Assembly: GCF_902784195.1 (NCBI RefSeq)
Contig: NZ_CACZTX010000001.1
Span: 186,001-250,000 of the forward strand
Source of the DNA: an uncultured Methanobrevibacter sp.
GTDB taxonomy: Archaea > Methanobacteriota > Methanobacteria > Methanobacteriales > Methanobacteriaceae
Reading direction: 5' to 3'
DNA length: 64,000 bases
Shown here in pieces: positions 1 through 64,000 of the stretch. The position numbers and the translations under genes are program-made. The notes below the pieces were generated by a model. It was not told the DNA's origin, ran no database searches, and worked only from the letters and a program-made list of their open reading frames with translations. The first letter of the stretch is position 1; every line of letters starts with the position of its first letter.

Positions 1-2
1 AA

Positions 3-2690
3 GAATATTCCTTAGAAATAAAAGATAATACTTTAAAGTTTACTAAAAAATTCCTTTTTTCTGTTGTAATGCCTATTTATAATGTGGAAAAATATCTGTC
101 TGAAGCTATTGATTCCTTAATTAATCAAACAATTGGGTTTGAGGAAAATATAGAATTAATTATTATTGATGATGAAAGTCCGGATAGGTCTAAAGATATT
201 GCACTTGAATATCAAGAAAAATATCCTAATAATATTAATATTTTTTCTAAATTAAATGGAGGGCAAGCAAGTGCATTTAATTTGGGACTCAAATATATTC
301 ATGGGAAATATATTAATTTTTTAGATAGTGACGATTATCTTTCTGAAAATACTTTTGAGGAAGTTTATAAATTTTTTGAAAAACATTATAATGAGATTGA
401 TTTAGTAGCTCTTCCTTTAATACTTTTTGAGAGAAAAAATGGTCCACATAACTTAAATTATAAATTTAAAGAAACTCGGGTGATAGATTTAGTTAAAGAA
501 CCAAATAATCCCCAATTATCAATTTCATCTTCAGTAGTAAAAAGGGAATGTTTTAAAAATTTAGAATTTGATACAACTTTAACACACGCTTATGATGCAT
601 TAGTAGTAAATAAAATTCTATTAAATAAGAAAAAATATGGGGTAATTAATACTTGCAATTATTATTATAGGCAAAGATATAATACTACATCAATGATTGA
701 TAATTTATCTACTAAAAAAGAATCTTTTACTCATATGTTAAAATACTTTTTTGCATACTTGATTGATTATTGTAAAGAAAAAGAGGGAGATGTCCCGGTT
801 TTCATACAATATTTATTAGCTTATGATTTCCAATGGATATTAAGACAACCTTCATTAGATATTTTAGAAACTGATTTAAAAAAAGATGAGTTTTGGCATT
901 ATTTTAATTATGTTATAAAAAATATCGGGGAAAAAACTGTAATAAAAAATCATCAAGTAGATAAGAGATTATATGCATTTTTCATGTTTCTAAGAAATCA
1001 AGAATATGAATTGAAAGAAGAAAATGATGATATTATAATGTTAACAAAAAATTACATTATAGATAAATTTAAGAATCATTGGCTGTGGTTGGATATAGTA
1101 GAAATTAGAGATGGATATTTGAGGATATCCGGTCTTTTTAGCTCTTACTTTAATACAGATTCATATAATATTTATCTTGTTAAAGAGGATGAAAATGGAA
1201 GTAAGGAAAAATTTAAGTCAGATCTTAAATTTTATACACATAATAGTAGAAAAAATAGTATATTCCTAGATATTCCTTGGAATTATAAATTTAATTTTGA
1301 TGTTGAAGCACCTGTGTCTAATATAAATAATTCTAAATTTTATTTCGAATTAGAGTTTGATGAGGGTTCTCATTATCTTACATATAATCCTAAAATTCAA
1401 TTTTCATTCTTATGTAATTTCTCTGATTCTAGTGCTTATTTAGTAAAAGACTCAAAAATTTTATTATTCAAACATAATAATTTTATTTTAATGCCTTATA
1501 AGTATCATAATATGTTAAGATTTGAATATTCTAATTTAAAGAAAATATATAATGATAAATCAAATGGGTATCAGCATGCTTTATTAATTAGAGTTATTTA
1601 TTTAATTTTGTATCCAATTATGAAAAATAGAAAAATTTGGTTATTCTCGGATAGGCCAATTTTTGCGGATGATAATGCTACCCATTTGTTTAAATACTCA
1701 ATTAAACAAAATGATGGCATAAAGAAGTATTTTGTTATTAAAAAAGAAAGTGAAGATTATGCTAATATGAAAAAAGTCTCAAACAATGTTTTAAATTTTG
1801 GTTCATTAAAACATGAAATAATGTACATGTTTGCTGAAAAATATATTACTTCATTTACAAATGAAATTTATATGAACCCCTTTTATGAAAAAAATTATAA
1901 TTTATATTCAAGCCTAGCTCAATTTAAAAGATATTTCTTACAGCATGGGATAGCAGTAGGTAATTTCTCTTCAATGTTAAATAAATTTTCAAATAAATTG
2001 AGTTTTCTAAACACTGCTTCAGAATTAGAGAAAGAATCCTATTTAGGAGAAGGATATAATTTTGATAAAGGTGTTGTTCAAGTTTTAGGCCCCCCAAGAT
2101 ATGATAATTTATATGATGATTCCAAATCAAAAAAACAAATTGTGTTTATGCCTTCTTGGAGAATAGGAATACATGATGAAGATTCCTTTGTAAATTCAAA
2201 ATACTACGAAAAGATTCATAGTTTTTTAAATAATCCAGATTTAAATGACTTTTTAAATGAAAAAGGTTATAAATTAGTATTTAGGCCTCATCCAGAAGTT
2301 TTTAAGTTTATTGATTCATTAAAAATTAATAGTAATATTAGATTATCTTTTGATGTTTCTAAAGAATCATATCAAGATTTATTTAGAGATTCCTCTATTT
2401 TAATCACAGATTATTCTTCTGTTTTCTTTGATTTTGCATTTTTAAAGAAACCAGTAATTTATTACCAATATGCTGATGAGTATAATTATCAAAAAGGGTA
2501 TTTTGATTTTGATACTATGGGATTTGGTGAAGTTTTTGATGAAGAAGATGATTTAATTTCTAAAATTAAAGATTATATTAATAATGGTTGTATTATGGAA
2601 GAGGAATATAAAAATAGAGTTAATAAATTCTTTAAATTCACTGATAAAAATAATTGTAAAAGAGTTTATGAGTGGATATTAAATCATTAA
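3..2690 (+). CDS. GT2 glycosyltransferase / CDP-glycerol glycerophosphotransferase fusion (5' partial)
   Basis: Two-domain transferase for a surface polymer. The N-terminus is a GT-A family 2 glycosyltransferase: SVVMPIYNVEKYL, then the nucleotide-binding IIIDDESPD and the metal-binding DSDD. The C-terminal third is a TagB/TagF-like glycerophosphotransferase with the motifs FLQHG, RPHPE and ITDYSSVFFDFAFLKKP. The first ATG (position 69) falls inside the conserved first beta strand. The frame is open to the window edge and reads KKFLFSVV just before that ATG, so the gene starts upstream and only about 895 residues are visible. Its closest relative here is the 6484-9360 gene, which has the same architecture. 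In known systems the GT2 part adds a sugar and the TagF-like part adds glycerol- or ribitol-phosphate; the actual polymer is unknown. Codon use is more AT-rich than in the genes after 6.4 kb. Confidence 0.85.
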   Translation, partial: EYSLEIKDNTLKFTKKFLFSVVMPIYNVEKYLSEAIDSLINQTIGFEENIELIIIDDESPDRSKDIALEYQEKYPNNINIFSKLNGGQASAFNLGLKYIHGKYINFLDSDDYLSENTFEEVYKFFEKHYNEIDLVALPLILFERKNGPHNLNYKFKETRVIDLVKEPNNPQLSISSSVVKRECFKNLEFDTTLTHAYDALVVNKILLNKKKYGVINTCNYYYRQRYNTTSMIDNLSTKKESFTHMLKYFFAYLIDYCKEKEGDVPVFIQYLLAYDFQWILRQPSLDILETDLKKDEFWHYFNYVIKNIGEKTVIKNHQVDKRLYAFFMFLRNQEYELKEENDDIIMLTKNYIIDKFKNHWLWLDIVEIRDGYLRISGLFSSYFNTDSYNIYLVKEDENGSKEKFKSDLKFYTHNSRKNSIFLDIPWNYKFNFDVEAPVSNINNSKFYFELEFDEGSHYLTYNPKIQFSFLCNFSDSSAYLVKDSKILLFKHNNFILMPYKYHNMLRFEYSNLKKIYNDKSNGYQHALLIRVIYLILYPIMKNRKIWLFSDRPIFADDNATHLFKYSIKQNDGIKKYFVIKKESEDYANMKKVSNNVLNFGSLKHEIMYMFAEKYITSFTNEIYMNPFYEKNYNLYSSLAQFKRYFLQHGIAVGNFSSMLNKFSNKLSFLNTASELEKESYLGEGYNFDKGVVQVLGPPRYDNLYDDSKSKKQIVFMPSWRIGIHDEDSFVNSKYYEKIHSFLNNPDLNDFLNEKGYKLVFRPHPEVFKFIDSLKINSNIRLSFDVSKESYQDLFRDSSILITDYSSVFFDFAFLKKPVIYYQYADEYNYQKGYFDFDTMGFGEVFDEEDDLISKIKDYINNGCIMEEEYKNRVNKFFKFTDKNNCKRVYEWILNH

Positions 2691-2833
2691 AAAATTTATT
2701 AAATTGAAAGAATTAAAATTTAATACTTTTTTCTATTGAAAGGAATTATGAGATTTGATATATTCTTTAATTCATTGTTTCTAAAAAATTAATAGAGTTT
2801 TAATGGGATTTTTAAACATTAAATGGTGATATT

Positions 2834-3805
2834 ATGTATTTAATTTCCGTTATTATTCCAGTATTTAATACAGAAGAAATTATGGAAAAATGCTTTAATT
2901 CTTTATTAAATCAAACTATAGGTTTTGAAAATCTTGAGATTATATTTGTTGATGATGCTTCAACAGATAATACTAAAGAAATTATACATGAGTATAAGAA
3001 AAAATATTATAATGTTAAATATTTCTATCTTGATGAAAATAGTGGGAATGCTGGGAAACCTCGTAATATTGGTTTAAAATATGCATTATCAAATTATATA
3101 ATGTTTTTAGATGCGGATGATGAATACTTACCAAATGCATGTGAAGTATTATATAAAAAAATTACAGAAGAAAATGCCGATTTTGTATCTGGAAATTTTA
3201 TTCAAATAAAAAATAATGTAAAAATTGATAAATCTTGGGATATTTTAAATTTAAGCGATAATGAATTAGTAATAGATGACATTGTAAAAAATCAAGAGGT
3301 TTTGGCTTTGCCTCCTGCTATTTGGACAAAAATATTTAAAAGATCCTTTATAAGTGGTCATAGCTTAAAATTTTTAGAATATAAACCTGCTGAAGATTTG
3401 TATTTCTTTTATCAAAGTTTATTACTATCTAATCTCACTGTTTTTATCAATATTCCAATTCTTTATTATAGGGAAAGGGATAAAGATTCTTCACAGCAGG
3501 CAATTTCTAATGATAATTCTAAGGTACGTTTAGAAGGTTATCTTTTTACTTATAAAAAAGCATTTGAACTTTTAAAAGAATTTAACCCTTCATTAGTTTG
3601 GCCTTTAGCAAATCATTTAAATTATTGGTCGAATCTTTTTTTAAGTTCTCAATTGAGTAAAGAGGACAGTAAATCTTTAATAATGAATTATTTAGAATTA
3701 CTTGAGTTTTTTAATGAGTATAATAGAAATATTTCTGGTAATTTTGGCATGTATTGTCGTTCACAGTTAAATGGTTTAAAGACTTTGATAAATTATATTT
3801 TATAA
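2834..3805 (+). CDS. Family 2 glycosyltransferase
   Basis: A 323-aa GT-A fold glycosyltransferase. The start ATG follows a good GGTGAT ribosome-binding site. The N-terminus carries VIIPVFNTEEIMEKC, IIFVDDASTDNT and the DXD-type MFLDADDE, which mark a nucleotide-sugar-dependent enzyme of the GT2 family. There is no glycerophosphotransferase domain, unlike the fusion genes on either side. No transmembrane segment is evident, so it probably works at the inner face of the membrane on a lipid-linked or surface polymer. It lies between the truncated fusion and glmS, all on the plus strand, which fits a surface glycopolymer cluster. Donor and acceptor cannot be predicted. Confidence 0.85.
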   Translation: MYLISVIIPVFNTEEIMEKCFNSLLNQTIGFENLEIIFVDDASTDNTKEIIHEYKKKYYNVKYFYLDENSGNAGKPRNIGLKYALSNYIMFLDADDEYLPNACEVLYKKITEENADFVSGNFIQIKNNVKIDKSWDILNLSDNELVIDDIVKNQEVLALPPAIWTKIFKRSFISGHSLKFLEYKPAEDLYFFYQSLLLSNLTVFINIPILYYRERDKDSSQQAISNDNSKVRLEGYLFTYKKAFELLKEFNPSLVWPLANHLNYWSNLFLSSQLSKEDSKSLIMNYLELLEFFNEYNRNISGNFGMYCRSQLNGLKTLINYIL

Positions 3806-3884
3806 TAAAAAGATTCTTTTCAAAACTTAAAATTAAATTTTTTAGAGTAATTTAGTATTGAAATTTTTGATTAGATGTGATATT

Positions 3885-5750
3885 ATGTGTGGAATAGTTG
3901 GTTGTGTATTAAAAAATGATAATGTGGCCCCTATCTTATTTGATTCCATATCTAAATTAGAATATCGGGGATATGATTCAATAGGAATAGCTACTGTAGA
4001 GAATAATCAAATTAATCTTAAAAAAGATGCGGGTAAAATTGCAGAAGTTGATTCTAAACTTAATCTTAGAGATTTAGAAGGTAATTATGGAATTGCACAT
4101 GTAAGATGGGCCACTCACGGTGATCCAAGTAAAACCAATTCACATCCACATTTAAACAAAGATGAGACCATAGCAATCGTCCACAATGGCATTATTGAAA
4201 ACTATTTGTCCATTAAAGATAATCTGGAATCAGAAGGTTATGAATTTGTATCAGATACTGATACAGAAGTGATAGCTCATCTGATAGACAAATATATGAA
4301 AACCGGCCTTGACTTAACACAATCTGTACGTCAGGTAATAACTGTTATCGAGGGAGCATATGCTCTAGCTGCAATGACTGTTTCTGAACCTAATCGTATT
4401 GTTGCAACACGTAAGGACAGCCCTCTTATTGTTGGTGTTGGCGAAGAGGAATTCTTCGTTGCATCTGATTCTCCTGCTATTTTAAAGTATACAAAGAATA
4501 TCGCTTATCTTGAAAAGGGTGAAATAGTTGTTCTTGATGAAGATGGAGTAAGTTTCCTTGATGCAGATGATGAATCTATTGAAAAGGAGATTGAAGTCAA
4601 TGACTGGAGTCCTGATATGGCTGAAAAGGAAGGATATCCTCATTTCATGATAAAAGAAATCAATGAACAATCATCTGCAGTCAAAAACACACTTAGTGAA
4701 AGGGATAAGGTAAAATCAATAGTGGATGAGATTAAGGGAGATGTGGATAAAGTTCTTTTTGTAGCCTGTGGAACATCATATCATGCATCCATGACAGGCA
4801 AATATCTAATAGAATCACTTGCTGGAATACAGACAGAGGTATTGCTCGCATCAGAATTCAAATATTCTGCAAGCTCATTGAATGAAAGGACATTGGTGAT
4901 ATTCATTTCACAATCTGGTGAAACTGCAGATACCCTTAAGGCATTGGATGTGGCAAATGAAACATCAAAGACTCTGGCAATAGTGAATGTTAGGGGAAGC
5001 TCTGCAACCAGAAGGGCAGATTATACAATTTACACTCAAGCAGGACCTGAAATCGGGGTTGCTGCAACTAAAACCTATATCAGCCAGCTTGTTGCAATCT
5101 ATTTGCTTGCAAGTTTGCTTGGAGAAAAAGAAGAAATCTTAAAAGATTTGGAAAAAGTGCCTGCTTATATTGAAGAGGTTTTAAAAAATCAGGATGAAAT
5201 CAAGAGATTTGCTTATAAGTTTAAGAAATTAGATAAGGTTCCAAAATATCTTAAGCCTGTTTTTGGAAGTCCTAATGCTTATAAAGGATTGGATAAGAAC
5301 TTTAGGCATGTGGAAGATATGTTCTTCATCGGACGTGGATATTCATATTCAATTGCATTAGAAGGTGCTTTAAAGCTTAAGGAGATATCTTATATCCATG
5401 CCGAAGCTTATGCTGGTGGAGAATTGAAGCATGGTCCTATTGCATTGATAGATGAAAATGTTCCTGTTGTGGTAGTTGCTCCTCCTGGAGAAGACCATAA
5501 AAAGATTATGAGCAATTTGGAAGAAGTCAAGGCAAGAGGAGCAGATATTATTGGAATTGGAGCAATAGATGATGAGGATTTGGTATTGAAATCTGATTAT
5601 ACATTTTTAATAGATAGTGAGGTAAATGATGTATTGGCACCGCTTGTTTATATTGTTCCACTTCAATTATTAAGTTATTATGTTTCTGTAGCACGTAATT
5701 TGGATCCTGATAAGCCTAGAAACTTAGCAAAATGTGTCACAGTCGAATAA
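3885..5750 (+). CDS. glmS: Glutamine--fructose-6-phosphate aminotransferase (isomerizing)
   Basis: Makes glucosamine-6-phosphate from fructose-6-phosphate and glutamine, the entry step to UDP-GlcNAc and cell-wall amino sugars. I chose the ATG at 3885 because the mature enzyme must begin Met-Cys: MCGIVGCV gives the catalytic N-terminal Cys of the class II glutamine amidotransferase domain. An in-frame start 27 bases upstream would bury it. The glutaminase domain spans about residues 1-220 (EYRGYDS, HVRWATHG, HNGIIENY). Two SIS sugar-isomerase domains follow (CGTSYHA, ISQSGETADT, and later EGALKLKEISYIHAEAY and GELKHGP). The protein ends KPRNLAKCVTVE, the usual C-terminus. Its 621 residues are normal for the family. 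Its place among glycosyltransferases suggests it supplies amino sugar to the surface polymer as well as to pseudomurein. Confidence 0.97.
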   Translation: MCGIVGCVLKNDNVAPILFDSISKLEYRGYDSIGIATVENNQINLKKDAGKIAEVDSKLNLRDLEGNYGIAHVRWATHGDPSKTNSHPHLNKDETIAIVHNGIIENYLSIKDNLESEGYEFVSDTDTEVIAHLIDKYMKTGLDLTQSVRQVITVIEGAYALAAMTVSEPNRIVATRKDSPLIVGVGEEEFFVASDSPAILKYTKNIAYLEKGEIVVLDEDGVSFLDADDESIEKEIEVNDWSPDMAEKEGYPHFMIKEINEQSSAVKNTLSERDKVKSIVDEIKGDVDKVLFVACGTSYHASMTGKYLIESLAGIQTEVLLASEFKYSASSLNERTLVIFISQSGETADTLKALDVANETSKTLAIVNVRGSSATRRADYTIYTQAGPEIGVAATKTYISQLVAIYLLASLLGEKEEILKDLEKVPAYIEEVLKNQDEIKRFAYKFKKLDKVPKYLKPVFGSPNAYKGLDKNFRHVEDMFFIGRGYSYSIALEGALKLKEISYIHAEAYAGGELKHGPIALIDENVPVVVVAPPGEDHKKIMSNLEEVKARGADIIGIGAIDDEDLVLKSDYTFLIDSEVNDVLAPLVYIVPLQLLSYYVSVARNLDPDKPRNLAKCVTVE

Positions 5751-5804
5751 AAAAATTAGGGATTTAAATGAAATAAAAAAAGAATAATTTTTAAAAAGAA
5801 ACTA

Positions 5805-6356
5805 TTAGAATTTACTAAATCCTTTACTTTCCTCTTTTTTTAAATCCATAGAGTTAATAATGTTTTTACAATTGTTAATGAAGTAATCACTGCCATCATA
5901 GCTAATATTATTTCCACTAATCAAATAGTTCTTATCATTCTTATTGAAGTAAATATTAGCATTGTATGAATCGGACCCTTCTTCATATAAGTAATAAACA
6001 GTCACTCCATTTTGATCAAGTGTTTGATTGGAAGTAATTGCAGGATCATTTGTCAATAAGTCATTTACAGTATCTGGCAATGATAGTGAATCATCTATTT
6101 CACTGACATCTATAGTTAAGTTTTGTCCTGAATCCGCTAATCTTACTGCATTGCTGCCAACACTACTGTTTTCAAAATTCTCTAACCTTGCAAAAGCACT
6201 TGAACCAAAGGTAATTGTATTGTTGCCTATAACTTCTTCTTCCTCATGATTCAATATGCTTGTAAATCCTTCATCTGGATTGTAAATAGTATATGCTATA
6301 TTGACACACATGTAAATTAAGATTAAGCTTAATAATAAAATAATTAGTTTTTTCAT
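5805..6356 (-). CDS. Small N-terminally membrane-anchored hypothetical protein
   Basis: A 183-aa protein I cannot assign to a named family. One hydrophobic segment at residues 3-27 (KKLIILLLSLILIYM...) is an uncleaved anchor or signal peptide. About 150 residues of soluble, Asn/Ser/Asp-rich extracellular domain follow and end in a charged tail. An AGGTGA ribosome-binding site precedes the ATG. The alternating pattern YNANIYFNKNDKNYLISG resembles small secreted beta-rich domains common in Methanobrevibacter, but this is only an impression. It is transcribed opposite to, and lies between, the two transferase regions. Confidence 0.6.
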   Translation of the reverse strand: MKKLIILLLSLILIYMCVNIAYTIYNPDEGFTSILNHEEEEVIGNNTITFGSSAFARLENFENSSVGSNAVRLADSGQNLTIDVSEIDDSLSLPDTVNDLLTNDPAITSNQTLDQNGVTVYYLYEEGSDSYNANIYFNKNDKNYLISGNNISYDGSDYFINNCKNIINSMDLKKEESKGFSKF

Positions 6357-6483
6357 TATTTTTTCACCTAATTTAATATTTTATGATTTTTAGTATTTAA
6401 TTTTTAAGTTATCTATTTATATTTTTAAAATATATAGATATATAAAAAGCTATTTTTTTAAATTAACATCAGGGGATAATAAT

Positions 6484-9360
6484 TTGACATTCATATTTTC
6501 AGTCGTAATGGCAGCTTATAACGCTGAAAAATACATAAAAGAATCCTTGGATTCCATCATAAGACAATCCATAGGCTTTAAAGAGAATATTCAAATTATT
6601 ATCGTAAATGATGCTAGTGAAGACAATACCAAATATGTTTGTGAATCCTATGTGGAAAAGTATCCAAATAACATTAAGCTAATCAGCAATGAAACAAATA
6701 AAGGCCCGGCTTTCACAAGAAATAGGGGATTAAGTGAAGTTGAAGGAAAATATGTAAACTTCCTTGACAGTGATGATCATATTTCAAAAAATGCCTTTGA
6801 AAAGGTTTATAAGTTCTTTGAAAATAACGAAACTATTGATATTGTATCAATTCCGATATATTTCTTCGGCCACAAAAGAGGAAATCATCCATTGAATTAC
6901 AAATTTAAAAGAAACGGTGTTGTAAACTTAATGGAAGAACCTGATAATATACAATTATCAGCCGCCTCTTCATTTATTCGATACTCTATATTGGAAGGTA
7001 AAAACTTCAATGAAAACCTCAATGTATCTGAGGATGCATTATTGTTAAATCAACTTTTTCTAGAAAATCCAAAATATGGTGTTTTATCTGACTGTGAATA
7101 TCATTACAGAAAGAATGATGTTGAAAATTCACTCATATCCAACTCTGCAAACAATAAGTCTTATTTCACTACACGTGTTGACAATTATTTCTTTAAATTA
7201 ATCAACGATTCCTTATCTTTATATGATGAAGTTCCTGAATTCATTCAAAATGTTATCATGTATGACCTCCAATGGATTTTGGAGATAAAAGATGTAAGCA
7301 ATCTTTTAAATGAGGAAGAGATTAGGGAGCTTTATGAAAAGGTCTTTTCACTTCTATTTTACATTGGAGATGAGGTGATATTGAATCAAAGGTCCATTCC
7401 ATCCACACTAAAGGCACATATTATCTTGTTAAAATATTTTGGCTGGAATTATTTAGAAACAAAGACATTCAATATTCAAGAAATTGATGAAAAGTTTTTG
7501 AAAAATGAAAATAATATAGTTCCAAAAATTAATAAAGGAGAATTGGATTCATTAATAAAAAAATTATCTCTTAATACAGTTTATATTGATATTTTTGAAT
7601 TCAAGAATCCAAATGAATTATACATATCAGGTATGATTACAAGCTTATTTAATAAGGAACTTAATGTTCAAGCTGTAATAAATGATAATGAAACGATAAT
7701 TGAAGCTGAAAAGTTGAATTTCCCACAAAGGGACAATTATTCATTGAATTTCAATTATGGATTTAATCATAATTTTGAAGTTAAAATTCCAATAAAACAT
7801 GATAATACAAAAATTTCATTTAGAGCAGATATTAATGATTCATATTCTAATTTGGGAATATTTGATGAAGATTTGTTGATAGATTATAACCTGACTTCAA
7901 GATTATCAAGGATTTCAGAATTCAAATTATCTAAGGATTACATTTCCTATGACCAAGGAAAATCTATTTTGGTTAAAAAAAGAACTTCTTCTGGTTCATT
8001 TAAAAATCAATTGCTTACCTTAAGAAACATATTTAGTCAAAAAAGGGAAGGATGGCGTACAGGTTTTCTCTTAAGGGGATTGTATTTATTGTCCTATCCA
8101 TTCCTTAGAAACAAGAGAATATGGATATTTATGGATCTACCATATTCTGCAGATGACAATGGATTACAGTTATTTAAGTATATTAATGGATTAGATGATA
8201 ATGAATATGATAAATTAGAGATTTCCAAAGAGGAATTAAAGGATTTAAGAAAAATTAAAGTTTATTTCACTTTGGAAAAATCTTCAAGTCATTATGATAA
8301 TATGTTAAGTTTGGAAAATGAGTATATGGCAAGTTCCAATAGGGATAAGATTAAAAAATTATTGGGATTGGATAAGCCGAGTAAGGAATATGATGAAATC
8401 AGTAAGATAGGCAATGTAATTCCTTATAAATCATTGAAGCACAGGCTTTATTCAATGTATGCTGAACTGATTATCTCTTCCCATCCAGACAATAATATCA
8501 TTTATCCGTTCTGGGGAAATTATCCTCACATTTGTGGTCTTGTCAAGTCAAAGACAGTCTTCCTGCAGCATGGAGTTACAAAGGATGACGTTTCCTCATG
8601 GTTAAACAGCTATGAAAAGAACTTAAGTCTATTGGTTACAGTGTCTGAAAGTGAAAAGGAGTCATTCCTAAGTTCAAATTATGGTTATGATGAAGAAATT
8701 GTAAAAGTATTGGGATTCCCAAGATTCGATTATTTGGAGTCTCTTGATGATAAAATGGAAATCATTGTAATGCCTACTTGGAGAAGACAGTATCATAACT
8801 TTACAGATGATGAGTTTAAGGAATCTAATTTCTTTAAAACATTTAATGAACTAATTAACGATAAGGATTTACTTGATTATTTGGAAGAGAATGATTATAA
8901 ACTAGTCTTTAAGCCACATCCTAATCTAAATAAATTCATCAAGCTGTTTGATAAGGATAAAAGAGTGGATTTTGATTTGAATGACCTGAATAGTGATTAT
9001 CAAGGATATTCTTCAAGAAGATACAGTGATATCTTTAATCATTCTTCATTAATCATTACAGATTTCTCTTCTGTTTCATTTGATTTCGCTTATCTTAAAA
9101 AGCCATTGATCTATTATCATTATGATAATGACTATCATTTTGACAGTGAAAATGGATACTTTAAATATGATGAAATGGGATTCGGGCCTGTTGTAAATGA
9201 TTATGATGACTTAATCAACAATATTAAGAGTTATGTTGATTCAGATTGTCAAATGGAAGATGTCTATAAGGAAAGAGTCGATGATTTCTTTAAATACATT
9301 GATAGAAATAATTGTAAAAGAGTTTGTAAAGAGCTTGTAGAGTTGAATAAGTATTACTAA
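6484..9360 (+). CDS. GT2 glycosyltransferase / CDP-glycerol glycerophosphotransferase fusion
   Basis: A 958-aa paralogue of the window's first gene. The start is TTG with an AGGGG ribosome-binding site a few bases upstream; the frame opens directly with the GT2 signature FIFSVVMAAYNAEKYIKESL. The GT2 domain covers about residues 1-230, including IIIVNDASEDNT and NFLDSDDH. A middle region (about 350-500) without clear motifs follows, then a TagF-like domain with VFLQHGVTKDDVSSW, MPTWRRQ, FKPHPN and ITDFSSVSFDFAYLKKPLIYY. By family knowledge the C-terminal domain transfers polyol-phosphate from a CDP-activated donor. It is transcribed just upstream of a second TagB-like gene. Probably membrane-associated polymer assembly; substrate not predictable. 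Confidence 0.85.
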   Translation: MTFIFSVVMAAYNAEKYIKESLDSIIRQSIGFKENIQIIIVNDASEDNTKYVCESYVEKYPNNIKLISNETNKGPAFTRNRGLSEVEGKYVNFLDSDDHISKNAFEKVYKFFENNETIDIVSIPIYFFGHKRGNHPLNYKFKRNGVVNLMEEPDNIQLSAASSFIRYSILEGKNFNENLNVSEDALLLNQLFLENPKYGVLSDCEYHYRKNDVENSLISNSANNKSYFTTRVDNYFFKLINDSLSLYDEVPEFIQNVIMYDLQWILEIKDVSNLLNEEEIRELYEKVFSLLFYIGDEVILNQRSIPSTLKAHIILLKYFGWNYLETKTFNIQEIDEKFLKNENNIVPKINKGELDSLIKKLSLNTVYIDIFEFKNPNELYISGMITSLFNKELNVQAVINDNETIIEAEKLNFPQRDNYSLNFNYGFNHNFEVKIPIKHDNTKISFRADINDSYSNLGIFDEDLLIDYNLTSRLSRISEFKLSKDYISYDQGKSILVKKRTSSGSFKNQLLTLRNIFSQKREGWRTGFLLRGLYLLSYPFLRNKRIWIFMDLPYSADDNGLQLFKYINGLDDNEYDKLEISKEELKDLRKIKVYFTLEKSSSHYDNMLSLENEYMASSNRDKIKKLLGLDKPSKEYDEISKIGNVIPYKSLKHRLYSMYAELIISSHPDNNIIYPFWGNYPHICGLVKSKTVFLQHGVTKDDVSSWLNSYEKNLSLLVTVSESEKESFLSSNYGYDEEIVKVLGFPRFDYLESLDDKMEIIVMPTWRRQYHNFTDDEFKESNFFKTFNELINDKDLLDYLEENDYKLVFKPHPNLNKFIKLFDKDKRVDFDLNDLNSDYQGYSSRRYSDIFNHSSLIITDFSSVSFDFAYLKKPLIYYHYDNDYHFDSENGYFKYDEMGFGPVVNDYDDLINNIKSYVDSDCQMEDVYKERVDDFFKYIDRNNCKRVCKELVELNKYY

Positions 9361-9482
9361 TTCAAAGTAGGGTTTGATAAGGCAAAAATTTTTATTTAAT
9401 TAATCGAAAAGATTATAAAACTTCATATTAAAAATTAGATTATATCTTTAAAACTATTATTTGAGTTAAAGGGGTTGTTAAA

Positions 9483-10610
9483 ATTTATTTAAAACATAAA
9501 ATTTATGCTGCAATATTTAATTTATTTAGGAAATTTCCTCAAAAGGGTAATAAGGTAACTCTTTTAACAAACAGAAATCATTCATTTGAGAGCAATTTGA
9601 TTTATATTGCAAATGAATTGGATAGTAGAAAGACAAAAGACGGGGAGGATTATGAATACATTTTTGTTGAAAAGGATTCATTGTCTTTAAGGAAACTCTA
9701 TGATTTTGCATCTTCAAAGTATGTTATTCTAGTAGATAATTTCTTCCCTTTGGCATTTATGAACACAGATGGTATGAAATGGGTGCAATTATGGCATGGC
9801 ACAGGCATATTTAAGAAATTTGGTTATGATTTATTGAATGATGAAGATAAGAAAGTCATGGAAATGTTTGCTCCTAAAATAGACTTGGTATCTGTAAGCA
9901 GTGAAAATGTAATTGATATCTATGCGCAGAATTTCCTTGTGGATAAGTCAAGAGTCAAGGCTTTTGGTGTTCCTCGTAATGATTTCTATAATGATGAGCA
10001 TTTAGATATTGAGCATATTAACAATTTAAAAAAATCATTTGAAAAGGATTATCCTCAATTAATTGGCAAGAAATTGGTTCTTTATGCACCTACATTTAGG
10101 GAAGATCCTAAAAACAATGCTGTTTTCGATTACTTTGATGTAGAAAAGTTCCTTAATGAATTAGGTGATGAATATGCCTTAGCCATTCGTCTTCATCCTA
10201 ATTATAAGAGATTCTGTGATGAGGAGCACGACATTGATTTGGAGGATTTGACCCATAAGTATGATATAATCAACTTCACCGGATTCAAGGATGAGCAAAA
10301 ACTTTTGCTATTGGCAGACATTTTAATTGCTGATTACTCTTCAATCATGGTAGATTATACTATCTTGAAAAAGCCTGCAATACTCTTTACCTATGATTTG
10401 GAGGATTATCTCAATAAGGAACGCGGTTTCTACTTTGACTATAAGGAAATGGTTCCGGGAAAGATAGTTTACAATATCGATGAATTGATAGAAGCAATCA
10501 AGGAAGAGGACTTCAGATTGGAGAAGATGGATGAGTTCTTGAAATTCCAATTCGGTGAATTTAAGCCAAATTCATCTAAGCTTATTTTAGACTACATTTT
10601 AGAAGATTAG
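9483..10610 (+). CDS. TagB-like CDP-glycerol glycerophosphotransferase (start codon uncertain)
   Basis: A transferase of the CDP-glycerol:poly(glycerophosphate) family. Visible motifs are WVQLWHGTGIFKKFGYD, VSSENV, FGVPRNDFY, YAPTFRE, IRLHPNY and IADYSSIMVDYTILKKPAIL. The only canonical start in frame, TTG 9597, would remove about 38 family-like residues (KGNKVTLLTNRNHSFESNL). The frame is open from 9465. A strong AAAGGGG site at 9468-9474 is followed at normal spacing by ATT 9483, with no ATG, GTG or TTG in frame between 9465 and 9597. I therefore place the start at ATT 9483, giving 375 aa. A one-base sequencing error or a degenerate start is the alternative. A hairpin overlaps the stop codon. 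Confidence 0.7.
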   Translation: MYLKHKIYAAIFNLFRKFPQKGNKVTLLTNRNHSFESNLIYIANELDSRKTKDGEDYEYIFVEKDSLSLRKLYDFASSKYVILVDNFFPLAFMNTDGMKWVQLWHGTGIFKKFGYDLLNDEDKKVMEMFAPKIDLVSVSSENVIDIYAQNFLVDKSRVKAFGVPRNDFYNDEHLDIEHINNLKKSFEKDYPQLIGKKLVLYAPTFREDPKNNAVFDYFDVEKFLNELGDEYALAIRLHPNYKRFCDEEHDIDLEDLTHKYDIINFTGFKDEQKLLLLADILIADYSSIMVDYTILKKPAILFTYDLEDYLNKERGFYFDYKEMVPGKIVYNIDELIEAIKEEDFRLEKMDEFLKFQFGEFKPNSSKLILDYILED

Positions 10611-10628
10611 AAAAGCATTTTTCTAATC
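10605..10628 (+). terminator. Hairpin overlapping the stop codon of the TagB-like gene
   Basis: A perfect 10-bp inverted repeat (GATTAGAAAA / TTTTCTAATC) with a 4-base loop includes the TAG stop. The descending arm contains a T-run. This is a plausible 3' end for the surface-polymer transcript, though archaeal termination needs only the T-run. Confidence 0.5.
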
Positions 10629-10792
10629 AAAACACTATTTTTCATTAAATTTTACTTTATATTTTCTCAAACTGGTTAGATAAACTTATAAATCTTTTTT
10701 TATATATTATATTATAGTGAAAATTTTTAATTCAGGTTTATTAAAAAAATTTTTCATAATTATTCTTTTATTACTTTAAAGAAGGTTTTCTA

Positions 10793-11125
10793 ATGGTTAG
10801 AAAAAAATCTAGACGCCGAAAACGACAGGAAGAGGATCCTATGGCTGGAACAACAAACCTTGTTGATGCAATGCTTGTTCTTGCGCTTGGTTTCCTGATT
10901 TTTGCCGTTATAGGCTGGAACTTGCAAAGTGTTATTTTCAGTGACATGTCTCCAGAGGAGCGACAGGCTACAATGGAGTCAATCAAGGACATCACTAATG
11001 TAACACAAGGTGAAAAGTTAAACGAAACTCCAGACACTTCAAACAGCTCTGGAGAAGGTTATGTAGAACAGGGTAAAGTTTATAAGGATTCGAAAACGGG
11101 TAACCTGATTATGGTAGAAGGATGA
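10793..11125 (+). CDS. DUF2149 family membrane protein (ExbD-like position)
   Basis: A 110-aa protein: a basic N-terminus (MVRKKSRRRKRQ), the segment EEDPMAGTTNLVDAMLVLA, one transmembrane helix at about residues 22-45 and a polar extracytoplasmic tail. The layout (short cytoplasmic N-terminus, one TM with an Asp at its start, periplasmic-side domain) is that of ExbD/TolR. I recognise it as DUF2149, which in methanogens occurs beside a MotA/TolQ/ExbB protein. That neighbour is present 0.9 kb downstream, with a DUF2162-like protein between. The inference is an archaeal ion-driven energy-transduction unit, with this protein as the small stator-like subunit. Confidence 0.75.
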   Translation: MVRKKSRRRKRQEEDPMAGTTNLVDAMLVLALGFLIFAVIGWNLQSVIFSDMSPEERQATMESIKDITNVTQGEKLNETPDTSNSSGEGYVEQGKVYKDSKTGNLIMVEG

Positions 11126-11207
11126 TTTCCTATCATTTTCTATTGTTTTTGAATTAATAATTTATTAAAACTAGTTGAACTTTAAAACATTATAAAATTG
11201 TGATAGA

Positions 11208-11939
11208 ATGAATCTATTGGTTAGTCTATTTGGCGCAATTATTCTAGCAGCTATCCTATTACTAGGTATAGGAACTGGATTGTTATCCAATTTCTTTAGG
11301 AATGACTTAAGGAAACATTTGATAATTTCATTGATGATTTCCATAGCAATCGCTTTAATAATAATTGCATTTAGCCCATTTTATGAAAGCTTAATAGGAT
11401 TGACAGTGAATAATTTCTTCTTCTATATATTCATGGCAATAATTGCATTGATTTTAGGAATATTCACTTTCTATTATTGGGATAAGAATAAGCAATACGA
11501 TAATCTCTTAGAGGGATTATTGTACTTTGATTTCATACCAGTATCCTATGGTTTGCTTCTAATGTCATCTGCAGCATTGTCTCCAAGCTTTGTATTTGAC
11601 ACAGCCAATTTCTCAATGACTATCTCAACAGTTCATTTGGCTATCATTATAGCGGTTTTATTGATGATAATAAGCTTTTTAGCGTATAGATTTTCAGATT
11701 TCATCGAAGATTACCGTATTACTCAATATCCTATCATTTATGGAAGCATGATGGTGATCTTCGCATTCATATTCGTTGTATTTGGATTCTTTGTGCCTAC
11801 AATAAGCCAGGTGTTAGAGTATCCATCTACACAATTGACTTTAATGCCAGTTAATACAGGAATAGCCCTTATAGTCCTATTGGCTATTTGTCTTGGCATT
11901 GGAGCATTATTCAAAAAGAGAAACAATAGGTTAAAATAA
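11208..11939 (+). CDS. Polytopic membrane protein, DUF2162-like
   Basis: A 243-aa hydrophobic protein with about seven predicted transmembrane segments and only short loops. The order DUF2149 - this gene - ExbB-like matches the arrangement I associate with DUF2162 (predicted transporter) proteins in methanogens. It starts at ATG 11208 after a TGATAGA sequence (weak ribosome-binding site). No catalytic motif is visible. Its position between two energiser-like subunits suggests it is a partner of that complex, perhaps the transporter. The family call is from context and hydrophobicity and is less certain than for its neighbours. Confidence 0.6.
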   Translation: MNLLVSLFGAIILAAILLLGIGTGLLSNFFRNDLRKHLIISLMISIAIALIIIAFSPFYESLIGLTVNNFFFYIFMAIIALILGIFTFYYWDKNKQYDNLLEGLLYFDFIPVSYGLLLMSSAALSPSFVFDTANFSMTISTVHLAIIIAVLLMIISFLAYRFSDFIEDYRITQYPIIYGSMMVIFAFIFVVFGFFVPTISQVLEYPSTQLTLMPVNTGIALIVLLAICLGIGALFKKRNNRLK

Positions 11940-12002
11940 GTTTATAGTGTTGATTATTTAAAAAAATTTTATTATTTACGATATTTATTTATAGGTGATT
12001 TA

Positions 12003-12650
12003 ATGGCAATGGCAATTCCCGGTGGTGACTTCTTAACCACTGGACTCAATTTGATTTCACAAAGTCTTTTGATACCGGTAGTTATCATACTATTGATTTT
12101 TGTAGTGGTTGTAGTGGTTTCATTAGGTGGACTCATTTACGAATACACCTCTAGAACAAGGGTTTCTGTAGATGAAGTCTCCAATCTGATTCTTGGCATT
12201 TCCGCTTCAGATTCTGTTGATTCATTGAAGGCAAAAATCAATGGCTCTCCACTTCCACAGTCTCAAAAGAATCTTTTGGTAAAGATAGCAAGCACAGAAA
12301 ACTTAACTGATGCTTCAAGAGAGGCATTTGCTCGTAAATTGATTGAAAACGAGGAAAACCTAACTGACAAGTCTCTTGAAGTGACTGATATCATCACACG
12401 TATTGGACCTACCTTAGGTTTGATGGGTACCTTGATTCCTCTTGGAACAGGTCTTGCAGCACTTGGTTCAGGGGACGTAAACACCTTATCACAATCATTG
12501 ATTGTAGCATTCGATACAACTGTTGTAGGTATTGGATCAGGTGCAGTGGCTTACGTTATTTCAAAGCTAAGAAACAGATGGTATGAGGAGTATTTATCTA
12601 ATTTGGATGTATTGTCTGATGCAGTATTGGACTTTATGTCTAACCATTAG
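12003..12650 (+). CDS. MotA/TolQ/ExbB proton channel family protein
   Basis: A 215-aa protein with the three-helix plan of TolQ/ExbB/MotA: TM1 at about 20-45, a cytoplasmic domain, then TM2 and TM3. The family signature is IITRIGPTLGLMGTLIPLGTGLAALGSGD followed by LIVAFDTTVVGIGSGAVAYVISKLRNRWYEEY. GGTGAT precedes the ATG. In bacteria ExbB-ExbD uses the ion gradient to energise outer-membrane uptake or motion. In a methanogen with no outer membrane the driven partner is unknown. The downstream beta-helix surface protein and ECF importer are the obvious candidates to test. Confidence 0.85.
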   Translation: MAMAIPGGDFLTTGLNLISQSLLIPVVIILLIFVVVVVVSLGGLIYEYTSRTRVSVDEVSNLILGISASDSVDSLKAKINGSPLPQSQKNLLVKIASTENLTDASREAFARKLIENEENLTDKSLEVTDIITRIGPTLGLMGTLIPLGTGLAALGSGDVNTLSQSLIVAFDTTVVGIGSGAVAYVISKLRNRWYEEYLSNLDVLSDAVLDFMSNH

Positions 12651-12811
12651 ATATTTTCTTATCATTATCTTTTTTTCTCTACTTTTTTCTTTTTATTTAT
12701 TATAAATTAATTTTTCAATTACTATTCTATTTTATTTTTTTAAATCTCATTTTAATTATTTATCAAATTAAATTAACTATATTTTACTTTTTTTCAACTT
12801 ATTTGGATAGT

Positions 12812-12820
12812 TTTATATAA
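12812..12820 (+). promoter_or_regulatory. TATA box for the beta-helix surface protein
   Basis: TTTATATAA lies 46 bases before the preferred ATG (12866). This leaves a short leader containing GGAGGTGA, a near-perfect Shine-Dalgarno. Confidence 0.5.
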
Positions 12821-12865
12821 TAAGTACAATAAAAAATAAACCATAAGAATTTGAATGGAGGTGAA

Positions 12866-15800
12866 ATGACGAATAAAATGAAATTGCCCTCTATTCTTGC
12901 TTTAATAGTGATAATATTCTTATCTTTGAGTGCAGTTAGTGCAAGTGATGCAGGGGATTGTATCGCTGATTTGACTAACTCGTCAGATAGTGCAATTGAT
13001 GATACAATAGCAATATCAGGTTCAAATAATGATTTAACAGAGAGTTTCAATGATTCCAATCTAGAAATTGATGATTCAAATGATTTGGATGATGAAACTG
13101 CTTCTCCAAAGGAATCTGAAAAGCTTGGAGGCTCTTATGAAGAGCCAGATACATTATCTGCTGGACCAATCATTATAGACAGTTCAAGCTATTCACAATA
13201 CTTCGATTCCAATGGAAAAATCAAATCCGGAACATTGAAAGATGGAGATACAATCAAAATCAAAAGCATCTCTGACAAGATATTTACAATAGATAAGAGA
13301 TTGAACATCATTTGTGATGATGGTGCAAGCTTATCAAATTGTCTTATACGTCTTGTAAAGGGAAGTTCTGGCTCTGTATTGGATAATCTCAGGATTATAA
13401 ATACAAAGGAAAAGATTGCAGGTTCAAATTATTATTTGTCTGGAATAAGCATAATTGACTCATCAGAGAACACGATAAGGAACTCTGTAATCAATGTGAG
13501 TGTCCATAAGTGCTTTGCAATAATGATGTCAAATGCAAGCTATAACAAGATCATCAACAATACGCTAATATCTGGTCTAAGCTCAACAATTCCGATGACA
13601 GCTTCATCATACAATGAAATCAGAGACAATTACATAGAGTCCGAATACACCAATATGGTCTATCAAAGTGCCTATGGAAATGGAGATTTCATGCCGATTG
13701 AAGATGAAGTCTGCAGTGGAAACATTATAGCAAACAATTACCTTAAAAGTCGAAACGGTACATACAATTCCTATTGCTATGCAATCTATCTGATGCAAAC
13801 TGCAAGCGGAAATGGTGCAGTGATAGCAAACAACACCATAGAAAACGCTTTCTATGGAATCATTGTTGAAGCTCCGAACACCTTGATATACAACAATACA
13901 ATATCAAGCATTGGAGGTCCTGCAGCTATTCTAACTACAGGTTCAGGGATTACTGTATCAAATAACAACATCTCAACTGAACATACAGATGTCCATGATT
14001 GGAATGATGATGGAAATGTGGTAGCCATTCAAAATACAGGCAAAAACAATGTAATCTCTAACAATACATTAAGGTCTGTAGGTTCAGATTCAATATTGAG
14101 CACTGGTGAAAATGCAGTAATTGCAAACAATACAATATATACTGAATCTGCAAACGGCATCAACACTACAAAATCCAATGTGAAAATCGAAAACAACACT
14201 CTAATTGGAGTCAATTCAACAGGAGTCATGATTTTTACATCAAGGCTTGCAGAAAACATAACAATAAGGAACAACGACTTTGAAAGCGATAAAAGCGCCA
14301 TTGTGCTAAGGGGAAATGTCAGCTATACATTGGTCTGTGACAATAGGATAAGCATTTCTGGAGACTCTGATGCCATTGCTGTATTGAAATACACCAATAG
14401 GAATCCGATAACTCCAAGTCATAATGCAATCTACAACAATACCATAAACGGTCAAGTTGTGAATATGACTGATCCATCCGAGATTGAAAGGGATGATGAA
14501 GGAAATGGCACAGATAATGGTACAAGCGGTGGAGGTACAGGTATTGATGAAGGAACATATAGTGACTCCAAAGTCAATACAACAATCACTGTTACAGACA
14601 CTTCCATAATCAAAGGTAATGAGCTAGTTGTTTTCTTGAAGGATAAGAATGGAAATCCAATCAGTGGAGCAAACATTACATTCACATTATTGAATAAAAA
14701 TTATGTAAGAACCACTGATGGAGAAGGTAAAGCAAGCTTGCAAATTAATGCAAATGTTGGCAATTATGCAATGAGTATAAGTTATGCAGGAGATGACACT
14801 TTCAATCCATGCAAGGTTTCAACTAAAATAAACGTTTTAAGAAACCAATTCATTGTAACTGAGGATAATTTCTATACATGCTTTGATGACAATGGTTATC
14901 TTAAGTCAGATTATGAGGATTATGAACTGATCTTCAAAGGCAACTTCAATGACAAGAGAATCATTTTGAATCGTCCTGTAATCCTAAAGTCTGAAGGCGC
15001 AAAGCTATTGGATTCTGTAATCAAGATTGAATCTGACAATGTGGTTGTTGATGGATTCATAATAATCAATTCAAATCCAGGAAATGCAGCTGATAACCAT
15101 AGGTTTGCAATATTGTTGGACAATGTCAAGAACGTTAATGTAACAAACAACAATATTCAATTGGAAAGCTATGACAATGGATATGGAATCTATGTATCAG
15201 AGTCATCCAATTGTAATATTTCAGGCAATACCGTTAAGGCAAAGGCAAATGCATTGACATTTGGAATAATGCTTTACGATTCAAACAATAATGCATTGAA
15301 AAACAACGATATTTTCGTAAACGGTACAAACAAGCCTCATCTTTATGATTCAACCATTAAGGTGGACAGTTCCATAAGCGTTGATGACTATGAAGCGGAA
15401 GGTATGGTTATTCCAGAGGTCTATAAGACTTACGGCATTATTTTATTCTATTCATCTTCAAACGATATTGGATACAATAATGTAAGTGCAACTTCTGGTG
15501 TTGACAAGTACTACACTGCTATCAAGGAATCAACAAATTCCATTGTAGGAATCGACTTGTATTATGAAAGCAATAACAACAAGGTTCATCACAACAAAGT
15601 CAATGTTACAGCTAAGGACCCATATCTTTATGGATTAGGTGTTTTGGGAGCGGAAACCGGTAAGAGAGACCAAGTCTCTGCAAACAACAGCTTTACAGAT
15701 AATGATATTTCTGTAAGTGGAACATATTATGCAGCAGGAATCATTGCAGGTTACAACTCCATAAACACTACAATGGCAAGAAACAAGATTCATTGCGAGT

Positions 15801-16681
15801 CAAATAATGTGTCCTATGGTGCAATACTTGAAGGTGCTGATGATACAAAGTTCTACAAGAACAATGTCACTTGCAATTCCAGAATCAATTACCTGGTTGA
15901 AGGATACGATGCTGATAACAGCAGAATCTATGACAATCATATAGATTACGGCGATAAGGCATTGATTGTAAGGGCTGTTGCATTGTACAATTCCAACAAT
16001 AACAGGGTTACAAACAATAGCGTTCCTTCATTGAAGCCACTGATTCCTCGCATTGTAAAGGAAATCAATAGAATATGGCAAATGAAATATCCTGAAAGTC
16101 CAGTGATATTCACTGAAGAGGACATCATATATAAAAGTGCAAACTCTCCTATGATTGTGAGAAAGGACGGCACTGACTATAATCTATTGGATCTTCTTGA
16201 CTATGAGCCTACAAGTCACGCAGATGTGATCTCTCCGGAGAATCAGTTGTTTGATGATATTGGCGGTAAGAACAATACATTTGACAACAATGTTGTAAGG
16301 GGTTCAGATGGTGGTTCAAGTGGCGGAAGCGGTTCCGGTTCTGGTGGAAGCAATTCAGGAAACGGTTCAAGCTCTAGCAGTTCCAATGGAAATGGCAGTG
16401 GAGAAGGAAATGGAAACGGCAATTCTGGATATTCCACTGTGGATGGAACAGGAATCAAGTCAAATTCAACAGTGATGGATGGAAACACAGTAGGTACTTC
16501 CTCATCTGCTCCAGTAACTGAATCAGCTACTGCATACAACTTGAATGTTGATGAGGATCCTGCAGCTGCTCGTTCATTGTCATTAGGTGGAATGAATGCT
16601 CCTGTGCTTATAATATTGATATTGCTTATACTTGCATGTGCGGCAGAACTTATAAAACGTTCCAAAAGGGACATAAAATAA
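12866..16681 (+). CDS. Secreted adhesin-like protein with two parallel beta-helix regions
   Basis: About 1271 aa. I chose ATG 12866 over 12851 because GGAGGTGA lies between them at correct spacing. A signal peptide at residues 1-27 (LPSILALIVIIFLSLSAVSAS) is followed by a long Asn-rich stretch of right-handed beta-helix repeats of the NosD/PbH1 kind (recurring N-x-I-x-x-N-x-I and 'NNTI' patterns) at about 170-540. Next is an Ig-like module at about 560-650 (ITVTDTSIIKG..., ending YAGDDTFNP) and a second beta-helix at about 660-1060. A Gly/Ser-rich linker at about 1140-1190 leads to one C-terminal transmembrane helix (APVLIILILLILACAAEL) and a basic tail. This is the adhesin-like architecture of Methanobrevibacter cell-surface proteins. 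It lies between the ExbB-like trio and the ECF importer on the same strand; the ligand is unknown. Confidence 0.85.
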   Translation: MTNKMKLPSILALIVIIFLSLSAVSASDAGDCIADLTNSSDSAIDDTIAISGSNNDLTESFNDSNLEIDDSNDLDDETASPKESEKLGGSYEEPDTLSAGPIIIDSSSYSQYFDSNGKIKSGTLKDGDTIKIKSISDKIFTIDKRLNIICDDGASLSNCLIRLVKGSSGSVLDNLRIINTKEKIAGSNYYLSGISIIDSSENTIRNSVINVSVHKCFAIMMSNASYNKIINNTLISGLSSTIPMTASSYNEIRDNYIESEYTNMVYQSAYGNGDFMPIEDEVCSGNIIANNYLKSRNGTYNSYCYAIYLMQTASGNGAVIANNTIENAFYGIIVEAPNTLIYNNTISSIGGPAAILTTGSGITVSNNNISTEHTDVHDWNDDGNVVAIQNTGKNNVISNNTLRSVGSDSILSTGENAVIANNTIYTESANGINTTKSNVKIENNTLIGVNSTGVMIFTSRLAENITIRNNDFESDKSAIVLRGNVSYTLVCDNRISISGDSDAIAVLKYTNRNPITPSHNAIYNNTINGQVVNMTDPSEIERDDEGNGTDNGTSGGGTGIDEGTYSDSKVNTTITVTDTSIIKGNELVVFLKDKNGNPISGANITFTLLNKNYVRTTDGEGKASLQINANVGNYAMSISYAGDDTFNPCKVSTKINVLRNQFIVTEDNFYTCFDDNGYLKSDYEDYELIFKGNFNDKRIILNRPVILKSEGAKLLDSVIKIESDNVVVDGFIIINSNPGNAADNHRFAILLDNVKNVNVTNNNIQLESYDNGYGIYVSESSNCNISGNTVKAKANALTFGIMLYDSNNNALKNNDIFVNGTNKPHLYDSTIKVDSSISVDDYEAEGMVIPEVYKTYGIILFYSSSNDIGYNNVSATSGVDKYYTAIKESTNSIVGIDLYYESNNNKVHHNKVNVTAKDPYLYGLGVLGAETGKRDQVSANNSFTDNDISVSGTYYAAGIIAGYNSINTTMARNKIHCESNNVSYGAILEGADDTKFYKNNVTCNSRINYLVEGYDADNSRIYDNHIDYGDKALIVRAVALYNSNNNRVTNNSVPSLKPLIPRIVKEINRIWQMKYPESPVIFTEEDIIYKSANSPMIVRKDGTDYNLLDLLDYEPTSHADVISPENQLFDDIGGKNNTFDNNVVRGSDGGSSGGSGSGSGGSNSGNGSSSSSSNGNGSGEGNGNGNSGYSTVDGTGIKSNSTVMDGNTVGTSSSAPVTESATAYNLNVDEDPAAARSLSLGGMNAPVLIILILLILACAAELIKRSKRDIK

Positions 16682-17281
16682 TTTAAATAATTTTTAAGGC
16701 ATTTTTGCCTTATTCTTTTTTTTATTTTTCATCTATTTTTTTTAATTTATTCGATATTTTTTCTATTTTTAATAGTTTTTTATCTATTTTTTTATAATTT
16801 TTTACAAAAATATGAAAAATTTTATAAGCATGTTATTACATAATATTATTATCAATTATAATTTATTTTTTATAAAATATATTTTATAAAATAATGGATT
16901 ATGTTGAGGACTATGCTTTGGGAACTATATCCTAAAATTAAGGTAATGGATTCCTTATTTAAATTTGCTAGATTATAAAATAAGGAAAAAAATTGCTATT
17001 TATTTTCCTAAAGCATAGCTATTTGTTCTTTATTTCAAATAGTTTCATAAGTTTTTTCTCCTTTTCCCCTTTTTTTATTTTTTTAAGCAATTTAAAGCCT
17101 TTAAATCAAATTTATTTTACCTTTTATAAAGAAAACTTTATATAGATTACAAATTAAAATATAAATTGTTTATATAATATAAGAAATCAAGCCAATTGAA
17201 ATAACTATTAATTCTTTTATAATATAAGAAATTAGCTATTGAATAATCTATTTTGAATTTTAAATATATGGGGAACTGCTT
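16682..17281. other. 600-base intergenic region before the ECF importer
   Basis: AT-rich spacer. It holds a TATA-like tTTTATAAG near 16820, a structured element at 16911-17018, a C/T-rich stretch ending in T-runs at about 17052-17090 that could terminate transcription, and two further TATA-like boxes near 17137 and 17169 that suit the downstream importer gene. No coding frame is convincing. Confidence 0.5.
16905..17025 (+). ncRNA. Candidate structured RNA upstream of the ECF importer
   Basis: A 14-bp outer stem pairs 16911-16924 with 17005-17018 (one G.U pair on the plus strand). It encloses an inner 10-bp stem, 16951-16960 with 16978-16987, and small GGA/TCC-type hairpins. T-rich tracts follow. 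The G.U pair makes sense only for plus-strand RNA. It could be a free ncRNA with its own upstream TATA, or a leader element of the importer if transcription reads through. It matches no riboswitch class I know. Confidence 0.4.
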
Positions 17282-18286
17282 ATGGAACTTACATCAATTC
17301 ATCCAGGGGTTTATTTGCTTTATTACTTTATAATGGTTCTCTTTGCATTCATTTTCAGCGATCCATATTTTGTAGTTACTTTCCTTGCTTTGATACTTGT
17401 TCTGATTGCCCTTCAGGGAGTAAGTTCCGAACTGAAGAACATATTGAAGTTCTATATTCCATTAAGCATTCTTATACTGATTCTAAATCCCTTGCTTAAC
17501 AGAACTGGAGCCCATAAGATTTACCTTTGGTCCAACTTCTTTGTAACTTATGAAGCCATTGCATATGGGGTTCTAATGACTTTAGCTCTTCTTATAGTGA
17601 TTTTGGTGTTCTCATCCTACAACAGGTCAGTTTCCTATCAGGAAATGCTATATATTTTCTCTAAGAAATTGCCTATCATTTCCATGATTATTGTTATGGC
17701 ATTGAGATTCATTCCGCTCATCAATTCAAGAGCTATTGAAGTTCAAAAGCTGAATAACCTTAAGAACAATGGAATCGAAATGGAAATGGGCAGTGATGAT
17801 GCTAATGATGCTGAAGGTTATGATGGTTCTGATTCTTTGGATTTGGATCAATTCAATTCAAACATCAATACTGATTATGATTCCAAGATTGTAAACAAGC
17901 TAAAATCAAACAAGAGAGTGGCAGCTATCATTAAGGAAGCAAAAACACTTGGTAAGATCATGGGAATAACAGTTTCATGGTCTTTAGAGGAATCAATGTT
18001 TACAGCAAAATCCATGAAGGCAAGAGGATACAATGCAACTGAGAGAACAAGCTATTTATCCTACAAGTTTGGAAATGCGGATTATGCTTTTATAGCATTG
18101 ATAATTGTTACAGTTGGAATAATCATTGTAGGATTGCTTCATGGAGTGGGAATGATTAACATTTACCCTTCAATTGACTTTAGATTCAGCAATTTGCCAA
18201 TCAATATCTATTATTTGGCATTTATAGTATTCTTATTACCTTTAATTTATCTAGAAATCAAGGAGCGTATCCTATGGAGAAATTAG
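17282..18286 (+). CDS. ECF transporter transmembrane (T) component, CbiQ/EcfT family
   Basis: A 334-aa membrane protein with an N-terminal block of four to five helices and one near the C-terminus. The coupling region contains the family-defining Ala-Arg-Gly motif in SMKARGYNATERTSY. GGGGA precedes the ATG. In energy-coupling-factor importers the T component links the ATPases to the substrate-binding S component. The partner genes follow directly: fused ATPases 37 bases downstream and an S-like protein after that. An unusual Asp/Asn-rich insertion of about 45 residues (about 165-210) precedes the coupling helices. The substrate cannot be told from this subunit. Confidence 0.88.
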   Translation: MELTSIHPGVYLLYYFIMVLFAFIFSDPYFVVTFLALILVLIALQGVSSELKNILKFYIPLSILILILNPLLNRTGAHKIYLWSNFFVTYEAIAYGVLMTLALLIVILVFSSYNRSVSYQEMLYIFSKKLPIISMIIVMALRFIPLINSRAIEVQKLNNLKNNGIEMEMGSDDANDAEGYDGSDSLDLDQFNSNINTDYDSKIVNKLKSNKRVAAIIKEAKTLGKIMGITVSWSLEESMFTAKSMKARGYNATERTSYLSYKFGNADYAFIALIIVTVGIIIVGLLHGVGMINIYPSIDFRFSNLPINIYYLAFIVFLLPLIYLEIKERILWRN

Positions 18287-18323
18287 AAATTAAGATGATG
18301 CGTATCCAAATGGAGGAGAATCC

Positions 18324-20162
18324 ATGGCATTGATTGAATTCAATAACTTCAGCTTTGCATACATGAATTCAGATGGAAGCGAATCAGAGGTCAAGTCATT
18401 GGACAACATTAACCTTGAAATTGATTATGGTGACTTTGTACTGTTATGCGGACCATCAGGATGCGGTAAAACCACTTTGCTAACTAACTTGAAGAAGGAA
18501 TTGATGCCTGCAGGCAGAAGATCCGGTGAAATCAAGTTCAATGGAATAAGGATAATAGATATGGATGAGATTTCCTCTGCTTGCGATATAGGATACCTTT
18601 TCCAAAATCCGGACAGCCAGATAGTTACAGACACTGTAATTCAGGAGATTGCATTTCCTCTTGAAAACATTGGACTTCCAACAGAAGAGATAAGAAACAG
18701 AATAAGCGAGATAGTGGCTTTCTTTGGAATAAACGACATACTTCACAAGAATGTGAATGAGCTATCCGGTGGACAGAAACAGTTAGTCAACCTTTGTTCA
18801 CTCCTTGTCCTAAGGCCACAGGTGCTTCTTTTAGATGAACCTATGTCACAGCTTGATCCAATCGCTTCATATGAATTCCTATCAATCGTGAGAAGGTTAA
18901 ATGAGGAATTTTCAATAACAGTGATCATGAGCGAGCATAAGGCAGACAGCATATTCCCATTCATTGACAAGGCAGTGTTCCTCAAGGAAGGAAAAATTGA
19001 GTTTGTGGACAATGCACATAACATCTGCAGTGAAGTCATTGATGATGAGATATTTGAAAATTACCTTCCAGCAGTTACCAAAATATACAACTCACTTTCC
19101 GTCAAGTATCCAAGTTTAATTAAATTGAATACTCCTTTAAGCATTCGTGAAGGAAGACGTTGTCTTAATACAATCCATGATGATTTAATTAAAATAAGCA
19201 ATGATGATGTTGATTCCATTAATTTGAATCATGATAATCTACATATCACAAATAAAAAATACCATTCTCAAGAAAAATCAGGCATTTTAGATAAGATTTC
19301 ATTAGGTGGAAACAAAAATGCACTAATCAACATGAATGGAATATACTTTGCATATGAAAAGGGAAATCTGATTTTGAAGAATGTTGATTTTGAACTCGAA
19401 AAAGGCGATTTCGTTAGCTTGATTGGTGGAAATGGAGTTGGGAAGTCAACATTCCTTCAATTGCTGGTTGGAATATTGAAGCCGATTAAGGGTAAGGTGA
19501 AGTATAAGAAAGGAATAAAACGGGCTTATGTTCATCAAAATCCTATGATTCACTTTTCCAAGGACAATGTAAAGGAGGAGTTTCTGGAATCAATTCTCGA
19601 ATCAAAGCTTTTGCAAAATAATTCAGTTGGATTCAATAAGGAAACTTATGACGATCTATTGAAAATGTCTAATGAGGAATTCATTGAATCAGATGTTTTG
19701 AATGGCTTGGAATTTGACTCAATCGAGTTCAAGTTCAAGGAACTGATTGAATTCTTTGACATTTGCGACTTGATTGACAAGCATCCTTACGATTGCAGTG
19801 GAGGAGAGCAGCAAAAGATAGTGATTGTCAAGGCATTGCTTCAAAATGCTGATGTATTGGTATTGGATGAGCCTACCAAGGGCCTTGACCCAATATCAAG
19901 CAAGAATCTTGCAAATATATTGAATTCTCTACGGGACAATGGAATCACAATCCTTATGACAAGCCATGATCTGGACTTTGTTGCAAACAATTGCAAGCGA
20001 TGTCTCATGCTATTTGACAAGGATATCCAGATTGATGACGATCCTAAAGTGATATTTGCTGAGAATAATTTCTATACTACCTTTGTAAATAGGATGGTAA
20101 AGGATTATGTTCCTGAAATAGTCACTTTGGATGACTTGAAAGATAAATGGAATTTGGAGTAA
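18324..20162 (+). CDS. ECF transporter fused A-A' ATPase (CbiO/EcfA-type, two ABC domains)
   Basis: A 612-aa protein with two complete ABC ATPase domains in one chain, replacing separate EcfA and EcfA' subunits. Domain 1: Walker A GPSGCGKTT (about 40), LSGGQKQ, Walker B LLLDEPMSQLDP. Domain 2: Walker A GGNGVGKST (about 375), CSGGEQQK, Walker B LVLDEPTKGLDP, then the His loop MTSHD. A linker of about 90 residues joins them. GGAGGA precedes the ATG. It hydrolyses ATP at the inner membrane face to power uptake through the T and S components on either side. All catalytic motifs look intact. Confidence 0.92.
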   Translation: MALIEFNNFSFAYMNSDGSESEVKSLDNINLEIDYGDFVLLCGPSGCGKTTLLTNLKKELMPAGRRSGEIKFNGIRIIDMDEISSACDIGYLFQNPDSQIVTDTVIQEIAFPLENIGLPTEEIRNRISEIVAFFGINDILHKNVNELSGGQKQLVNLCSLLVLRPQVLLLDEPMSQLDPIASYEFLSIVRRLNEEFSITVIMSEHKADSIFPFIDKAVFLKEGKIEFVDNAHNICSEVIDDEIFENYLPAVTKIYNSLSVKYPSLIKLNTPLSIREGRRCLNTIHDDLIKISNDDVDSINLNHDNLHITNKKYHSQEKSGILDKISLGGNKNALINMNGIYFAYEKGNLILKNVDFELEKGDFVSLIGGNGVGKSTFLQLLVGILKPIKGKVKYKKGIKRAYVHQNPMIHFSKDNVKEEFLESILESKLLQNNSVGFNKETYDDLLKMSNEEFIESDVLNGLEFDSIEFKFKELIEFFDICDLIDKHPYDCSGGEQQKIVIVKALLQNADVLVLDEPTKGLDPISSKNLANILNSLRDNGITILMTSHDLDFVANNCKRCLMLFDKDIQIDDDPKVIFAENNFYTTFVNRMVKDYVPEIVTLDDLKDKWNLE

Positions 20163-20182
20163 AAAAAAAGTTTTAATTAATA

Positions 20183-20335
20183 AATAATGATTTTCTAATT
20201 TAAGACTGTGTGATAATAAATAATGATTATTTTCTAATTTAAGAGTGTGTGATAATTTTTAATGATTATTTTCTAATTTAAGAGTGTGTGATAATTTTTT
20301 ATGATTATTTTCTAATTTAAGAGTGTGTAATAATG
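20183..20335 (+). repeat. 39-bp tandem repeat, about four copies, directly upstream of the S-component gene
   Basis: The core TTTTCTAATTTAAGAGTGTG recurs at 20191 (one base different), 20230, 20269 and 20308, exactly 39 bases apart. Each later unit carries GTGTGTGATAAT followed by ATG ATT ATT TTC TAA, a four-codon mini-ORF. The last copy runs into the true start codon at 20333. The start region appears to have been duplicated in tandem. Confidence 0.9.
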
Positions 20336-21037
20336 AGTGCAATGGATCAAATGTTAACAAATATGACTACAAGTGGAAATGCGGTGGTGAATAGTCAGAT
20401 ATTTACCATCACTATGGTGATTTTCCTAATCCTTTTCATTGTAGGTGTGTTTTATGCAATATTCAAGATGTATGAGGCTAAAAAGCCACCGGTTGAATCT
20501 ATCGTATTGATTGCTGTATTGACAGCTATTGCTGTTGTAGGGCGTATAATTCTCATGTCAATTCCTGCTGTAAACTTGGCATCTTTCATTATAATAATGG
20601 TGGGTGTAGTCTTTGGCAAGGAGGAAGGTTTCCTTGTTGGAGCATTGACTGCATTCGTATCAGGTCTCTTTATGGGAATGGGATACTGGGTCCTGTTCCA
20701 GATGCTTGCTTGGGGGCTTATGGGAGCCAGTGCAGGATTCCTCGCTTCCAGATTTGATAGTGTAGGATTCAGGATAGTATTTGGGCTTCTTTGGGGATTC
20801 CTCTATGGTTGGATTACAGACATTTCAGCTATTTTCTATTCAGGAACCGCTTTGGAGATAACTCCAATCATTGCATTATACCTTAATGGTGTAAGCTATG
20901 ACTTAACCCACGGTGTAACCAATGCAGTGCTTTTAGTGGTATTGTATGATTGGTTCAAGAAGATGTTTACCAGAGCTAAAGTGAAATACTTGGCTGGACA
21001 TTCTTCTGATAATGAAAGCATTAGTCTTAGTGACTAA
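20333..21037 (+). CDS. ECF transporter substrate-binding (S) component
   Basis: A 234-aa integral membrane protein with an extra N-terminal helix (about 20-45) and then a core of about six helices. The middle has the Gly-rich pattern of ECF S components: VVFGKEEGFLVGALTAFVSGLFMGMGYWVLFQMLAWGLMG. Helix 1 of the core (PVESIVLIAVLTAIAVVGR) carries the small-residue face that typically contacts EcfT. The protein ends with a basic/polar tail. It follows the fused ATPase gene, so T, A-A' and S form one importer. The family resembles S components for vitamins or vitamin precursors, but no residue set lets me choose a ligand. The leader is unusual (39-bp tandem repeats). Confidence 0.8.
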   Translation: MSAMDQMLTNMTTSGNAVVNSQIFTITMVIFLILFIVGVFYAIFKMYEAKKPPVESIVLIAVLTAIAVVGRIILMSIPAVNLASFIIIMVGVVFGKEEGFLVGALTAFVSGLFMGMGYWVLFQMLAWGLMGASAGFLASRFDSVGFRIVFGLLWGFLYGWITDISAIFYSGTALEITPIIALYLNGVSYDLTHGVTNAVLLVVLYDWFKKMFTRAKVKYLAGHSSDNESISLSD

Positions 21038-21356
21038 TGTTTATTTTTTCTTTTTTTATTTTTACCAATTTTTTATAATTTATCCTAGTTAATGTTTTTA
21101 TTTTCTCATTTATGTTTATAATTTTCACTTATTTTCAAAATCTTAACTGAAAATTAAGCAAATCTTATTTTAATGTATTATTATAACTGTATTTTAGTAA
21201 TAACTTTATATATGATAAATTGCATAATATTAAATAACTAAAAATTAGTCAATTCAATTTAACTGAAATTTTATGAGTGAATTTCTTTATTTAAGTTAAA
21301 TTTGTAGTTAATTGCTAATTTTAGTTGTTTTTTTAAAAATATTATGGAGATATATT
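21038..21356. other. Intergenic, 319 bases
   Basis: AT-rich. T-runs just after the S-component stop look like a transcript end. CTTTATATATG near 21203 is a good TATA box for the next gene, which leaves a leader of about 120 bases. Nothing structured stands out. Confidence 0.4.
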
Positions 21357-21599
21357 ATGGTAGCAAAAACTGTTATGAAAACTATTATTACCTTAGTAAC
21401 CACTGCATTCGGTTTAGTTGCAGGTTTAGCATGGAACGATGCAATCCAAAAGTTAATTGAAACCTTAGTAGGTACTGGAGATGCACTTGGCGGATTATTC
21501 ATATATGCTATTATTGTAACTATATTAGCTGTTGTTGTAACCATCATTCTTGCTAGAATGGCTGCTAAAATGGGTATTGAAGTAGATGATGAAGTTTAA
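21357..21599 (+). CDS. DUF5654 family small membrane protein
   Basis: An 80-aa protein with two transmembrane helices (about 5-25 and 38-65). The start is ATG 21357, which has TGGAGATA upstream; the longer frame from 21312 adds a non-conserved hydrophobic extension without a ribosome-binding site. The sequence MVAKTVMKTIITLVTTAFGL followed by AGLAWNDAIQ is what I recognise as the DUF5654 family, common in archaea and of unknown function. It is preceded by its own TATA box and followed by T-runs, so it is probably monocistronic. Confidence 0.8.
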   Translation: MVAKTVMKTIITLVTTAFGLVAGLAWNDAIQKLIETLVGTGDALGGLFIYAIIVTILAVVVTIILARMAAKMGIEVDDEV

Positions 21600-21747
21600 G
21601 GAGAATAAATAGTTTTTATTATTCTCTTTTCTTTACTTTTTTGTTTTAATTTTATATTTTTTTTAATATTTTTGAAAATCTTTTTTTATAATTATATATT
21701 CATTAGTTAATTGTATTTTGTTGATTGTTTGTTTAAGGGGGTTGAAA

Positions 21748-22551
21748 ATGGCAAAATATTGTGGAAACTGTGGCAGGGAACTTTCTGATAATGCAAAGTT
21801 CTGTCCTAATTGCGGTTGGGAATACGTTCCAAGGTACAAGGCAGATCACTATTCAAACTCACAAGCAAAAGAAGAGTTTGACGGGCCATTTGATGATTTT
21901 GATAACAGAAGTTCTACAAATCCTTTTGAAAGCTCTTCCAAAAAGGATTCATCAAAGAGTTCTGGAAATGATAAAGGAAGCATAGGAAATGAAGAAAAAT
22001 TTCCTTTTAAAAAGGTATGCATTGCTCTTTTCATTCTATTGCTATTGTTTTCAATCATAACATTTTTTTCCTATGATAACAACAATTCAAGCGATTATGA
22101 CACTTCAGTCATAGAGGATAGTGCAGATAACATATCTGTAGATGAAAACAAATATAGCTTCAATCCTCATGAATCTTGGGGTGATGACCCTTATAAAATT
22201 TCAGTAGATAGGAATACATATCTCAGCGGTGAAGGTGAGGTTCAACTTATAGATTCAAACCATTCATACAACATTGAATCAGATGGATTCAACATCACAG
22301 AATATGAAACCTATTACGTGAATGTGGATGATGATGACTGGTATGTATTGGACATTTTCAAATGCGAATTTGAAACTCCTTCACAAAGGCAAGTCTATTC
22401 AACAGATCTTTCAGATGGAGACCCAATTCTCATTTATGCTGGAAAGGGGGAATATGACGGCTATGGAATAATAATTCCAAATTCAAGTGATAATGCAACT
22501 TATAAAAACACTGGATTTTTAGAGTCTATTTTCCATTATAAGGGTGAATAA
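21748..22551 (+). CDS. Zinc-ribbon membrane protein
   Basis: About 267 aa. ATG 21748 is preferred because AAGGGGG lies just upstream and the protein then begins with a classic short zinc ribbon: YCGNCGRELSDNAKFCPNCG (four Cys). A polar low-complexity linker (Ser/Asp/Phe) follows, then one transmembrane helix at about 90-110 (ALFILLLLFSIITFFS) and an extracellular domain of about 150 residues, rich in Tyr and Asp with NXS/T sites. The topology is ribbon inside, beta-rich domain outside. Similar zinc-ribbon/TM proteins are widespread in Methanobrevibacter with no known role. Confidence 0.75.
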   Translation: MAKYCGNCGRELSDNAKFCPNCGWEYVPRYKADHYSNSQAKEEFDGPFDDFDNRSSTNPFESSSKKDSSKSSGNDKGSIGNEEKFPFKKVCIALFILLLLFSIITFFSYDNNNSSDYDTSVIEDSADNISVDENKYSFNPHESWGDDPYKISVDRNTYLSGEGEVQLIDSNHSYNIESDGFNITEYETYYVNVDDDDWYVLDIFKCEFETPSQRQVYSTDLSDGDPILIYAGKGEYDGYGIIIPNSSDNATYKNTGFLESIFHYKGE

Positions 22552-22645
22552 TGGTTGTTTTATATTTAATTTTTTTATTCATAATTCTTTTTTTCTAAAT
22601 TATTTTATTAATTTTATTTCTAATTTTGCATTTTTATTTTTCAAC

Positions 22646-22693
22646 TATCGATATGAAATTATTCTCAAAATCGATATGAAAATATTTATATAT
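22646..22693 (+). promoter_or_regulatory. modABC promoter with a repeated ATCGATATGAAA site
   Basis: TCGATATGAAA occurs twice as a direct repeat (22648-22658 and 22671-22681, 23 bases apart), immediately before TTTATATAT (22685-22693), the likely TATA box. Two in-phase copies abutting the TATA box suggest binding of a regulator, perhaps a molybdate- or tungstate-responsive one. The regulator is not in the window. Confidence 0.5.
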
Positions 22694-22792
22694 CAGTAAA
22701 AAATAAAATATAATTACAAATCAAAAAACATTAAATCCTTATCTAACGAAGTAAAGTAAAAATGAAATTTATTATCATTCGATAATGAAACT

Positions 22793-22812
22793 TATTTCAT
22801 AAAGAAATAATT
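22793..22812 (+). repeat. Inverted repeat in the modA leader
   Basis: TTATTTC and GAAATAA flank a short spacer. A second small inverted repeat (ATTATC / GATAAT) lies just upstream at about 22771-22787. They may form leader hairpins before modA. No known riboswitch is recognised. Confidence 0.3.
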
Positions 22813-22886
22813 TGTTTTGCTATATGATCTAATTTGATTTGATTTAATGTGTGATTGTGATTTTATTATTAAAAAGGAGAATGAAA

Positions 22887-23696
22887 ATGAATAGAAAAGC
22901 TTTGATTATTGCTGTTTTAGCATTGATAGCGGTTATTAGTGTAGGTTCATGCTCTGCTGGATGGTTTGACTTCCTCGGCGGTGAACAAGACTTAAACGGA
23001 CAAACTGTTAATTTAGCTGCAGCAGCTAGTTTAAAAAATGTATATGATGATGAATTGATCCCTATGTTTGAAGAAAAGTATCCTGGTGTAAAAGTAGTGC
23101 CAACTTACGCTTCAAGCGGTGACTTGCAAACTCAAATTGAAAACGGTTTAGAGGCAGATGTTTTCATGTCTGCTGCTAACAAACAAATGAACGCTTTAGC
23201 TGATGAAGGTATAGTTGATAATACTACCAACCTCCAATTCTTGGAAAACAAAATCGTATTGATTGTACCTGCTGATTCCAATTCCGACATTAAATCCTTT
23301 GAAGATTTAGCAAATGTTGATGGAACCATTGCTATCGGTGACCCTGAATCTGTACCTGCAGGACAATACGCTAAAGAAATCTTAACCAACCTCGGTCTTT
23401 GGGACAAACTTGAATCCAAATTCTCTTTAGGTACTGACGTAACTGCAGTATTGAACCAAGTAGGTCAAGGATCTGCTGAAGCTGGTATTGTATACGCTAC
23501 TGATGCTAAATCCACTGATGATGTAAAAGTCATTTGTGAAGCTCCTGATGATGCATTAGACACTCCATGTATCTATCCTGTAGCTCAAATCAAAGATTCT
23601 AAAAATGCAGATGCTGCAAAAGCATTCATGGACTTCTTGCAAACCCAAGAAGCTAAAGACAAATTCGTAGAATACGGATTTACTCTTCACGAATAA
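22887..23696 (+). CDS. modA: Molybdate ABC transporter substrate-binding protein
   Basis: A 269-aa secreted binding protein. ATG 22887 has AAGGAG at proper spacing; the ATG at 22881 is too close to it and the GTG at 22851 lacks a site. The signal sequence (ALIIAVLALIAVISVGSCSA) has a possible lipobox Cys. The mature part has the ModA signatures VNLAAAASLKNVYD, YASSGDLQTQIENGLEADVFMSA, GDPESVPAGQYAKE and GIVYATDA. It binds molybdate or tungstate outside the membrane and delivers it to ModBC. The metal feeds the pterin cofactor of formylmethanofuran dehydrogenase in methanogens. modB and modC follow in order. Confidence 0.93.
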   Translation: MNRKALIIAVLALIAVISVGSCSAGWFDFLGGEQDLNGQTVNLAAAASLKNVYDDELIPMFEEKYPGVKVVPTYASSGDLQTQIENGLEADVFMSAANKQMNALADEGIVDNTTNLQFLENKIVLIVPADSNSDIKSFEDLANVDGTIAIGDPESVPAGQYAKEILTNLGLWDKLESKFSLGTDVTAVLNQVGQGSAEAGIVYATDAKSTDDVKVICEAPDDALDTPCIYPVAQIKDSKNADAAKAFMDFLQTQEAKDKFVEYGFTLHE

Positions 23697-23708
23697 ATTC
23701 AGTATCCA

Positions 23709-23724
23709 TTATTCATGTGAATAA
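23709..23724. repeat. Palindrome copy 1 between modA and modB
   Basis: TTATTCA / TGAATAA arms around a 2-base centre. The same element with longer arms recurs at 23752-23771. Confidence 0.6.
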
Positions 23725-23751
23725 GAAATGATTTAAGGAAATTTAATATTT

Positions 23752-23771
23752 GATTATTCATGTGAATAATC
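23752..23771. repeat. Palindrome copy 2 between modA and modB, followed by a T-run
   Basis: GATTATTCA / TGAATAATC arms (9 bp) around TG, followed by an uninterrupted run of T. It could be a dimeric regulator site or a partial terminator that lowers modBC expression relative to the binding protein, as is common in such operons. Confidence 0.5.
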
Positions 23772-23916
23772 ACTTTTTTTATAAATTTTTAGTTAATATT
23801 AAATTATTCATTAAAATTTTTATGCAATTATTATGCAAATATTAATAAGAATTAAAAAGAAATATATTATCTATCACACCGATGAATGATTTAATATTAA
23901 TTAAGGAGAATATTAC

Positions 23917-24591
23917 ATGACAGATTGGTCCCCAATTTTCATCTCAATGAAAACCGCAAGCGTATCAATTTTCATAACCTTTTTCTTAGGTTTGATTGTT
24001 GCTTGGGGTCTTTTTAAGATGAAAAATGACACTGGAAAAATTGTATTGGACGGCATATTCACATTGCCTCTCGTATTGCCACCTACTGTAGTGGGTTTCT
24101 TTTTATTATGGATTTTTGGTGTCAGAGGGCCTATAGGAAGTTTTTTCATTGACTTTTTTGCATACAAAATAGCTTTCTCATGGCCTGCAACTGTAATTGC
24201 AGCAGTAGTGATGTCTTTTCCTTTGATGTACCGTTCCGCAAGAGGTGCATTTGAGCAAATCGATTCCAACCTATTGGATGCAGGACGTACATTAGGGATG
24301 TCTGAATGGAAGATCTTTTGGAAAGTTGCATTTGCAAACGCATTGCCTGGAATACTCAGTGGTGGAATTCTTGCATATGCACGTGGATTAGGTGAGTTCG
24401 GTGCTACAGCTATGCTTGCAGGAAACATAGCAGGACAAACTAGAACACTCCCAATGGCTGTTTATTCAGAAGTGGCTGCAGGTAATATGGGAGATGCATT
24501 TGGCTATGTAATATTCATTGTTTTCATAGCTTTCATTGTGATATTCATCATGGATTATGTCACTTTACGTAAGGAAAAGCAATGGAGATAA
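23917..24591 (+). CDS. modB: Molybdate ABC transporter permease
   Basis: A 224-aa inner-membrane permease with about five helices. AAGGAG precedes the ATG. The ABC-permease 'EAA' loop is present as LDAGRTLGMSEWKIFWKVAFANALPGILSGGILAYARGLGEFGATAMLAG, which is the ModB/CysU form. It forms the channel for molybdate or tungstate and contacts ModC through that loop. The length is normal for ModB. It lies 220 bases after modA with two palindromes between. Confidence 0.93.
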   Translation: MTDWSPIFISMKTASVSIFITFFLGLIVAWGLFKMKNDTGKIVLDGIFTLPLVLPPTVVGFFLLWIFGVRGPIGSFFIDFFAYKIAFSWPATVIAAVVMSFPLMYRSARGAFEQIDSNLLDAGRTLGMSEWKIFWKVAFANALPGILSGGILAYARGLGEFGATAMLAGNIAGQTRTLPMAVYSEVAAGNMGDAFGYVIFIVFIAFIVIFIMDYVTLRKEKQWR

Positions 24592-24687
24592 TGTTTTTAT
24601 TCTTATTTATTTGTTTATTTATGTTTATTTGATTGAAAATGTAATTTATTTAATTTAATTTTATTTTTATATTCACGAGGAAGGATT

Positions 24688-25713
24688 ATGACTAAGTTAT
24701 TGAAGGTAAATATCCAAAAGGAACTTAAGGAATTTGATTTGGATGTTGATTTTGAGTTGAAAAAGGGATGTTTAGGTATTTTAGGTCCTTCCGGTTGTGG
24801 AAAAAGTATGACATTGAAATCCATTGCAGGTATTGTAAATCCTGATAATGGTTTCATAAGCTTAAATGACACTGTTTATTTTGATTCAAGCAATAAAACT
24901 AACTTAAAACCTCAAAAGAGAAATGTAGGTTACCTGTTCCAGAATTATGCACTGTTTCCAAATATGACAGTGGAGGAAAACGTTGCAATAGGATTGGGAA
25001 AGGATTATGACAAGAATCACTTGTCTGAAATAATTAAGCGCTATCACTTGAACGGTTTGGAAAAGAGATATCCTAGAGAGTTGTCTGGAGGTCAACAGCA
25101 AAGGGTTGCATTGGCTCGTATAATGGCTTATGGTCCTGATGTAATATTGTTTGATGAGCCTTTCAGTGCTATGGATACTTTCCTAAAGGAACAGTTGCGT
25201 CTTGAGCTTGTCAATTCTTTAAAGGATTTTGATGGATTTTCAATCATGGTCACTCATAATCGTGATGAGGCGTTCCAGTTCTGTGATGAGTTAATAATAT
25301 TGGATAAGGGTAAGGTCATAGCGAAAGGAGACACTCATGAAGTCTTTGAAAATCCAAGAAAGGTTCAGGTTGCAAGGCTTACAGGTTGTAAGAACATCTC
25401 TAGAATTGAAATAATTGATGACTATCATGTAAAGTCATTGGATTGGGGACTTGAGCTTGAAGTCTCTCAAAAGCTCTCACCTAATATCACTCATATTGGA
25501 ATAAGGGCTCACGATTTCTCTTCTGCTAAGGAGGATGACTTGAATGCATTTGATACATTAGGTTCAACAAAGATAGAAATGCCTTTTGAATGGGAGATAA
25601 CCTTGGCAAATGGATTATGGTGGAAATATGACAAACAAATCCATCAACATGAGTTTGCTATTCCTGATTATCTTAAAGTAGATCCTAAAAACATTATTTT
25701 ATTGGAAGAGTAG
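24688..25713 (+). CDS. modC: Molybdate ABC transporter ATP-binding protein
   Basis: A 341-aa ATPase. Walker A GPSGCGKS (about 32), the Q-loop region LFQNYALFPNMTVEENV, signature LSGGQQQR, Walker B VILFDEPFSAMD and the His loop VTHNRDE are all intact. The last 100 residues (after about 235) form the regulatory region that in ModC proteins is a TOBE/MOP-like domain. GAGGAAGGA precedes the ATG. It drives molybdate/tungstate import with ModA and ModB. T-runs follow the stop, so modABC probably ends here. Confidence 0.92.
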   Translation: MTKLLKVNIQKELKEFDLDVDFELKKGCLGILGPSGCGKSMTLKSIAGIVNPDNGFISLNDTVYFDSSNKTNLKPQKRNVGYLFQNYALFPNMTVEENVAIGLGKDYDKNHLSEIIKRYHLNGLEKRYPRELSGGQQQRVALARIMAYGPDVILFDEPFSAMDTFLKEQLRLELVNSLKDFDGFSIMVTHNRDEAFQFCDELIILDKGKVIAKGDTHEVFENPRKVQVARLTGCKNISRIEIIDDYHVKSLDWGLELEVSQKLSPNITHIGIRAHDFSSAKEDDLNAFDTLGSTKIEMPFEWEITLANGLWWKYDKQIHQHEFAIPDYLKVDPKNIILLEE

Positions 25714-25873
25714 TTTAATTGCTCTTTTTTTATCTAATTTTTTTAATTTTAGCTATTTTTAACAAATTTTTATTTTCTTCAATCAATTTTCTTCTTTTTG
25801 TCTTAATCTTTTTAAACTATTAAAAATATAATTTAAACTATAATATTTTAAATAAAAATTGGGAATTTTATCA

Positions 25874-28800
25874 ATGATAGTATTAAACAAAAGAAAAAAG
25901 ACTTGGGAAATGTACCCTATTGGAAGCCCTAAAGGAGCTTTGAATACAAAGCGAAAGCCTGAATTCATCGGTGTATTGAAATTCAAGGAAGATGAGGAAG
26001 GCTCAATTTCCATAAACCGTTTTGTAATCAAGGATGAAAAGGAAGACAAGCTCTATCCTCCTTCAAAGGCAATTAATATATTGCGTTCTCAAGCTGTTTT
26101 CTTGGCAGAGAAGGATGATAAGCTGGAAGCTTTCCTAAAGCAGAACAACATCAAGGTCAGATTCACTAATATCTGCCAGCATTGCAGTTTTGAAGGGGAA
26201 GTCACCATAATCAATTCAGACTTTTCATATCTCTATCATGACCAATTGATCTGCAAGACCTGTGCTGAAAATACAATTAAAAGGGAGCTTCAGCTTAGGG
26301 GATATGACAAGAAGGTATTCAGGAACTTCAAGAGAGTGCTTGAAAAGACAGGCAGTCTGGATGATGTTTTGGAAATGCTTTCACCAAGATTTGACCCACT
26401 GGCCCACACAGACTTGACACTCTTTGATAGAGTCAAGGTCCATGACGATAAGATTCCTAAAATAGCCATGAAAAGGCTTAAGATACCTGAAGAGTTCAAG
26501 CAAGTCATATTAAAAGAGAAAAATGATTATCTCCTTCCAGTCCAATATTTAGCTATTAGGGAAGGATTATTGAAAGGTGAAAACCTATTGGTTGTCTCAG
26601 CAACTGGTAGTGGAAAGACATTGGTTGGAGAGCTTGCAGGTATTCCAAAGGCATTGAACGGCAAGAAATTCTTATTTTTAACTCCACTTGTAGCGCTTGC
26701 AAACCAGAAGTATAGGGATTTCAAAAAGAGATATGAACCTTTAGGTCTAAAAGTAGCGATTAAAGTGGGTATGAACCGTATCAAGGCTAAAGGAGAGCTA
26801 AAGTTACCTAATTCAAACATTCAGGATGCAGATATTGTTGTAGGTACCTATGAGGGAATAGACTTTATGCTAAGGTCTGGAGATTCTGCTGCATTGAATG
26901 ACTTGGGACTTGTTTTGATAGATGAGATCCATACCATTTCAGATGAGGAAAGGGGATTAAGGTTAAATGGATTGATAAAAAGGATTGAGCATATCTTCCC
27001 TAAGACTCAAGTAATAGGTTTGTCCGCTACAATAAAGAATCCTCAGGACTTGGCAAATGACTTCAATATGAAACTGGTTCAGTACAAGGAGCGCCCTGTT
27101 CCTCTTGAAAGGCATATTGTCTTTGTAAGGGGAGATGTTCAAAGAAGAATAATCATGAGAAAACTGGTCCAAAGGGAGTATTACAGCACTTCCTCTAAAG
27201 GATTCAAGGGTCAAACATTGATATTTACAAACTCAAGAAGAAAAACCCATAAGATAGCGAATTTCCTGTCTGGTAAGGGAATCAACGCTTCAGCATATCA
27301 TGCTGGATTGTCATACTTCAAGAAGGAAAAGATTGAAAAGGACTTTTCCAAAGGCAAGATTGCAGCAGTTGTCACTACTGCAGCCCTTGCAGCAGGTGTG
27401 GATTTCCCAGCATCACAAGTTATCTTTGAATCATTGCTTATGGGTAACAAATGGATCACTCCTAATGAATTTTCACAGATGTTAGGTAGGGCAGGTAGGC
27501 CAACATACCATGACAGAGGTGTTATCTATCTCGTTCCAGAGATTGGAAGTGAGTTTGATAATGAAAGTGAAGAGGCAGTTGCACTTGACCTTCTTGAAAG
27601 TGATGTCGAGGATATTTTCGTGGATTATACAGAGGATGGATCACTTGAACAGATACTTACCGATATATCATCAAAGTCCTTAAGGAAAGTGAATGATGTT
27701 GAGGAATTCTATCAAAATATTCCAGTTCCAATGGATATAATGACAGCACTTGATGAACTTGAAGATAAGGATGCAATAAATATACATGCGGATGATACAA
27801 TTGATACAACTCGATTTGGTAGGGCAGTTGCAATGTCATTTTTATCTGTGGATGATGGTGTTATCATTAAGGATTCCATTAACGATCCACATTACTTAAG
27901 CTATTATTATAAAAAGCCGTTCTTTAAGACAAATCTTAAAGAGTTGAGGTTTCTTTCTGAAAAGATTGATGAAAGCAATGAGAATGCCTTAAAGAAGAAT
28001 AAGAAGATTCAAAATAAATCTAAGTCTAAGTCTAAAGACAGTTCTAAAAAGGATAAAAAAGATAAGAAAGAGACTAAAGAAAAAGATAAAAAAGACAATA
28101 AGGACAATAAGAAGAAAAATAAGTCTAAAAAAGGTTATAAGAAAAATAATGAAGATAAGTCTAAAAATAAGGATAAATCTAAGGATAAACCTAAAAAACC
28201 TATTAAGACTAATGAGAATAAGAATAAAGATAATGATAATAATCAAAGCTCTGGAATTAAGTTCATTGTTGAAGAGGATGTAGAAGAAAAACCTGTTAAA
28301 AAAGAGACTAAGAAGGAATCAAAGACCAGCATGTATATTGATAATATTGCTGATTATTTCAATGGATTGAATCAATCTAAGGATTATAAGTCTTCAAGTA
28401 GTGATAATATTGGCTCTTCAAATCAAAAGAATGATTATAAATCCTCTAAAAAGGATAAATCTAAAGATAATAAGTCAGATGTAATCTATAATAAGAAGAC
28501 TTCAAATAAGTCTAAAAAGAATAAAAAGAATAAAAACAATAATGCTGCAGCAGTCAAGCAGATCAAGTTTAAGGAAAACATCTTTGCAGACATTCATGAA
28601 AAGATGTCTAAAGATGAAGTCAATTCAAATGACTTATTGAAAGTTCAATCAATAGCTCTTGATTTGGAATTGTTTGAAAACGCTTATTTGGCTCCTGTTG
28701 TTCATAAGCAAATCATTAGTGCATTGAAGATGAACTTCTCAACAAGGCTCTTTGCTGAATCCACATTGGATATCATATCATCTGGAGAGGCCATTTCAAA

Positions 28801-29131
28801 GATTGACAAGAAATTCCAGGATGCATTGCTTAAGATTCAAATAGATTTCCTAAGATGTGACTGCAATGAAAGGCCATTCTGTGAATGCCTGCAAAGGGGT
28901 ATTTCATATTACATAATCAATCAGAGATTGAATGGTAAGGATCCAATTGACATTTCCAATTCTCTTCTTAAGGAATATCAAATCCAAACATATCCTGGAG
29001 ACATATTCTCTTGGCTTGATGCTTATGTAAGGAATCTGGATGCAATAAGGAGAATAGCTAAGGCATTTGGTAAAAAGGATATAGTGCAGGTTTCAGAAAA
29101 ATTGATGAAAATAGTGGAATCTGGAAAATAA
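25874..29131 (+). CDS. Ski2-like DEAD/DEAH-box helicase (DUF5814-type) with Lys-rich insertion
   Basis: About 1085 aa from ATG 25874; a TTG 15 bases upstream is the alternative, and neither has a clear ribosome-binding site. The N-terminal domain resembles DUF5814 and includes a CQHC...CKTC zinc finger (about 120-155). The helicase core has SATGSGKT, LIDEIHT, GLSATIKN and QMLGRAGRP, intact Ski2-type motifs. A very polar segment of Lys, Asp, Asn and Ser (about 705-895) separates the core from a helical C-terminal domain with CDCNERPFCECLQRG, possibly a second metal site. The family is archaeal and probably acts in RNA or DNA processing. The low-complexity insert is the odd feature. Confidence 0.85.
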   Translation: MIVLNKRKKTWEMYPIGSPKGALNTKRKPEFIGVLKFKEDEEGSISINRFVIKDEKEDKLYPPSKAINILRSQAVFLAEKDDKLEAFLKQNNIKVRFTNICQHCSFEGEVTIINSDFSYLYHDQLICKTCAENTIKRELQLRGYDKKVFRNFKRVLEKTGSLDDVLEMLSPRFDPLAHTDLTLFDRVKVHDDKIPKIAMKRLKIPEEFKQVILKEKNDYLLPVQYLAIREGLLKGENLLVVSATGSGKTLVGELAGIPKALNGKKFLFLTPLVALANQKYRDFKKRYEPLGLKVAIKVGMNRIKAKGELKLPNSNIQDADIVVGTYEGIDFMLRSGDSAALNDLGLVLIDEIHTISDEERGLRLNGLIKRIEHIFPKTQVIGLSATIKNPQDLANDFNMKLVQYKERPVPLERHIVFVRGDVQRRIIMRKLVQREYYSTSSKGFKGQTLIFTNSRRKTHKIANFLSGKGINASAYHAGLSYFKKEKIEKDFSKGKIAAVVTTAALAAGVDFPASQVIFESLLMGNKWITPNEFSQMLGRAGRPTYHDRGVIYLVPEIGSEFDNESEEAVALDLLESDVEDIFVDYTEDGSLEQILTDISSKSLRKVNDVEEFYQNIPVPMDIMTALDELEDKDAINIHADDTIDTTRFGRAVAMSFLSVDDGVIIKDSINDPHYLSYYYKKPFFKTNLKELRFLSEKIDESNENALKKNKKIQNKSKSKSKDSSKKDKKDKKETKEKDKKDNKDNKKKNKSKKGYKKNNEDKSKNKDKSKDKPKKPIKTNENKNKDNDNNQSSGIKFIVEEDVEEKPVKKETKKESKTSMYIDNIADYFNGLNQSKDYKSSSSDNIGSSNQKNDYKSSKKDKSKDNKSDVIYNKKTSNKSKKNKKNKNNNAAAVKQIKFKENIFADIHEKMSKDEVNSNDLLKVQSIALDLELFENAYLAPVVHKQIISALKMNFSTRLFAESTLDIISSGEAISKIDKKFQDALLKIQIDFLRCDCNERPFCECLQRGISYYIINQRLNGKDPIDISNSLLKEYQIQTYPGDIFSWLDAYVRNLDAIRRIAKAFGKKDIVQVSEKLMKIVESGK

Positions 29132-29165
29132 GTTAAAATAGGTTTTTTAGAAAAGTAGAATTTTA

Positions 29166-29285
29166 AAAAAATAAAAAAGTGAAAAAAATAAACGGGTATT
29201 TTTAAGAAATTTTTGAATTCAAATAAAAAAGTGAAAAAACGGGTATTTTTAAGAAATTTTTGAATTCAAATAAAAAAGTGAAAAA
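29166..29285. repeat. 47-bp direct duplication downstream of the helicase gene
   Basis: A block starting ACGGGTATTTTTAAG occurs at 29192-29238 and again at 29239-29285, head to tail and practically identical. A partial third copy (the AAATAAAAAAGTGAAAAAA part) precedes it. It lies between convergent genes. Confidence 0.85.
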
Positions 29286-29318
29286 AGAGAATTGGAGTAA
29301 TTAAAGAATTTTCTCTAA

Positions 29319-29711
29319 TTATCCATTGCTTATAAAGTATCTTAAAAGTCTTGCTAAGAGGTCTGGATTGTCATCAGAGCTTGAGCTTGAGTAATAGCTT
29401 GAGCTTGAATCTGAACCTTCTGAATTGAATATCTTGTTCATTCCCTTATCAATCAGTTCAGACCAATCGCTTCCATCGTCATTATAATTGTCGCTATTGT
29501 CGCTCTTATCATTAGAATTGAAAAGTGAAAAGAATCCTCCTCCATTTTCAGAACTGTCTAAGTAACCGTTATTATTTTTATCCTCATCGTAATCGCTGGT
29601 TGCAATCCAATCTGAAAGACCGCCAGTCATAGAATAAACTGCACTGCTTGCAATAAAAGCAATCAAAGCTATAACAATGTATACTATAAACTTCGCTTTC
29701 TTATCTTCCAT
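29319..29711 (-). CDS. Small membrane-anchored Ser/Asp-rich hypothetical protein
   Basis: A 130-aa protein: residues 8-27 form one transmembrane helix or signal anchor (FIVYIVIALIAFIASSAVYS). The rest is highly polar, with Asp/Asn/Ser runs (SSSSYYSSSSSDDN), and ends in a short amphipathic helix (DLLARLLRYFISNG). AGGTGAA lies a few bases before the ATG. I recognise no domain. The segment DYDEDKNNNGYLDSSE resembles an EF-hand-like calcium loop, but this is only a pattern match. Confidence 0.6.
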   Translation of the reverse strand: MEDKKAKFIVYIVIALIAFIASSAVYSMTGGLSDWIATSDYDEDKNNNGYLDSSENGGGFFSLFNSNDKSDNSDNYNDDGSDWSELIDKGMNKIFNSEGSDSSSSYYSSSSSDDNPDLLARLLRYFISNG

Positions 29712-29841
29712 GATTTCACCTCGATGATTTATAATTTTTTTGATACTTTTTGATGATTTTAATCTAATCTAATTTATGTTTTGATTATTTTTACATAATC
29801 GTTGTCATATAAATCTTATCAAAATTAATATTATATCATTA

Positions 29842-29861
29842 AACATATAAATGTATATGTT
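29842..29861. promoter_or_regulatory. Palindrome in the divergent promoter region
   Basis: AACATATA / TATATGTT arms with a 4-base centre lie between the divergent genes at 29711 and 29922, next to AT-rich TATA-like sequence. This is a candidate shared operator, weak because the region is so AT-rich. Confidence 0.3.
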
Positions 29862-29921
29862 AATAATATAAAATAATTAATATAAAACATTTTCTAATAA
29901 TCAAAATATTGCATTGATACT

Positions 29922-30524
29922 ATGAAAACAATAGCTAAACCTTTCCAAACATCCATAGATATTAAGAAATCTCAATTCATTTGCAGACTATTTCCTGCAC
30001 AGAATGAACAGGAAGCAAAAGAGATCATCAATAAAATATCTGAAGAGTACAAGGATGCAACACATAACTGCACTGCATATGTAGTTAGCGATGGGGAAGG
30101 ATTTGATGATGATGGTGAGCCTGGAGGAACTGCAGGAAGGCCTATGCTAAATGTATTGAAGAAAAATGAGATGGAAAACATTGTAGCTATTGTAACAAGG
30201 TATTTCGGAGGAATTAAGCTTGGTGCAGGAGGTTTGGTTCGTGCTTACAGCAAATCAGTTCTTGAAACCCTTTCAATTGCTGAGATTGTTGATATGGAAC
30301 TCTATGAGATATTCAGATTCAGCTTCGAATATCAGCATATAAAGACAATTGACAATGAGATCAGGTCAAAGAATTTGGCTGTTGTTGAAAAGCAGTATGA
30401 AGCAAATGTGATTTATTTTGTAGCTTCCAATAATGAGGACATGATTAAAAACATTCAGGAAAAATTAGCGGGTGTAGTAAATATAGAGCATTTAGGAAGC
30501 AGATTCTTGGAAAAAATAGATTGA
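29922..30524 (+). CDS. IMPACT/YigZ family protein
   Basis: A 200-aa protein. The N-terminal UPF0029/IMPACT domain has the family signature FDDDGEPGGTAGRPMLNVL and then IVTRYFGGIKLGAGGLVRAYSKS. The C-terminal part (about 130-200) is the DUF1949-like ferredoxin-fold domain. The length is standard for YigZ. Its role is unclear: relatives in eukaryotes regulate the Gcn2 kinase through Gcn1, and the bacterial proteins are uncharacterised. Probably cytosolic and probably monocistronic, because strong AT-rich promoter sequence lies upstream and T-runs follow. Confidence 0.9.
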   Translation: MKTIAKPFQTSIDIKKSQFICRLFPAQNEQEAKEIINKISEEYKDATHNCTAYVVSDGEGFDDDGEPGGTAGRPMLNVLKKNEMENIVAIVTRYFGGIKLGAGGLVRAYSKSVLETLSIAEIVDMELYEIFRFSFEYQHIKTIDNEIRSKNLAVVEKQYEANVIYFVASNNEDMIKNIQEKLAGVVNIEHLGSRFLEKID

Positions 30525-30725
30525 TTTTTTATATTTTTAAAATTTTTTCTTTTTTTAAATTATTTAATATTGTTTTAATTTAATATTTTTAACTATTTTT
30601 TTATTTTTTCGATATTTAATAAATATTATTAAAAAATAAGTATTTATAATCTTTTATATTAAAAATAAACTATAAATAATAAGAATTACATATTTTTATA
30701 CCAAAACGTAAACTCTTTAAGTCCA

Positions 30726-30734
30726 GGAGGTGAT
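30726..30734 (+). promoter_or_regulatory. Perfect Shine-Dalgarno before a 65-aa membrane peptide
   Basis: GGAGGTGAT is the full complement of the 16S rRNA 3' tail, three bases before the ATG at 30738. It is stronger than for most genes here and supports translation of a short ORF. Confidence 0.7.
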
Positions 30735-30737
30735 ATT

Positions 30738-30935
30738 ATGTATTTTTATAGTATTGCCATGAGTTGGAAAAAGAATTGTATCTTTAATGAAAACTCACAC
30801 TTGGTAAAACATATATTAAAAGGAGGGGCCATTATTTCTGCCCAATCTAAGATTTGGATGGCACTGGTTTTATATCTCATTTACTTGGGATTTATGACCT
30901 TTATCATCATAATGGTAATGGTTAAACTGTTATGA
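30738..30935 (+). CDS. 65-aa small membrane peptide
   Basis: A short ORF with a perfect ribosome-binding site and a TATA-like box (tATTTATAATC near 30638). The N-terminal half is polar and basic. Residues 40-64 form a hydrophobic helix (IWMALVLYLIYLGFMTFIII) ending MVMVKLL. No homologue comes to mind. The size, single C-terminal helix and the dense hairpin region immediately downstream are reminiscent of type I toxin loci, but the match is structural only. It could equally be a small membrane regulator. Confidence 0.5.
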   Translation: MYFYSIAMSWKKNCIFNENSHLVKHILKGGAIISAQSKIWMALVLYLIYLGFMTFIIIMVMVKLL

Positions 30936-30950
30936 TGCCATAATGTCTCC

Positions 30951-31057
30951 TTTAGATTGTAGGAAAAAACAATATTGCAAACTTTTGTTTTTTAACAACC
31001 AAACCCTGTTGTTATGAGTTTCGTTTTCTTTGCAATGTCACTTCCTACAATCTTAAA
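30951..31057 (+). ncRNA. Candidate structured RNA with three coaxial stems
   Basis: AGATTGTAGGAA (30954-30965) pairs perfectly with 31042-31053. Inside it ATTGCAAA (30974-30981) pairs with 31029-31036, and inside that TAACAAC (30993-30999) pairs with GTTGTTA (31008-31014) around an 8-base loop. That is 27 base pairs in a nested order within 107 bases. The strand is not settled, since all pairs are Watson-Crick; plus is listed by convention. Confidence 0.45.
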
Positions 31058-31107
31058 TCATTAAAAACCTTTAAATATTATTTATTTCATAATCATTATT
31101 AGAGTTT

Positions 31108-31130
31108 AAAAAGTTCTGTTTGAACTTTTT
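31108..31130. terminator. Hairpin AAAAAGTTC / GAACTTTTT
   Basis: A perfect 9-bp stem with a 5-base loop and a T-run in the descending arm. It could end a transcript from either side. Confidence 0.45.
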
Positions 31131-31174
31131 ATTCCAAACTTTTAATATATGTTTTTTTCAATATCTATAGGGTG

Positions 31175-31249
31175 TATTGCAGGATTTATCTTGCAATATA
31201 GGTATTGAAGGATGATTTGAATCTTAATCCATTATTATGGATTGGATTC
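31175..31249. repeat. Two consecutive hairpins
   Basis: First, TATTGCA / TGCAATA (31175-31181 with 31192-31198), with three further pairs toward a TTTA loop. Second, AATCCAT / ATGGATT (31226-31232 with 31237-31243), enclosed by GAATC / GATTC. Together with the two elements upstream they make four hairpins in 300 bases. Confidence 0.5.
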
Positions 31250-31395
31250 TAAATTCATTCTAATTAATTGACTATTTTTTTCTGATTTTTAATGATTATA
31301 TTATGCAGCTATTTCTAAAAAAAGAAAAAAAAGATTAATTTTTCAAAAAATTATTAAAAAAATAAAAAAGAAAATAGAAAATAATTTAAAATAAA

Positions 31396-32883
31396 TTATA
31401 ATCTATATTCAGTCTTATCCCAGTCTTCGTTAGTAGCAGGCATTTTGGTGAATATTGCAGTTAATGCAATCAATATGACAGTAAGAACACCAAATACGAT
31501 CAATTCATGCATTGAACCGGTATTTATAATGTCCAATACTCCACCAATCCATACAATTGCTATCACTAATGGCAAAATATATTTAACTATATAAATCCAC
31601 CATTTGCCTAATTTAATGGTTTTACTACGTGCATTTAAAGTTGGAATAAGCTCTTCACAATTGAAAGTCCATGCAAATAGGTTACATTCCAATAATACTC
31701 CGAAGAGAATAGCTATTTGATTGATATATGCATCAACGTATCCAAGGAGTGTTCCACCGTAGGAGGTTGCATACATCATGGATAAGGCAGCTCCTATTAT
31801 ACAAAGGACGGTCATGGTCTTCTTACGGGACCATGTGAACTTGTTTTGAATACTGAATGCCAATGGCTCGATAGTGGACAAGATACTTGTAAGTCCTGCA
31901 AGGTAAATTGTCAAGAAGAACAAAGGGCCAATGATGATTGCATATTGGCCTAATACATTCAAAACAGTTGGATAAGCTACGAATACCAATCCTGTACCTT
32001 GTGCTACAAGGTCTGCAACTGCTGTACCGCTTTGAAGTGACATGTATCCTAGGATTGAGAAAACCCCTAATGCACAGAAGTTTTCAAATGCGCAATTTGC
32101 AAATGCAATGGATAATGTGTTTGTAATCAAGTCCCCTTCCTCTCCGGTATAGCTTGCATAAGTGAATGCAATACTCATACCAAGGCTTAATGAGAAGATT
32201 ATCTGACCGAATGCGGCCATCCATATGTCAAAGTCCAAGAGCAAGCTCCAATCAGGTGAAAAGAGCTCATTCAATCCTATCATTGCACCAGGTAAGGTTA
32301 AGGAGAAAGCTACAATCACAATCATGATTATAAACAATAAAGGAACAAGAACTTTACTTACCTTTCCAAGCCCTTCCTCAAGGTCCTTGTGGGAAATGTA
32401 CCATATAATTGCCCAACTTGCAAGCATTGCTGTAGCAATGATTGGAATGAAGTTAGTTATTCCGCTAAAGGTTTCCTGAGATTGAAGCAAGGTTGTTGCA
32501 AAGTAGGTATTAGGGTCTGCTCCCCATCCCTTAAAGAAACTCAAAATTACATATATTCCATCCCATCCAAGTATACATGAATAATAGATCATAATTATGA
32601 ATACGGAAATAGGCAAGAGCCATCCTAAAAATTCATAATTTGCATGTATTTTACGAATAGCCTTTGGAAAGGATGATTTGAAATTATATCCAACACCATA
32701 TTCCAAGATTAAAAATGGAACTCCCATCAGCAATATAGCAACGATATATGGAATGTAGAATGCTCCTCCACCATTGCTGTATAAAACGTATGGGTATCTC
32801 CATATGTTTCCAAGTCCTACAGCAGAACCTACCATTGCCAAAACAAATGATAGATTACTGCCCCATTCGTTTTTATCACTCAT
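31396..32883 (-). CDS. SNF family sodium-dependent transporter
   Basis: A 495-aa transporter of the neurotransmitter:sodium symporter family (LeuT fold), with about 12 transmembrane helices. TM1 carries the hallmark AMVGSAVGLGNIWRYPYVLYSNGGGAF, which shapes the Na+ and substrate sites. TM6 is represented by FSLSLGMSIAFTYASY. In this family the substrate is usually an amino acid or amine, co-imported with Na+. It is a paralogue of the gene at 40769, with almost the same N-terminus and loop sequences. It is convergent with the hairpin-rich region. Confidence 0.92.
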   Translation of the reverse strand: MSDKNEWGSNLSFVLAMVGSAVGLGNIWRYPYVLYSNGGGAFYIPYIVAILLMGVPFLILEYGVGYNFKSSFPKAIRKIHANYEFLGWLLPISVFIIMIYYSCILGWDGIYVILSFFKGWGADPNTYFATTLLQSQETFSGITNFIPIIATAMLASWAIIWYISHKDLEEGLGKVSKVLVPLLFIIMIVIVAFSLTLPGAMIGLNELFSPDWSLLLDFDIWMAAFGQIIFSLSLGMSIAFTYASYTGEEGDLITNTLSIAFANCAFENFCALGVFSILGYMSLQSGTAVADLVAQGTGLVFVAYPTVLNVLGQYAIIIGPLFFLTIYLAGLTSILSTIEPLAFSIQNKFTWSRKKTMTVLCIIGAALSMMYATSYGGTLLGYVDAYINQIAILFGVLLECNLFAWTFNCEELIPTLNARSKTIKLGKWWIYIVKYILPLVIAIVWIGGVLDIINTGSMHELIVFGVLTVILIALTAIFTKMPATNEDWDKTEYRL

Positions 32884-33163
32884 AAAAAATCACAAAATTG
32901 TTTAATAAATTAATTGATTAAATTGAAAAATAGAACACTTTAATCTTCTAAATAATCATTTTAACTTATTTAAAGATTATTTCTAAATTAATTTAATATT
33001 ACTATATTGTATTCCAAAATATAAAAACTATACTATGTTAATTTGTATTTTTCATTGAATGATTTTATTGAATTTTAGTAAAATATTATTAAAATAAAGT
33101 ACATAAATAATCATAAGATTTTTTTAATGAAATTAACTACTATAAAATTTTAAGGTGCTGGTT

Positions 33164-33640
33164 TTGAAAATAAAAAAAAGATATTTCCTAAAGAAAAAGA
33201 AAGTGAAAGCCATTAAGGAAGAGCTTGGAGATTACGGGTCCTTCATCAACAACAAGGACACTCTTGAGATGTTGGAAGCAGAGGATTATGATTTCATTCT
33301 AGTCAATGGAGAGCCTTACATCATTATGATTAACGGCAAGCCATATCCTACACTTAAGGCTGCATTGAATATAGAATTGGACAGCAAGGTGGTTGTAGTG
33401 GATATGGGTGCAGTAAGGTTTGTAACCAAGGGTGCAGATGTAATGAGCCCTGGTATTGTTGATGCGGACGAATCCATTGTGGAAGATGATGTTGTAATCA
33501 TTGTTGAGGAAACACATAATAAGCCTTTAGCAATGGGAATCGCATTGATAACTGGTCCTGAAATGGTTGAAAATTCTGAAGGAAAAGCTATCAAATCACT
33601 TCATTATGTTGGAGATGCAATTTGGAATTTGGAAGTGTAA
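33164..33640 (+). CDS. PUA domain RNA-binding protein (DUF1947/MCT-1-like)
   Basis: About 158 aa. I prefer TTG 33164, which has AAGGTG at normal spacing and gives [26 protein letters not shown] 33155 would overlap that site. The N-terminal region (about 1-75) resembles the pre-PUA domain of archaeal DUF1947 and eukaryotic MCT-1/Tma20 proteins. The C-terminal PUA domain (about 75-155) has [22 protein letters not shown]. The family binds RNA and is linked to translation. It lies upstream of arfB on the same strand. Confidence 0.88.
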
Positions 33641-33718
33641 AATATTTTTATAGCTATTTGACTATTTAAGAGTTAATCCTTAGCTATTAATGTTAATTTT
33701 ATTTATTTAAGTGATAAT

Positions 33719-34423
33719 ATGGTTGAATTGAGAGTAAACGCTGGAAATGTTAAGAATCCAAATGTTCATAAGATTGGAATAATTGCACTTGGATCACATC
33801 TTGAAAATCATGGTCCTGCACTTCCTATTGATACAGATGCTAAGATAGCTTCATATATAGCTTTCCATGCTGCTTTGGAAAGCGGAGCCAAGTTCTTGGG
33901 AGTAATTTATCCTGCTCATGAGATAAAGGAGATCAATCATGGAATACATGTTTCCTTAGATGACTTGACAGATGAAATCGTTAATGTATTGAAATCAGCA
34001 AGGAAGCATTTGGGAATCAGCAGTGTAGTGATTGTAAATGGTCATGGTGGCAATTTGCCTATAGTTACTAAATTATATGATATTGAAGAGCAAACAGGCC
34101 TTCTCATTACATTAAACAGCAAGATCATTGAATCTGAAGGGCCACATGGAGGTTCCGGTGAATTGTCCATGGCAAAGGTTTTAGGTATCATCAATGAGGA
34201 TGAAGTCAAGAATCAGACTGATTTAAGCGAATATGGTGAAGTTGGCCTATACATGTTTGGCCAAGCAAGAAAAAATGACCCTAACATTGAAGAAGGTGCA
34301 ATGGACATTGAAGAAAACGGCGTTTATGTTGATGAAGTTTATGGAAATGAACTCTTGAAGTTAGCAATTAACTCTGTATTGCTTGATGTTGAAAAGCAAT
34401 TGGATTCCCATTATGGATACTGA
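33719..34423 (+). CDS. arfB: ArfB: 2-amino-5-formylamino-6-ribosylaminopyrimidin-4(3H)-one 5'-monophosphate deformylase
   Basis: A 234-aa member of the creatininase superfamily. It removes the formyl group in the archaeal route from GTP to riboflavin and the F420 deazaflavin, after the cyclohydrolase III step. Metal-binding motifs are visible: GSHLENHGPALPIDTDAK (about 26-43), the HE of YPAHEIKEINHG, VNGHGGNLP (about 108-116) and EGPHGGSGELSMA. The length agrees with archaeal ArfB rather than with creatininase proper. GTGATA precedes the ATG. Confidence 0.9.
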   Translation: MVELRVNAGNVKNPNVHKIGIIALGSHLENHGPALPIDTDAKIASYIAFHAALESGAKFLGVIYPAHEIKEINHGIHVSLDDLTDEIVNVLKSARKHLGISSVVIVNGHGGNLPIVTKLYDIEEQTGLLITLNSKIIESEGPHGGSGELSMAKVLGIINEDEVKNQTDLSEYGEVGLYMFGQARKNDPNIEEGAMDIEENGVYVDEVYGNELLKLAINSVLLDVEKQLDSHYGY

Positions 34424-34514
34424 TTTTGATTGATTTTTAATTAGTTTTCTATTCTTTTTTATTTTTTTTTATTTTTTAAATTAGACATTGTAAATTATTT
34501 TTAGGATTGATTAT

Positions 34515-34907
34515 ATGGATGAAGAAATTATTTTTAAGCCGATTGGATACATCAAGTCTCCATATGAAGATGTGAAGAATATGCCTAAATCCACTAGGGA
34601 GTCAGGTGATGTGGAAGCTGAAATGATCATAAATGAAGAGTATCTTGAAAGCATGTCCAGCATGGAAGTCGGTGAGGAGTATATGGTATTATTCCATTTC
34701 CATAAGTCAGAAGGATTTAAGCAAAGAGTCCCATTTAGGGGAGACGGTCCAATAAAGGGATTGTTTTCAACTCATGCCCCTAATAGGCCAAATCCAATTG
34801 GAGTCTCTACAATAAGGATAACAGAAATTGATGGTAATGTAATTAAGTTCACTGGAGTTGACATGCTTAATGGAACTCCTGTTCTTGACATAAAGGATAT
34901 TTTATAA
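34515..34907 (+). CDS. TsaA/TrmO-like tRNA methyltransferase family protein
   Basis: A 130-aa protein of the TsaA (UPF0066) family, whose characterised bacterial member TrmO methylates N6-threonylcarbamoyladenosine at tRNA position 37 with S-adenosylmethionine. Signature elements are IGYIKSPYED at the start, FHFHKSEG, GLFSTHAPNRPNPIGVSTIRI and LNGTPVLDIKD at the C-terminus. The chain ends right after this motif, so it is the short single-domain form. Activity in this archaeon is inferred from family only. Confidence 0.88.
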   Translation: MDEEIIFKPIGYIKSPYEDVKNMPKSTRESGDVEAEMIINEEYLESMSSMEVGEEYMVLFHFHKSEGFKQRVPFRGDGPIKGLFSTHAPNRPNPIGVSTIRITEIDGNVIKFTGVDMLNGTPVLDIKDIL

Positions 34908-35703
<796 letters not shown>

Positions 35704-35929
35704 AAACTTAGTTTCTTATTTTTTCTATTAGTTTTTCTTTGTTCTACTCAATAAAGATTATTGAATTATTATTTATTAGTTAAATTAGTTTGTTTTATGA
35801 ATTAATTTAATTAATTATCTATTTTATGTTCTTATTTCAAATAAGACTGTTTTATAGACCATTTATGAATTCTACGGAATTCGATAAAATTTACGATTAT
35901 TGTTGTTATTAATTTAGGAGGAGATAGAA

Positions 35930-36115
35930 GTGAAAGGAACTCCATCAATGGGTAAAAAGAATAAAAAGACCCATATTAGATGTAGAAGATGTGGTAAAAA
36001 CTCATACCACGTACGTAAGAAAGTTTGTGCTTCTTGTGGATTCGGTAAATCCAGTAAAATAAGAAGATACAGTTGGCAAAACAAAAAACCTACCACTCGT
36101 CAAAGATTAGTATAG
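35930..36115 (+). CDS. rpl37e: Large ribosomal subunit protein eL37 (L37e)
   Basis: A 61-aa zinc-binding ribosomal protein of archaea and eukaryotes. GTG start 35930 follows GGAGGAGATAG and gives the canonical [20 protein letters not shown]. The four zinc ligands are in CRRCG and CASCG, and the C-terminus is [11 protein letters not shown]. It follows lsm by 226 bases on the same strand. A long inverted-repeat structure follows the stop and probably ends the transcript. Confidence 0.97.
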
Positions 36116-36150
36116 GTTTGCCAAAGTTTTTAAGCATATAAAATTTATTT

Positions 36151-36228
36151 GAGATAATAAAAGCGAATTATCCAATCAAACTTTTAAAAAAGTTTGATCA
36201 AAACTTTTTTATTAAAGCTAATTATCTC
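36151..36228. terminator. Nested hairpin after rpl37e
   Basis: GAGATAAT (36151-36158) pairs with ATTATCTC (36221-36228) and encloses ATCAAACTT (36175-36183) pairing with AAGTTTGAT (36190-36198), followed by a T-run. Plausible end of the lsm-rpl37e transcript. Confidence 0.5.
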
Positions 36229-36481
36229 AAAACCACTTACTATTTTTATTATTTTTATTTCATTTAGTCTATTTTAGGTATTTTATATTATATTTTTTAA
36301 TCTTTTTAGCCTATTTTAGGTATTTCATATCTTATTTTTTAATCTATTTAGCTTATTTGAGGTATTTTTAACTAACTAATAGTTTTTATAAAAAAAGTAG
36401 ATTTACATCAAATTAATTTTAAAATATTTTAAAAGAAGAGTTTTTAGATTAAGAATTATTTAAAAAAAGTAGTTTTAATGA
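36229..36481. repeat. Imperfect tandem repeat, about 42 bp, three copies
   Basis: CTATTTTAGGTATTT-like segments start near 36269, 36311 and 36352 with T-rich sequence between. It lies between convergent genes; no coding frame. Confidence 0.55.
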
Positions 36482-36943
36482 TTATTGAAAATCAGCAATG
36501 ACCTGATCTAACTCCAGTTGAAGCTTTTTTAACAATTTCACATTTTTTCCAGTCTTATCCAGGATAATGGTCATTATCTTATCAACTTCATTCTCTTGAT
36601 AGTTTGGATCTATCTCTTCACTGACACTATCCCATAGCTCTACAGCCCAGTTTTTCTTGCCGTTGTAGACTTGATCAATCAGTGTCAATTTGCCGTTTTT
36701 AAGTCTAAACAATCTAAAGTCTTGTTTTGGATTGGATTTCTTTCCTTCCTTATTGCAGTCAAGATATAATCCATCTGAAAACTCGGTTTTATAGTCTCCT
36801 GCCTTAACAAATTCCCCTACAAGGGAAAATCCATTCAACACACTTTTATCTAATCCTGTGACGGTTTTTACCCATCCGCCTATAGCTCTAAAGTTTATTG
36901 AAGGGTCTATATTTGTTATCTCTTCACACCAATTAAGAAGCAT
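36482..36943 (-). CDS. Hypothetical protein
   Basis: 153 aa. ATG 36943 is preferred over 36949 because GGAG is then correctly spaced. Soluble, mixed alpha/beta composition, with no membrane segment. It begins MLLNWCEEITNIDPSINFRA and has VWKK-like basic patches. I recognise no family. It is convergent with rpl37e and stands alone. The C-terminal helix (IMTIILDKTGKNVKLLKKLQLELDQV) looks amphipathic. Confidence 0.6.
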   Translation of the reverse strand: MLLNWCEEITNIDPSINFRAIGGWVKTVTGLDKSVLNGFSLVGEFVKAGDYKTEFSDGLYLDCNKEGKKSNPKQDFRLFRLKNGKLTLIDQVYNGKKNWAVELWDSVSEEIDPNYQENEVDKIMTIILDKTGKNVKLLKKLQLELDQVIADFQ

Positions 36944-37552
36944 ATTCATTCTCCAAAAGCATAATATTAAATTTATTTTATTTTATTTTATTTTAATTGA
37001 TTTTTTGTTATAATATGTCTTTTAATTTTAATAAAATCCAAGATAAAAATTATATTAATATTGAAATTAGCTATAATTTTGCCTTGTTCGTTTAAAAAGG
37101 GATTAAAAATATATTATTTAAAAAAAACATAAAATGCTAATGTTCTTTAAATTCTGATTTAAATCTTTAAGCCGAAACTTAAACCTGATTTTCAGCAATT
37201 TAACATTATTTAAAAATAGGTTTTATGCTTGTTGGATTATATTATATTAGTTTATTTATAAATGGATTATTCGAGAGCATTTGAAAACTAATATTTTGAC
37301 AAATATGTTTAATTTTTGTTTAGAAATAGTTAATCTTACATAACAATTGTTTAAGATTTATATATTAAGGATAACAAATAATTAGTTAAGTATAGTTTTA
37401 TGCAGATAAATGATAGTGCTGTTATGATAATTTAATATTAATTTATTGAATGATATATGGGGTAATATTAAATTATTATAATAATTCATCTAAATTCACT
37501 AAACGCTATTTTTAAAACTATATTAAATAAATTAATCATTGAGTGAATTAAA
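36944..37552. other. 609-base intergenic region before RNase III gene
   Basis: AT-rich. It contains a weak nested inverted repeat: CATAAAA near 37128 with TTTTATG near 37221, and TAATGTT at 37138-37144 with AACATTA at 37202-37208. A TATA-like TTTATATATTA lies near 37350. No ORF is credible. The repeat is unimpressive given the base composition. Confidence 0.35.
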
Positions 37553-38221
37553 ATGAAATTATTGGAAAAGTTTAATATTGTACCTAATAACGAAGATTTA
37601 TATGTAATTGCATTTACTCATTCTTCATACAGTGCCAAACATGACTTGGATTATGATTATGAAAGACTTGAGTTTCTTGGAGATTCCGTTTTGAATATGC
37701 TCACTTCAGAATTCCTCCAGAATATGCATCCTAGTTTTAGTGAAGGGAAATTGACTAAGCTTCGAGCTAATTATGTCTGTCAGAACGCTTTGATTGTATA
37801 TTCCCATGAAAATAACTTGGATAAATGCATCAGATTGAACCTGGAAGACAATGCGCTCACTGACAATGAGGTAATTTCAATAACTGCCGACGTTTTTGAG
37901 TCTTTTTTAGGAGCCATTTATCTTGATCAAGGAATAGACAAGGCGAAGGAATTCCTGGAAAAAACAGTTTTCCCATATATTGAGAAAAAAACCATATTCT
38001 TCTATGATTACAAATCCACTATCAAGGAGTATGGAGATGCTGAAGGTGTAGAGGTTAGCTATGAATTGCTTGAAGAGCATGGTGCACCACATGACAAGAC
38101 ATTCGTAATGAGGATCTTGATTGATGGCGTTGATTACGGTCATGGTGTGGGTAAAAGCAAAAAAGATGCAGAGCAATTGGCTGCATGTAAAGCTATTGAT
38201 AAGCTAAAAATAGAAAAATAA
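37553..38221 (+). CDS. rnc: Ribonuclease III
   Basis: A 222-aa double-strand-specific endoribonuclease. The catalytic domain has ERLEFLGDSVLNML (Glu40 and Asp44 region) and the second acidic pair in ADVFESFLGAIYLDQG. A C-terminal double-stranded-RNA-binding domain covers about 150-220 (YKSTIKEYGDAEGVEVSYELL...GVGKSKKDAEQLAACKAIDKL). All elements of a bacterial-type class I enzyme are intact. RNase III is rare in archaea, so this was probably acquired from bacteria. The window's structured RNAs and possible antisense pairs would be natural substrates. Confidence 0.93.
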   Translation: MKLLEKFNIVPNNEDLYVIAFTHSSYSAKHDLDYDYERLEFLGDSVLNMLTSEFLQNMHPSFSEGKLTKLRANYVCQNALIVYSHENNLDKCIRLNLEDNALTDNEVISITADVFESFLGAIYLDQGIDKAKEFLEKTVFPYIEKKTIFFYDYKSTIKEYGDAEGVEVSYELLEEHGAPHDKTFVMRILIDGVDYGHGVGKSKKDAEQLAACKAIDKLKIEK

Positions 38222-38326
38222 CTTGTTAAATAGATTATTAAAGAACATATTTTTTAAAAAATAGATTATTAAAGAATAGTTTATTAAAAAAAGATTATTA
38301 AAGAATAGATTGTTAAAATAGTTAAA
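38222..38326. repeat. Short imperfect repeats between convergent genes
   Basis: GATTATTAAAGAA occurs three times (about 38235, 38266, 38295) with similar flanks. Low complexity, AT-rich. Confidence 0.5.
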
Positions 38327-38587
38327 CTATTCCTCGTATATCTCAAGACAAATCTCATAGATTGTTTTCAAATCTTCTTTTATATCGAATTTAATGTTTT
38401 CCGGATTTTTTTCATTGAAGTGATTTATGACTTTATTCTCATCTATTTCATGATTATCAATTAGGTCCATGATGATTTTAGACACTATCTTGCTTGTTTC
38501 AACGGTAATTCCATCATTGAACAAGAGTTCATATAATTCAATCAATAAATCAGTATTGTCAAATTCAATTGGATTTTCTTTTGTCAT
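38327..38587 (-). CDS. Small acidic hypothetical protein
   Basis: An 86-aa, strongly acidic, all-helical protein starting MTKENPIEFDNTDLLIELYE. AAGGA lies 9 bases before the ATG. There are no Cys pairs, membrane helices or known motifs. It is convergent with the RNase III gene and only about 105 bases from its end. It could be a small regulator or adaptor; nothing more can be supported. Confidence 0.6.
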   Translation of the reverse strand: MTKENPIEFDNTDLLIELYELLFNDGITVETSKIVSKIIMDLIDNHEIDENKVINHFNEKNPENIKFDIKEDLKTIYEICLEIYEE

Positions 38588-38869
38588 GAGATAATTCCTT
38601 ATTTTTATTGTTAAATGATTATATATGGGTTATATATATTAATATTTGCTATTTTTTATATAAAACATTTATAAGTAAATATAAATAGTATTAGAATATA
38701 TATTAATAATGCATAATACTTATATACTTTAAGAAAATATTCAGTTATTATGAACTAACTATACAAAACTGAAATAATATTTATTCAATTTATAAATACT
38801 AGCTAGCTGTTGAATAGTATGCTGAATTATTTAAAATTCAGTATTCTTAAACTTTAAAGGTAATTGAAA

Positions 38870-40345
38870 ATGAAACAAAATACTGTTGGTAGAGTTATAA
38901 CAAAATACTTCTCTATTGAAGAGGATTTGAAGTTAAGCTCTGGCAAGACCCTTAGCAATGTAGAACTTGCTTATGAAACTTATGGTGAATTGAATTCCGC
39001 TAAATCAAATGCTATTTTAGTCTGCCATGCACTTACTGGAGATGCACATGCTGCAGGTAAGTACACTGGCAACAAGAATGAGAAGCCAGGATGGTGGGAG
39101 ATGGTTATTGGTCCTGGAAAGGCATTAGATACAGATAAATACTTTGTAATCTGTTCAAATGTTTTAGGTGGATGTAAAGGTTCAACCGGTCCTGCATCAA
39201 TCAACCCTGTAACCGAAAAGAAATATGCGCTTGACTTCCCAATAATCACCATTGAAGATATGGTTCATGCACAGAAAAAGCTTATAGAACATTTAGGCAT
39301 AGACAAATTATATGCAGTTATTGGAGGTTCTATGGGTGGAATGCAGGCTTTGCAATGGACTGTCTCTTATCCTAATATGATGAAAAAGGCAAGTATAATT
39401 GCTACAACTGCAAGGTCTTCCCCTCAGCAAATCGCTTTTAATGAGGTAGGTAGGCAATCCATTATTCTAGACAATAACTGGAATAAGGGAAATTACTATG
39501 ATCAGGAATATGCTCCAAGATCAGGTCTTGCAGTGGCACGTATGATAGGACACATCACATATCTCAGTGATGCTTCAATGTATCAGAAGTTTGGAAGAGA
39601 CTTGCAGGACAAGACAGAACTCAGTTATGACTTCACTGTTGATTTTGAGGTTGAAAGTTACTTGCACCACCAAGGTGAGACTTTTGTAAGACGCTTTGAT
39701 GCTAATTCCTATTTATACATTACAAAAGCAGTTGATTACTTTGATTTGGCAGTAGACGGTAACTTGGCTGAAGGTTTAAAGGATGTTGAGGCTAAGATAC
39801 AGGTCATTGCTGTAGATTCTGATTGGTTATATCCTGTAGACCAGTCTAAAGACCTTTTGGCTGCACTTCAAACCAATGATGTGGATGTAATCTATAATGA
39901 AGTCAAGTCTGACTATGGTCACGATGCATTCTTGCTTGAAAACGGTCAAATGAACTTCCTTTTATCTAATTTCCTATCTGAGCATAATGTTGGAGATGTT
40001 ATGAAAACAGAAGTTCCTACAATTTGCATTGATTCAACCGTTAAGGAAGCTGCAATTATCATGTTTGACAATGAGATCACTCATTTGCCTGTTGTAAACG
40101 ATGATAAGACTTTAGCAGGAATCGTTACTGCATGGGACTTGTCCAAATCCATTGTAGAGGATTGCAGTGAATTGAGAGAAGTAATGACTAAGGATGTCAG
40201 AACCTGTAAATCAACAGATGAGATTGAGGATATCGCAAGATTGATGAAGAAATACAATATTTCATGCTTGCCTGTTGTTGATGGAGATGACTTAAAAGGT
40301 CTCATTACAACTGATAGGATATCACATCTTATTTCTAACTACTAA
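38870..40345 (+). CDS. metXA: Homoserine O-acetyltransferase with C-terminal CBS domain pair
   Basis: About 491 aa from ATG 38870, with AAAGGT upstream; a TTG six bases earlier is the alternative. Residues 1-360 are the alpha/beta-hydrolase-fold acyltransferase: [12 protein letters not shown], the nucleophile elbow [12 protein letters not shown], the late acid [11 protein letters not shown] and the catalytic His in YGHDAFLLE. It acetylates homoserine for methionine synthesis. Residues about 370-490 add two CBS domains ([15 protein letters not shown] and [15 protein letters not shown]), which usually bind adenosyl ligands and could give feedback control, for example by S-adenosylmethionine. 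A hairpin repeat starts one base after the stop. Confidence 0.92.
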
Positions 40346-40346
40346 T

Positions 40347-40388
40347 CCCAGCTTTTCCGCTCCTTCGGAGCGAAAACCTGGACCAAAA
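40347..40388 (+). repeat. Post-stop hairpin repeat, copy 1
   Basis: A 42-base element starting CCCAGCTTTTCC and ending CCTGGACCAAAA. CGCTCC (40358-40363) pairs with GGAGCG (40367-40372) around TTC. Outer CCAG pairs with CTGG and TTTT with AAAA. The same element follows the DUF2207 gene at 47072. Confidence 0.85.
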
Positions 40389-40430
40389 TTCTATCCTCAG
40401 TTGGTAGTACCTTACATTTTTTATTTTTTT

Positions 40431-40645
40431 ACTTTTTTTATTCTTTTTATCTATTTTTAAGAATTTTTATCTATTTTTTAACTTTTTTTATTCTTTTTAT
40501 CTATTTTTAAGAATTTTTATCTATTTTTTAACTTCTTTTATTCTTTTTATCTATTTTTAAGAATTTTTATCTATTTTTTAACTTCTTTTATTCTTTTTAT
40601 CTATTTTTAAGAATTTTTATCTATTTTTTTACTTTTTTTATTCTT
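40431..40645. repeat. 50-bp tandem repeat, four copies
   Basis: A T-rich unit starting TTCTTTTTATCTATTTTTAA begins at 40441, 40491, 40541 and 40591, exactly 50 bases apart, with single-base differences. Partial copies flank it. It lies between metXA and an SNF transporter, where its T-runs would stop plus-strand transcription repeatedly. Confidence 0.9.
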
Positions 40646-40768
40646 TTAATTTTATTTCTAAAAATTTTATCAATTTTTCTTATTTTTGATAATTATTAAA
40701 ATAATGAAGTTAAGTTTTTATATTTATATTTATAAAAATATTAATAATTGATTTTAGGATTTAATAAC

Positions 40769-42229
40769 ATGAGTGAAAAATTAGAGTGGGATAGTTCCCT
40801 ATCATTTATATTTGCTATGATTGGAGCTGCCGTTGGTCTTGGAAACATTTGGAGATTCAGTTATGTATTGTATTCCAACGGTGGAGGATCATTCTTTATT
40901 CCTTATTTCACTGCTATAGCAATTATGGGAATCCCTTTTTTAATACTTGAATATGGTGTGGGATTCAGTTTTAAGGAATCCTTTTCGAAGATTTTAAAGG
41001 ATATCAATGAGCGGTTCGAGTATATAGCTTGGGCTCTTGTTCTCTTTGTTTTCATTGTTACAATTTATTATATGGTTATCCTGAGTTGGGATATGGTATA
41101 TCTTCTAAGCAGTTTCACATTCAGTTGGGGTGCTGATACAGCAGCTTACTTCACAACCACTGTAGGTGGAAGCTCTGATTTGGCTAGTGCAGGATTCTTG
41201 CTTGTCCCTACAACCATTTGTGTAATCCTGATGTGGATTGTTTTATGGTACATTTCACATAAGGATGTTGACAAAGGTATCGGTAAGGTTTCAAAAGTCT
41301 TGATTCCATCCTTATTTGTCATAATGGGAATAATTGTTTTTTATGCATTGACATTGCCTGGACATATGATAGGTGTTGATGCTCTTTTAAGGCCAAGATG
41401 GTCAATGCTTTTGGATATCAATATTTGGCTAGCGGCATTTGCTCAAATTATTTTCTCTTTAAGTATGGGTCAGGCAATCGCTTTGACTTATGCAAGCTAC
41501 TTGCCAAAGGCTTCAAAATTAACAGACAATGTGCTTATTGTAGTTGCTTCAAACTCCTTGTTTGAGATATTCACTGCATTTGGTGTATTCTCAATTCTTG
41601 GTTACATGTCACTCCATTCAGGTATGGCAATGACCAAATTGGTTACTGAAGGAACTGGGCTTGTATTTGTTGTTTTCCCAATGATCTTTAATATCATGGG
41701 TCCAATCGGTAGGATTTTAGCACCATTGCTGTTCTTGGCTATTTTATTTGCAGGAATAACCTCTGCATTAGGATTCTTTGAACCAATGCTCTCTTCTACA
41801 AGCGCTAAGTTTAATTTAGGCAGAAAAAAGACTGCAGCTATTCTTTCAATAGTTGGATGTGCATTTTCAGTCCTCTTGACTACTGGAATCAGCAGTTATC
41901 TTGTTGGAATCATTGACTCATTTGTAAACCAATTCGGTATCCTTCTATTGATTGGAGTCCAATGTGTAATATTCGCTTGGTTCTATAAGCTTGATGATTT
42001 GGTTCCTGTATTGAATGAGAATGGACACTTGAAAGTAGGCAAAATCTGGAAATTCATAATCAAGTACCTATTGCCTTTTGTTCTCTTTGCAATGTGGATT
42101 TACGGTATGTATGATCTTTTCATGAGTGCAGCGGCATTCGAGTTGATTGTTGATTCAATCATTATGGTGGCTGTTTTAGCATTCAGTATCATTTTAACTA
42201 GATTAAGCCCAAGAGAAGATGAAAGTTAG
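40769..42229 (+). CDS. SNF family sodium-dependent transporter
   Basis: About 486 aa from ATG 40769; the in-frame TTG 40748 has no better site. LeuT-fold symporter with about 12 helices. TM1: AMIGAAVGLGNIWRFSYVLYSNGGGSF. TM6 region: FSLSMGQAIALTYASY. The C-terminus is short and charged (SPREDES). Expected to couple Na+ to uptake of an amino acid or similar small molecule. It is a close paralogue of the minus-strand gene at 31396; the loops before TM3 and TM5 differ, so the substrates may too. Confidence 0.92.
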   Translation: MSEKLEWDSSLSFIFAMIGAAVGLGNIWRFSYVLYSNGGGSFFIPYFTAIAIMGIPFLILEYGVGFSFKESFSKILKDINERFEYIAWALVLFVFIVTIYYMVILSWDMVYLLSSFTFSWGADTAAYFTTTVGGSSDLASAGFLLVPTTICVILMWIVLWYISHKDVDKGIGKVSKVLIPSLFVIMGIIVFYALTLPGHMIGVDALLRPRWSMLLDINIWLAAFAQIIFSLSMGQAIALTYASYLPKASKLTDNVLIVVASNSLFEIFTAFGVFSILGYMSLHSGMAMTKLVTEGTGLVFVVFPMIFNIMGPIGRILAPLLFLAILFAGITSALGFFEPMLSSTSAKFNLGRKKTAAILSIVGCAFSVLLTTGISSYLVGIIDSFVNQFGILLLIGVQCVIFAWFYKLDDLVPVLNENGHLKVGKIWKFIIKYLLPFVLFAMWIYGMYDLFMSAAAFELIVDSIIMVAVLAFSIILTRLSPREDES

Positions 42230-42304
42230 TCTTTTTAATTTAATAGAAAATAAAATATTTAAGTAATGAAGTACAAATAATATTTTATAAGATTTGAAAG
42301 GTAA

Positions 42305-42375
42305 ACGTATCCCTATTAGGGATTGTCCCAATTGGGGCGAGTAAATTCCCTATAGGTTCTTCTTTTCTTTTATTT
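42305..42375. terminator. Palindrome cluster between convergent genes
   Basis: Three palindromes in a row: ATCCCTATTAGGGAT (42309-42323), CCCAATTGGG (42327-42336) and CCTATAGG (42349-42356). The first and third can also pair with each other, enclosing the second. T-rich sequence follows on the plus strand. Probably a bidirectional transcript end. Confidence 0.5.
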
Positions 42376-42972
42376 TTATCTTTCAAATAAAATTTTCACA
42401 TTACTATTTTTAATTAATTTTATAAATTCTTCATTGTTTTTTTCATAATTTTGAAAATAAGACCATGAAATTATATCAATAATTTGTAATCCTTTTGAAT
42501 TAGTTGATGAAAGATGAGAAATTTCAATAGGAAAATTTAAGTTATTATTTAAGTTTTCAATAAAATACTTGTCAAAAAGTTTAATATCACTATGTTTAGT
42601 TTTTGATTTATCGATTATAATGCTGGTCTTTTGCTTAATAGTAATCATTTTAGCCAATTCTGATGCAATTATATCATATAATTCATTATTATTTGAATAT
42701 TTAATTTTATCTTTATTTTCTTTATTAAATACTATTATCACGGCTTCATAGTCAATATTTTCAAGTCTTTTTAAAATTTTTTTAATAATATAATTAGGCG
42801 TATTATTTCCTTTAATTTCATTAGAATTACGTAGTTGTTTTTTAAATATTCTATTAATTTTATTGATTATCCTTTCTAAATCGGTTTTATTGGATGAAAT
42901 TATTGCAGAAATAATAAAATACTTTGAATCTTCCCCTAGATCCCCGCTTTCATCAATATAAATATAATCCAT
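42376..42972 (-). CDS. DUF3800 domain protein
   Basis: A 198-aa protein beginning MDYIYIDESGDLGEDSKYFI, the DUF3800 hallmark (YIDESG). An internal Asp follows in SIIIDKSKTKHSD, and late acidic residues in QIIDIISWS. The family is thought to have an RNase H-like fold and is common in phage, plasmid and defense neighbourhoods; its function is not established. The gene is more AT-rich than its neighbours and stands alone between transporters, consistent with recent acquisition. Complete at both ends. Confidence 0.85.
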   Translation of the reverse strand: MDYIYIDESGDLGEDSKYFIISAIISSNKTDLERIINKINRIFKKQLRNSNEIKGNNTPNYIIKKILKRLENIDYEAVIIVFNKENKDKIKYSNNNELYDIIASELAKMITIKQKTSIIIDKSKTKHSDIKLFDKYFIENLNNNLNFPIEISHLSSTNSKGLQIIDIISWSYFQNYEKNNEEFIKLIKNSNVKILFER

Positions 42973-43189
42973 AAGTTAATATTATGATTTTTCGTTTATA
43001 TATTTAATTAATCTTCTATACGATGTTAATTTTTCATTTAAGGTATAATTTACACTTTAAATATAATATTATAATTATTTAATTAAAAAATAATTAAATA
43101 AAGCATTTTTATGAAATTAATTTTTAATTTAAAAATTTTTTAAAAGATAATTAAAAGTTTTAAATAAATAAAAATATAAATAATATTTA

Positions 43190-44428
43190 ATGAACGCTAT
43201 AAAAACTTCCAATCAAAACGGGGATAAGATATTCACCATAGACTTCTTTTTAATCTTCGGTGCATTGCTATTTTCAGCTCTTGTAATGTATGCATTGATG
43301 TCTACAGTTACTGAGTATGCAACTTCTATGGGAACAAGCGCTACCATAGCAGGTCTTGTATCTGGAATATACATCTTTGGAGGACTTTGTTCAAGAATTT
43401 ACTCTGCAAATGCACTTGAGAGAAGGGATTGGAAGAAATTAGCCATTATTTTCTTAAGCATTCACTTTTTAGCATGCATTTTCTACTTTTTTGCAAATAA
43501 TGTAAGCTTGCTTTTGATTGTAAGATTCATTCATGGGCTTGGATTTGGTGCTTCTGCAAATGCTATTGTTACTATAGCAAGTGCAATATTGCCTAAGAAA
43601 CGCTTTGGAGAGGCTTTTGGATACTTTATGCTTGGAACTACAATTGCTGTTGGACTAGGCCCTTACATTTCAGGATTTTTCTATGACAATTGGGGTTCCT
43701 TTGGCTCTTTCTCTCTTGCAACCGCCTTTGCTTTTCTTGGATTGTTATGCATACTTCTTTTGGATATAAGCAAATATGAAATTAAGCATAATAGTGAGAT
43801 TGAAAATAGCATGGACAGAGATAAAACTCCTAATAATGCTATTTTAGAAGAAAAAGGAAGAATCAGAGGGGTTATAGATAAGATATTTGAAGTTCCGGCT
43901 ATACCTGTTTCCTTATTTACAGGACTTACAAGCCTTGGATATGTTTCCATATTGTCATTTTACAGATTGTATGCTGTTGAAGTTGATTTGGTAGGTGCAT
44001 TCTCACTATTCTTTATAATCTATTCCATTGTTCTTGTCGCTTCAAGACCTATTGCAGGGAGAATTCAGGATAATTATGGTGATAAGATTGTCTGTTTCAC
44101 TGGAATCATTGCACAAGCCATCGGGCTCTTTCTAATCGCTTGGATGCCTTCTGCCATAACTGTTTTCATTTGTGCAGTTTGTGCTGCACTTGGTTTCGGT
44201 ACATTGAATTCAGCTTGCACAGCCATTGTAACAAGGGACACATCAGCAAATCGCCGTCCATATGCAATATCCACATTCTTCATATTCTGTGATGGAACTA
44301 TGGGATTTGGCCCTGCATTGCTCGGATCTTTTGTAAGTGCTGCAAGCGGATATGCTCCCGTTTACTTCATATCATCATTCATTACATTGCTTGCATTGCC
44401 AATAGCATTCTTTGCACTTAAAAAATAG
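43190..44428 (+). CDS. MFS transporter
   Basis: A 412-aa major facilitator permease with 12 predicted helices and a charged central loop at about 200-235. The inter-helix RXXXXR-like sequence SRIYSANALERRDWKK follows TM2, and RFIHGLGFGASANAIVT fits TM4 with motif C-like features. The ATG has no ribosome-binding site and AT-rich TATA-like sequence lies only 15-30 bases upstream, so the mRNA may be leaderless. Looks like a drug/metabolite exporter of the DHA1 type; substrate unknown. Confidence 0.85.
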   Translation: MNAIKTSNQNGDKIFTIDFFLIFGALLFSALVMYALMSTVTEYATSMGTSATIAGLVSGIYIFGGLCSRIYSANALERRDWKKLAIIFLSIHFLACIFYFFANNVSLLLIVRFIHGLGFGASANAIVTIASAILPKKRFGEAFGYFMLGTTIAVGLGPYISGFFYDNWGSFGSFSLATAFAFLGLLCILLLDISKYEIKHNSEIENSMDRDKTPNNAILEEKGRIRGVIDKIFEVPAIPVSLFTGLTSLGYVSILSFYRLYAVEVDLVGAFSLFFIIYSIVLVASRPIAGRIQDNYGDKIVCFTGIIAQAIGLFLIAWMPSAITVFICAVCAALGFGTLNSACTAIVTRDTSANRRPYAISTFFIFCDGTMGFGPALLGSFVSAASGYAPVYFISSFITLLALPIAFFALKK

Positions 44429-44668
44429 TTTAATAAATTGTCCTTTTTTTATATCAATTTTTAATCAAGTATACTTTACTTTTTAAAGAAATATTAATTA
44501 TCATTAAATTTAAATACAAAAGAATAAATATTTAAATGAAAATAAATATTTTCATAGTAATTATAATCTTGATTTATTGGACCCAAATCTTTTCAATTAA
44601 TTGAATGATTTTCAAATATAAATCAAATGATTGTAATAATTATATAACAAATTATCGTAGGTGAAACT

Positions 44669-45223
44669 ATGAATCTTTTATTAATAATTTTAATCGCTAT
44701 AATAATCATTATTCTTGTAGCTATTGTGGCTATTTACAATGGCCTTGTAACTGCAAGAAACAAAGTGAAGAACGCATGGGCTCAAATTGATGTTCAATTG
44801 AATAGAAGAGCAGATTTGATTCCTAATTTAGTTGAAACCGTAAAAGGATATGCAGCTCACGAAAGCTCAGTATTTGAAGATGTGACTGCAGCAAGAGCAG
44901 GTTTGATGAATGCAAATGGCGTTAAGGAAATAAGTGAAGCTAACAATCAATTGTCCAGCACCTTAAAGACCTTGTTTGCTGTTGCAGAAAACTATCCTGA
45001 ATTGAAGGCTAATGAAAACTTCAAGGAATTGCAAGCTCAATTAGCACAAACTGAAGATAAGATAGCTTATTCCAGACAGTTCTACAACGACACTGTATTG
45101 ATGTACAATAACAAGTGCCAAACATTCCCAAGCAATATCTTTGCAGGAATGTTCGGATTCAAGGAAGCCGACTTCTTTGAAGCTGCTGGAGAAGCAAGAT
45201 CTGTACCTAAAGTTGAATTCTAA
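44669..45223 (+). CDS. lemA: LemA family protein
   Basis: A 184-aa protein: one N-terminal transmembrane helix ([20 protein letters not shown]), then a helical domain with the LemA core [37 protein letters not shown] and [19 protein letters not shown] precedes the ATG. LemA proteins are membrane-anchored helical bundles of unsettled function. The pairing with a DUF2207/TPM-type membrane protein 60 bases downstream is the typical arrangement and suggests one complex. Confidence 0.93.
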
Positions 45224-45283
45224 TCTCTATATTGGTATGAATTAGCATATGGAGTATCTCTCATGTGTTAATAGGAGAAATCT

Positions 45284-47071
45284 ATGAATTTTAAAACCAA
45301 GGCATTTGCCATTCTTTTAATCCTTATATTCTGCTTATCCATATTGCCTACAGCATCTGCTGTAGACTATTCCATTCCATATGCCAATGTGGATATACAG
45401 GTATACGAGGATGGACTCATCAATGTCTATGAAGAGATTGATTATCATTTCGATTCATCTGCCAATGGTGTTTACAGGGATATTCCCCTAAAGAGGAACC
45501 AATCTGTTGAGAATCTTCGCGTTTATGTAGAAGGTGCTTATTACGATTATCAGATAATTGATCAGGGCGGAATGGAAAGGATTAAGATCTATCTTTACCG
45601 TGATGCCGCTAAAACCCAAAAGATTACATCTGGAACAGATGTTAAGGTATATCTCCAATATGACTTCACCCATGTTGTAAAGGTCTACAATGATGTGGCT
45701 GAATTGCAATACAAGGTTTGGGGAGATGAATGGGAAGAGGATTTAGGTGCATTGGATGCTGTAATTCGTTTCCCAGATGATACAAAGCTTGAATATTGGA
45801 TAAACCCTGCATACAGTGATGCTAAAGCCAAATGGTCTGACGGCAATTTATTGATTTCCAGTGATGGAGTGTCTGAAGGAAGCTATGTTGAAGCAAGAGC
45901 TCTCATTCCATTGGAGGAATTATCATCCAGCACTCCTTATGCACAGCACATAAATAAGAATGCTGGAGATGAAATAAGGAGCATGCAAAAAAGTGAAGCT
46001 GATACACAGACCCTCTTAAGCACTGTAGGTTCCATTGTCAATTATCTCCTTGTAGCATTATGTGCCATTCCACTTGCAATCTATTATAAGTTTGGAAGGG
46101 AACCGAAAACAGACTATCAAGGAATCTATGAGCATGAGCCTCCAACCAATGATCCCCCAGCATTTGTAAATGCCCTTATGGGGGGATTCGGCAAGAATGT
46201 CGGTGATTTGGATCAAAAGGCTTTCCAAGCTACAATAATGGATTTGATCAATAGGGGAAAACTTGGAGTGGACTCTGAAGATGATACTGAATTCACTAAA
46301 ACCACTTTCCTTACCGTAAAGTCAATGGATGGTCTTGAAAGGTATGAAAGGGAATTGGTTGACATCTTGAGAACCTATGAATTGAATGGAAGAATCAGTT
46401 TCTCATACATGCAGGATTGCCTTAGAGAGGAAAACCAAGCTCGCTCTTACCAAGACAGATACAACAATTGGTGTCAAAACTTCAAGAATGACTATTTGCC
46501 TGAAGAGGTATTCGAGGAATACTTTGATCAAAAGGGTTCCGATTATATGATGTACTTTGGTATTGGAGCACTTATATTGTCAATTATCGTTGGAGCATTA
46601 TCCATTTTCATACACTTTAGAGGAAGCTTCATAACCACTCTATTTGCAATCTTCTTTGCAATAGTCGGTGTTGCTTGCCTTATCATGCCATCTGGAATAG
46701 GTGGAAAATACACTCTTAAAGGAAAGCTTTACACTGAAAGATGGGATAAGTTCAAGAAGTTCCTTAAGGATTACTCATTGATAAAGGAGCATCCTCCTGA
46801 ATCAATTGCAATATGGAACCAGTATTTGGTCTATGCAACTGCACTTGGTGTAGCGGATGAGGTCTATAAGGCTATGAAACTCCATGTTTACGGTGGATTG
46901 GACAATCCGAATTACACAACAAATGACTTGTTCATGTTCTATTACCTTGGTGGATACAATCATGTAAACAGTTCATTTGCAACTGCATCATCTACCATTT
47001 CAGCTGCCAACAATGACTCCATAGGAGGAATCGGAGGCGGTTCCGGTGGTGGAGGTGGTGGTGCGTTTTAA
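45284..47071 (+). CDS. DUF2207 membrane protein
   Basis: A 595-aa protein with a signal peptide (FAILLILIFCLSILPTASAV). The N-terminal extracellular DUF2207 domain (about 25-220) starts YANVDIQVYEDGLINVYEEI and contains FDSSANGVYRDIPLKR. A TM helix at about 245-265 is followed by a cytoplasmic stretch, two more TM helices near 430-470 and a Gly-rich C-terminus (GGIGGGSGGGGGGAF). AGGAGA precedes the ATG. Co-transcribed with lemA by position. The family is widespread and its biochemical role unknown. The stop codon is followed directly by copy 2 of the hairpin repeat. Confidence 0.9.
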   Translation: MNFKTKAFAILLILIFCLSILPTASAVDYSIPYANVDIQVYEDGLINVYEEIDYHFDSSANGVYRDIPLKRNQSVENLRVYVEGAYYDYQIIDQGGMERIKIYLYRDAAKTQKITSGTDVKVYLQYDFTHVVKVYNDVAELQYKVWGDEWEEDLGALDAVIRFPDDTKLEYWINPAYSDAKAKWSDGNLLISSDGVSEGSYVEARALIPLEELSSSTPYAQHINKNAGDEIRSMQKSEADTQTLLSTVGSIVNYLLVALCAIPLAIYYKFGREPKTDYQGIYEHEPPTNDPPAFVNALMGGFGKNVGDLDQKAFQATIMDLINRGKLGVDSEDDTEFTKTTFLTVKSMDGLERYERELVDILRTYELNGRISFSYMQDCLREENQARSYQDRYNNWCQNFKNDYLPEEVFEEYFDQKGSDYMMYFGIGALILSIIVGALSIFIHFRGSFITTLFAIFFAIVGVACLIMPSGIGGKYTLKGKLYTERWDKFKKFLKDYSLIKEHPPESIAIWNQYLVYATALGVADEVYKAMKLHVYGGLDNPNYTTNDLFMFYYLGGYNHVNSSFATASSTISAANNDSIGGIGGGSGGGGGGAF

Positions 47072-47114
47072 CCCAGCTTTTCCGCCCCTTCGGGGCGCAA
47101 AACCTGGACCAAAA
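47072..47114 (+). repeat. Post-stop hairpin repeat, copy 2
   Basis: Same element as at 40347. The inner stem is CGCCCC (47083-47088) with GGGGCG (47092-47097). Compared with copy 1, a T-A pair has become C-G on both arms, a compensatory change. It begins on the base after the stop codon. Confidence 0.85.
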
Positions 47115-47845
47115 CTTTTCCACTGCACATGAGATAATAATCATTATTTTTCTCTTTTTTCTTTTTTTATTCTATTTTTATATTTTTATATTTTTATATT
47201 TTTATCTTTGATTAGAGTATTACTTTTTTATTATTACTTTCACACTGTTATTCTTTTATAAAATAATACTCTATATAAAGAGTATTACTGATTTAAACTA
47301 TTTTTAGCCATTTGTAATAAGACAAAATTTATATGATTATTACTACTATATATTAAATAAGCATGATATTACTTTTTAGTAAATTTTTATTATTTTTTAA
47401 ATATTATCGCTGTGTTACCTTTAAAGTTAGAATCTGAAAGTTTATTGAAAATGATATTGTGCAAATAAAGATAATAAGTACATTTACTTATTTTCTCTCC
47501 TTAATGCATTTTAGATAAGGTTATGATGATTTGCAGAAAAAAAGTTTATTTAAATCTTAAAAATCACTACAATCCAAATATTATTTAAAAATTTCTAAAT
47601 CACAAAACATTATAATAGCAATCTCTTCTGCAAATCGTTATAATCTTTATCTAGCCTCTTCTTTTAATTATTCTTTTTTTAATATTTTTTAACATTTATT
47701 TAGTTTTTAGCTATTTTTCTTTCAATGAACTGTTTTAAAAATTATATAAAATGTTTTTAGCTATTTTTTTCTGTTTTTAAAAATTATATAAAAATTTATA
47801 TTAAATCTAAATTATAATTAATAATATCAATCAAAAGGTGTTAAT
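47115..47845. other. Long intergenic region before the MFS gene
   Basis: About 730 bases without a gene. T-runs follow the repeat, then a TATA-like ACTATATATTA near 47342, a hairpin AATAAGTA / TACTTATT (47473-47480 with 47485-47492) followed by a T-rich stretch, the long stem at 47512-47653, more T-runs (about 47655-47720), and AT-rich promoter-like sequence near 47780-47800. Confidence 0.5.
47512..47653 (+). ncRNA. Candidate structured RNA with a 27-bp stem
   Basis: 47512-47538 pairs with 47626-47653: 27 base pairs with one bulged base, including 11 consecutive pairs GATTTGCAGAA / TTCTGCAAATC next to the loop. Three pairs are G.U when read on the plus strand and would be A.C mismatches on the minus strand, so plus-strand transcription is favoured. 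The 87-base loop is A-rich. No known RNA family is recognised. Confidence 0.45.
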
Positions 47846-49228
47846 GTGGGTATTGTCAATAGATTAGGTTTGGAAAAATCAGTTATTCTGCTTGCTGCAG
47901 TTGTTTCATTTGTCACTGCTTTTCTAGCAAACATTTCAGTTGCCCTTCCTCTTATTGCTCGTGAGCTTTCAATGAGCAATATAGTTCAGAATTGGGTTGC
48001 TACCATATTTTTGCTTGCAATTGCTGCATTATCAATACCTTTAGGAAAATATACAAGCAAGTACGGCCTTAAAAGGTCATTATTCATTGGAATCATAGTC
48101 ACTATGGTGGGAGTGATCATATCATGCTTCTCATTTACCAGTGAACTACTATTGTTTTCAAGGGTCGTTCAGGGAATAGGAACTGCATTCATCAATGTGG
48201 CTTCAATGGCATTAATCGTTTCAGCTGTTCCTCCAGAAACCCGTGGACAAGCATTGGGATTGAATATTGCTGGAGTTTATATAGGTTTATCATCCGCTCC
48301 AGTTATCGGTGGAATTGTAATCTATTACCTTGGATGGCAAAGTATCTTCTATGTAATGCTTCCTTTCCTTATATTTTCAGCTTATCTATGCCACAGTCTT
48401 GATGACGAATGGACAATGTATGATGGTGTTATAGATAAATTAGGATCAATTGTCTATATGATTGGAATCCTGCTATTTGTTTATGGATTCACTGTAATAA
48501 ATACTGGCTTAGGTAAGATATTATTAATAGTTGGTTTGGCCTTACTGATTTGCTTTGCGTATATTGAATTGAGGGTCAATAATCCTGTATTCGAAGTGAG
48601 ATTGTTTAAGAATGCAAGGTTCTCCTCTTCAAATTTAGCATCCTTGATAAGTTATTTGGCAACTTTCGTAATCACATACATAGTAACCTATCATTTTCAA
48701 TACATTATGGGCTTAGACTCCCAAATATCAGGTCTACTTCTAATCGTAACACCAGTCATGATGGCAATATTGGCACCGATATCAGGCAGAATATCCGATA
48801 AGATAGATCCTCAAAAGCTTGCAGCTATTGGAATGGGATTTGTAACTGTAGCTATTCTGATCTTATGCTTCTTGAATGAATCAACTCCATTGTATCTCAT
48901 TATAATTGCAATGTTCCTTCAGGGAATCGGTTATGGAATGTTTTCAACTCCAAATACAAATGCAATTATGAGTTCTGTGCCTAAAGAGGAAACAGGTACT
49001 GCATCTGCATCCCTTGCAGCAATGAGAGTTATCGGTCAGACTTTAAGTATTGGTCTATTGACTGTAATATTTGCATACATTATGGGAAATGTGCCTATTG
49101 TTCCTGAGTATTATCCATTGCTTATGGAAAGTTCAAGGATTTCCTGTATCATTTCAGCTATTTTATGTGTAATAGCAGTCTGTGCTTCATTGGTTGGATT
49201 AAGATCTGATGTTGAGTATGAGACTTAA
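47846..49228 (+). CDS. MFS transporter, drug:H+ antiporter type (DHA2-like)
   Basis: A 460-aa permease with about 14 predicted helices. GTG start with AAAGGTG upstream. Motifs: NISVALPLIARELSMS in TM1, the TM2-3 loop GKYTSKYGLKRSL, FSRVVQGIGTAFINVASMALI and the antiporter motif C-like LNIAGVYIGLSSAPVIGG. These place it with multidrug exporters of the DHA2 group. A long, structured upstream region precedes it, which might regulate its expression. Confidence 0.88.
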   Translation: MGIVNRLGLEKSVILLAAVVSFVTAFLANISVALPLIARELSMSNIVQNWVATIFLLAIAALSIPLGKYTSKYGLKRSLFIGIIVTMVGVIISCFSFTSELLLFSRVVQGIGTAFINVASMALIVSAVPPETRGQALGLNIAGVYIGLSSAPVIGGIVIYYLGWQSIFYVMLPFLIFSAYLCHSLDDEWTMYDGVIDKLGSIVYMIGILLFVYGFTVINTGLGKILLIVGLALLICFAYIELRVNNPVFEVRLFKNARFSSSNLASLISYLATFVITYIVTYHFQYIMGLDSQISGLLLIVTPVMMAILAPISGRISDKIDPQKLAAIGMGFVTVAILILCFLNESTPLYLIIIAMFLQGIGYGMFSTPNTNAIMSSVPKEETGTASASLAAMRVIGQTLSIGLLTVIFAYIMGNVPIVPEYYPLLMESSRISCIISAILCVIAVCASLVGLRSDVEYET

Positions 49229-49400
49229 TTTCATCTTTTTTTACTTTTTTTTAAAATTAAGTTTTATTTTTTTAAATTCATCTTCTTCCACATTTTTTTA
49301 AATTCAATATTTTTTTTAAATTCTCATCTATTTTTTTCATAAATGGTTTAATATAGCAAACCTTTATAAGTGACGAAGTTTATAATTTTGTTCCGGTGAT

Positions 49401-49676
49401 ATGATGATAGGAAAAAGCAATATTTTAAAAAAACAGGAACAAGAAAGAGAGCTCCCAGATTACGGAATTGGCCCAATTGTAGCAGCATATTTCTTAGGCT
49501 ATCTCAAATCTGAAAACGGTGAAAAGATAGCTGATGAGGATATTGAAAAACTCTACATTGGAGCTTGTCTTAAATTGGGAATCGGTCCAGTTGAAGACCT
49601 TTCTGAATTGTTCCAAGTATTATTTGGCTTAGGCGAAGAGAAAAAGGATGACAAACCTCTTCAGTACTATGCTTAA
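49401..49676 (+). CDS. Small hypothetical protein
   Basis: A 91-aa soluble protein (MMIGKSNILKKQEQERELPDY...). GGTGAT lies directly before two adjacent ATG codons, so the second (49404) may be used. The middle YGIGPIVAAYFLGYLKSENG and the following acidic helices suggest a small helical fold. No family recognised. It is convergent with the HEPN pair and marks the left edge of the defense-like island. Confidence 0.6.
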   Translation: MMIGKSNILKKQEQERELPDYGIGPIVAAYFLGYLKSENGEKIADEDIEKLYIGACLKLGIGPVEDLSELFQVLFGLGEEKKDDKPLQYYA

Positions 49677-49722
49677 ATAATCTATTTTTTCTTTTTTTAA
49701 ATTTTTAGAAATTAATTAACAT

Positions 49723-50064
49723 TTAATCCATTAATAGAATATGGCAACCAAGATAGAAATCAAATAGATTGTTCTTTTTTGAAAAAGATTCCATTTGATT
49801 GCATATTTTTTCTATTTCTTTTTCATAATATTCATGGCTATGTCCATTTGAATACTTTATAATATACTCCTTTTCAAGTTGAATGCAGTCGTACATAACA
49901 TTTACATAGACTTTTCCCAATCCTTTAGGGATTGTGATTTTTTCTATTTCTTTTTTAAAAGTGTATATGTTATTTTTTTCTTCATCTGATAATGTTTTGT
50001 AGATTTGCGGTGCTGGGTATTCATTTACAAGGGTGTTATCTTCATTTATTAGCTTATATATCAT
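49723..50064 (-). CDS. HEPN-associated hypothetical protein
   Basis: 113 aa if started at ATG 50064, which has GAAGGT upstream; a longer frame from 50088 overlaps the preceding gene. Soluble, with Lys/Glu-rich helices (EKITIPKGLGKVYVNVMYDC, KEIEKICNQMESFSKKNN). It lacks the GSxxR...D motif of MNT nucleotidyltransferases, the common HEPN antitoxins. It follows the HEPN gene by 10 bases, so the two form a pair; a role as antitoxin or partner is inference only. Confidence 0.65.
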   Translation of the reverse strand: MIYKLINEDNTLVNEYPAPQIYKTLSDEEKNNIYTFKKEIEKITIPKGLGKVYVNVMYDCIQLEKEYIIKYSNGHSHEYYEKEIEKICNQMESFSKKNNLFDFYLGCHILLMD

Positions 50065-50074
50065 TTTTTTACCT

Positions 50075-50500
50075 TCATTTATTTTCAAATTTTAATTCAT
50101 TTAAAACATTTTCCATATATTTTATAGAATCATTAATTTCTTTTTCAGTTAAGGGATTAAATAATTTATAATCTGCTTTTTTACGTAATCTATGCAATTC
50201 ATATAAATTTTTACTTGCTTTCATCTTTTCATACTTTATTAAGCAATCTCTAACTTGCCTATGTTCAGAAACATATTTTTTCCCTTCTGCTTCATATTCC
50301 CACTTTTGTTTAAGTTTAAATCCTGAAATTTCTTCTAACCATAAGAGAGCATAGGAATAAGCACTATAATATGCCCTATTTATTATTGTTCCATCTACTG
50401 CACGAGATTCAATATCTGGTTTTATATACATTGCCTTATTCTCTTCCAGCAATAAGGTAAATTTATATAATTGGTATTGAGGATATTTTTCTATGTTCAT
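50075..50500 (-). CDS. HEPN domain protein (UPF0332-like)
   Basis: A 141-aa all-helical protein. The signature INRAYYSAYSYALLWLEE (about 40-57) and LHRLRKKADYKLF (about 103-115) match the UPF0332-type HEPN family. HEPN proteins are often RNases in toxin-antitoxin or abortive-infection systems, but the usual RX4-6H catalytic motif is not obvious here, so it may be non-catalytic or use other residues. It is first in a two-gene unit with the 113-aa protein, divergent from the CARF gene. Confidence 0.75.
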   Translation of the reverse strand: MNIEKYPQYQLYKFTLLLEENKAMYIKPDIESRAVDGTIINRAYYSAYSYALLWLEEISGFKLKQKWEYEAEGKKYVSEHRQVRDCLIKYEKMKASKNLYELHRLRKKADYKLFNPLTEKEINDSIKYMENVLNELKFENK

Positions 50501-50870
50501 GGTATCACTTCAGTTATCAAATTCATTCTTTGAGAACTCAATGATCTTACAATAAATCCTAATACTCAATCATTCATTTCAAAAACATAGTATATAATGT
50601 TATCGATTTTTAAATTGAATATTATTGCTTTAAATCAATTTTATAGACTAATCAGAATATTTTTTTAGATATAGTAAACTATATTTGACTTGTTATATTA
50701 TAACGAAACAAATAAATTGTATTTTCATCATTGAATTGATTTTCATCGAAAAAATTTTAGAAATATAATATCCCATTAGATAATTATAAATAATTTTAAA
50801 AATAGACTATTTTTATTAATTTAAAATAAAAAATTATTATTTAACTTATTTTACTTTTTGCAGTGGTATC
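50501..50870. other. 370-base divergent intergenic region
   Basis: Separates the minus-strand HEPN pair from the plus-strand CARF gene. AT-rich with TATA-like sequences in both directions (for example AATTATAAATAA near 50780). No ORF or strong structure. Confidence 0.4.
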
Positions 50871-52160
50871 ATGAGAAGGAAAATAAAGACTCTATTTATG
50901 ACAGTGGGAACAGGAGTTAATCCAAATTCAGATGAGGAGAGCTATCAAAGATTGGCTAAGGTATTATACAATTCAATTAACAAGATCTCTCCAGACTATA
51001 TAGTGTTCTTTGCCTCAGAAATATCAATGAATACAATCGATTATGTTAAGGAACTCTTTGAGGCTGATGATGATGTATTCATTGAAGGTGAAGACTATGA
51101 AATTGCTATTTTAAATGATATAGACAGTTTCAATGACTGCTTTGAAGCATTTGAAAGAATGGTATGGAAATTCAACATCTTATCCGAAGACAAGCATGAA
51201 ATTATCATGGATTACACTTCCGGAACCAAAACCATGTCCGCTGCAATGGCTTGCTGCGGAATGTTCTATTCAGTGGACCTTATCAGTGTTACTGGAGACA
51301 GGAAGAATGGAACAGTATCCCTTGGTACAGAAACAATAAAGTATCAAAACCTCTATAAGGTCTATGACAAGTTTTCACTAATGAGAGTCAGGAATTACTT
51401 CAATGCAAACAGATTTTACACTGCAAGTGAAATATTGGAAAAAATAGTTGATGAAAGCATTCACACAGAGGACCTTATGAATCTTTCCAATGCATATTAT
51501 GCATGGGACAATATGGACTTTGATGTCGCTTACGATTTTCTCACTAAAGTTGACCTGAATCTCTTAGAGCTTAATGAAATCAAGAATGATATCAAGATTA
51601 ACCTTAAGGCATTAGGCACTATAGTAAGGTCTCAACACGAGAATCTCAAGAACTGCTATATTCTTGCAAGCTTGATTAATAATTCAATAAGAAGGGCAGA
51701 GGAATATAAGTATGATGATGCCATCGCTCGATTATATAGGGCATTTGAATTGATTGCACAAATTAGGCTTGCTTCTTATGGATTAACAAGTTCAGATATT
51801 GATGTTAATATACTTTTAGAGAAAAAAGTCAGCCAGGAATTCATTGATGCACTTGAAAAAACAAGGGATGAAGGCAAAATAAAAATAGGATTGATCAAGG
51901 ATTATGAGCTATTGGCAGAATTGGATGATGAATTGGGAAAGTACTTTGCAGAAAATAGGCATAGCATCAACAATATAACCATTAAAAGAAATAATTCAAT
52001 CTTGGCTCATGGACTTGAATCATTGGACAAGGAGGATTTCGATCAATTTGAAGAGCTTGTTGAAAACCTTGCCCGCAAGCTGGATAAGGATATGGACAAG
52101 TTCCTCAAAGAGACCAAATTCGCTAAATTTGATTTGAAAGTAAAGATGAATGAGATTTAG
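50871..52160 (+). CDS. CARF-HEPN protein, Cas02710/TIGR02710 family
   Basis: A 429-aa protein. The N-terminal CARF-like Rossmann domain opens LFMTVGTGVNPNSDEES and contains MDYTSGTKTMSAAMA (about 113-126), the signature I associate with the Cas02710 family. The C-terminal helical domain has R-X6-H in KRNNSILAHG (Arg373, His380), the HEPN ribonuclease motif. In type III CRISPR systems such proteins bind cyclic oligoadenylate and cleave RNA. No cas gene or CRISPR array lies in the window, so the ligand source is elsewhere or different. It is convergent with the TPR gene, six bases apart. Confidence 0.85.
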   Translation: MRRKIKTLFMTVGTGVNPNSDEESYQRLAKVLYNSINKISPDYIVFFASEISMNTIDYVKELFEADDDVFIEGEDYEIAILNDIDSFNDCFEAFERMVWKFNILSEDKHEIIMDYTSGTKTMSAAMACCGMFYSVDLISVTGDRKNGTVSLGTETIKYQNLYKVYDKFSLMRVRNYFNANRFYTASEILEKIVDESIHTEDLMNLSNAYYAWDNMDFDVAYDFLTKVDLNLLELNEIKNDIKINLKALGTIVRSQHENLKNCYILASLINNSIRRAEEYKYDDAIARLYRAFELIAQIRLASYGLTSSDIDVNILLEKKVSQEFIDALEKTRDEGKIKIGLIKDYELLAELDDELGKYFAENRHSINNITIKRNNSILAHGLESLDKEDFDQFEELVENLARKLDKDMDKFLKETKFAKFDLKVKMNEI

Positions 52161-52165
52161 GATTT

Positions 52166-52888
52166 TTATCCATCATCTTCATCTTCCCCTATTTCTTTTA
52201 GGAATTCTCTCCATTCCCTTTCCTCTTCCATCATGTATTCATTGTACTTTTCAAAGTCCTTTTCAGCAAGTTCTTTTTTTCCAACTCTTTTATAATGCTT
52301 AGCACGTTCCAGGTATATTGTATAATAATCCGGATGTTTTGATTGTAGTTTATTATAGATGTTTTCAGCTCTTTCTGCATATCCTGCCTTGGATAGCCTT
52401 TTGGCAATTTCCATAATGTATTCTTTATATGGTCCTTTACTGTAATCCCAATTCTGAAGCATAACATGTGTTCCAACCTTTATGGATTCAAATGCATTTT
52501 GATTGTCTCCCAAGTCGAAATAGATTGCTCCAAGGACATGGAATGCCTTGTCATATTGGTAGTTACTCAATAGCTTGTTTGCATATTCGATTGCCAGATA
52601 ATAGTTTCCTAAATAATAGGAAGTTTCGGTGATTAAAAATAAGCTTGTTTTGTCCATTTCATCGATTTTCAATGCTTCTTCCAGGTATTTATGAGCTAGT
52701 TCGAACTTTAGTATTTCAATATAGTTTTTAGCTATTGCAGTTTTCTTATCCGCTGTAGGATAGAGTCTGTCTGAGTTAATGAGGTATTTCAATGAGTCGT
52801 AAGGCCTGTTCAATTCATAGTATGACATCCCTATGACATAATTGAAATGGGTCCTTTTCAAAGATTCCCTTTTGTTTTTGCTCTTCAA
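52166..52888 (-). CDS. TPR-repeat protein, 3' part of a frame-disrupted gene
   Basis: Encodes tetratricopeptide repeats (THFNYVIGMSYYELNRPYDSLKYL, HYLEE-type helices, NAFESIKVG) and ends with an acidic tail. The first ten residues, read from a TTG, are out-of-frame sequence of the upstream part. True homology seems to begin at THFNY (about 52850). Joined to the upstream frame by a +1 shift it makes one TPR protein of about 430 aa. It may be a pseudogene, a sequencing error in short homopolymers, or programmed frameshifting. Confidence 0.7.
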   Translation of the reverse strand: MKSKNKRESLKRTHFNYVIGMSYYELNRPYDSLKYLINSDRLYPTADKKTAIAKNYIEILKFELAHKYLEEALKIDEMDKTSLFLITETSYYLGNYYLAIEYANKLLSNYQYDKAFHVLGAIYFDLGDNQNAFESIKVGTHVMLQNWDYSKGPYKEYIMEIAKRLSKAGYAERAENIYNKLQSKHPDYYTIYLERAKHYKRVGKKELAEKDFEKYNEYMMEEEREWREFLKEIGEDEDDG

Positions 52889-53468
52889 AGGACTCGATTA
52901 GCTCATCGTATTTGCCAAGAGAGTATAAGCGAATCAGTACAGCAGACTTCATTGATGGAACTACATTGGCAAGCTCATTGTAATAGAACATGGAACGTTC
53001 GCTGTCATCAATTTCATCATAGATTTCTGACATGTGAAACAATGCCAATGTGTTTTCAGGATTCAAGTCCAGCACTTTTTCTCCGTATTCGATTGCATTT
53101 TCGTATTCTTCAAGTTCCCTGTATACAATCAAATGATTCAAAAGGTATCTTTCATTATTCTTGGTTTCCTTTAAGATTTCCAATGCCTTAGCTATTTCAT
53201 TCATTTTTATATAGGTAAGCGCTATCATAAGAAAACCGCTGTCACTCACTCCGCCATTTTCCATACATTTGTTAAAAAGTTCGATTGATTTTTCATATTC
53301 CTTATTTTCGTAATAATCGCAAGCCAGGTTTTCCTGATATTCGATTAGATTAGGATTGATTTTCAGTATTTCCTTACAGACTTCTATGGATTTGTCTACA
53401 TTGAATTCACATTCCACAGAGTTGTAGGATGCTATTAGTTTGTCAAGTTTACTTGACATAAATATCAC
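52815..53468 (-). CDS. TPR-repeat protein, 5' part of a frame-disrupted gene
   Basis: 217 aa from ATG 53468 with five or so TPR units (for example EYQENLACDYYENKEYEKSI, YGEKVLDLNPENTLALFHMSEIYDE). After ESFEEQKQKGIFEK the frame runs into the non-TPR tail DPFQLCHRDVIL and stops, while the +1 frame continues the repeats. The disruption therefore lies near 52850-52866, within AAAAGG/GGACCC. TPR proteins act as scaffolds; convergence with the CARF gene may or may not be meaningful. Confidence 0.7.
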   Translation of the reverse strand: MIFMSSKLDKLIASYNSVECEFNVDKSIEVCKEILKINPNLIEYQENLACDYYENKEYEKSIELFNKCMENGGVSDSGFLMIALTYIKMNEIAKALEILKETKNNERYLLNHLIVYRELEEYENAIEYGEKVLDLNPENTLALFHMSEIYDEIDDSERSMFYYNELANVVPSMKSAVLIRLYSLGKYDELIESFEEQKQKGIFEKDPFQLCHRDVIL

Positions 53469-53620
53469 CGTATAAAAATTGATTTAACAAGTTTATGTAA
53501 TGGTAGTATATAAAGGTTTTGAATTAGTGTAAAATAAAAAAAAGAAAAAGAAGAGTTATTTTAATAGATAATTAACTATTTATGGTTCTTTTTCTTTTTT
53601 ATTTAATTTCTTTAGTTAAT

Positions 53621-53628
53621 CTTATATA
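53621..53628 (+). promoter_or_regulatory. TATA box for a possible antisense RNA
   Basis: CTTATATA on the plus strand. The expected start, about 25 bases on, is just before the hairpin at 53655, and the RNA would run antisense into the 30-aa ORF. Confidence 0.35.
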
Positions 53629-53654
53629 GTGGGAAAAATATAATTGATATTAGT

Positions 53655-53676
53655 GAAGTAGGGGTTTCCCTACTTC
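53655..53676. terminator. 9-bp hairpin overlapping the stop of the 30-aa ORF
   Basis: GAAGTAGGG (53655-53663) pairs with CCCTACTTC (53668-53676) around GTTT. It is followed by a T-rich stretch on the plus strand. It includes the minus-strand TAG stop (53670-53672). Confidence 0.6.
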
Positions 53677-53762
53677 TTTCTTGCTTTTATTATTGTCTGC
53701 ACTATTAATATAGTGCAAACAAAATAATATAGTGCAAGGGCAATATCAATTATTTCCCGCAT
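53670..53762 (-). CDS. 30-aa hydrophobic peptide, type I toxin-like
   Basis: A 31-codon ORF preceded by the perfect Shine-Dalgarno GGAGGTGAT (plus-strand 53766-53774). The peptide is MREIIDIALALYYF followed by VCTILIVQTIIKARKK: a charged start, one membrane helix (about 6-25) and a basic tail. That is the plan of Fst/TxpA/holin-like type I toxins of Firmicutes. A stable hairpin overlaps its stop, and a plus-strand TATA box is placed to make an antisense RNA across the 3' end. The coding call is good; the toxin role is inference. Confidence 0.6.
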   Translation of the reverse strand: MREIIDIALALYYFVCTILIVQTIIKARKK

Positions 53763-54074
53763 ATAATCACCTCCCTAGCAAGTATCTTCGCTTCAACTCT
53801 TTTTAAACTATTTTTAATTTAAATTTCATTATTAAAGCCACTTAACTATATTTTCTTATATTGATTTTTTAACTATTTAAAGATTTATTTGTTCTTTATT
53901 TTGGTTATAAATAGTTATATATTGTTAATTTTTTATTTTAAATAAAATATGGTCTTTATTTTATTATTAGATTATAATTAGGTTGAAAAATTATAATGAT
54001 TTTATAAAAAAATTTCAATAGATTTAAATTTTTAAAAAACATACTATTATTAAAAATCATATATCGGGGATAAC

Positions 54075-55031
54075 ATGTCTAATTTTAAATTTAAAATCAA
54101 TAATGTAGGTTCAATCAATCATGCGGATATGGACATAGGAAGAATCAATGTCATAGGTGGTAAGAACTGTACTGGAAAGTCTACCACAAGCAATTTGTTA
54201 TACTGTTTCTTAAGGGCCATTTCATCAGAGAATGACTCTACAATAAAGGAATTGCTTGATAGTGAATTCGATATAACAGGTCCTCAGGAAAACAAGGATT
54301 ACGCTTACATATACTGTGATGATGAGTTTTCATACACTATTGATTTCAAGAACTATAAGTTTGATAAAGAAGGAGAATTAGATATAAGTAAAGTCTTTTA
54401 CTTTGATTCATTCTCCTTATTTGACAATAAGTCTGGTGGAACCTACTTTTTAGAGCATGTTAAAAGCTTGGAAGCTGCTTTGGAAATAACTGAAGACATT
54501 AACGATGAAGAGCTGGAAGTTGAAAAGCTCATTAAGGAAATTCTCGGTGGAGAGATTAAGAAGGAAAACGGCGAATTGTTCTTCGTTAGGGAAAACGGAT
54601 TCAAATCACATATGAAAAACACATCTTCAGGAGTTAAGCAGGTAGCAATCATTCAAACACTTCTAAACAACAAGGAACTTGAACCTAATTCTTTCCTTAT
54701 CATGGATGAGCCTGAAGTCAATCTTCACCCAGAATGGCAGATCAAGTTTGCAAAGATTCTTGTTTTGCTTGTAAAGGAGCTTGACTTAAGCATTTACATC
54801 GCTTCACACAGTCCTTTCTTTATTGAAGCTATTGAATTATATTCCCAATACTATGACTTGATTGATGAGAGCTTCTTCTATCTGACTCAAAAAGCAGAAG
54901 GGTATCAGTATGACATTGTTTCTGTTGACTCCAATAATCTTGAAGCAATCTACAGAAACCTGGGACAACCATATGATATCCTTGATGAAATCAAGATGGA
55001 CTTGATGTTCAAGAAACTAGATGGTGATTAG
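54075..55031 (+). CDS. AAA ATPase (ABC/OLD-like, AAA15 type), partner of a nuclease
   Basis: A 318-aa ATPase with Walker A GGKNCTGKST (28-37), a degenerate signature TSSGVKQ (about 188), Walker B FLIMDEPEVNLHPEWQ (207-222) and switch His in IASHSP (242-247). This is the compact OLD/RecF-like class found in Septu, PARIS, Gabija and retron effectors. It lacks a TOPRIM domain, and the inter-motif region is short. GGGGATAAC precedes the ATG. The next gene starts one base after this stop, so translation is coupled. The inferred role is an ATP-dependent sensor or regulator of the nuclease. Confidence 0.8.
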   Translation: MSNFKFKINNVGSINHADMDIGRINVIGGKNCTGKSTTSNLLYCFLRAISSENDSTIKELLDSEFDITGPQENKDYAYIYCDDEFSYTIDFKNYKFDKEGELDISKVFYFDSFSLFDNKSGGTYFLEHVKSLEAALEITEDINDEELEVEKLIKEILGGEIKKENGELFFVRENGFKSHMKNTSSGVKQVAIIQTLLNNKELEPNSFLIMDEPEVNLHPEWQIKFAKILVLLVKELDLSIYIASHSPFFIEAIELYSQYYDLIDESFFYLTQKAEGYQYDIVSVDSNNLEAIYRNLGQPYDILDEIKMDLMFKKLDGD

Positions 55032-55032
55032 G

Positions 55033-55770
55033 ATGGATGATATAGAAAAGTTTGATAAGTTTTTGTCTTTTTATGGTAAGTATTATCAGACTGTAAGTGA
55101 GATATCAATGCCATGTCCTGTTCACGATAAGGATTGTCCTTCAATTAAACACAAGGAATGTATAAGCAAAAGCAAGGAACCTCTTGTAAGTAGTGATTTC
55201 ATGATGTATTCCTTTGACGATATTTGTAGGGATACTGAAACTATAGATATTTGTAACCTGCCATCTACCTGTGACGGTTTGTATTTGGATAAAAAGAGAA
55301 AAGTTCTATATTTCATAGAGTACAAGGGAGTGAAAATAGATAGGAATAGCAAAAGAGGAGAGCTTCAGGATATCTTGTATAATATGAATAAGGATTCACA
55401 ATGTTATGACAAGTATTATGAAAGATTGCAATGGGTTTATAACAGTTATGGTGATGAACTTGCATTTAAGTTAAGGTTGAAGCCATTTGAAACCCTTGAC
55501 TTGGCTTTACCTAATGTCTATAAGGATTATTGCATTAAAAATAAGATTTCTAAAGAAGATATGATAGATATCAATGAGTTTTTGCTTAATATAAAGAAGG
55601 TTTACATTGTTGTAGCTATTTCTGATAAGCATAATCCTGCTGCAGATAGGGCAGGGTCTTATAGGTTTATTCTTAGAAAACCTTTTGACAGATTGAAAGA
55701 GCTTGGATTATTTGAAATGGTTGAGATTATGGATCATAATGAGTTTAAGTTCTTTTTGGAGAGGATTTGA
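55033..55770 (+). CDS. Putative PD-(D/E)xK nuclease with Cys/His cluster
   Basis: 245 aa from ATG 55033; the GTGATTAGG before it is the ribosome-binding site and overlaps the end of the ATPase gene. DGLYLDKKRKVLYFIEYKG gives Asp81, Glu96 and Lys98, a D-X14-ExK arrangement on adjacent strands typical of restriction-like nucleases. The N-terminus has CPVHDKDCPSIKHKEC (28-43), a possible zinc site. The remainder is mixed alpha/beta without a known family name. With the upstream ATPase it forms a compact two-gene unit in the island. I do not recognise this pair as a named system. Confidence 0.65.
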   Translation: MDDIEKFDKFLSFYGKYYQTVSEISMPCPVHDKDCPSIKHKECISKSKEPLVSSDFMMYSFDDICRDTETIDICNLPSTCDGLYLDKKRKVLYFIEYKGVKIDRNSKRGELQDILYNMNKDSQCYDKYYERLQWVYNSYGDELAFKLRLKPFETLDLALPNVYKDYCIKNKISKEDMIDINEFLLNIKKVYIVVAISDKHNPAADRAGSYRFILRKPFDRLKELGLFEMVEIMDHNEFKFFLERI

Positions 55771-55805
55771 AAAAAAAAGAAAACGATGAAATTCATCATT
55801 TAAAT

Positions 55806-56804
55806 TTAAAATAAAGTTGTTTGCTTAGATTTTTTCGTAGATTTAGGTTTAGAACTTTTTTTAATATTGGGACTGGAATCCAAGATAGCTAATTCTTCAC
55901 AAAACTCTTCAATATCGCTAACTCTAGTTCCATTTCCATCATTTAATATCTTAACATTACCACTATAATCACCAATAGGATTATCATTAATATAATTTTC
56001 TTTTGATAATTCATTTGGAAGATAAACGTATAAATCTCTATGATAATCACTATCACTGTTTTTGTAGTTTATAGTGGCATTTACAGTATGCATTGTTCCG
56101 CTTTTTTCTCCACATTGGATAACAAAGTTGATATCTGAAAATGCAGCAACTATTTGATCCCTATCTACATAATAACCTTTGTTGGCTTTTATATTTGGTG
56201 CATATTCTGAAACCAAACAACCTCCATTTTCTATGATTTCTTCTGCTAATTTTTTATGTGAAGCTGGTGCAATATTATTGAATCCACTTGGCAATATTGC
56301 TATGGTGACTTTATTTTCCATAACAGTTGTTTCATGAGCTATCTTATCACAACCTAATGCAAGACCACTTATGATTGCTCTATCTGATTGGTCTAAAACT
56401 GCTTTAACAAGTTCTTTTTCAAAAATTTGGCTGTTTTCAGAAGGTTTTCTTGTTCCAATAACTGCCATATTAGGTTTGGATAATGCTTCCACATTTCCTT
56501 TCACATATAAGAATATTGGTTTTTTATTTCCCATATCATTTAATTTATCAGGGTATTCTTGATCGAATGGGGTTATTACAGTTATTTCAGGATTGTTTAT
56601 TACTTCTTCATATATAGGTTCAGTCTTTGCAATGGCATCTACTATTTTCTCTTTTGAGTATTTGGAAGTGATTACTTTATTGGAAATTAAATCGTTAAAA
56701 TTTTCTGAATTCTTTACTAATTCCAAATATTTATCATTGATTGTGCCTTTTCCTACACGTTTAATATTGCTTAAAAAAAGCAATTCCTTAAATTTATTCA
56801 TCAT
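55806..56804 (-). CDS. DprA/Smf-like DNA-processing protein
   Basis: About 332 aa from ATG 56804 (or the adjacent ATG 56801), with AAGGTGG upstream. The gene overlaps the end of the preceding PRTase gene by 11 bases, so translation is probably coupled. The Rossmann-like DprA core covers about 80-260: MAVIGTRKPSENS, ISGLALGCDKIAHETT, AILPSGFNNIAPASH, DRDQIVAAFSD and CGEKSGTMHTV. Bacterial DprA loads RecA on ssDNA during transformation. No competence gene is nearby, so a role sensing foreign ssDNA in a conflict system is more likely. The C-terminus is Lys/Ser-rich. Confidence 0.85.
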   Translation of the reverse strand: MMNKFKELLFLSNIKRVGKGTINDKYLELVKNSENFNDLISNKVITSKYSKEKIVDAIAKTEPIYEEVINNPEITVITPFDQEYPDKLNDMGNKKPIFLYVKGNVEALSKPNMAVIGTRKPSENSQIFEKELVKAVLDQSDRAIISGLALGCDKIAHETTVMENKVTIAILPSGFNNIAPASHKKLAEEIIENGGCLVSEYAPNIKANKGYYVDRDQIVAAFSDINFVIQCGEKSGTMHTVNATINYKNSDSDYHRDLYVYLPNELSKENYINDNPIGDYSGNVKILNDGNGTRVSDIEEFCEELAILDSSPNIKKSSKPKSTKKSKQTTLF

Positions 56805-58245
56805 TCCACCTTTCCACTTTATATGGTTCAACTTCAATTATGAGTCCATCTTTAGTGTAAATCAATTCATCATTGTCAACAGTTCTACCAATTGTTAGAG
56901 AAATAATGTCCTCATTTTTAAATCCATTGTCAATTAAAATGCTTCTACATGCATACATAATGTTTCCTGATGTTGTGATGTCATCTAAAAGTATATAACC
57001 CAATTTCAAATCGGATAATTCTTTATCTTCATTGAATATTATAGACTTAAAATGCTTATCCAATGACCTGCCTCCACCTTTAGATGAGGACTTGACACTT
57101 TTGCATCTGATTAATAGGTCACTATAATCAAGGATTTCAAAATCATATTCATATTCTCCATCTTCCTTTCCTTTTTTAATGGCAACTATGGATTTCTTTG
57201 TTTGTGGATCTTCATCTTTTGTTGAAGAAGGCACTGAAATAAGTGCTACGCCCTCTTTATCCATAAAATATGTTTTATAAATGTTTTTCACACCTTTAAA
57301 AAGGGCTTTTGTGAAACTAGGGATATATTTATTGTGATATTTGTATTTGATTAATTTTTCATCTATTTTAAAACATTCTTTCACATATTCACTTAATTCA
57401 ACATTTCTGTTTTTGTAATATTCACGATCATCATTTTTAATGTAATCATATAGGAAGTAAATATTTGAGTAAAGTGCATGGTTAATGTTCAATTCAGGTA
57501 CAGCAGGATAATCGAATTTTCTTTGAAATGCTTTTTCTATATCCTCTTCTGAAGTCTCATATAAGTTTCTCTTATGATAATTTGTCGGATTTTTTAATTT
57601 ATATTTTTTAATAATATTTTCAATATATTCCTCTTTGTCAATGGGATTATCATCATTTTTGATTAATTTTGGTTTTTCTTCTGCTTGTTTTGGTGCTGTT
57701 TTTGTTTTTTCAATTTTGTCTTCAGTAGTAGATTGTTTCTTTCTTTCTTCTTCTTTTCTTTTATTTTCTTCCTCTATTTGTCTTTTTCTTTCTTCTTCTT
57801 TTCTTTTATTTTCTCTTTCTAACCTTTCAATGTTTCTTTTTCTTTCTTCTTCTTTTCTTTTATTTTCTTCCTCTATTTGTCTTTTTCTTTCTTCTTCTCT
57901 TTTCTTTTGTTTTTCTTTATTTCTTTGAATTCTTTTTTGGCGCTGTTTTCTTTTATTTTCTCTTTCATCTTTCTTATTTAATTTAGGCCTTTCATCAATG
58001 CTTATTCTATTAATGGTATTTAAGAATTTTTCCTTATTTCTGGAAAGGTTATTTTTATCATATTCCTTTAAAATTAGATCTTTAACTTGTTCATTGGAAT
58101 ATTTTTCAAAAATAAAATCTACCGCTTCATTTTTCCCTAATTCTTGGTCAATGCCCATATCATCTAGAAGCTCAATAAAAATACGCTTAGGCATTTTATT
58201 TTTCAATTCACTCTTTAATTTTAATTTAAGATTCTTATCTTCCAT
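56794..58245 (-). CDS. Coiled-coil protein with C-terminal phosphoribosyltransferase domain (ComF-like)
   Basis: A 483-aa protein. Residues 1-85 are a small helical domain. About 85-185 is an extremely charged coiled coil with a repeated EEERKRQIEEENKRK unit. After a linker, about 240-483 is a type I phosphoribosyltransferase; its PRPP-binding loop is LGYILLDDITTSGN (415-428). AAGGGGG precedes the ATG. ComF, a relative, is a competence protein in bacteria. Here the PRTase is fused to a coiled coil and coupled to a DprA-like gene. It has its own promoter (58260-58296). Confidence 0.82.
   Translation of the reverse strand: MEDKNLKLKLKSELKNKMPKRIFIELLDDMGIDQELGKNEAVDFIFEKYSNEQVKDLILKEYDKNNLSRNKEKFLNTINRISIDERPKLNKKDERENKRKQRQKRIQRNKEKQKKREEERKRQIEEENKRKEEERKRNIERLERENKRKEEERKRQIEEENKRKEEERKKQSTTEDKIEKTKTAPKQAEEKPKLIKNDDNPIDKEEYIENIIKKYKLKNPTNYHKRNLYETSEEDIEKAFQRKFDYPAVPELNINHALYSNIYFLYDYIKNDDREYYKNRNVELSEYVKECFKIDEKLIKYKYHNKYIPSFTKALFKGVKNIYKTYFMDKEGVALISVPSSTKDEDPQTKKSIVAIKKGKEDGEYEYDFEILDYSDLLIRCKSVKSSSKGGGRSLDKHFKSIIFNEDKELSDLKLGYILLDDITTSGNIMYACRSILIDNGFKNEDIISLTIGRTVDNDELIYTKDGLIIEVEPYKVERWNDE
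57735..57910. repeat. Internal coding repeat of the coiled-coil region
   Basis: Two nearly identical blocks of about 70 bases (encoding RQIEEENKRKEEERKR-type sequence) flank a shorter variant. Antisense reading gives misleading Ser/Phe-rich hydrophobic ORFs. Confidence 0.75.
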
Positions 58246-58259
58246 TTTATGCCCCCTTA

Positions 58260-58296
58260 TATTATACTAATAATAAACATTAGTAATTTATAAATC
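58260..58296 (-). promoter_or_regulatory. Promoter with palindromic operator for the PRTase-dprA pair
   Basis: On the minus strand, ATTTATAAA (plus 58287-58295) is a TATA box. Twenty-seven bases on is 58264, the likely start, which leaves a 19-base leader with AAGGGGG. Between them lies TACTAAT / ATTAGTA (58265-58271 with 58279-58285), a 7-bp palindrome with a 7-base centre, well placed for repression. Confidence 0.5.
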
Positions 58297-58318
58297 TTTT
58301 CAAAATTAAAGTTCAATT

Positions 58319-60538
58319 TCACGCTTGTTTTTTAATATACATTATATAATTGCATTTATTTTGTATGCACATTCCCATTTTCTTATCCTTATTGAATTTG
58401 ATGCATTTAGTAGGATGATCATAACATTTGAATGCGTTTTCAAAATTATAGACTGCATCTTTGAACTTTTCGATTTCCCCTATGCTTAAATCGTAATTCG
58501 CTTCGTTCTTATGGGATAATAGATTACCCATATAAGCAGTGCTGTCCAATTCCTCAAAGACATTATCATAATAATCTTTAAAATTAGCATTGCCTTTGAA
58601 CAACTCATTTTTAAATAATTTAAGTTGTTTGTAATAATCATCTACAGTATAATGCTTTTTCAGAGGTAATCTAATTGCATTTGTTAAGCATATATCATAT
58701 AATACATCTTCTAAATAGCGTCTTATTGAATTTCCTGCAGCAAAGCTGTCACCATTATCAATATAGTTGGCAATGATTTGCTTTGTGGTCATGCTTTCTG
58801 AAAGTTTTGGCCCTTCTTTCTTATCCCATTTCTTGATTTCCACGAATTTGAAATCATTTCCTTTCTTATGTGCACTTGTAATTCTGGCTAACTGTTCAAA
58901 CCATAATTTATTATGGGTTGTTATAACAAATGTGTAATCTCCAAACTCTTCAAATAATAATCTAATGACTTGTTCCTTATGTTCCAAATCAACTGTTGAG
59001 ATAATATCATCTAACATCATGAATTGATATTTATTGAATCTTTTAACAAAAGCCAGGAATATACATAATCCCATAGTGTCAATATGCCCTTCACTAGAGA
59101 ATGTTCTAGGGTCAGAATAATCTTTGTCAAATTGAACTCCCAATTTTAGACTATTGGAACTTTTTACATTTATTCCAGGATTTTTTATGTCATCATTGCC
59201 ATGTATGAACCTATAGAATGTATCAAAGTATTCACTGATTTCCTCTAAAATGTGTTTTATGGATTCCTTTTTCATATCAGTGAAAGTCTTATAGCTTATT
59301 TCTGCAATTTTAGCTTCTTTTTTTATCTTTTCAAGTTCTCCTTCAATCTTTTCTCTATCAATTAGCTTAAAGATAACTTCCAATGCATCATCTAATTCCT
59401 CATTGCTAGTGCTTTGCTTTTCTTTAATCAATTCAATTTTCACTTTAATGTTTGGAAGCATGTTCTTATCCATTTCACTAATCTTTTTATTGAAGTTTGA
59501 AAAATCCTCCAAATCCTTAATGAAATCTCTTAAATCGAATTCTTTCAAGTTGTAATCAAGATCTTTCAATTCATTGATTAATGATTTAACTTCGTATTTC
59601 CAGTTGTTTAATTCATTATTCCTTGCTTCTATATCCATTATCCTATTTTTTATATCTGCCATTAACTTTTCATTTTCTATTTTGCCATGGCAAATTGGAC
59701 ATTCATCCACTTTCTCGCTTTGAATGTATTCTCCGGATTTTTTCAATAAGGACAATAATGAATTTGCAGATTTGAATTCATTCAATGAGATGTTTTCATA
59801 GTCATCCAATAATTTCATGTATTTATCGTTTATATTAGAGATGTCTTCATCTATCCCCTCAATAAGTTTATTGTTTTCTGAGAATTTCTTTACAAAATCC
59901 TTTAGAAAAGTGTCTTTTGTGATGGTATCAAGATTATTCTTTTCCAAAACAAAATTAATTTCATCATAAATGTCATCTATGTCACAGTTGTAGATGCTTC
60001 TGATTTCATTTGTGTTATTTTCTAGTTCCGCCTTTTTATTTTTCACTTGCTTGATTAGGCTGTTATTTACCCATCTGAGTTTCTCTTCAATTTTATCATA
60101 TTTTTCATATGATATGAGATTTGTAATTGTATCGTAACGTTTTCTAGGAGTTGATTCAATGAATTTCAATAGTTTTTTTCTATTTAAGATGAATGAACCG
60201 TTTTTGAAATCATCCTTCAAGTCCTTAAGTTCCTTATCATATTTTAAACCATTTTTGAAAGATCTTTCGATTGTATAATCTCCAATATGTGCTCTGACAA
60301 GCACATCACTTGCCTTATCCCCCATATGAATAAGGGATTTGTCGTGATCCACATCACCCATCCCACTAAGGCTTCCGACCTTTCCTGTAAATAGGTATTC
60401 GATAGCATTTACAAATGAACTTTTCCCAGTACCGTTAGCCCCACAGAACACTAAAGACTTTTTGTCAAAGTTCAAAGTATATTGTTTGATGCCTCTAAAG
60501 GAGCGTATTTCTATATCATCAAATTGCAGTTTAGTCAT
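58319..60538 (-). CDS. SMC/Rad50-like ATPase with zinc hook
   Basis: A 739-aa protein. Walker A CGANGTGKSS (32-41), a long coiled coil interrupted by a zinc hook CPICHG (280-285), signature FSSEGHIDTMG (480-490), Walker B FMMLDD (506-511) and His switch TTHN (540-543). The coiled coils are far shorter than in Rad50 (about 100-120 residues each), as in defense-related AAA23 proteins. The last 190 residues are an extra helical domain with RRYLEDVLYDIC and MGNLLSHKNE, possibly HEPN-like. AGGTG before the ATG overlaps the end of the 46-aa gene. Probably DNA-binding and ATP-driven. Confidence 0.85.
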   Translation of the reverse strand: MTKLQFDDIEIRSFRGIKQYTLNFDKKSLVFCGANGTGKSSFVNAIEYLFTGKVGSLSGMGDVDHDKSLIHMGDKASDVLVRAHIGDYTIERSFKNGLKYDKELKDLKDDFKNGSFILNRKKLLKFIESTPRKRYDTITNLISYEKYDKIEEKLRWVNNSLIKQVKNKKAELENNTNEIRSIYNCDIDDIYDEINFVLEKNNLDTITKDTFLKDFVKKFSENNKLIEGIDEDISNINDKYMKLLDDYENISLNEFKSANSLLSLLKKSGEYIQSEKVDECPICHGKIENEKLMADIKNRIMDIEARNNELNNWKYEVKSLINELKDLDYNLKEFDLRDFIKDLEDFSNFNKKISEMDKNMLPNIKVKIELIKEKQSTSNEELDDALEVIFKLIDREKIEGELEKIKKEAKIAEISYKTFTDMKKESIKHILEEISEYFDTFYRFIHGNDDIKNPGINVKSSNSLKLGVQFDKDYSDPRTFSSEGHIDTMGLCIFLAFVKRFNKYQFMMLDDIISTVDLEHKEQVIRLLFEEFGDYTFVITTHNKLWFEQLARITSAHKKGNDFKFVEIKKWDKKEGPKLSESMTTKQIIANYIDNGDSFAAGNSIRRYLEDVLYDICLTNAIRLPLKKHYTVDDYYKQLKLFKNELFKGNANFKDYYDNVFEELDSTAYMGNLLSHKNEANYDLSIGEIEKFKDAVYNFENAFKCYDHPTKCIKFNKDKKMGMCIQNKCNYIMYIKKQA

Positions 60539-60547
60539 ATCAGCACC

Positions 60548-60688
60548 TTAATAGTATTTTTTGATAATTCCTTCAATATTCTCTTTTTTAGAGCGCCTAA
60601 TTTCTTTTTTCAGTTCATTTATAAAGTCTTGATTGTCTATTTCTTTACTAAGTTCATTAAAGTAATTGTCTAAAAATTCATCTTGCAT
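60548..60688 (-). CDS. 46-aa acidic/helical small protein
   Basis: A 47-codon ORF filling the gap between the DUF262 gene (21 bases upstream) and the SMC-like gene (9 bases downstream). It reads MQDEFLDNYFNELSKEIDNQ followed by DFINELKKEIRRSKKENIEGIIKKYY. Charged, amphipathic, probably helical. The tight spacing and the use of its end by the next ribosome-binding site support a real gene. Perhaps a small accessory subunit of the SMC-like ATPase; no homologue recognised. Confidence 0.6.
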   Translation of the reverse strand: MQDEFLDNYFNELSKEIDNQDFINELKKEIRRSKKENIEGIIKKYY

Positions 60689-60709
60689 AGAATCAACTCT
60701 TTAAGGAAT

Positions 60710-62467
60710 TTATATTTTTTCAAAATATTCTCTGATACTTTTTGCCATCAATTTCCTACGAGCTTCTAAAAAGTCAAAATAATCCATATTCCAGAAATCA
60801 TGAGGTAAATCGTATTTTTCAGTGTAATTATTTAATAAATCCTCTTTATCTGCATCACCTAAAGAATCAACCATCAGTGTCCAATATTCTTCTGGAGATT
60901 TATCGCTGATTTTAATATTGTCTTTATATTCAATATAAATCATATTCGCTTGTTGATTATAATCTCTTTTATCTTTAATTCCATTCTTAATTAAATAATT
61001 TTTAGGGAAGATATGATGAACATCTACAGATTTCTTAGGTGCTTTAGTTAATGGATTTAAATGATCTCTTAGAATTGCTTTTGAAAAAAGCATATTCTCT
61101 CCAGAATATATTTTAGAAACTGTATATACTTTTCCTGCATAGTTGTTTATTGATGAAATTAATCTTTCAGGCAAAGTGATATTCCAATAGTCTTCAGTTA
61201 ATTCGCTATTCATTATCCTATTTAATATTCCAATAAAATCAGCATCTTCACTTCTGAAATTAGATAAATCTTGTTCATAAATGGATTCAGGTGAAGAAGT
61301 GTATCTTTGAGTTAATTGAGAGAATATAAACCATTTTTGAATAATTCTATTTAATTCATTATAGGGCACTTTGAATTTTTCTTTACCAATTAAATATAAT
61401 CCATAGCATGCATAAAATGCAAATTTAGAACTGATTAGCAAATCATAGTTAATAAATCCGATTGATTCAATTATATTTACAAAATCATGCCAATTTTTAA
61501 TGTTTAATGTTTGCTCTTGGGCTTTTTTAAATATTTCAAAGTTTTTGTCACGTTCTTCCTTACTGGTTGTCTTATTTTCTAAGTTTCTACCTTTTAAGAT
61601 TAAATAAGCATATCTTAAACGTCCTCTTAAAAATGATAAAGCAACAGTTGGCCTTAATAGATGTTCAGATTCTGGTTGAGCTTTAATTGTATTATATGGA
61701 GAAGCATCACCTTCACTAGGTGTTTTACACCCTTTTACAAATTCCTCAATTGCTTCTCTTCCTTTATCCCAGTATACAGACATTAAAGTTAAAATAAAAT
61801 CGGATTGGTTTAATATTTTTCCTTTACTGTTTATTCTTACAAATATTTCAGAAACTTCTTCAGGATCCAAATCAGATGATAATTCGAGTACAGAAATGGA
61901 ATATTTCTGTATATTTTTCATTCTTTCGAGTCTTCCACCAATTTTTTCTTCATTGAATTCCATATCTGGTTTCTTTTCATTAATTTTATTGCGGTAGGCA
62001 CTGACAAGTGTAAATAAACCAGTATTGAATATTTCAGTTATATCATCAATCCATTCTGGATCTTTTTGAATACTTGAGTTTAATACTTGAATTTCTTCAG
62101 TGATAGGATTGAAGGCTATGTGTGGATTTCTCCATTGGTAATTTTTGTTTAACACTGATTTTCCTGTAAAAACAGCAAAAAGAGAAGTTAATCTTTGTTG
62201 GCCATCGATTACAAGTCTATTTGGGGTTGTAACCTTATCTTTACCTATTGGCTTAGGTTTATAACCATCACCATCTCCAATTTTCCAAAGGATGATTAAA
62301 CCTGTTGGCATGCCTTTGTATAATGAATCAATTAAGTCTCTTATTTGTGTATCTTTCCATACAAATGGTCTTTGTAAGTCTGGAAGTGCGATAATTCCAG
62401 AATCCACGTCTGCTACTAAATTACCGAGTTCATAAGTTGTATTGTTAAAAACTACTCCATTATTCAT
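60710..62467 (-). CDS. DUF262 / HNH endonuclease (GmrSD-like)
   Basis: A 585-aa protein. The N-terminal DUF262 (ParB-like NTPase/nuclease) domain has ALPDLQRPFVWKD and the hallmark LVIDGQQRLTSL (86-97); FVRINSKGKILNQSDFIL completes it. The C-terminal HNH of the DUF1524 type is VDVHHIFPKNYLI (His484, His485). GmrSD enzymes of this plan cut modified phage DNA using NTP. AAGGGGA precedes the ATG. It is the first gene of the minus-strand cluster and richer in AT codons than most of the window. Single-chain fusion form. Confidence 0.88.
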   Translation of the reverse strand: MNNGVVFNNTTYELGNLVADVDSGIIALPDLQRPFVWKDTQIRDLIDSLYKGMPTGLIILWKIGDGDGYKPKPIGKDKVTTPNRLVIDGQQRLTSLFAVFTGKSVLNKNYQWRNPHIAFNPITEEIQVLNSSIQKDPEWIDDITEIFNTGLFTLVSAYRNKINEKKPDMEFNEEKIGGRLERMKNIQKYSISVLELSSDLDPEEVSEIFVRINSKGKILNQSDFILTLMSVYWDKGREAIEEFVKGCKTPSEGDASPYNTIKAQPESEHLLRPTVALSFLRGRLRYAYLILKGRNLENKTTSKEERDKNFEIFKKAQEQTLNIKNWHDFVNIIESIGFINYDLLISSKFAFYACYGLYLIGKEKFKVPYNELNRIIQKWFIFSQLTQRYTSSPESIYEQDLSNFRSEDADFIGILNRIMNSELTEDYWNITLPERLISSINNYAGKVYTVSKIYSGENMLFSKAILRDHLNPLTKAPKKSVDVHHIFPKNYLIKNGIKDKRDYNQQANMIYIEYKDNIKISDKSPEEYWTLMVDSLGDADKEDLLNNYTEKYDLPHDFWNMDYFDFLEARRKLMAKSIREYFEKI

Positions 62468-62683
62468 AATTTCCCCTTTATTGAATTGATTATATTATTA
62501 ATTATAATTTTAAGATATAAAAAATTTTTTTAATTTTAAAAATATTAATTTTATATTGTATTTCTTTATAAGCAAGTATTTTATCTATTAAATTATCCAA
62601 AGTATTGATATTAAAACTATTTTATATTAGAACTTGATGTAATCATAAAAATGGTTCTAAATTATAATTTTGCTCTTTTTTCC

Positions 62684-62694
62684 ATTATATATAG
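62684..62694 (+). promoter_or_regulatory. TATA box of a candidate ncRNA
   Basis: ATTATATATAG on the plus strand, about 25 bases before the first stem of the structured region at 62712. There is no ORF behind it. Confidence 0.45.
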
Positions 62695-62711
62695 ATTAAT
62701 GAAGAATAAAC

Positions 62712-62825
62712 AATCCAAGTCTGTCTGTATGATTAGTTTTTAAAATCTTTCATTCATCCTCTTTATGTGCTTGGGTTCAATGTGTTATTATGCAACTTGA
62801 AAGTTTTTTCAAGTACTCTTTTTTT
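62712..62825 (+). ncRNA. Candidate small RNA with terminator hairpin
   Basis: AATCCAAG (62712-62719) pairs with CTTGGGTT (62770-62777; one G.U on the plus strand). ACTTGAA (62795-62801) pairs with TTCAAGT (62808-62814), followed by a T-run ending near 62825. With the TATA box 25 bases upstream, this gives a coherent RNA gene of about 115 bases. Function unknown; not a tRNA (no TTCRANC loop or CCA-stem pattern). Confidence 0.45.
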
Positions 62826-62869
62826 ACTCACTCGTATGTTTGCTATTTTTCCTTTTATGTCTCATATGT

Positions 62870-62931
62870 GATTATCCTTAGGAAGTTGGTTTTGAAGAAC
62901 TCTTAAATTTTATGGAATAGCAAGGATAATC
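62870..62931. repeat. 10-bp inverted repeat enclosing 42 bases
   Basis: GATTATCCTT (62870-62879) is perfectly complementary to 62922-62931. The loop contains a small AGTT/AACT hairpin. It could be part of the upstream RNA or of a leader for the small membrane protein genes. Confidence 0.5.
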
Positions 62932-63019
62932 TCTACCTTTACGATTTACAAAATATTTAAATATTACAGATTATATATTAACAATATCTATTTTTTTTAA
63001 AATATGTAGGGGTTTATAT

Positions 63020-63175
63020 ATGGATATGAAAGATTTAAAAAATTTGTTAGTAGGGTATTTTGTTTTTGAAAAAATTAAGAAAGCTTTACATACGGGTTTA
63101 GGATTAGCAATTGCTGTTTTATTGTGGGCTATTGTTCTTTTTGTTTTATCTGTTTTAGGTATTGGGCATATGTGA
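63020..63175 (+). CDS. 51-aa small membrane protein
   Basis: The ORF starts at ATG 63020 with TAGGGG nine bases upstream. It begins MDMKDLKNLLVGYFVFEKIK and has one membrane helix (LGLAIAVLLWAIVLFVLSVLGIG). It ends at TGA 63175, eight bases before the next ATG; its end supplies the GAGGG site for that gene. No family recognised. The tight coupling and good initiation signals support translation. Confidence 0.6.
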   Translation: MDMKDLKNLLVGYFVFEKIKKALHTGLGLAIAVLLWAIVLFVLSVLGIGHM

Positions 63176-63183
63176 GGGATATT

Positions 63184-63381
63184 ATGAGTGGTTTTGATAG
63201 CGATGCAGCGTGTATTTTAGGATTAATTTTATCACCAGTTTTAGGACTTGTATTGTTATATGTTATTTTTGATATAGGTTATATATTATTCAATGGGAAA
63301 TCTCCAACAGGGTTAATCATATTCTTTATTTTAGTGATATTGACAATCATAATAGTCAAAATATTAATAAATAGAGAATAA
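63184..63381 (+). CDS. 65-aa small membrane protein
   Basis: ATG 63184 is chosen because GAGGGAT precedes it; an upstream in-frame start would overlap the 51-aa gene. The protein begins MSGFDSDAACILGLILSP and has two membrane helices (about 9-31 and 40-60) joined by NGKSPTG. It forms a two-gene unit with the preceding 51-aa protein. Function unknown. Confidence 0.6.
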   Translation: MSGFDSDAACILGLILSPVLGLVLLYVIFDIGYILFNGKSPTGLIIFFILVILTIIIVKILINRE

Positions 63382-63642
63382 TAATTTTCAGTGAATTTTA
63401 AAAAAGTTTTTATAATTAGAAACTAAATATATAATTACAGTAACTAATCTTTTACTAAACCTGACCCAATTACATATCACCCACTTTATATATGTTTTTT
63501 TGAAACTATTGTAGTTCCACTTCTACTATTTTTCTATTTTTGAGTAATTTTAAATAATGCTATTCCAATAAATAATATTAAAAATCCTATTCTTTATAAA
63601 TTAACTATTTTTAAACATATGCTATATTAGTGGTGATATTTT

Positions 63643-64000
63643 ATGTTAGAAAAAGAACTCTTATATCAATATGCTTTAAAAGCTATGGGAAGATTCGAAT
63701 CTAAAAAAATAAGTATTTTTGGAAACGGATATGTTGAATCACTTGATGAAAATAACAGATTTGTTGAGAGAGATCTTTCAAAAGATAAAGATTATGAAAC
63801 ATGGGTTTTGAATAGTATTGAGGAAGGCAATGGAATATTTATCGTAATGGGTCAGTTTGTTATTGATTATTGCGGTTCATTTGAAGATATAACTGATACT
63901 GATTTTGTCTTTGATGATAGATATTACGAAGAAGGTTATTTAGATAGTCTTTACAGGGAATATTATGGCTTTGATGATGAGGACATGTATGATGAGCCAA
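63643..64000 (+). CDS. Acidic hypothetical protein (3' partial)
   Basis: Starts at ATG 63643 behind GGTGAT and is open to the window edge (119 codons visible). It begins MLEKELLYQYALKAMGRFES and is rich in Asp, Glu and Tyr, with no membrane segment. The C-terminal visible part (YGFDDEDMYDEP) is very acidic. No domain recognised. Confidence 0.6.
   Translation, partial: MLEKELLYQYALKAMGRFESKKISIFGNGYVESLDENNRFVERDLSKDKDYETWVLNSIEEGNGIFIVMGQFVIDYCGSFEDITDTDFVFDDRYYEEGYLDSLYREYYGFDDEDMYDEP

Follow-up and report, generated by a model that had tools for sequence, protein, structure and literature searches.

A probable type I toxin-like membrane-peptide mRNA, with a putative antitoxin, in a defence island of Methanobrevibacter

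The window analysed here, the whole stretch of 64,000 nucleotides from an uncultured Methanobrevibacter sp., carries a small gene on the minus strand between a TPR gene and a divergent ATPase gene, in the following neighbourhood:

50871..52160, plus strand: Csm6/Csx1 CARF-HEPN RNase, a defence neighbour
52166-53468, minus strand: TPR gene, two overlapping frames in the window, a single 437-aa ORF in genome G002
54075..55031, plus strand: divergent AAA_15 ATPase, closest to PADLOC HEC-02A / PD-T4-4_A
55021..55770, plus strand: partner gene of the ATPase, with a weak HEC-02B match (E 0.021)
55806-58245, minus strand: ShosA (DprA-like) and ShosT-like pair, near the ATPase
58319-62467, minus strand: LmuB-like AAA_23 ATPase and GmrSD_N protein, prolonging the island

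The Csm6/Csx1 RNase, the HEC-02-like ATPase and its partner, the ShosA/ShosT pair and the LmuB-like and GmrSD genes together indicate a defence island. The match of the ATPase to HEC-02A (2e-31) covers part of the profile. Since the TPR gene is read in two frames here and as one ORF in G002, it is probably frameshifted or mis-assembled in the window. The small gene itself comprises, in its own orientation:

53874..53882, minus strand: TATA box of the sense promoter, CTTTAAATA, with AAAT/AAAC BRE-like bases upstream and a predicted transcription start near 53850
53766-53774, minus strand: Shine-Dalgarno GGAGGTGAT, 3 nt upstream of the ATG
53670-53762, minus strand: ORF of a 30-aa peptide, MREIIDIALALYYFVCTILIVQTIIKARKK, with a single TM helix and a basic tail
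53533..53602, minus strand: A-rich/T-rich inverted repeat, a probable terminator separating the peptide gene from the TPR gene

A sequence-only reading had described a 30-codon minus-strand ORF with a perfect 9-base Shine-Dalgarno, a TM helix with a basic tail and a 9-bp hairpin at the stop codon, and all of these are present: the Shine-Dalgarno matches at nine of nine bases, the hydrophobic segment has a KD value of 2.36 across 17 residues, the tail reads KARKK, and the hairpin encloses the TAG. A Shine-Dalgarno of at least six bases preceded 32 of 1609 intergenic small-ORF starts in a census of 730 kb of the host genome's 2.05 Mb, and the peptide gene is the best folded of these 32 (z -7.1). 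Scored with a promoter profile derived from 364 upstream regions of the host genome, the sense promoter reaches 6.7 in the window and 9.5-10.4 at the aligned place in G002, G006 and G007; in G005 the aligned site falls outside the five best-scoring ones. For comparison, the promoter of the TPR gene scores 18.8. The A-rich/T-rich repeat, probably a bidirectional terminator, recurs elsewhere in the genome (C1, C6). Weak DNA matches within the same genome fell mostly in terminator-like A/T-rich repeats of this kind and were set aside.

The most striking property of the gene, overlooked in the sequence-only reading, is the fold of its mRNA. For the minus-strand RNA spanning 53790 to 53610, the predicted folding energy is -60 kcal/mol, compared with -28.7 for shuffled sequences (z -8.9); the fold has three helices, and in it the 3' UTR pairs back across codons 2-9 and the start codon. 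A 12-bp inverted repeat, ATAATTGATATT (53640-53651) and AATATCAATTAT (53742-53753), joins the 5' part of the ORF to the 3' UTR. The elements are, from 5' to 3':

53742..53758, minus strand: 5' arm of P1, a long-distance helix (codons 2-7 onward), seen in fold and covariation
53680..53738, minus strand: P2, a hairpin within the ORF
53655..53676, minus strand: P3, the 9-bp hairpin GAAGTAGGG/CCCTACTTC that holds the TAG stop, with both sides changed in eight of its nine pairs
53631..53651, minus strand: 3' arm of P1, in the 3' UTR, covarying with the 5' arm
53621..53635, minus strand: last 3' arm, CCCACTATATAA, which pairs with the start codon region (with the SD region in type B orthologues, described below)

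In the predicted fold the last arm, written as CCCACUAUAUAA, folds back across the start codon. As modelled, the structure is a 5'-3' long-distance interaction, more than a terminator hairpin. Fold z-scores in four orthologues were -8.9, -6.2, -5.7 and -3.8. Searching Rfam with positions 53400-54100 of the window, with two orthologue loci (L024, L040) and with a locus of a second peptide family (L108, see below) gave nothing above gathering score; a match to MIR8041 at 53676-53742 (score 22, gathering score 80) fell far short and was rejected.

The sequence-only reading had suggested looking for homologues in methanogens, and the peptide is indeed conserved there: six Methanobrevibacter genomes carry the gene at one position, adjoining the AAA ATPase or the TPR gene. 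Two types occur. Type A comprises the window copy and that of G006, whose 30-aa ORF lies at the same place and is 50% identical. Type B, found at the same spot in G002 (an M. olleyae SIG14 contig), G005, G007 and G008 (where the copy is interrupted by the contig end), encodes a 28-aa peptide, MGEAISVITCISLVISAIFAILNYMQDK, and shares the Shine-Dalgarno, P1 to P3 and the 3' arm with type A. The peptides of the two types are only 14% identical, so function may have shifted between them. Across five orthologues the single-TM peptides measure 28-30 aa, with a hydrophobic segment in all five (KD 1.85-2.65), and the Shine-Dalgarno is kept in every orthologue that includes its stretch. The G005 copy may be decaying, since its ORF starts with GTG, its P1 contains a mismatch and an arginine lies within the TM segment. 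In G007 the TPR gene is missing from the site and the element is retained. The RNA model R2, derived solely from three type B copies, recovered both type A copies, with E-values of 6.6e-13 (window) and 7.8e-9. A search of 152 genomes of the phylum with the RNA models, under Infernal's stricter filters, gave no further copies; matches of model R1 in G013 and G064, and of R2 in G040, resembled chance when inspected by eye, and the remaining short protein matches (E 0.01-10) were likewise taken as chance. The conserved 3' arm had no match in a viral-contig scan.

Both the peptide and the RNA bear marks of selection. The sequences indicate purifying selection on the peptide, with dN/dS of about 0.15-0.4 (0.36/0.87 for window and G006, 0.20/1.35 for G002 and G007) and with few synonymous sites, which RNA structure constrains as well. 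Within each type the ORF is free of indels, whereas the flanks contain them. At the RNA level, 94.4% of alignment cells are paired and both sides have changed in 25 of 47 pairs, figures that gain from the alignment having been fitted to the model; none of 500 shuffles reached any of five measures, slid versions were 32-49% paired, and independent folds of most copies give the same three helices. The copies come from only six genomes of one genus and the sequences are therefore related. The P1 arms score on average 22.2 with their own partner and 11.3 with that of the other type. The excess of G-U over A-C cells (19 versus 7) favours the minus-strand RNA as the functional strand. These data also bear on whether the ORF is incidental, the locus being in truth a palindromic mobile element or a structured non-coding RNA. 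The very stable fold and the inverted repeats would fit such an element, but the synonymous excess, the conserved Shine-Dalgarno and the exact ORF length within each type do not, nor does the fact that the element is single-copy and syntenic and found nowhere else in the 152 genomes; we consider this explanation very improbable.

The question arises as to what the last 3' arm does. Assuming a transcription start about 25 nt downstream of the conserved TATA, opening the region from Shine-Dalgarno to AUG in the full-length RNA is predicted to cost 5.9 (window), 6.6 (G006), 5.3 (G002) and 3.8 (G005) kcal/mol, against 1.2, 1.7, 0.5 and 2.3 kcal/mol, respectively, once the last arm is removed. In G007, the fifth orthologue, the predicted opening upon arm removal was not seen. 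Four of the five orthologues are thus predicted to have their start site closed by the last arm. Short nascent forms are likewise predicted to be occluded.

Such a layout recalls the mRNAs of certain type I toxins. In aapA and hok mRNAs, the start site is locked by 5'-3' pairing (PMC6733600, PMC11228461). As in aapA/IsoA of Helicobacter pylori (PMC6733600), the locus encodes a membrane peptide of some 30 codons, the stable full-length mRNA would have its start closed by a 5'-3' long-distance interaction, nascent forms are predicted to be occluded, and activation by 3' trimming may be expected. It differs in that the archaeal gene has no detected sequence relation to aapA, its antisense RNA is only putative, and its pairing arm invades the coding sequence itself. 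With hok/sok it shares a short membrane-toxin mRNA with a 5'-3' fold-back lock (PMC6733600, PMC11228461); unlike hok, the gene has no mok-like upstream ORF. Searches of Pfam and NCBIfam, including the curated type I toxin families (Hok, Fst, TisB, Ibs and others), gave no match up to an E-value of 1, hence there is no detected homology to Hok. The mRNA would work in the way that the type I toxin mRNAs of hok and aapA do, and the peptide stands outside every named toxin family.

In the txpA/ratA and fst systems, the antitoxin is a convergent antisense RNA. The sequence-only reading had likened the locus to these, and the short TM peptide, the basic tail and the stop-proximal hairpin do agree; the comparison is nevertheless less apt than that with hok and aapA, in which the start is held shut by the 3' end, and the corresponding antisense promoter is weak at the archaeal locus. 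Two features bear on it:

53622-53628, plus strand: TATA-like TTATATA, candidate antisense promoter, profile score 4.5
37553-38221, plus strand: RNase III gene, Pfam Ribonucleas_3_3 (6e-31) plus dsrm

Both the plus-strand TATA box and the RNase III gene near 37.5 kb had been pointed out from the sequence, correctly. An antisense RNA from this TATA is possible; it had been expected to cover the 3' end of the peptide gene, but a run-on transcript would span the whole ORF and the Shine-Dalgarno. The locus could then be a type I pair in which a plus-strand RNA starting near 53651 covers ORF and Shine-Dalgarno and RNase III destroys the duplex, a scheme that we find doubtful. The TATA is conserved in all six genomes, its predicted start lies at the boundary between the P1 arm and P3, and an RNase III gene is at hand. 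However, the host-trained profile gives 4.5, 4.4, 1.7, 5.3, 5.3 and 4.4 across the six copies, close to background (a 5-nt placement reaches 4.4 by chance in about 3% of cases), and the TATA bases overlap the start-pairing arm, which could by itself account for their conservation. The sequences thus point to a conserved but weak antisense promoter, a poor match to the host profile. Of the type I toxin-antitoxin system proposed at first, the toxin-like mRNA has good support, whereas the opposing promoter (1.7-5.3) is weak evidence for an antitoxin.

Two further hydrophobic-peptide families in the same genome, unrelated to the first (family 1), show a comparable arrangement:

C1:278005-278890 (L108 8005-8330 and 8570-8890), plus strand, outside the window: family 2, tandem 567-bp repeats
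30721-30936 of the window, plus strand, and a second place at C1:51580 (L099 11640-11860): family 3, MSIQSKIW-type hydrophobic peptide

Family 2 peptides are 25-27 aa long and also occur in G001, G003 and G012 (L136, L137, L138). Their leader and 3' UTR arms are complementary, with sequences that differ among all five copies, and pair better with their own partner (mean score 28.4) than with a swapped one (13.7). A sense-strand promoter-like site (scores 5.2-10.8) is so spaced, by our reading, that transcription would begin near the 3' arm in four of five copies; this predicts a short downstream RNA with its own hairpin terminator. This small RNA would begin at the pairing arm and co-evolve with the toxin leader, giving a private pair per copy. 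A same-strand promoter of this sort was not consistently found across family 1 copies. Family 3, matched 28 times across 18 genomes from two genera, with some copies in tandem, has an overlapping upstream ORF, as in mok/hok; in the 26 copies, out of these 28, that were readable, Shine-Dalgarno or start bases have a 6-12 bp complement directly past the stop, a raw count taken without a null. At the sequence level, tail-to-start pairing recurs across unrelated peptide families. We tentatively propose, at somewhat less than even confidence, that Methanobrevibacter holds at least three unrelated TM-peptide families that resemble type I toxin-antitoxin systems, their mRNAs being closed by pairing of the tail with the leader or the start, the antitoxin of family 2 being a same-strand downstream small RNA in private pairs.

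This recurrence helps in weighing whether the family 1 peptide is instead a non-toxic small membrane protein that, for instance, assists or regulates the ATPase, with an mRNA structure that senses temperature, ribosomes or RNase and thereby controls translation. Its conservation, and the fact that the gene always adjoins the ATPase or the TPR gene, would agree with this, but the ATPase of G015 (72% identity) comes without the element, and the hok-like layout is found in two unrelated hydrophobic-peptide families as well; we think such a role unlikely. We lean slightly towards a single-TM peptide gene that behaves as a type I toxin, with a self-locked mRNA whose start site opens upon 3' trimming. 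In the closed form (P1, P2, P3 and the last arm over the start codon or Shine-Dalgarno), the full-length mRNA would be stable and little translated. If its 3' end were trimmed, it would lose the last arm and expose the start site, and a membrane-active peptide would be released, much as for hok and aapA. RNA processing, toxicity and the trigger are steps that we infer; sequence comparison and modelling give the conserved peptide, the covarying fold and a start site predicted to close and open. A type I toxin-like mRNA, with its conserved TM peptide, covarying structure, start-occluding 3' end and defence-island site, appears well supported, and the best reading of the locus is such an mRNA in archaea with a putative antitoxin.

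Type I systems were known from three bacterial phyla only, cyanobacteria being the first addition from outside (2025, PMC12390103). The view that they are essentially undocumented in archaea agrees with our finding none described in the open-access literature searched, a limited set. In haloarchaea, the type VIII toxin CreT acts as an RNA and is kept in check by a crRNA-like guide together with Cascade (PMC8501985, PMC12737573). CreTA is likewise an archaeal RNA-controlled toxin tied to CRISPR and defence; unlike it, the Methanobrevibacter locus encodes a conserved peptide. If our reading holds, methanogens of gut and rumen carry conserved, covarying membrane-peptide mRNAs that lock themselves, which would extend the design to a second domain, and place it beside a Csm6 RNase in an archaeal defence island, with loci at which it can be tested. 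Such genes would be easily overlooked, their peptides being shorter than 34 aa, absent from Pfam and NCBIfam, and visible chiefly through RNA covariation.

Two minor observations may be added. In the window copy of family 3, ATT stands in place of the inner ATG, and the two frames are joined into one. Elsewhere in the host genome, near 10540 of locus L114 on the plus strand (G000:C1:400540), lies a further Shine-Dalgarno-led hydrophobic ORF of 24 aa, MVVTLRQALLVILFIIQMILIFIE, without a marked fold.
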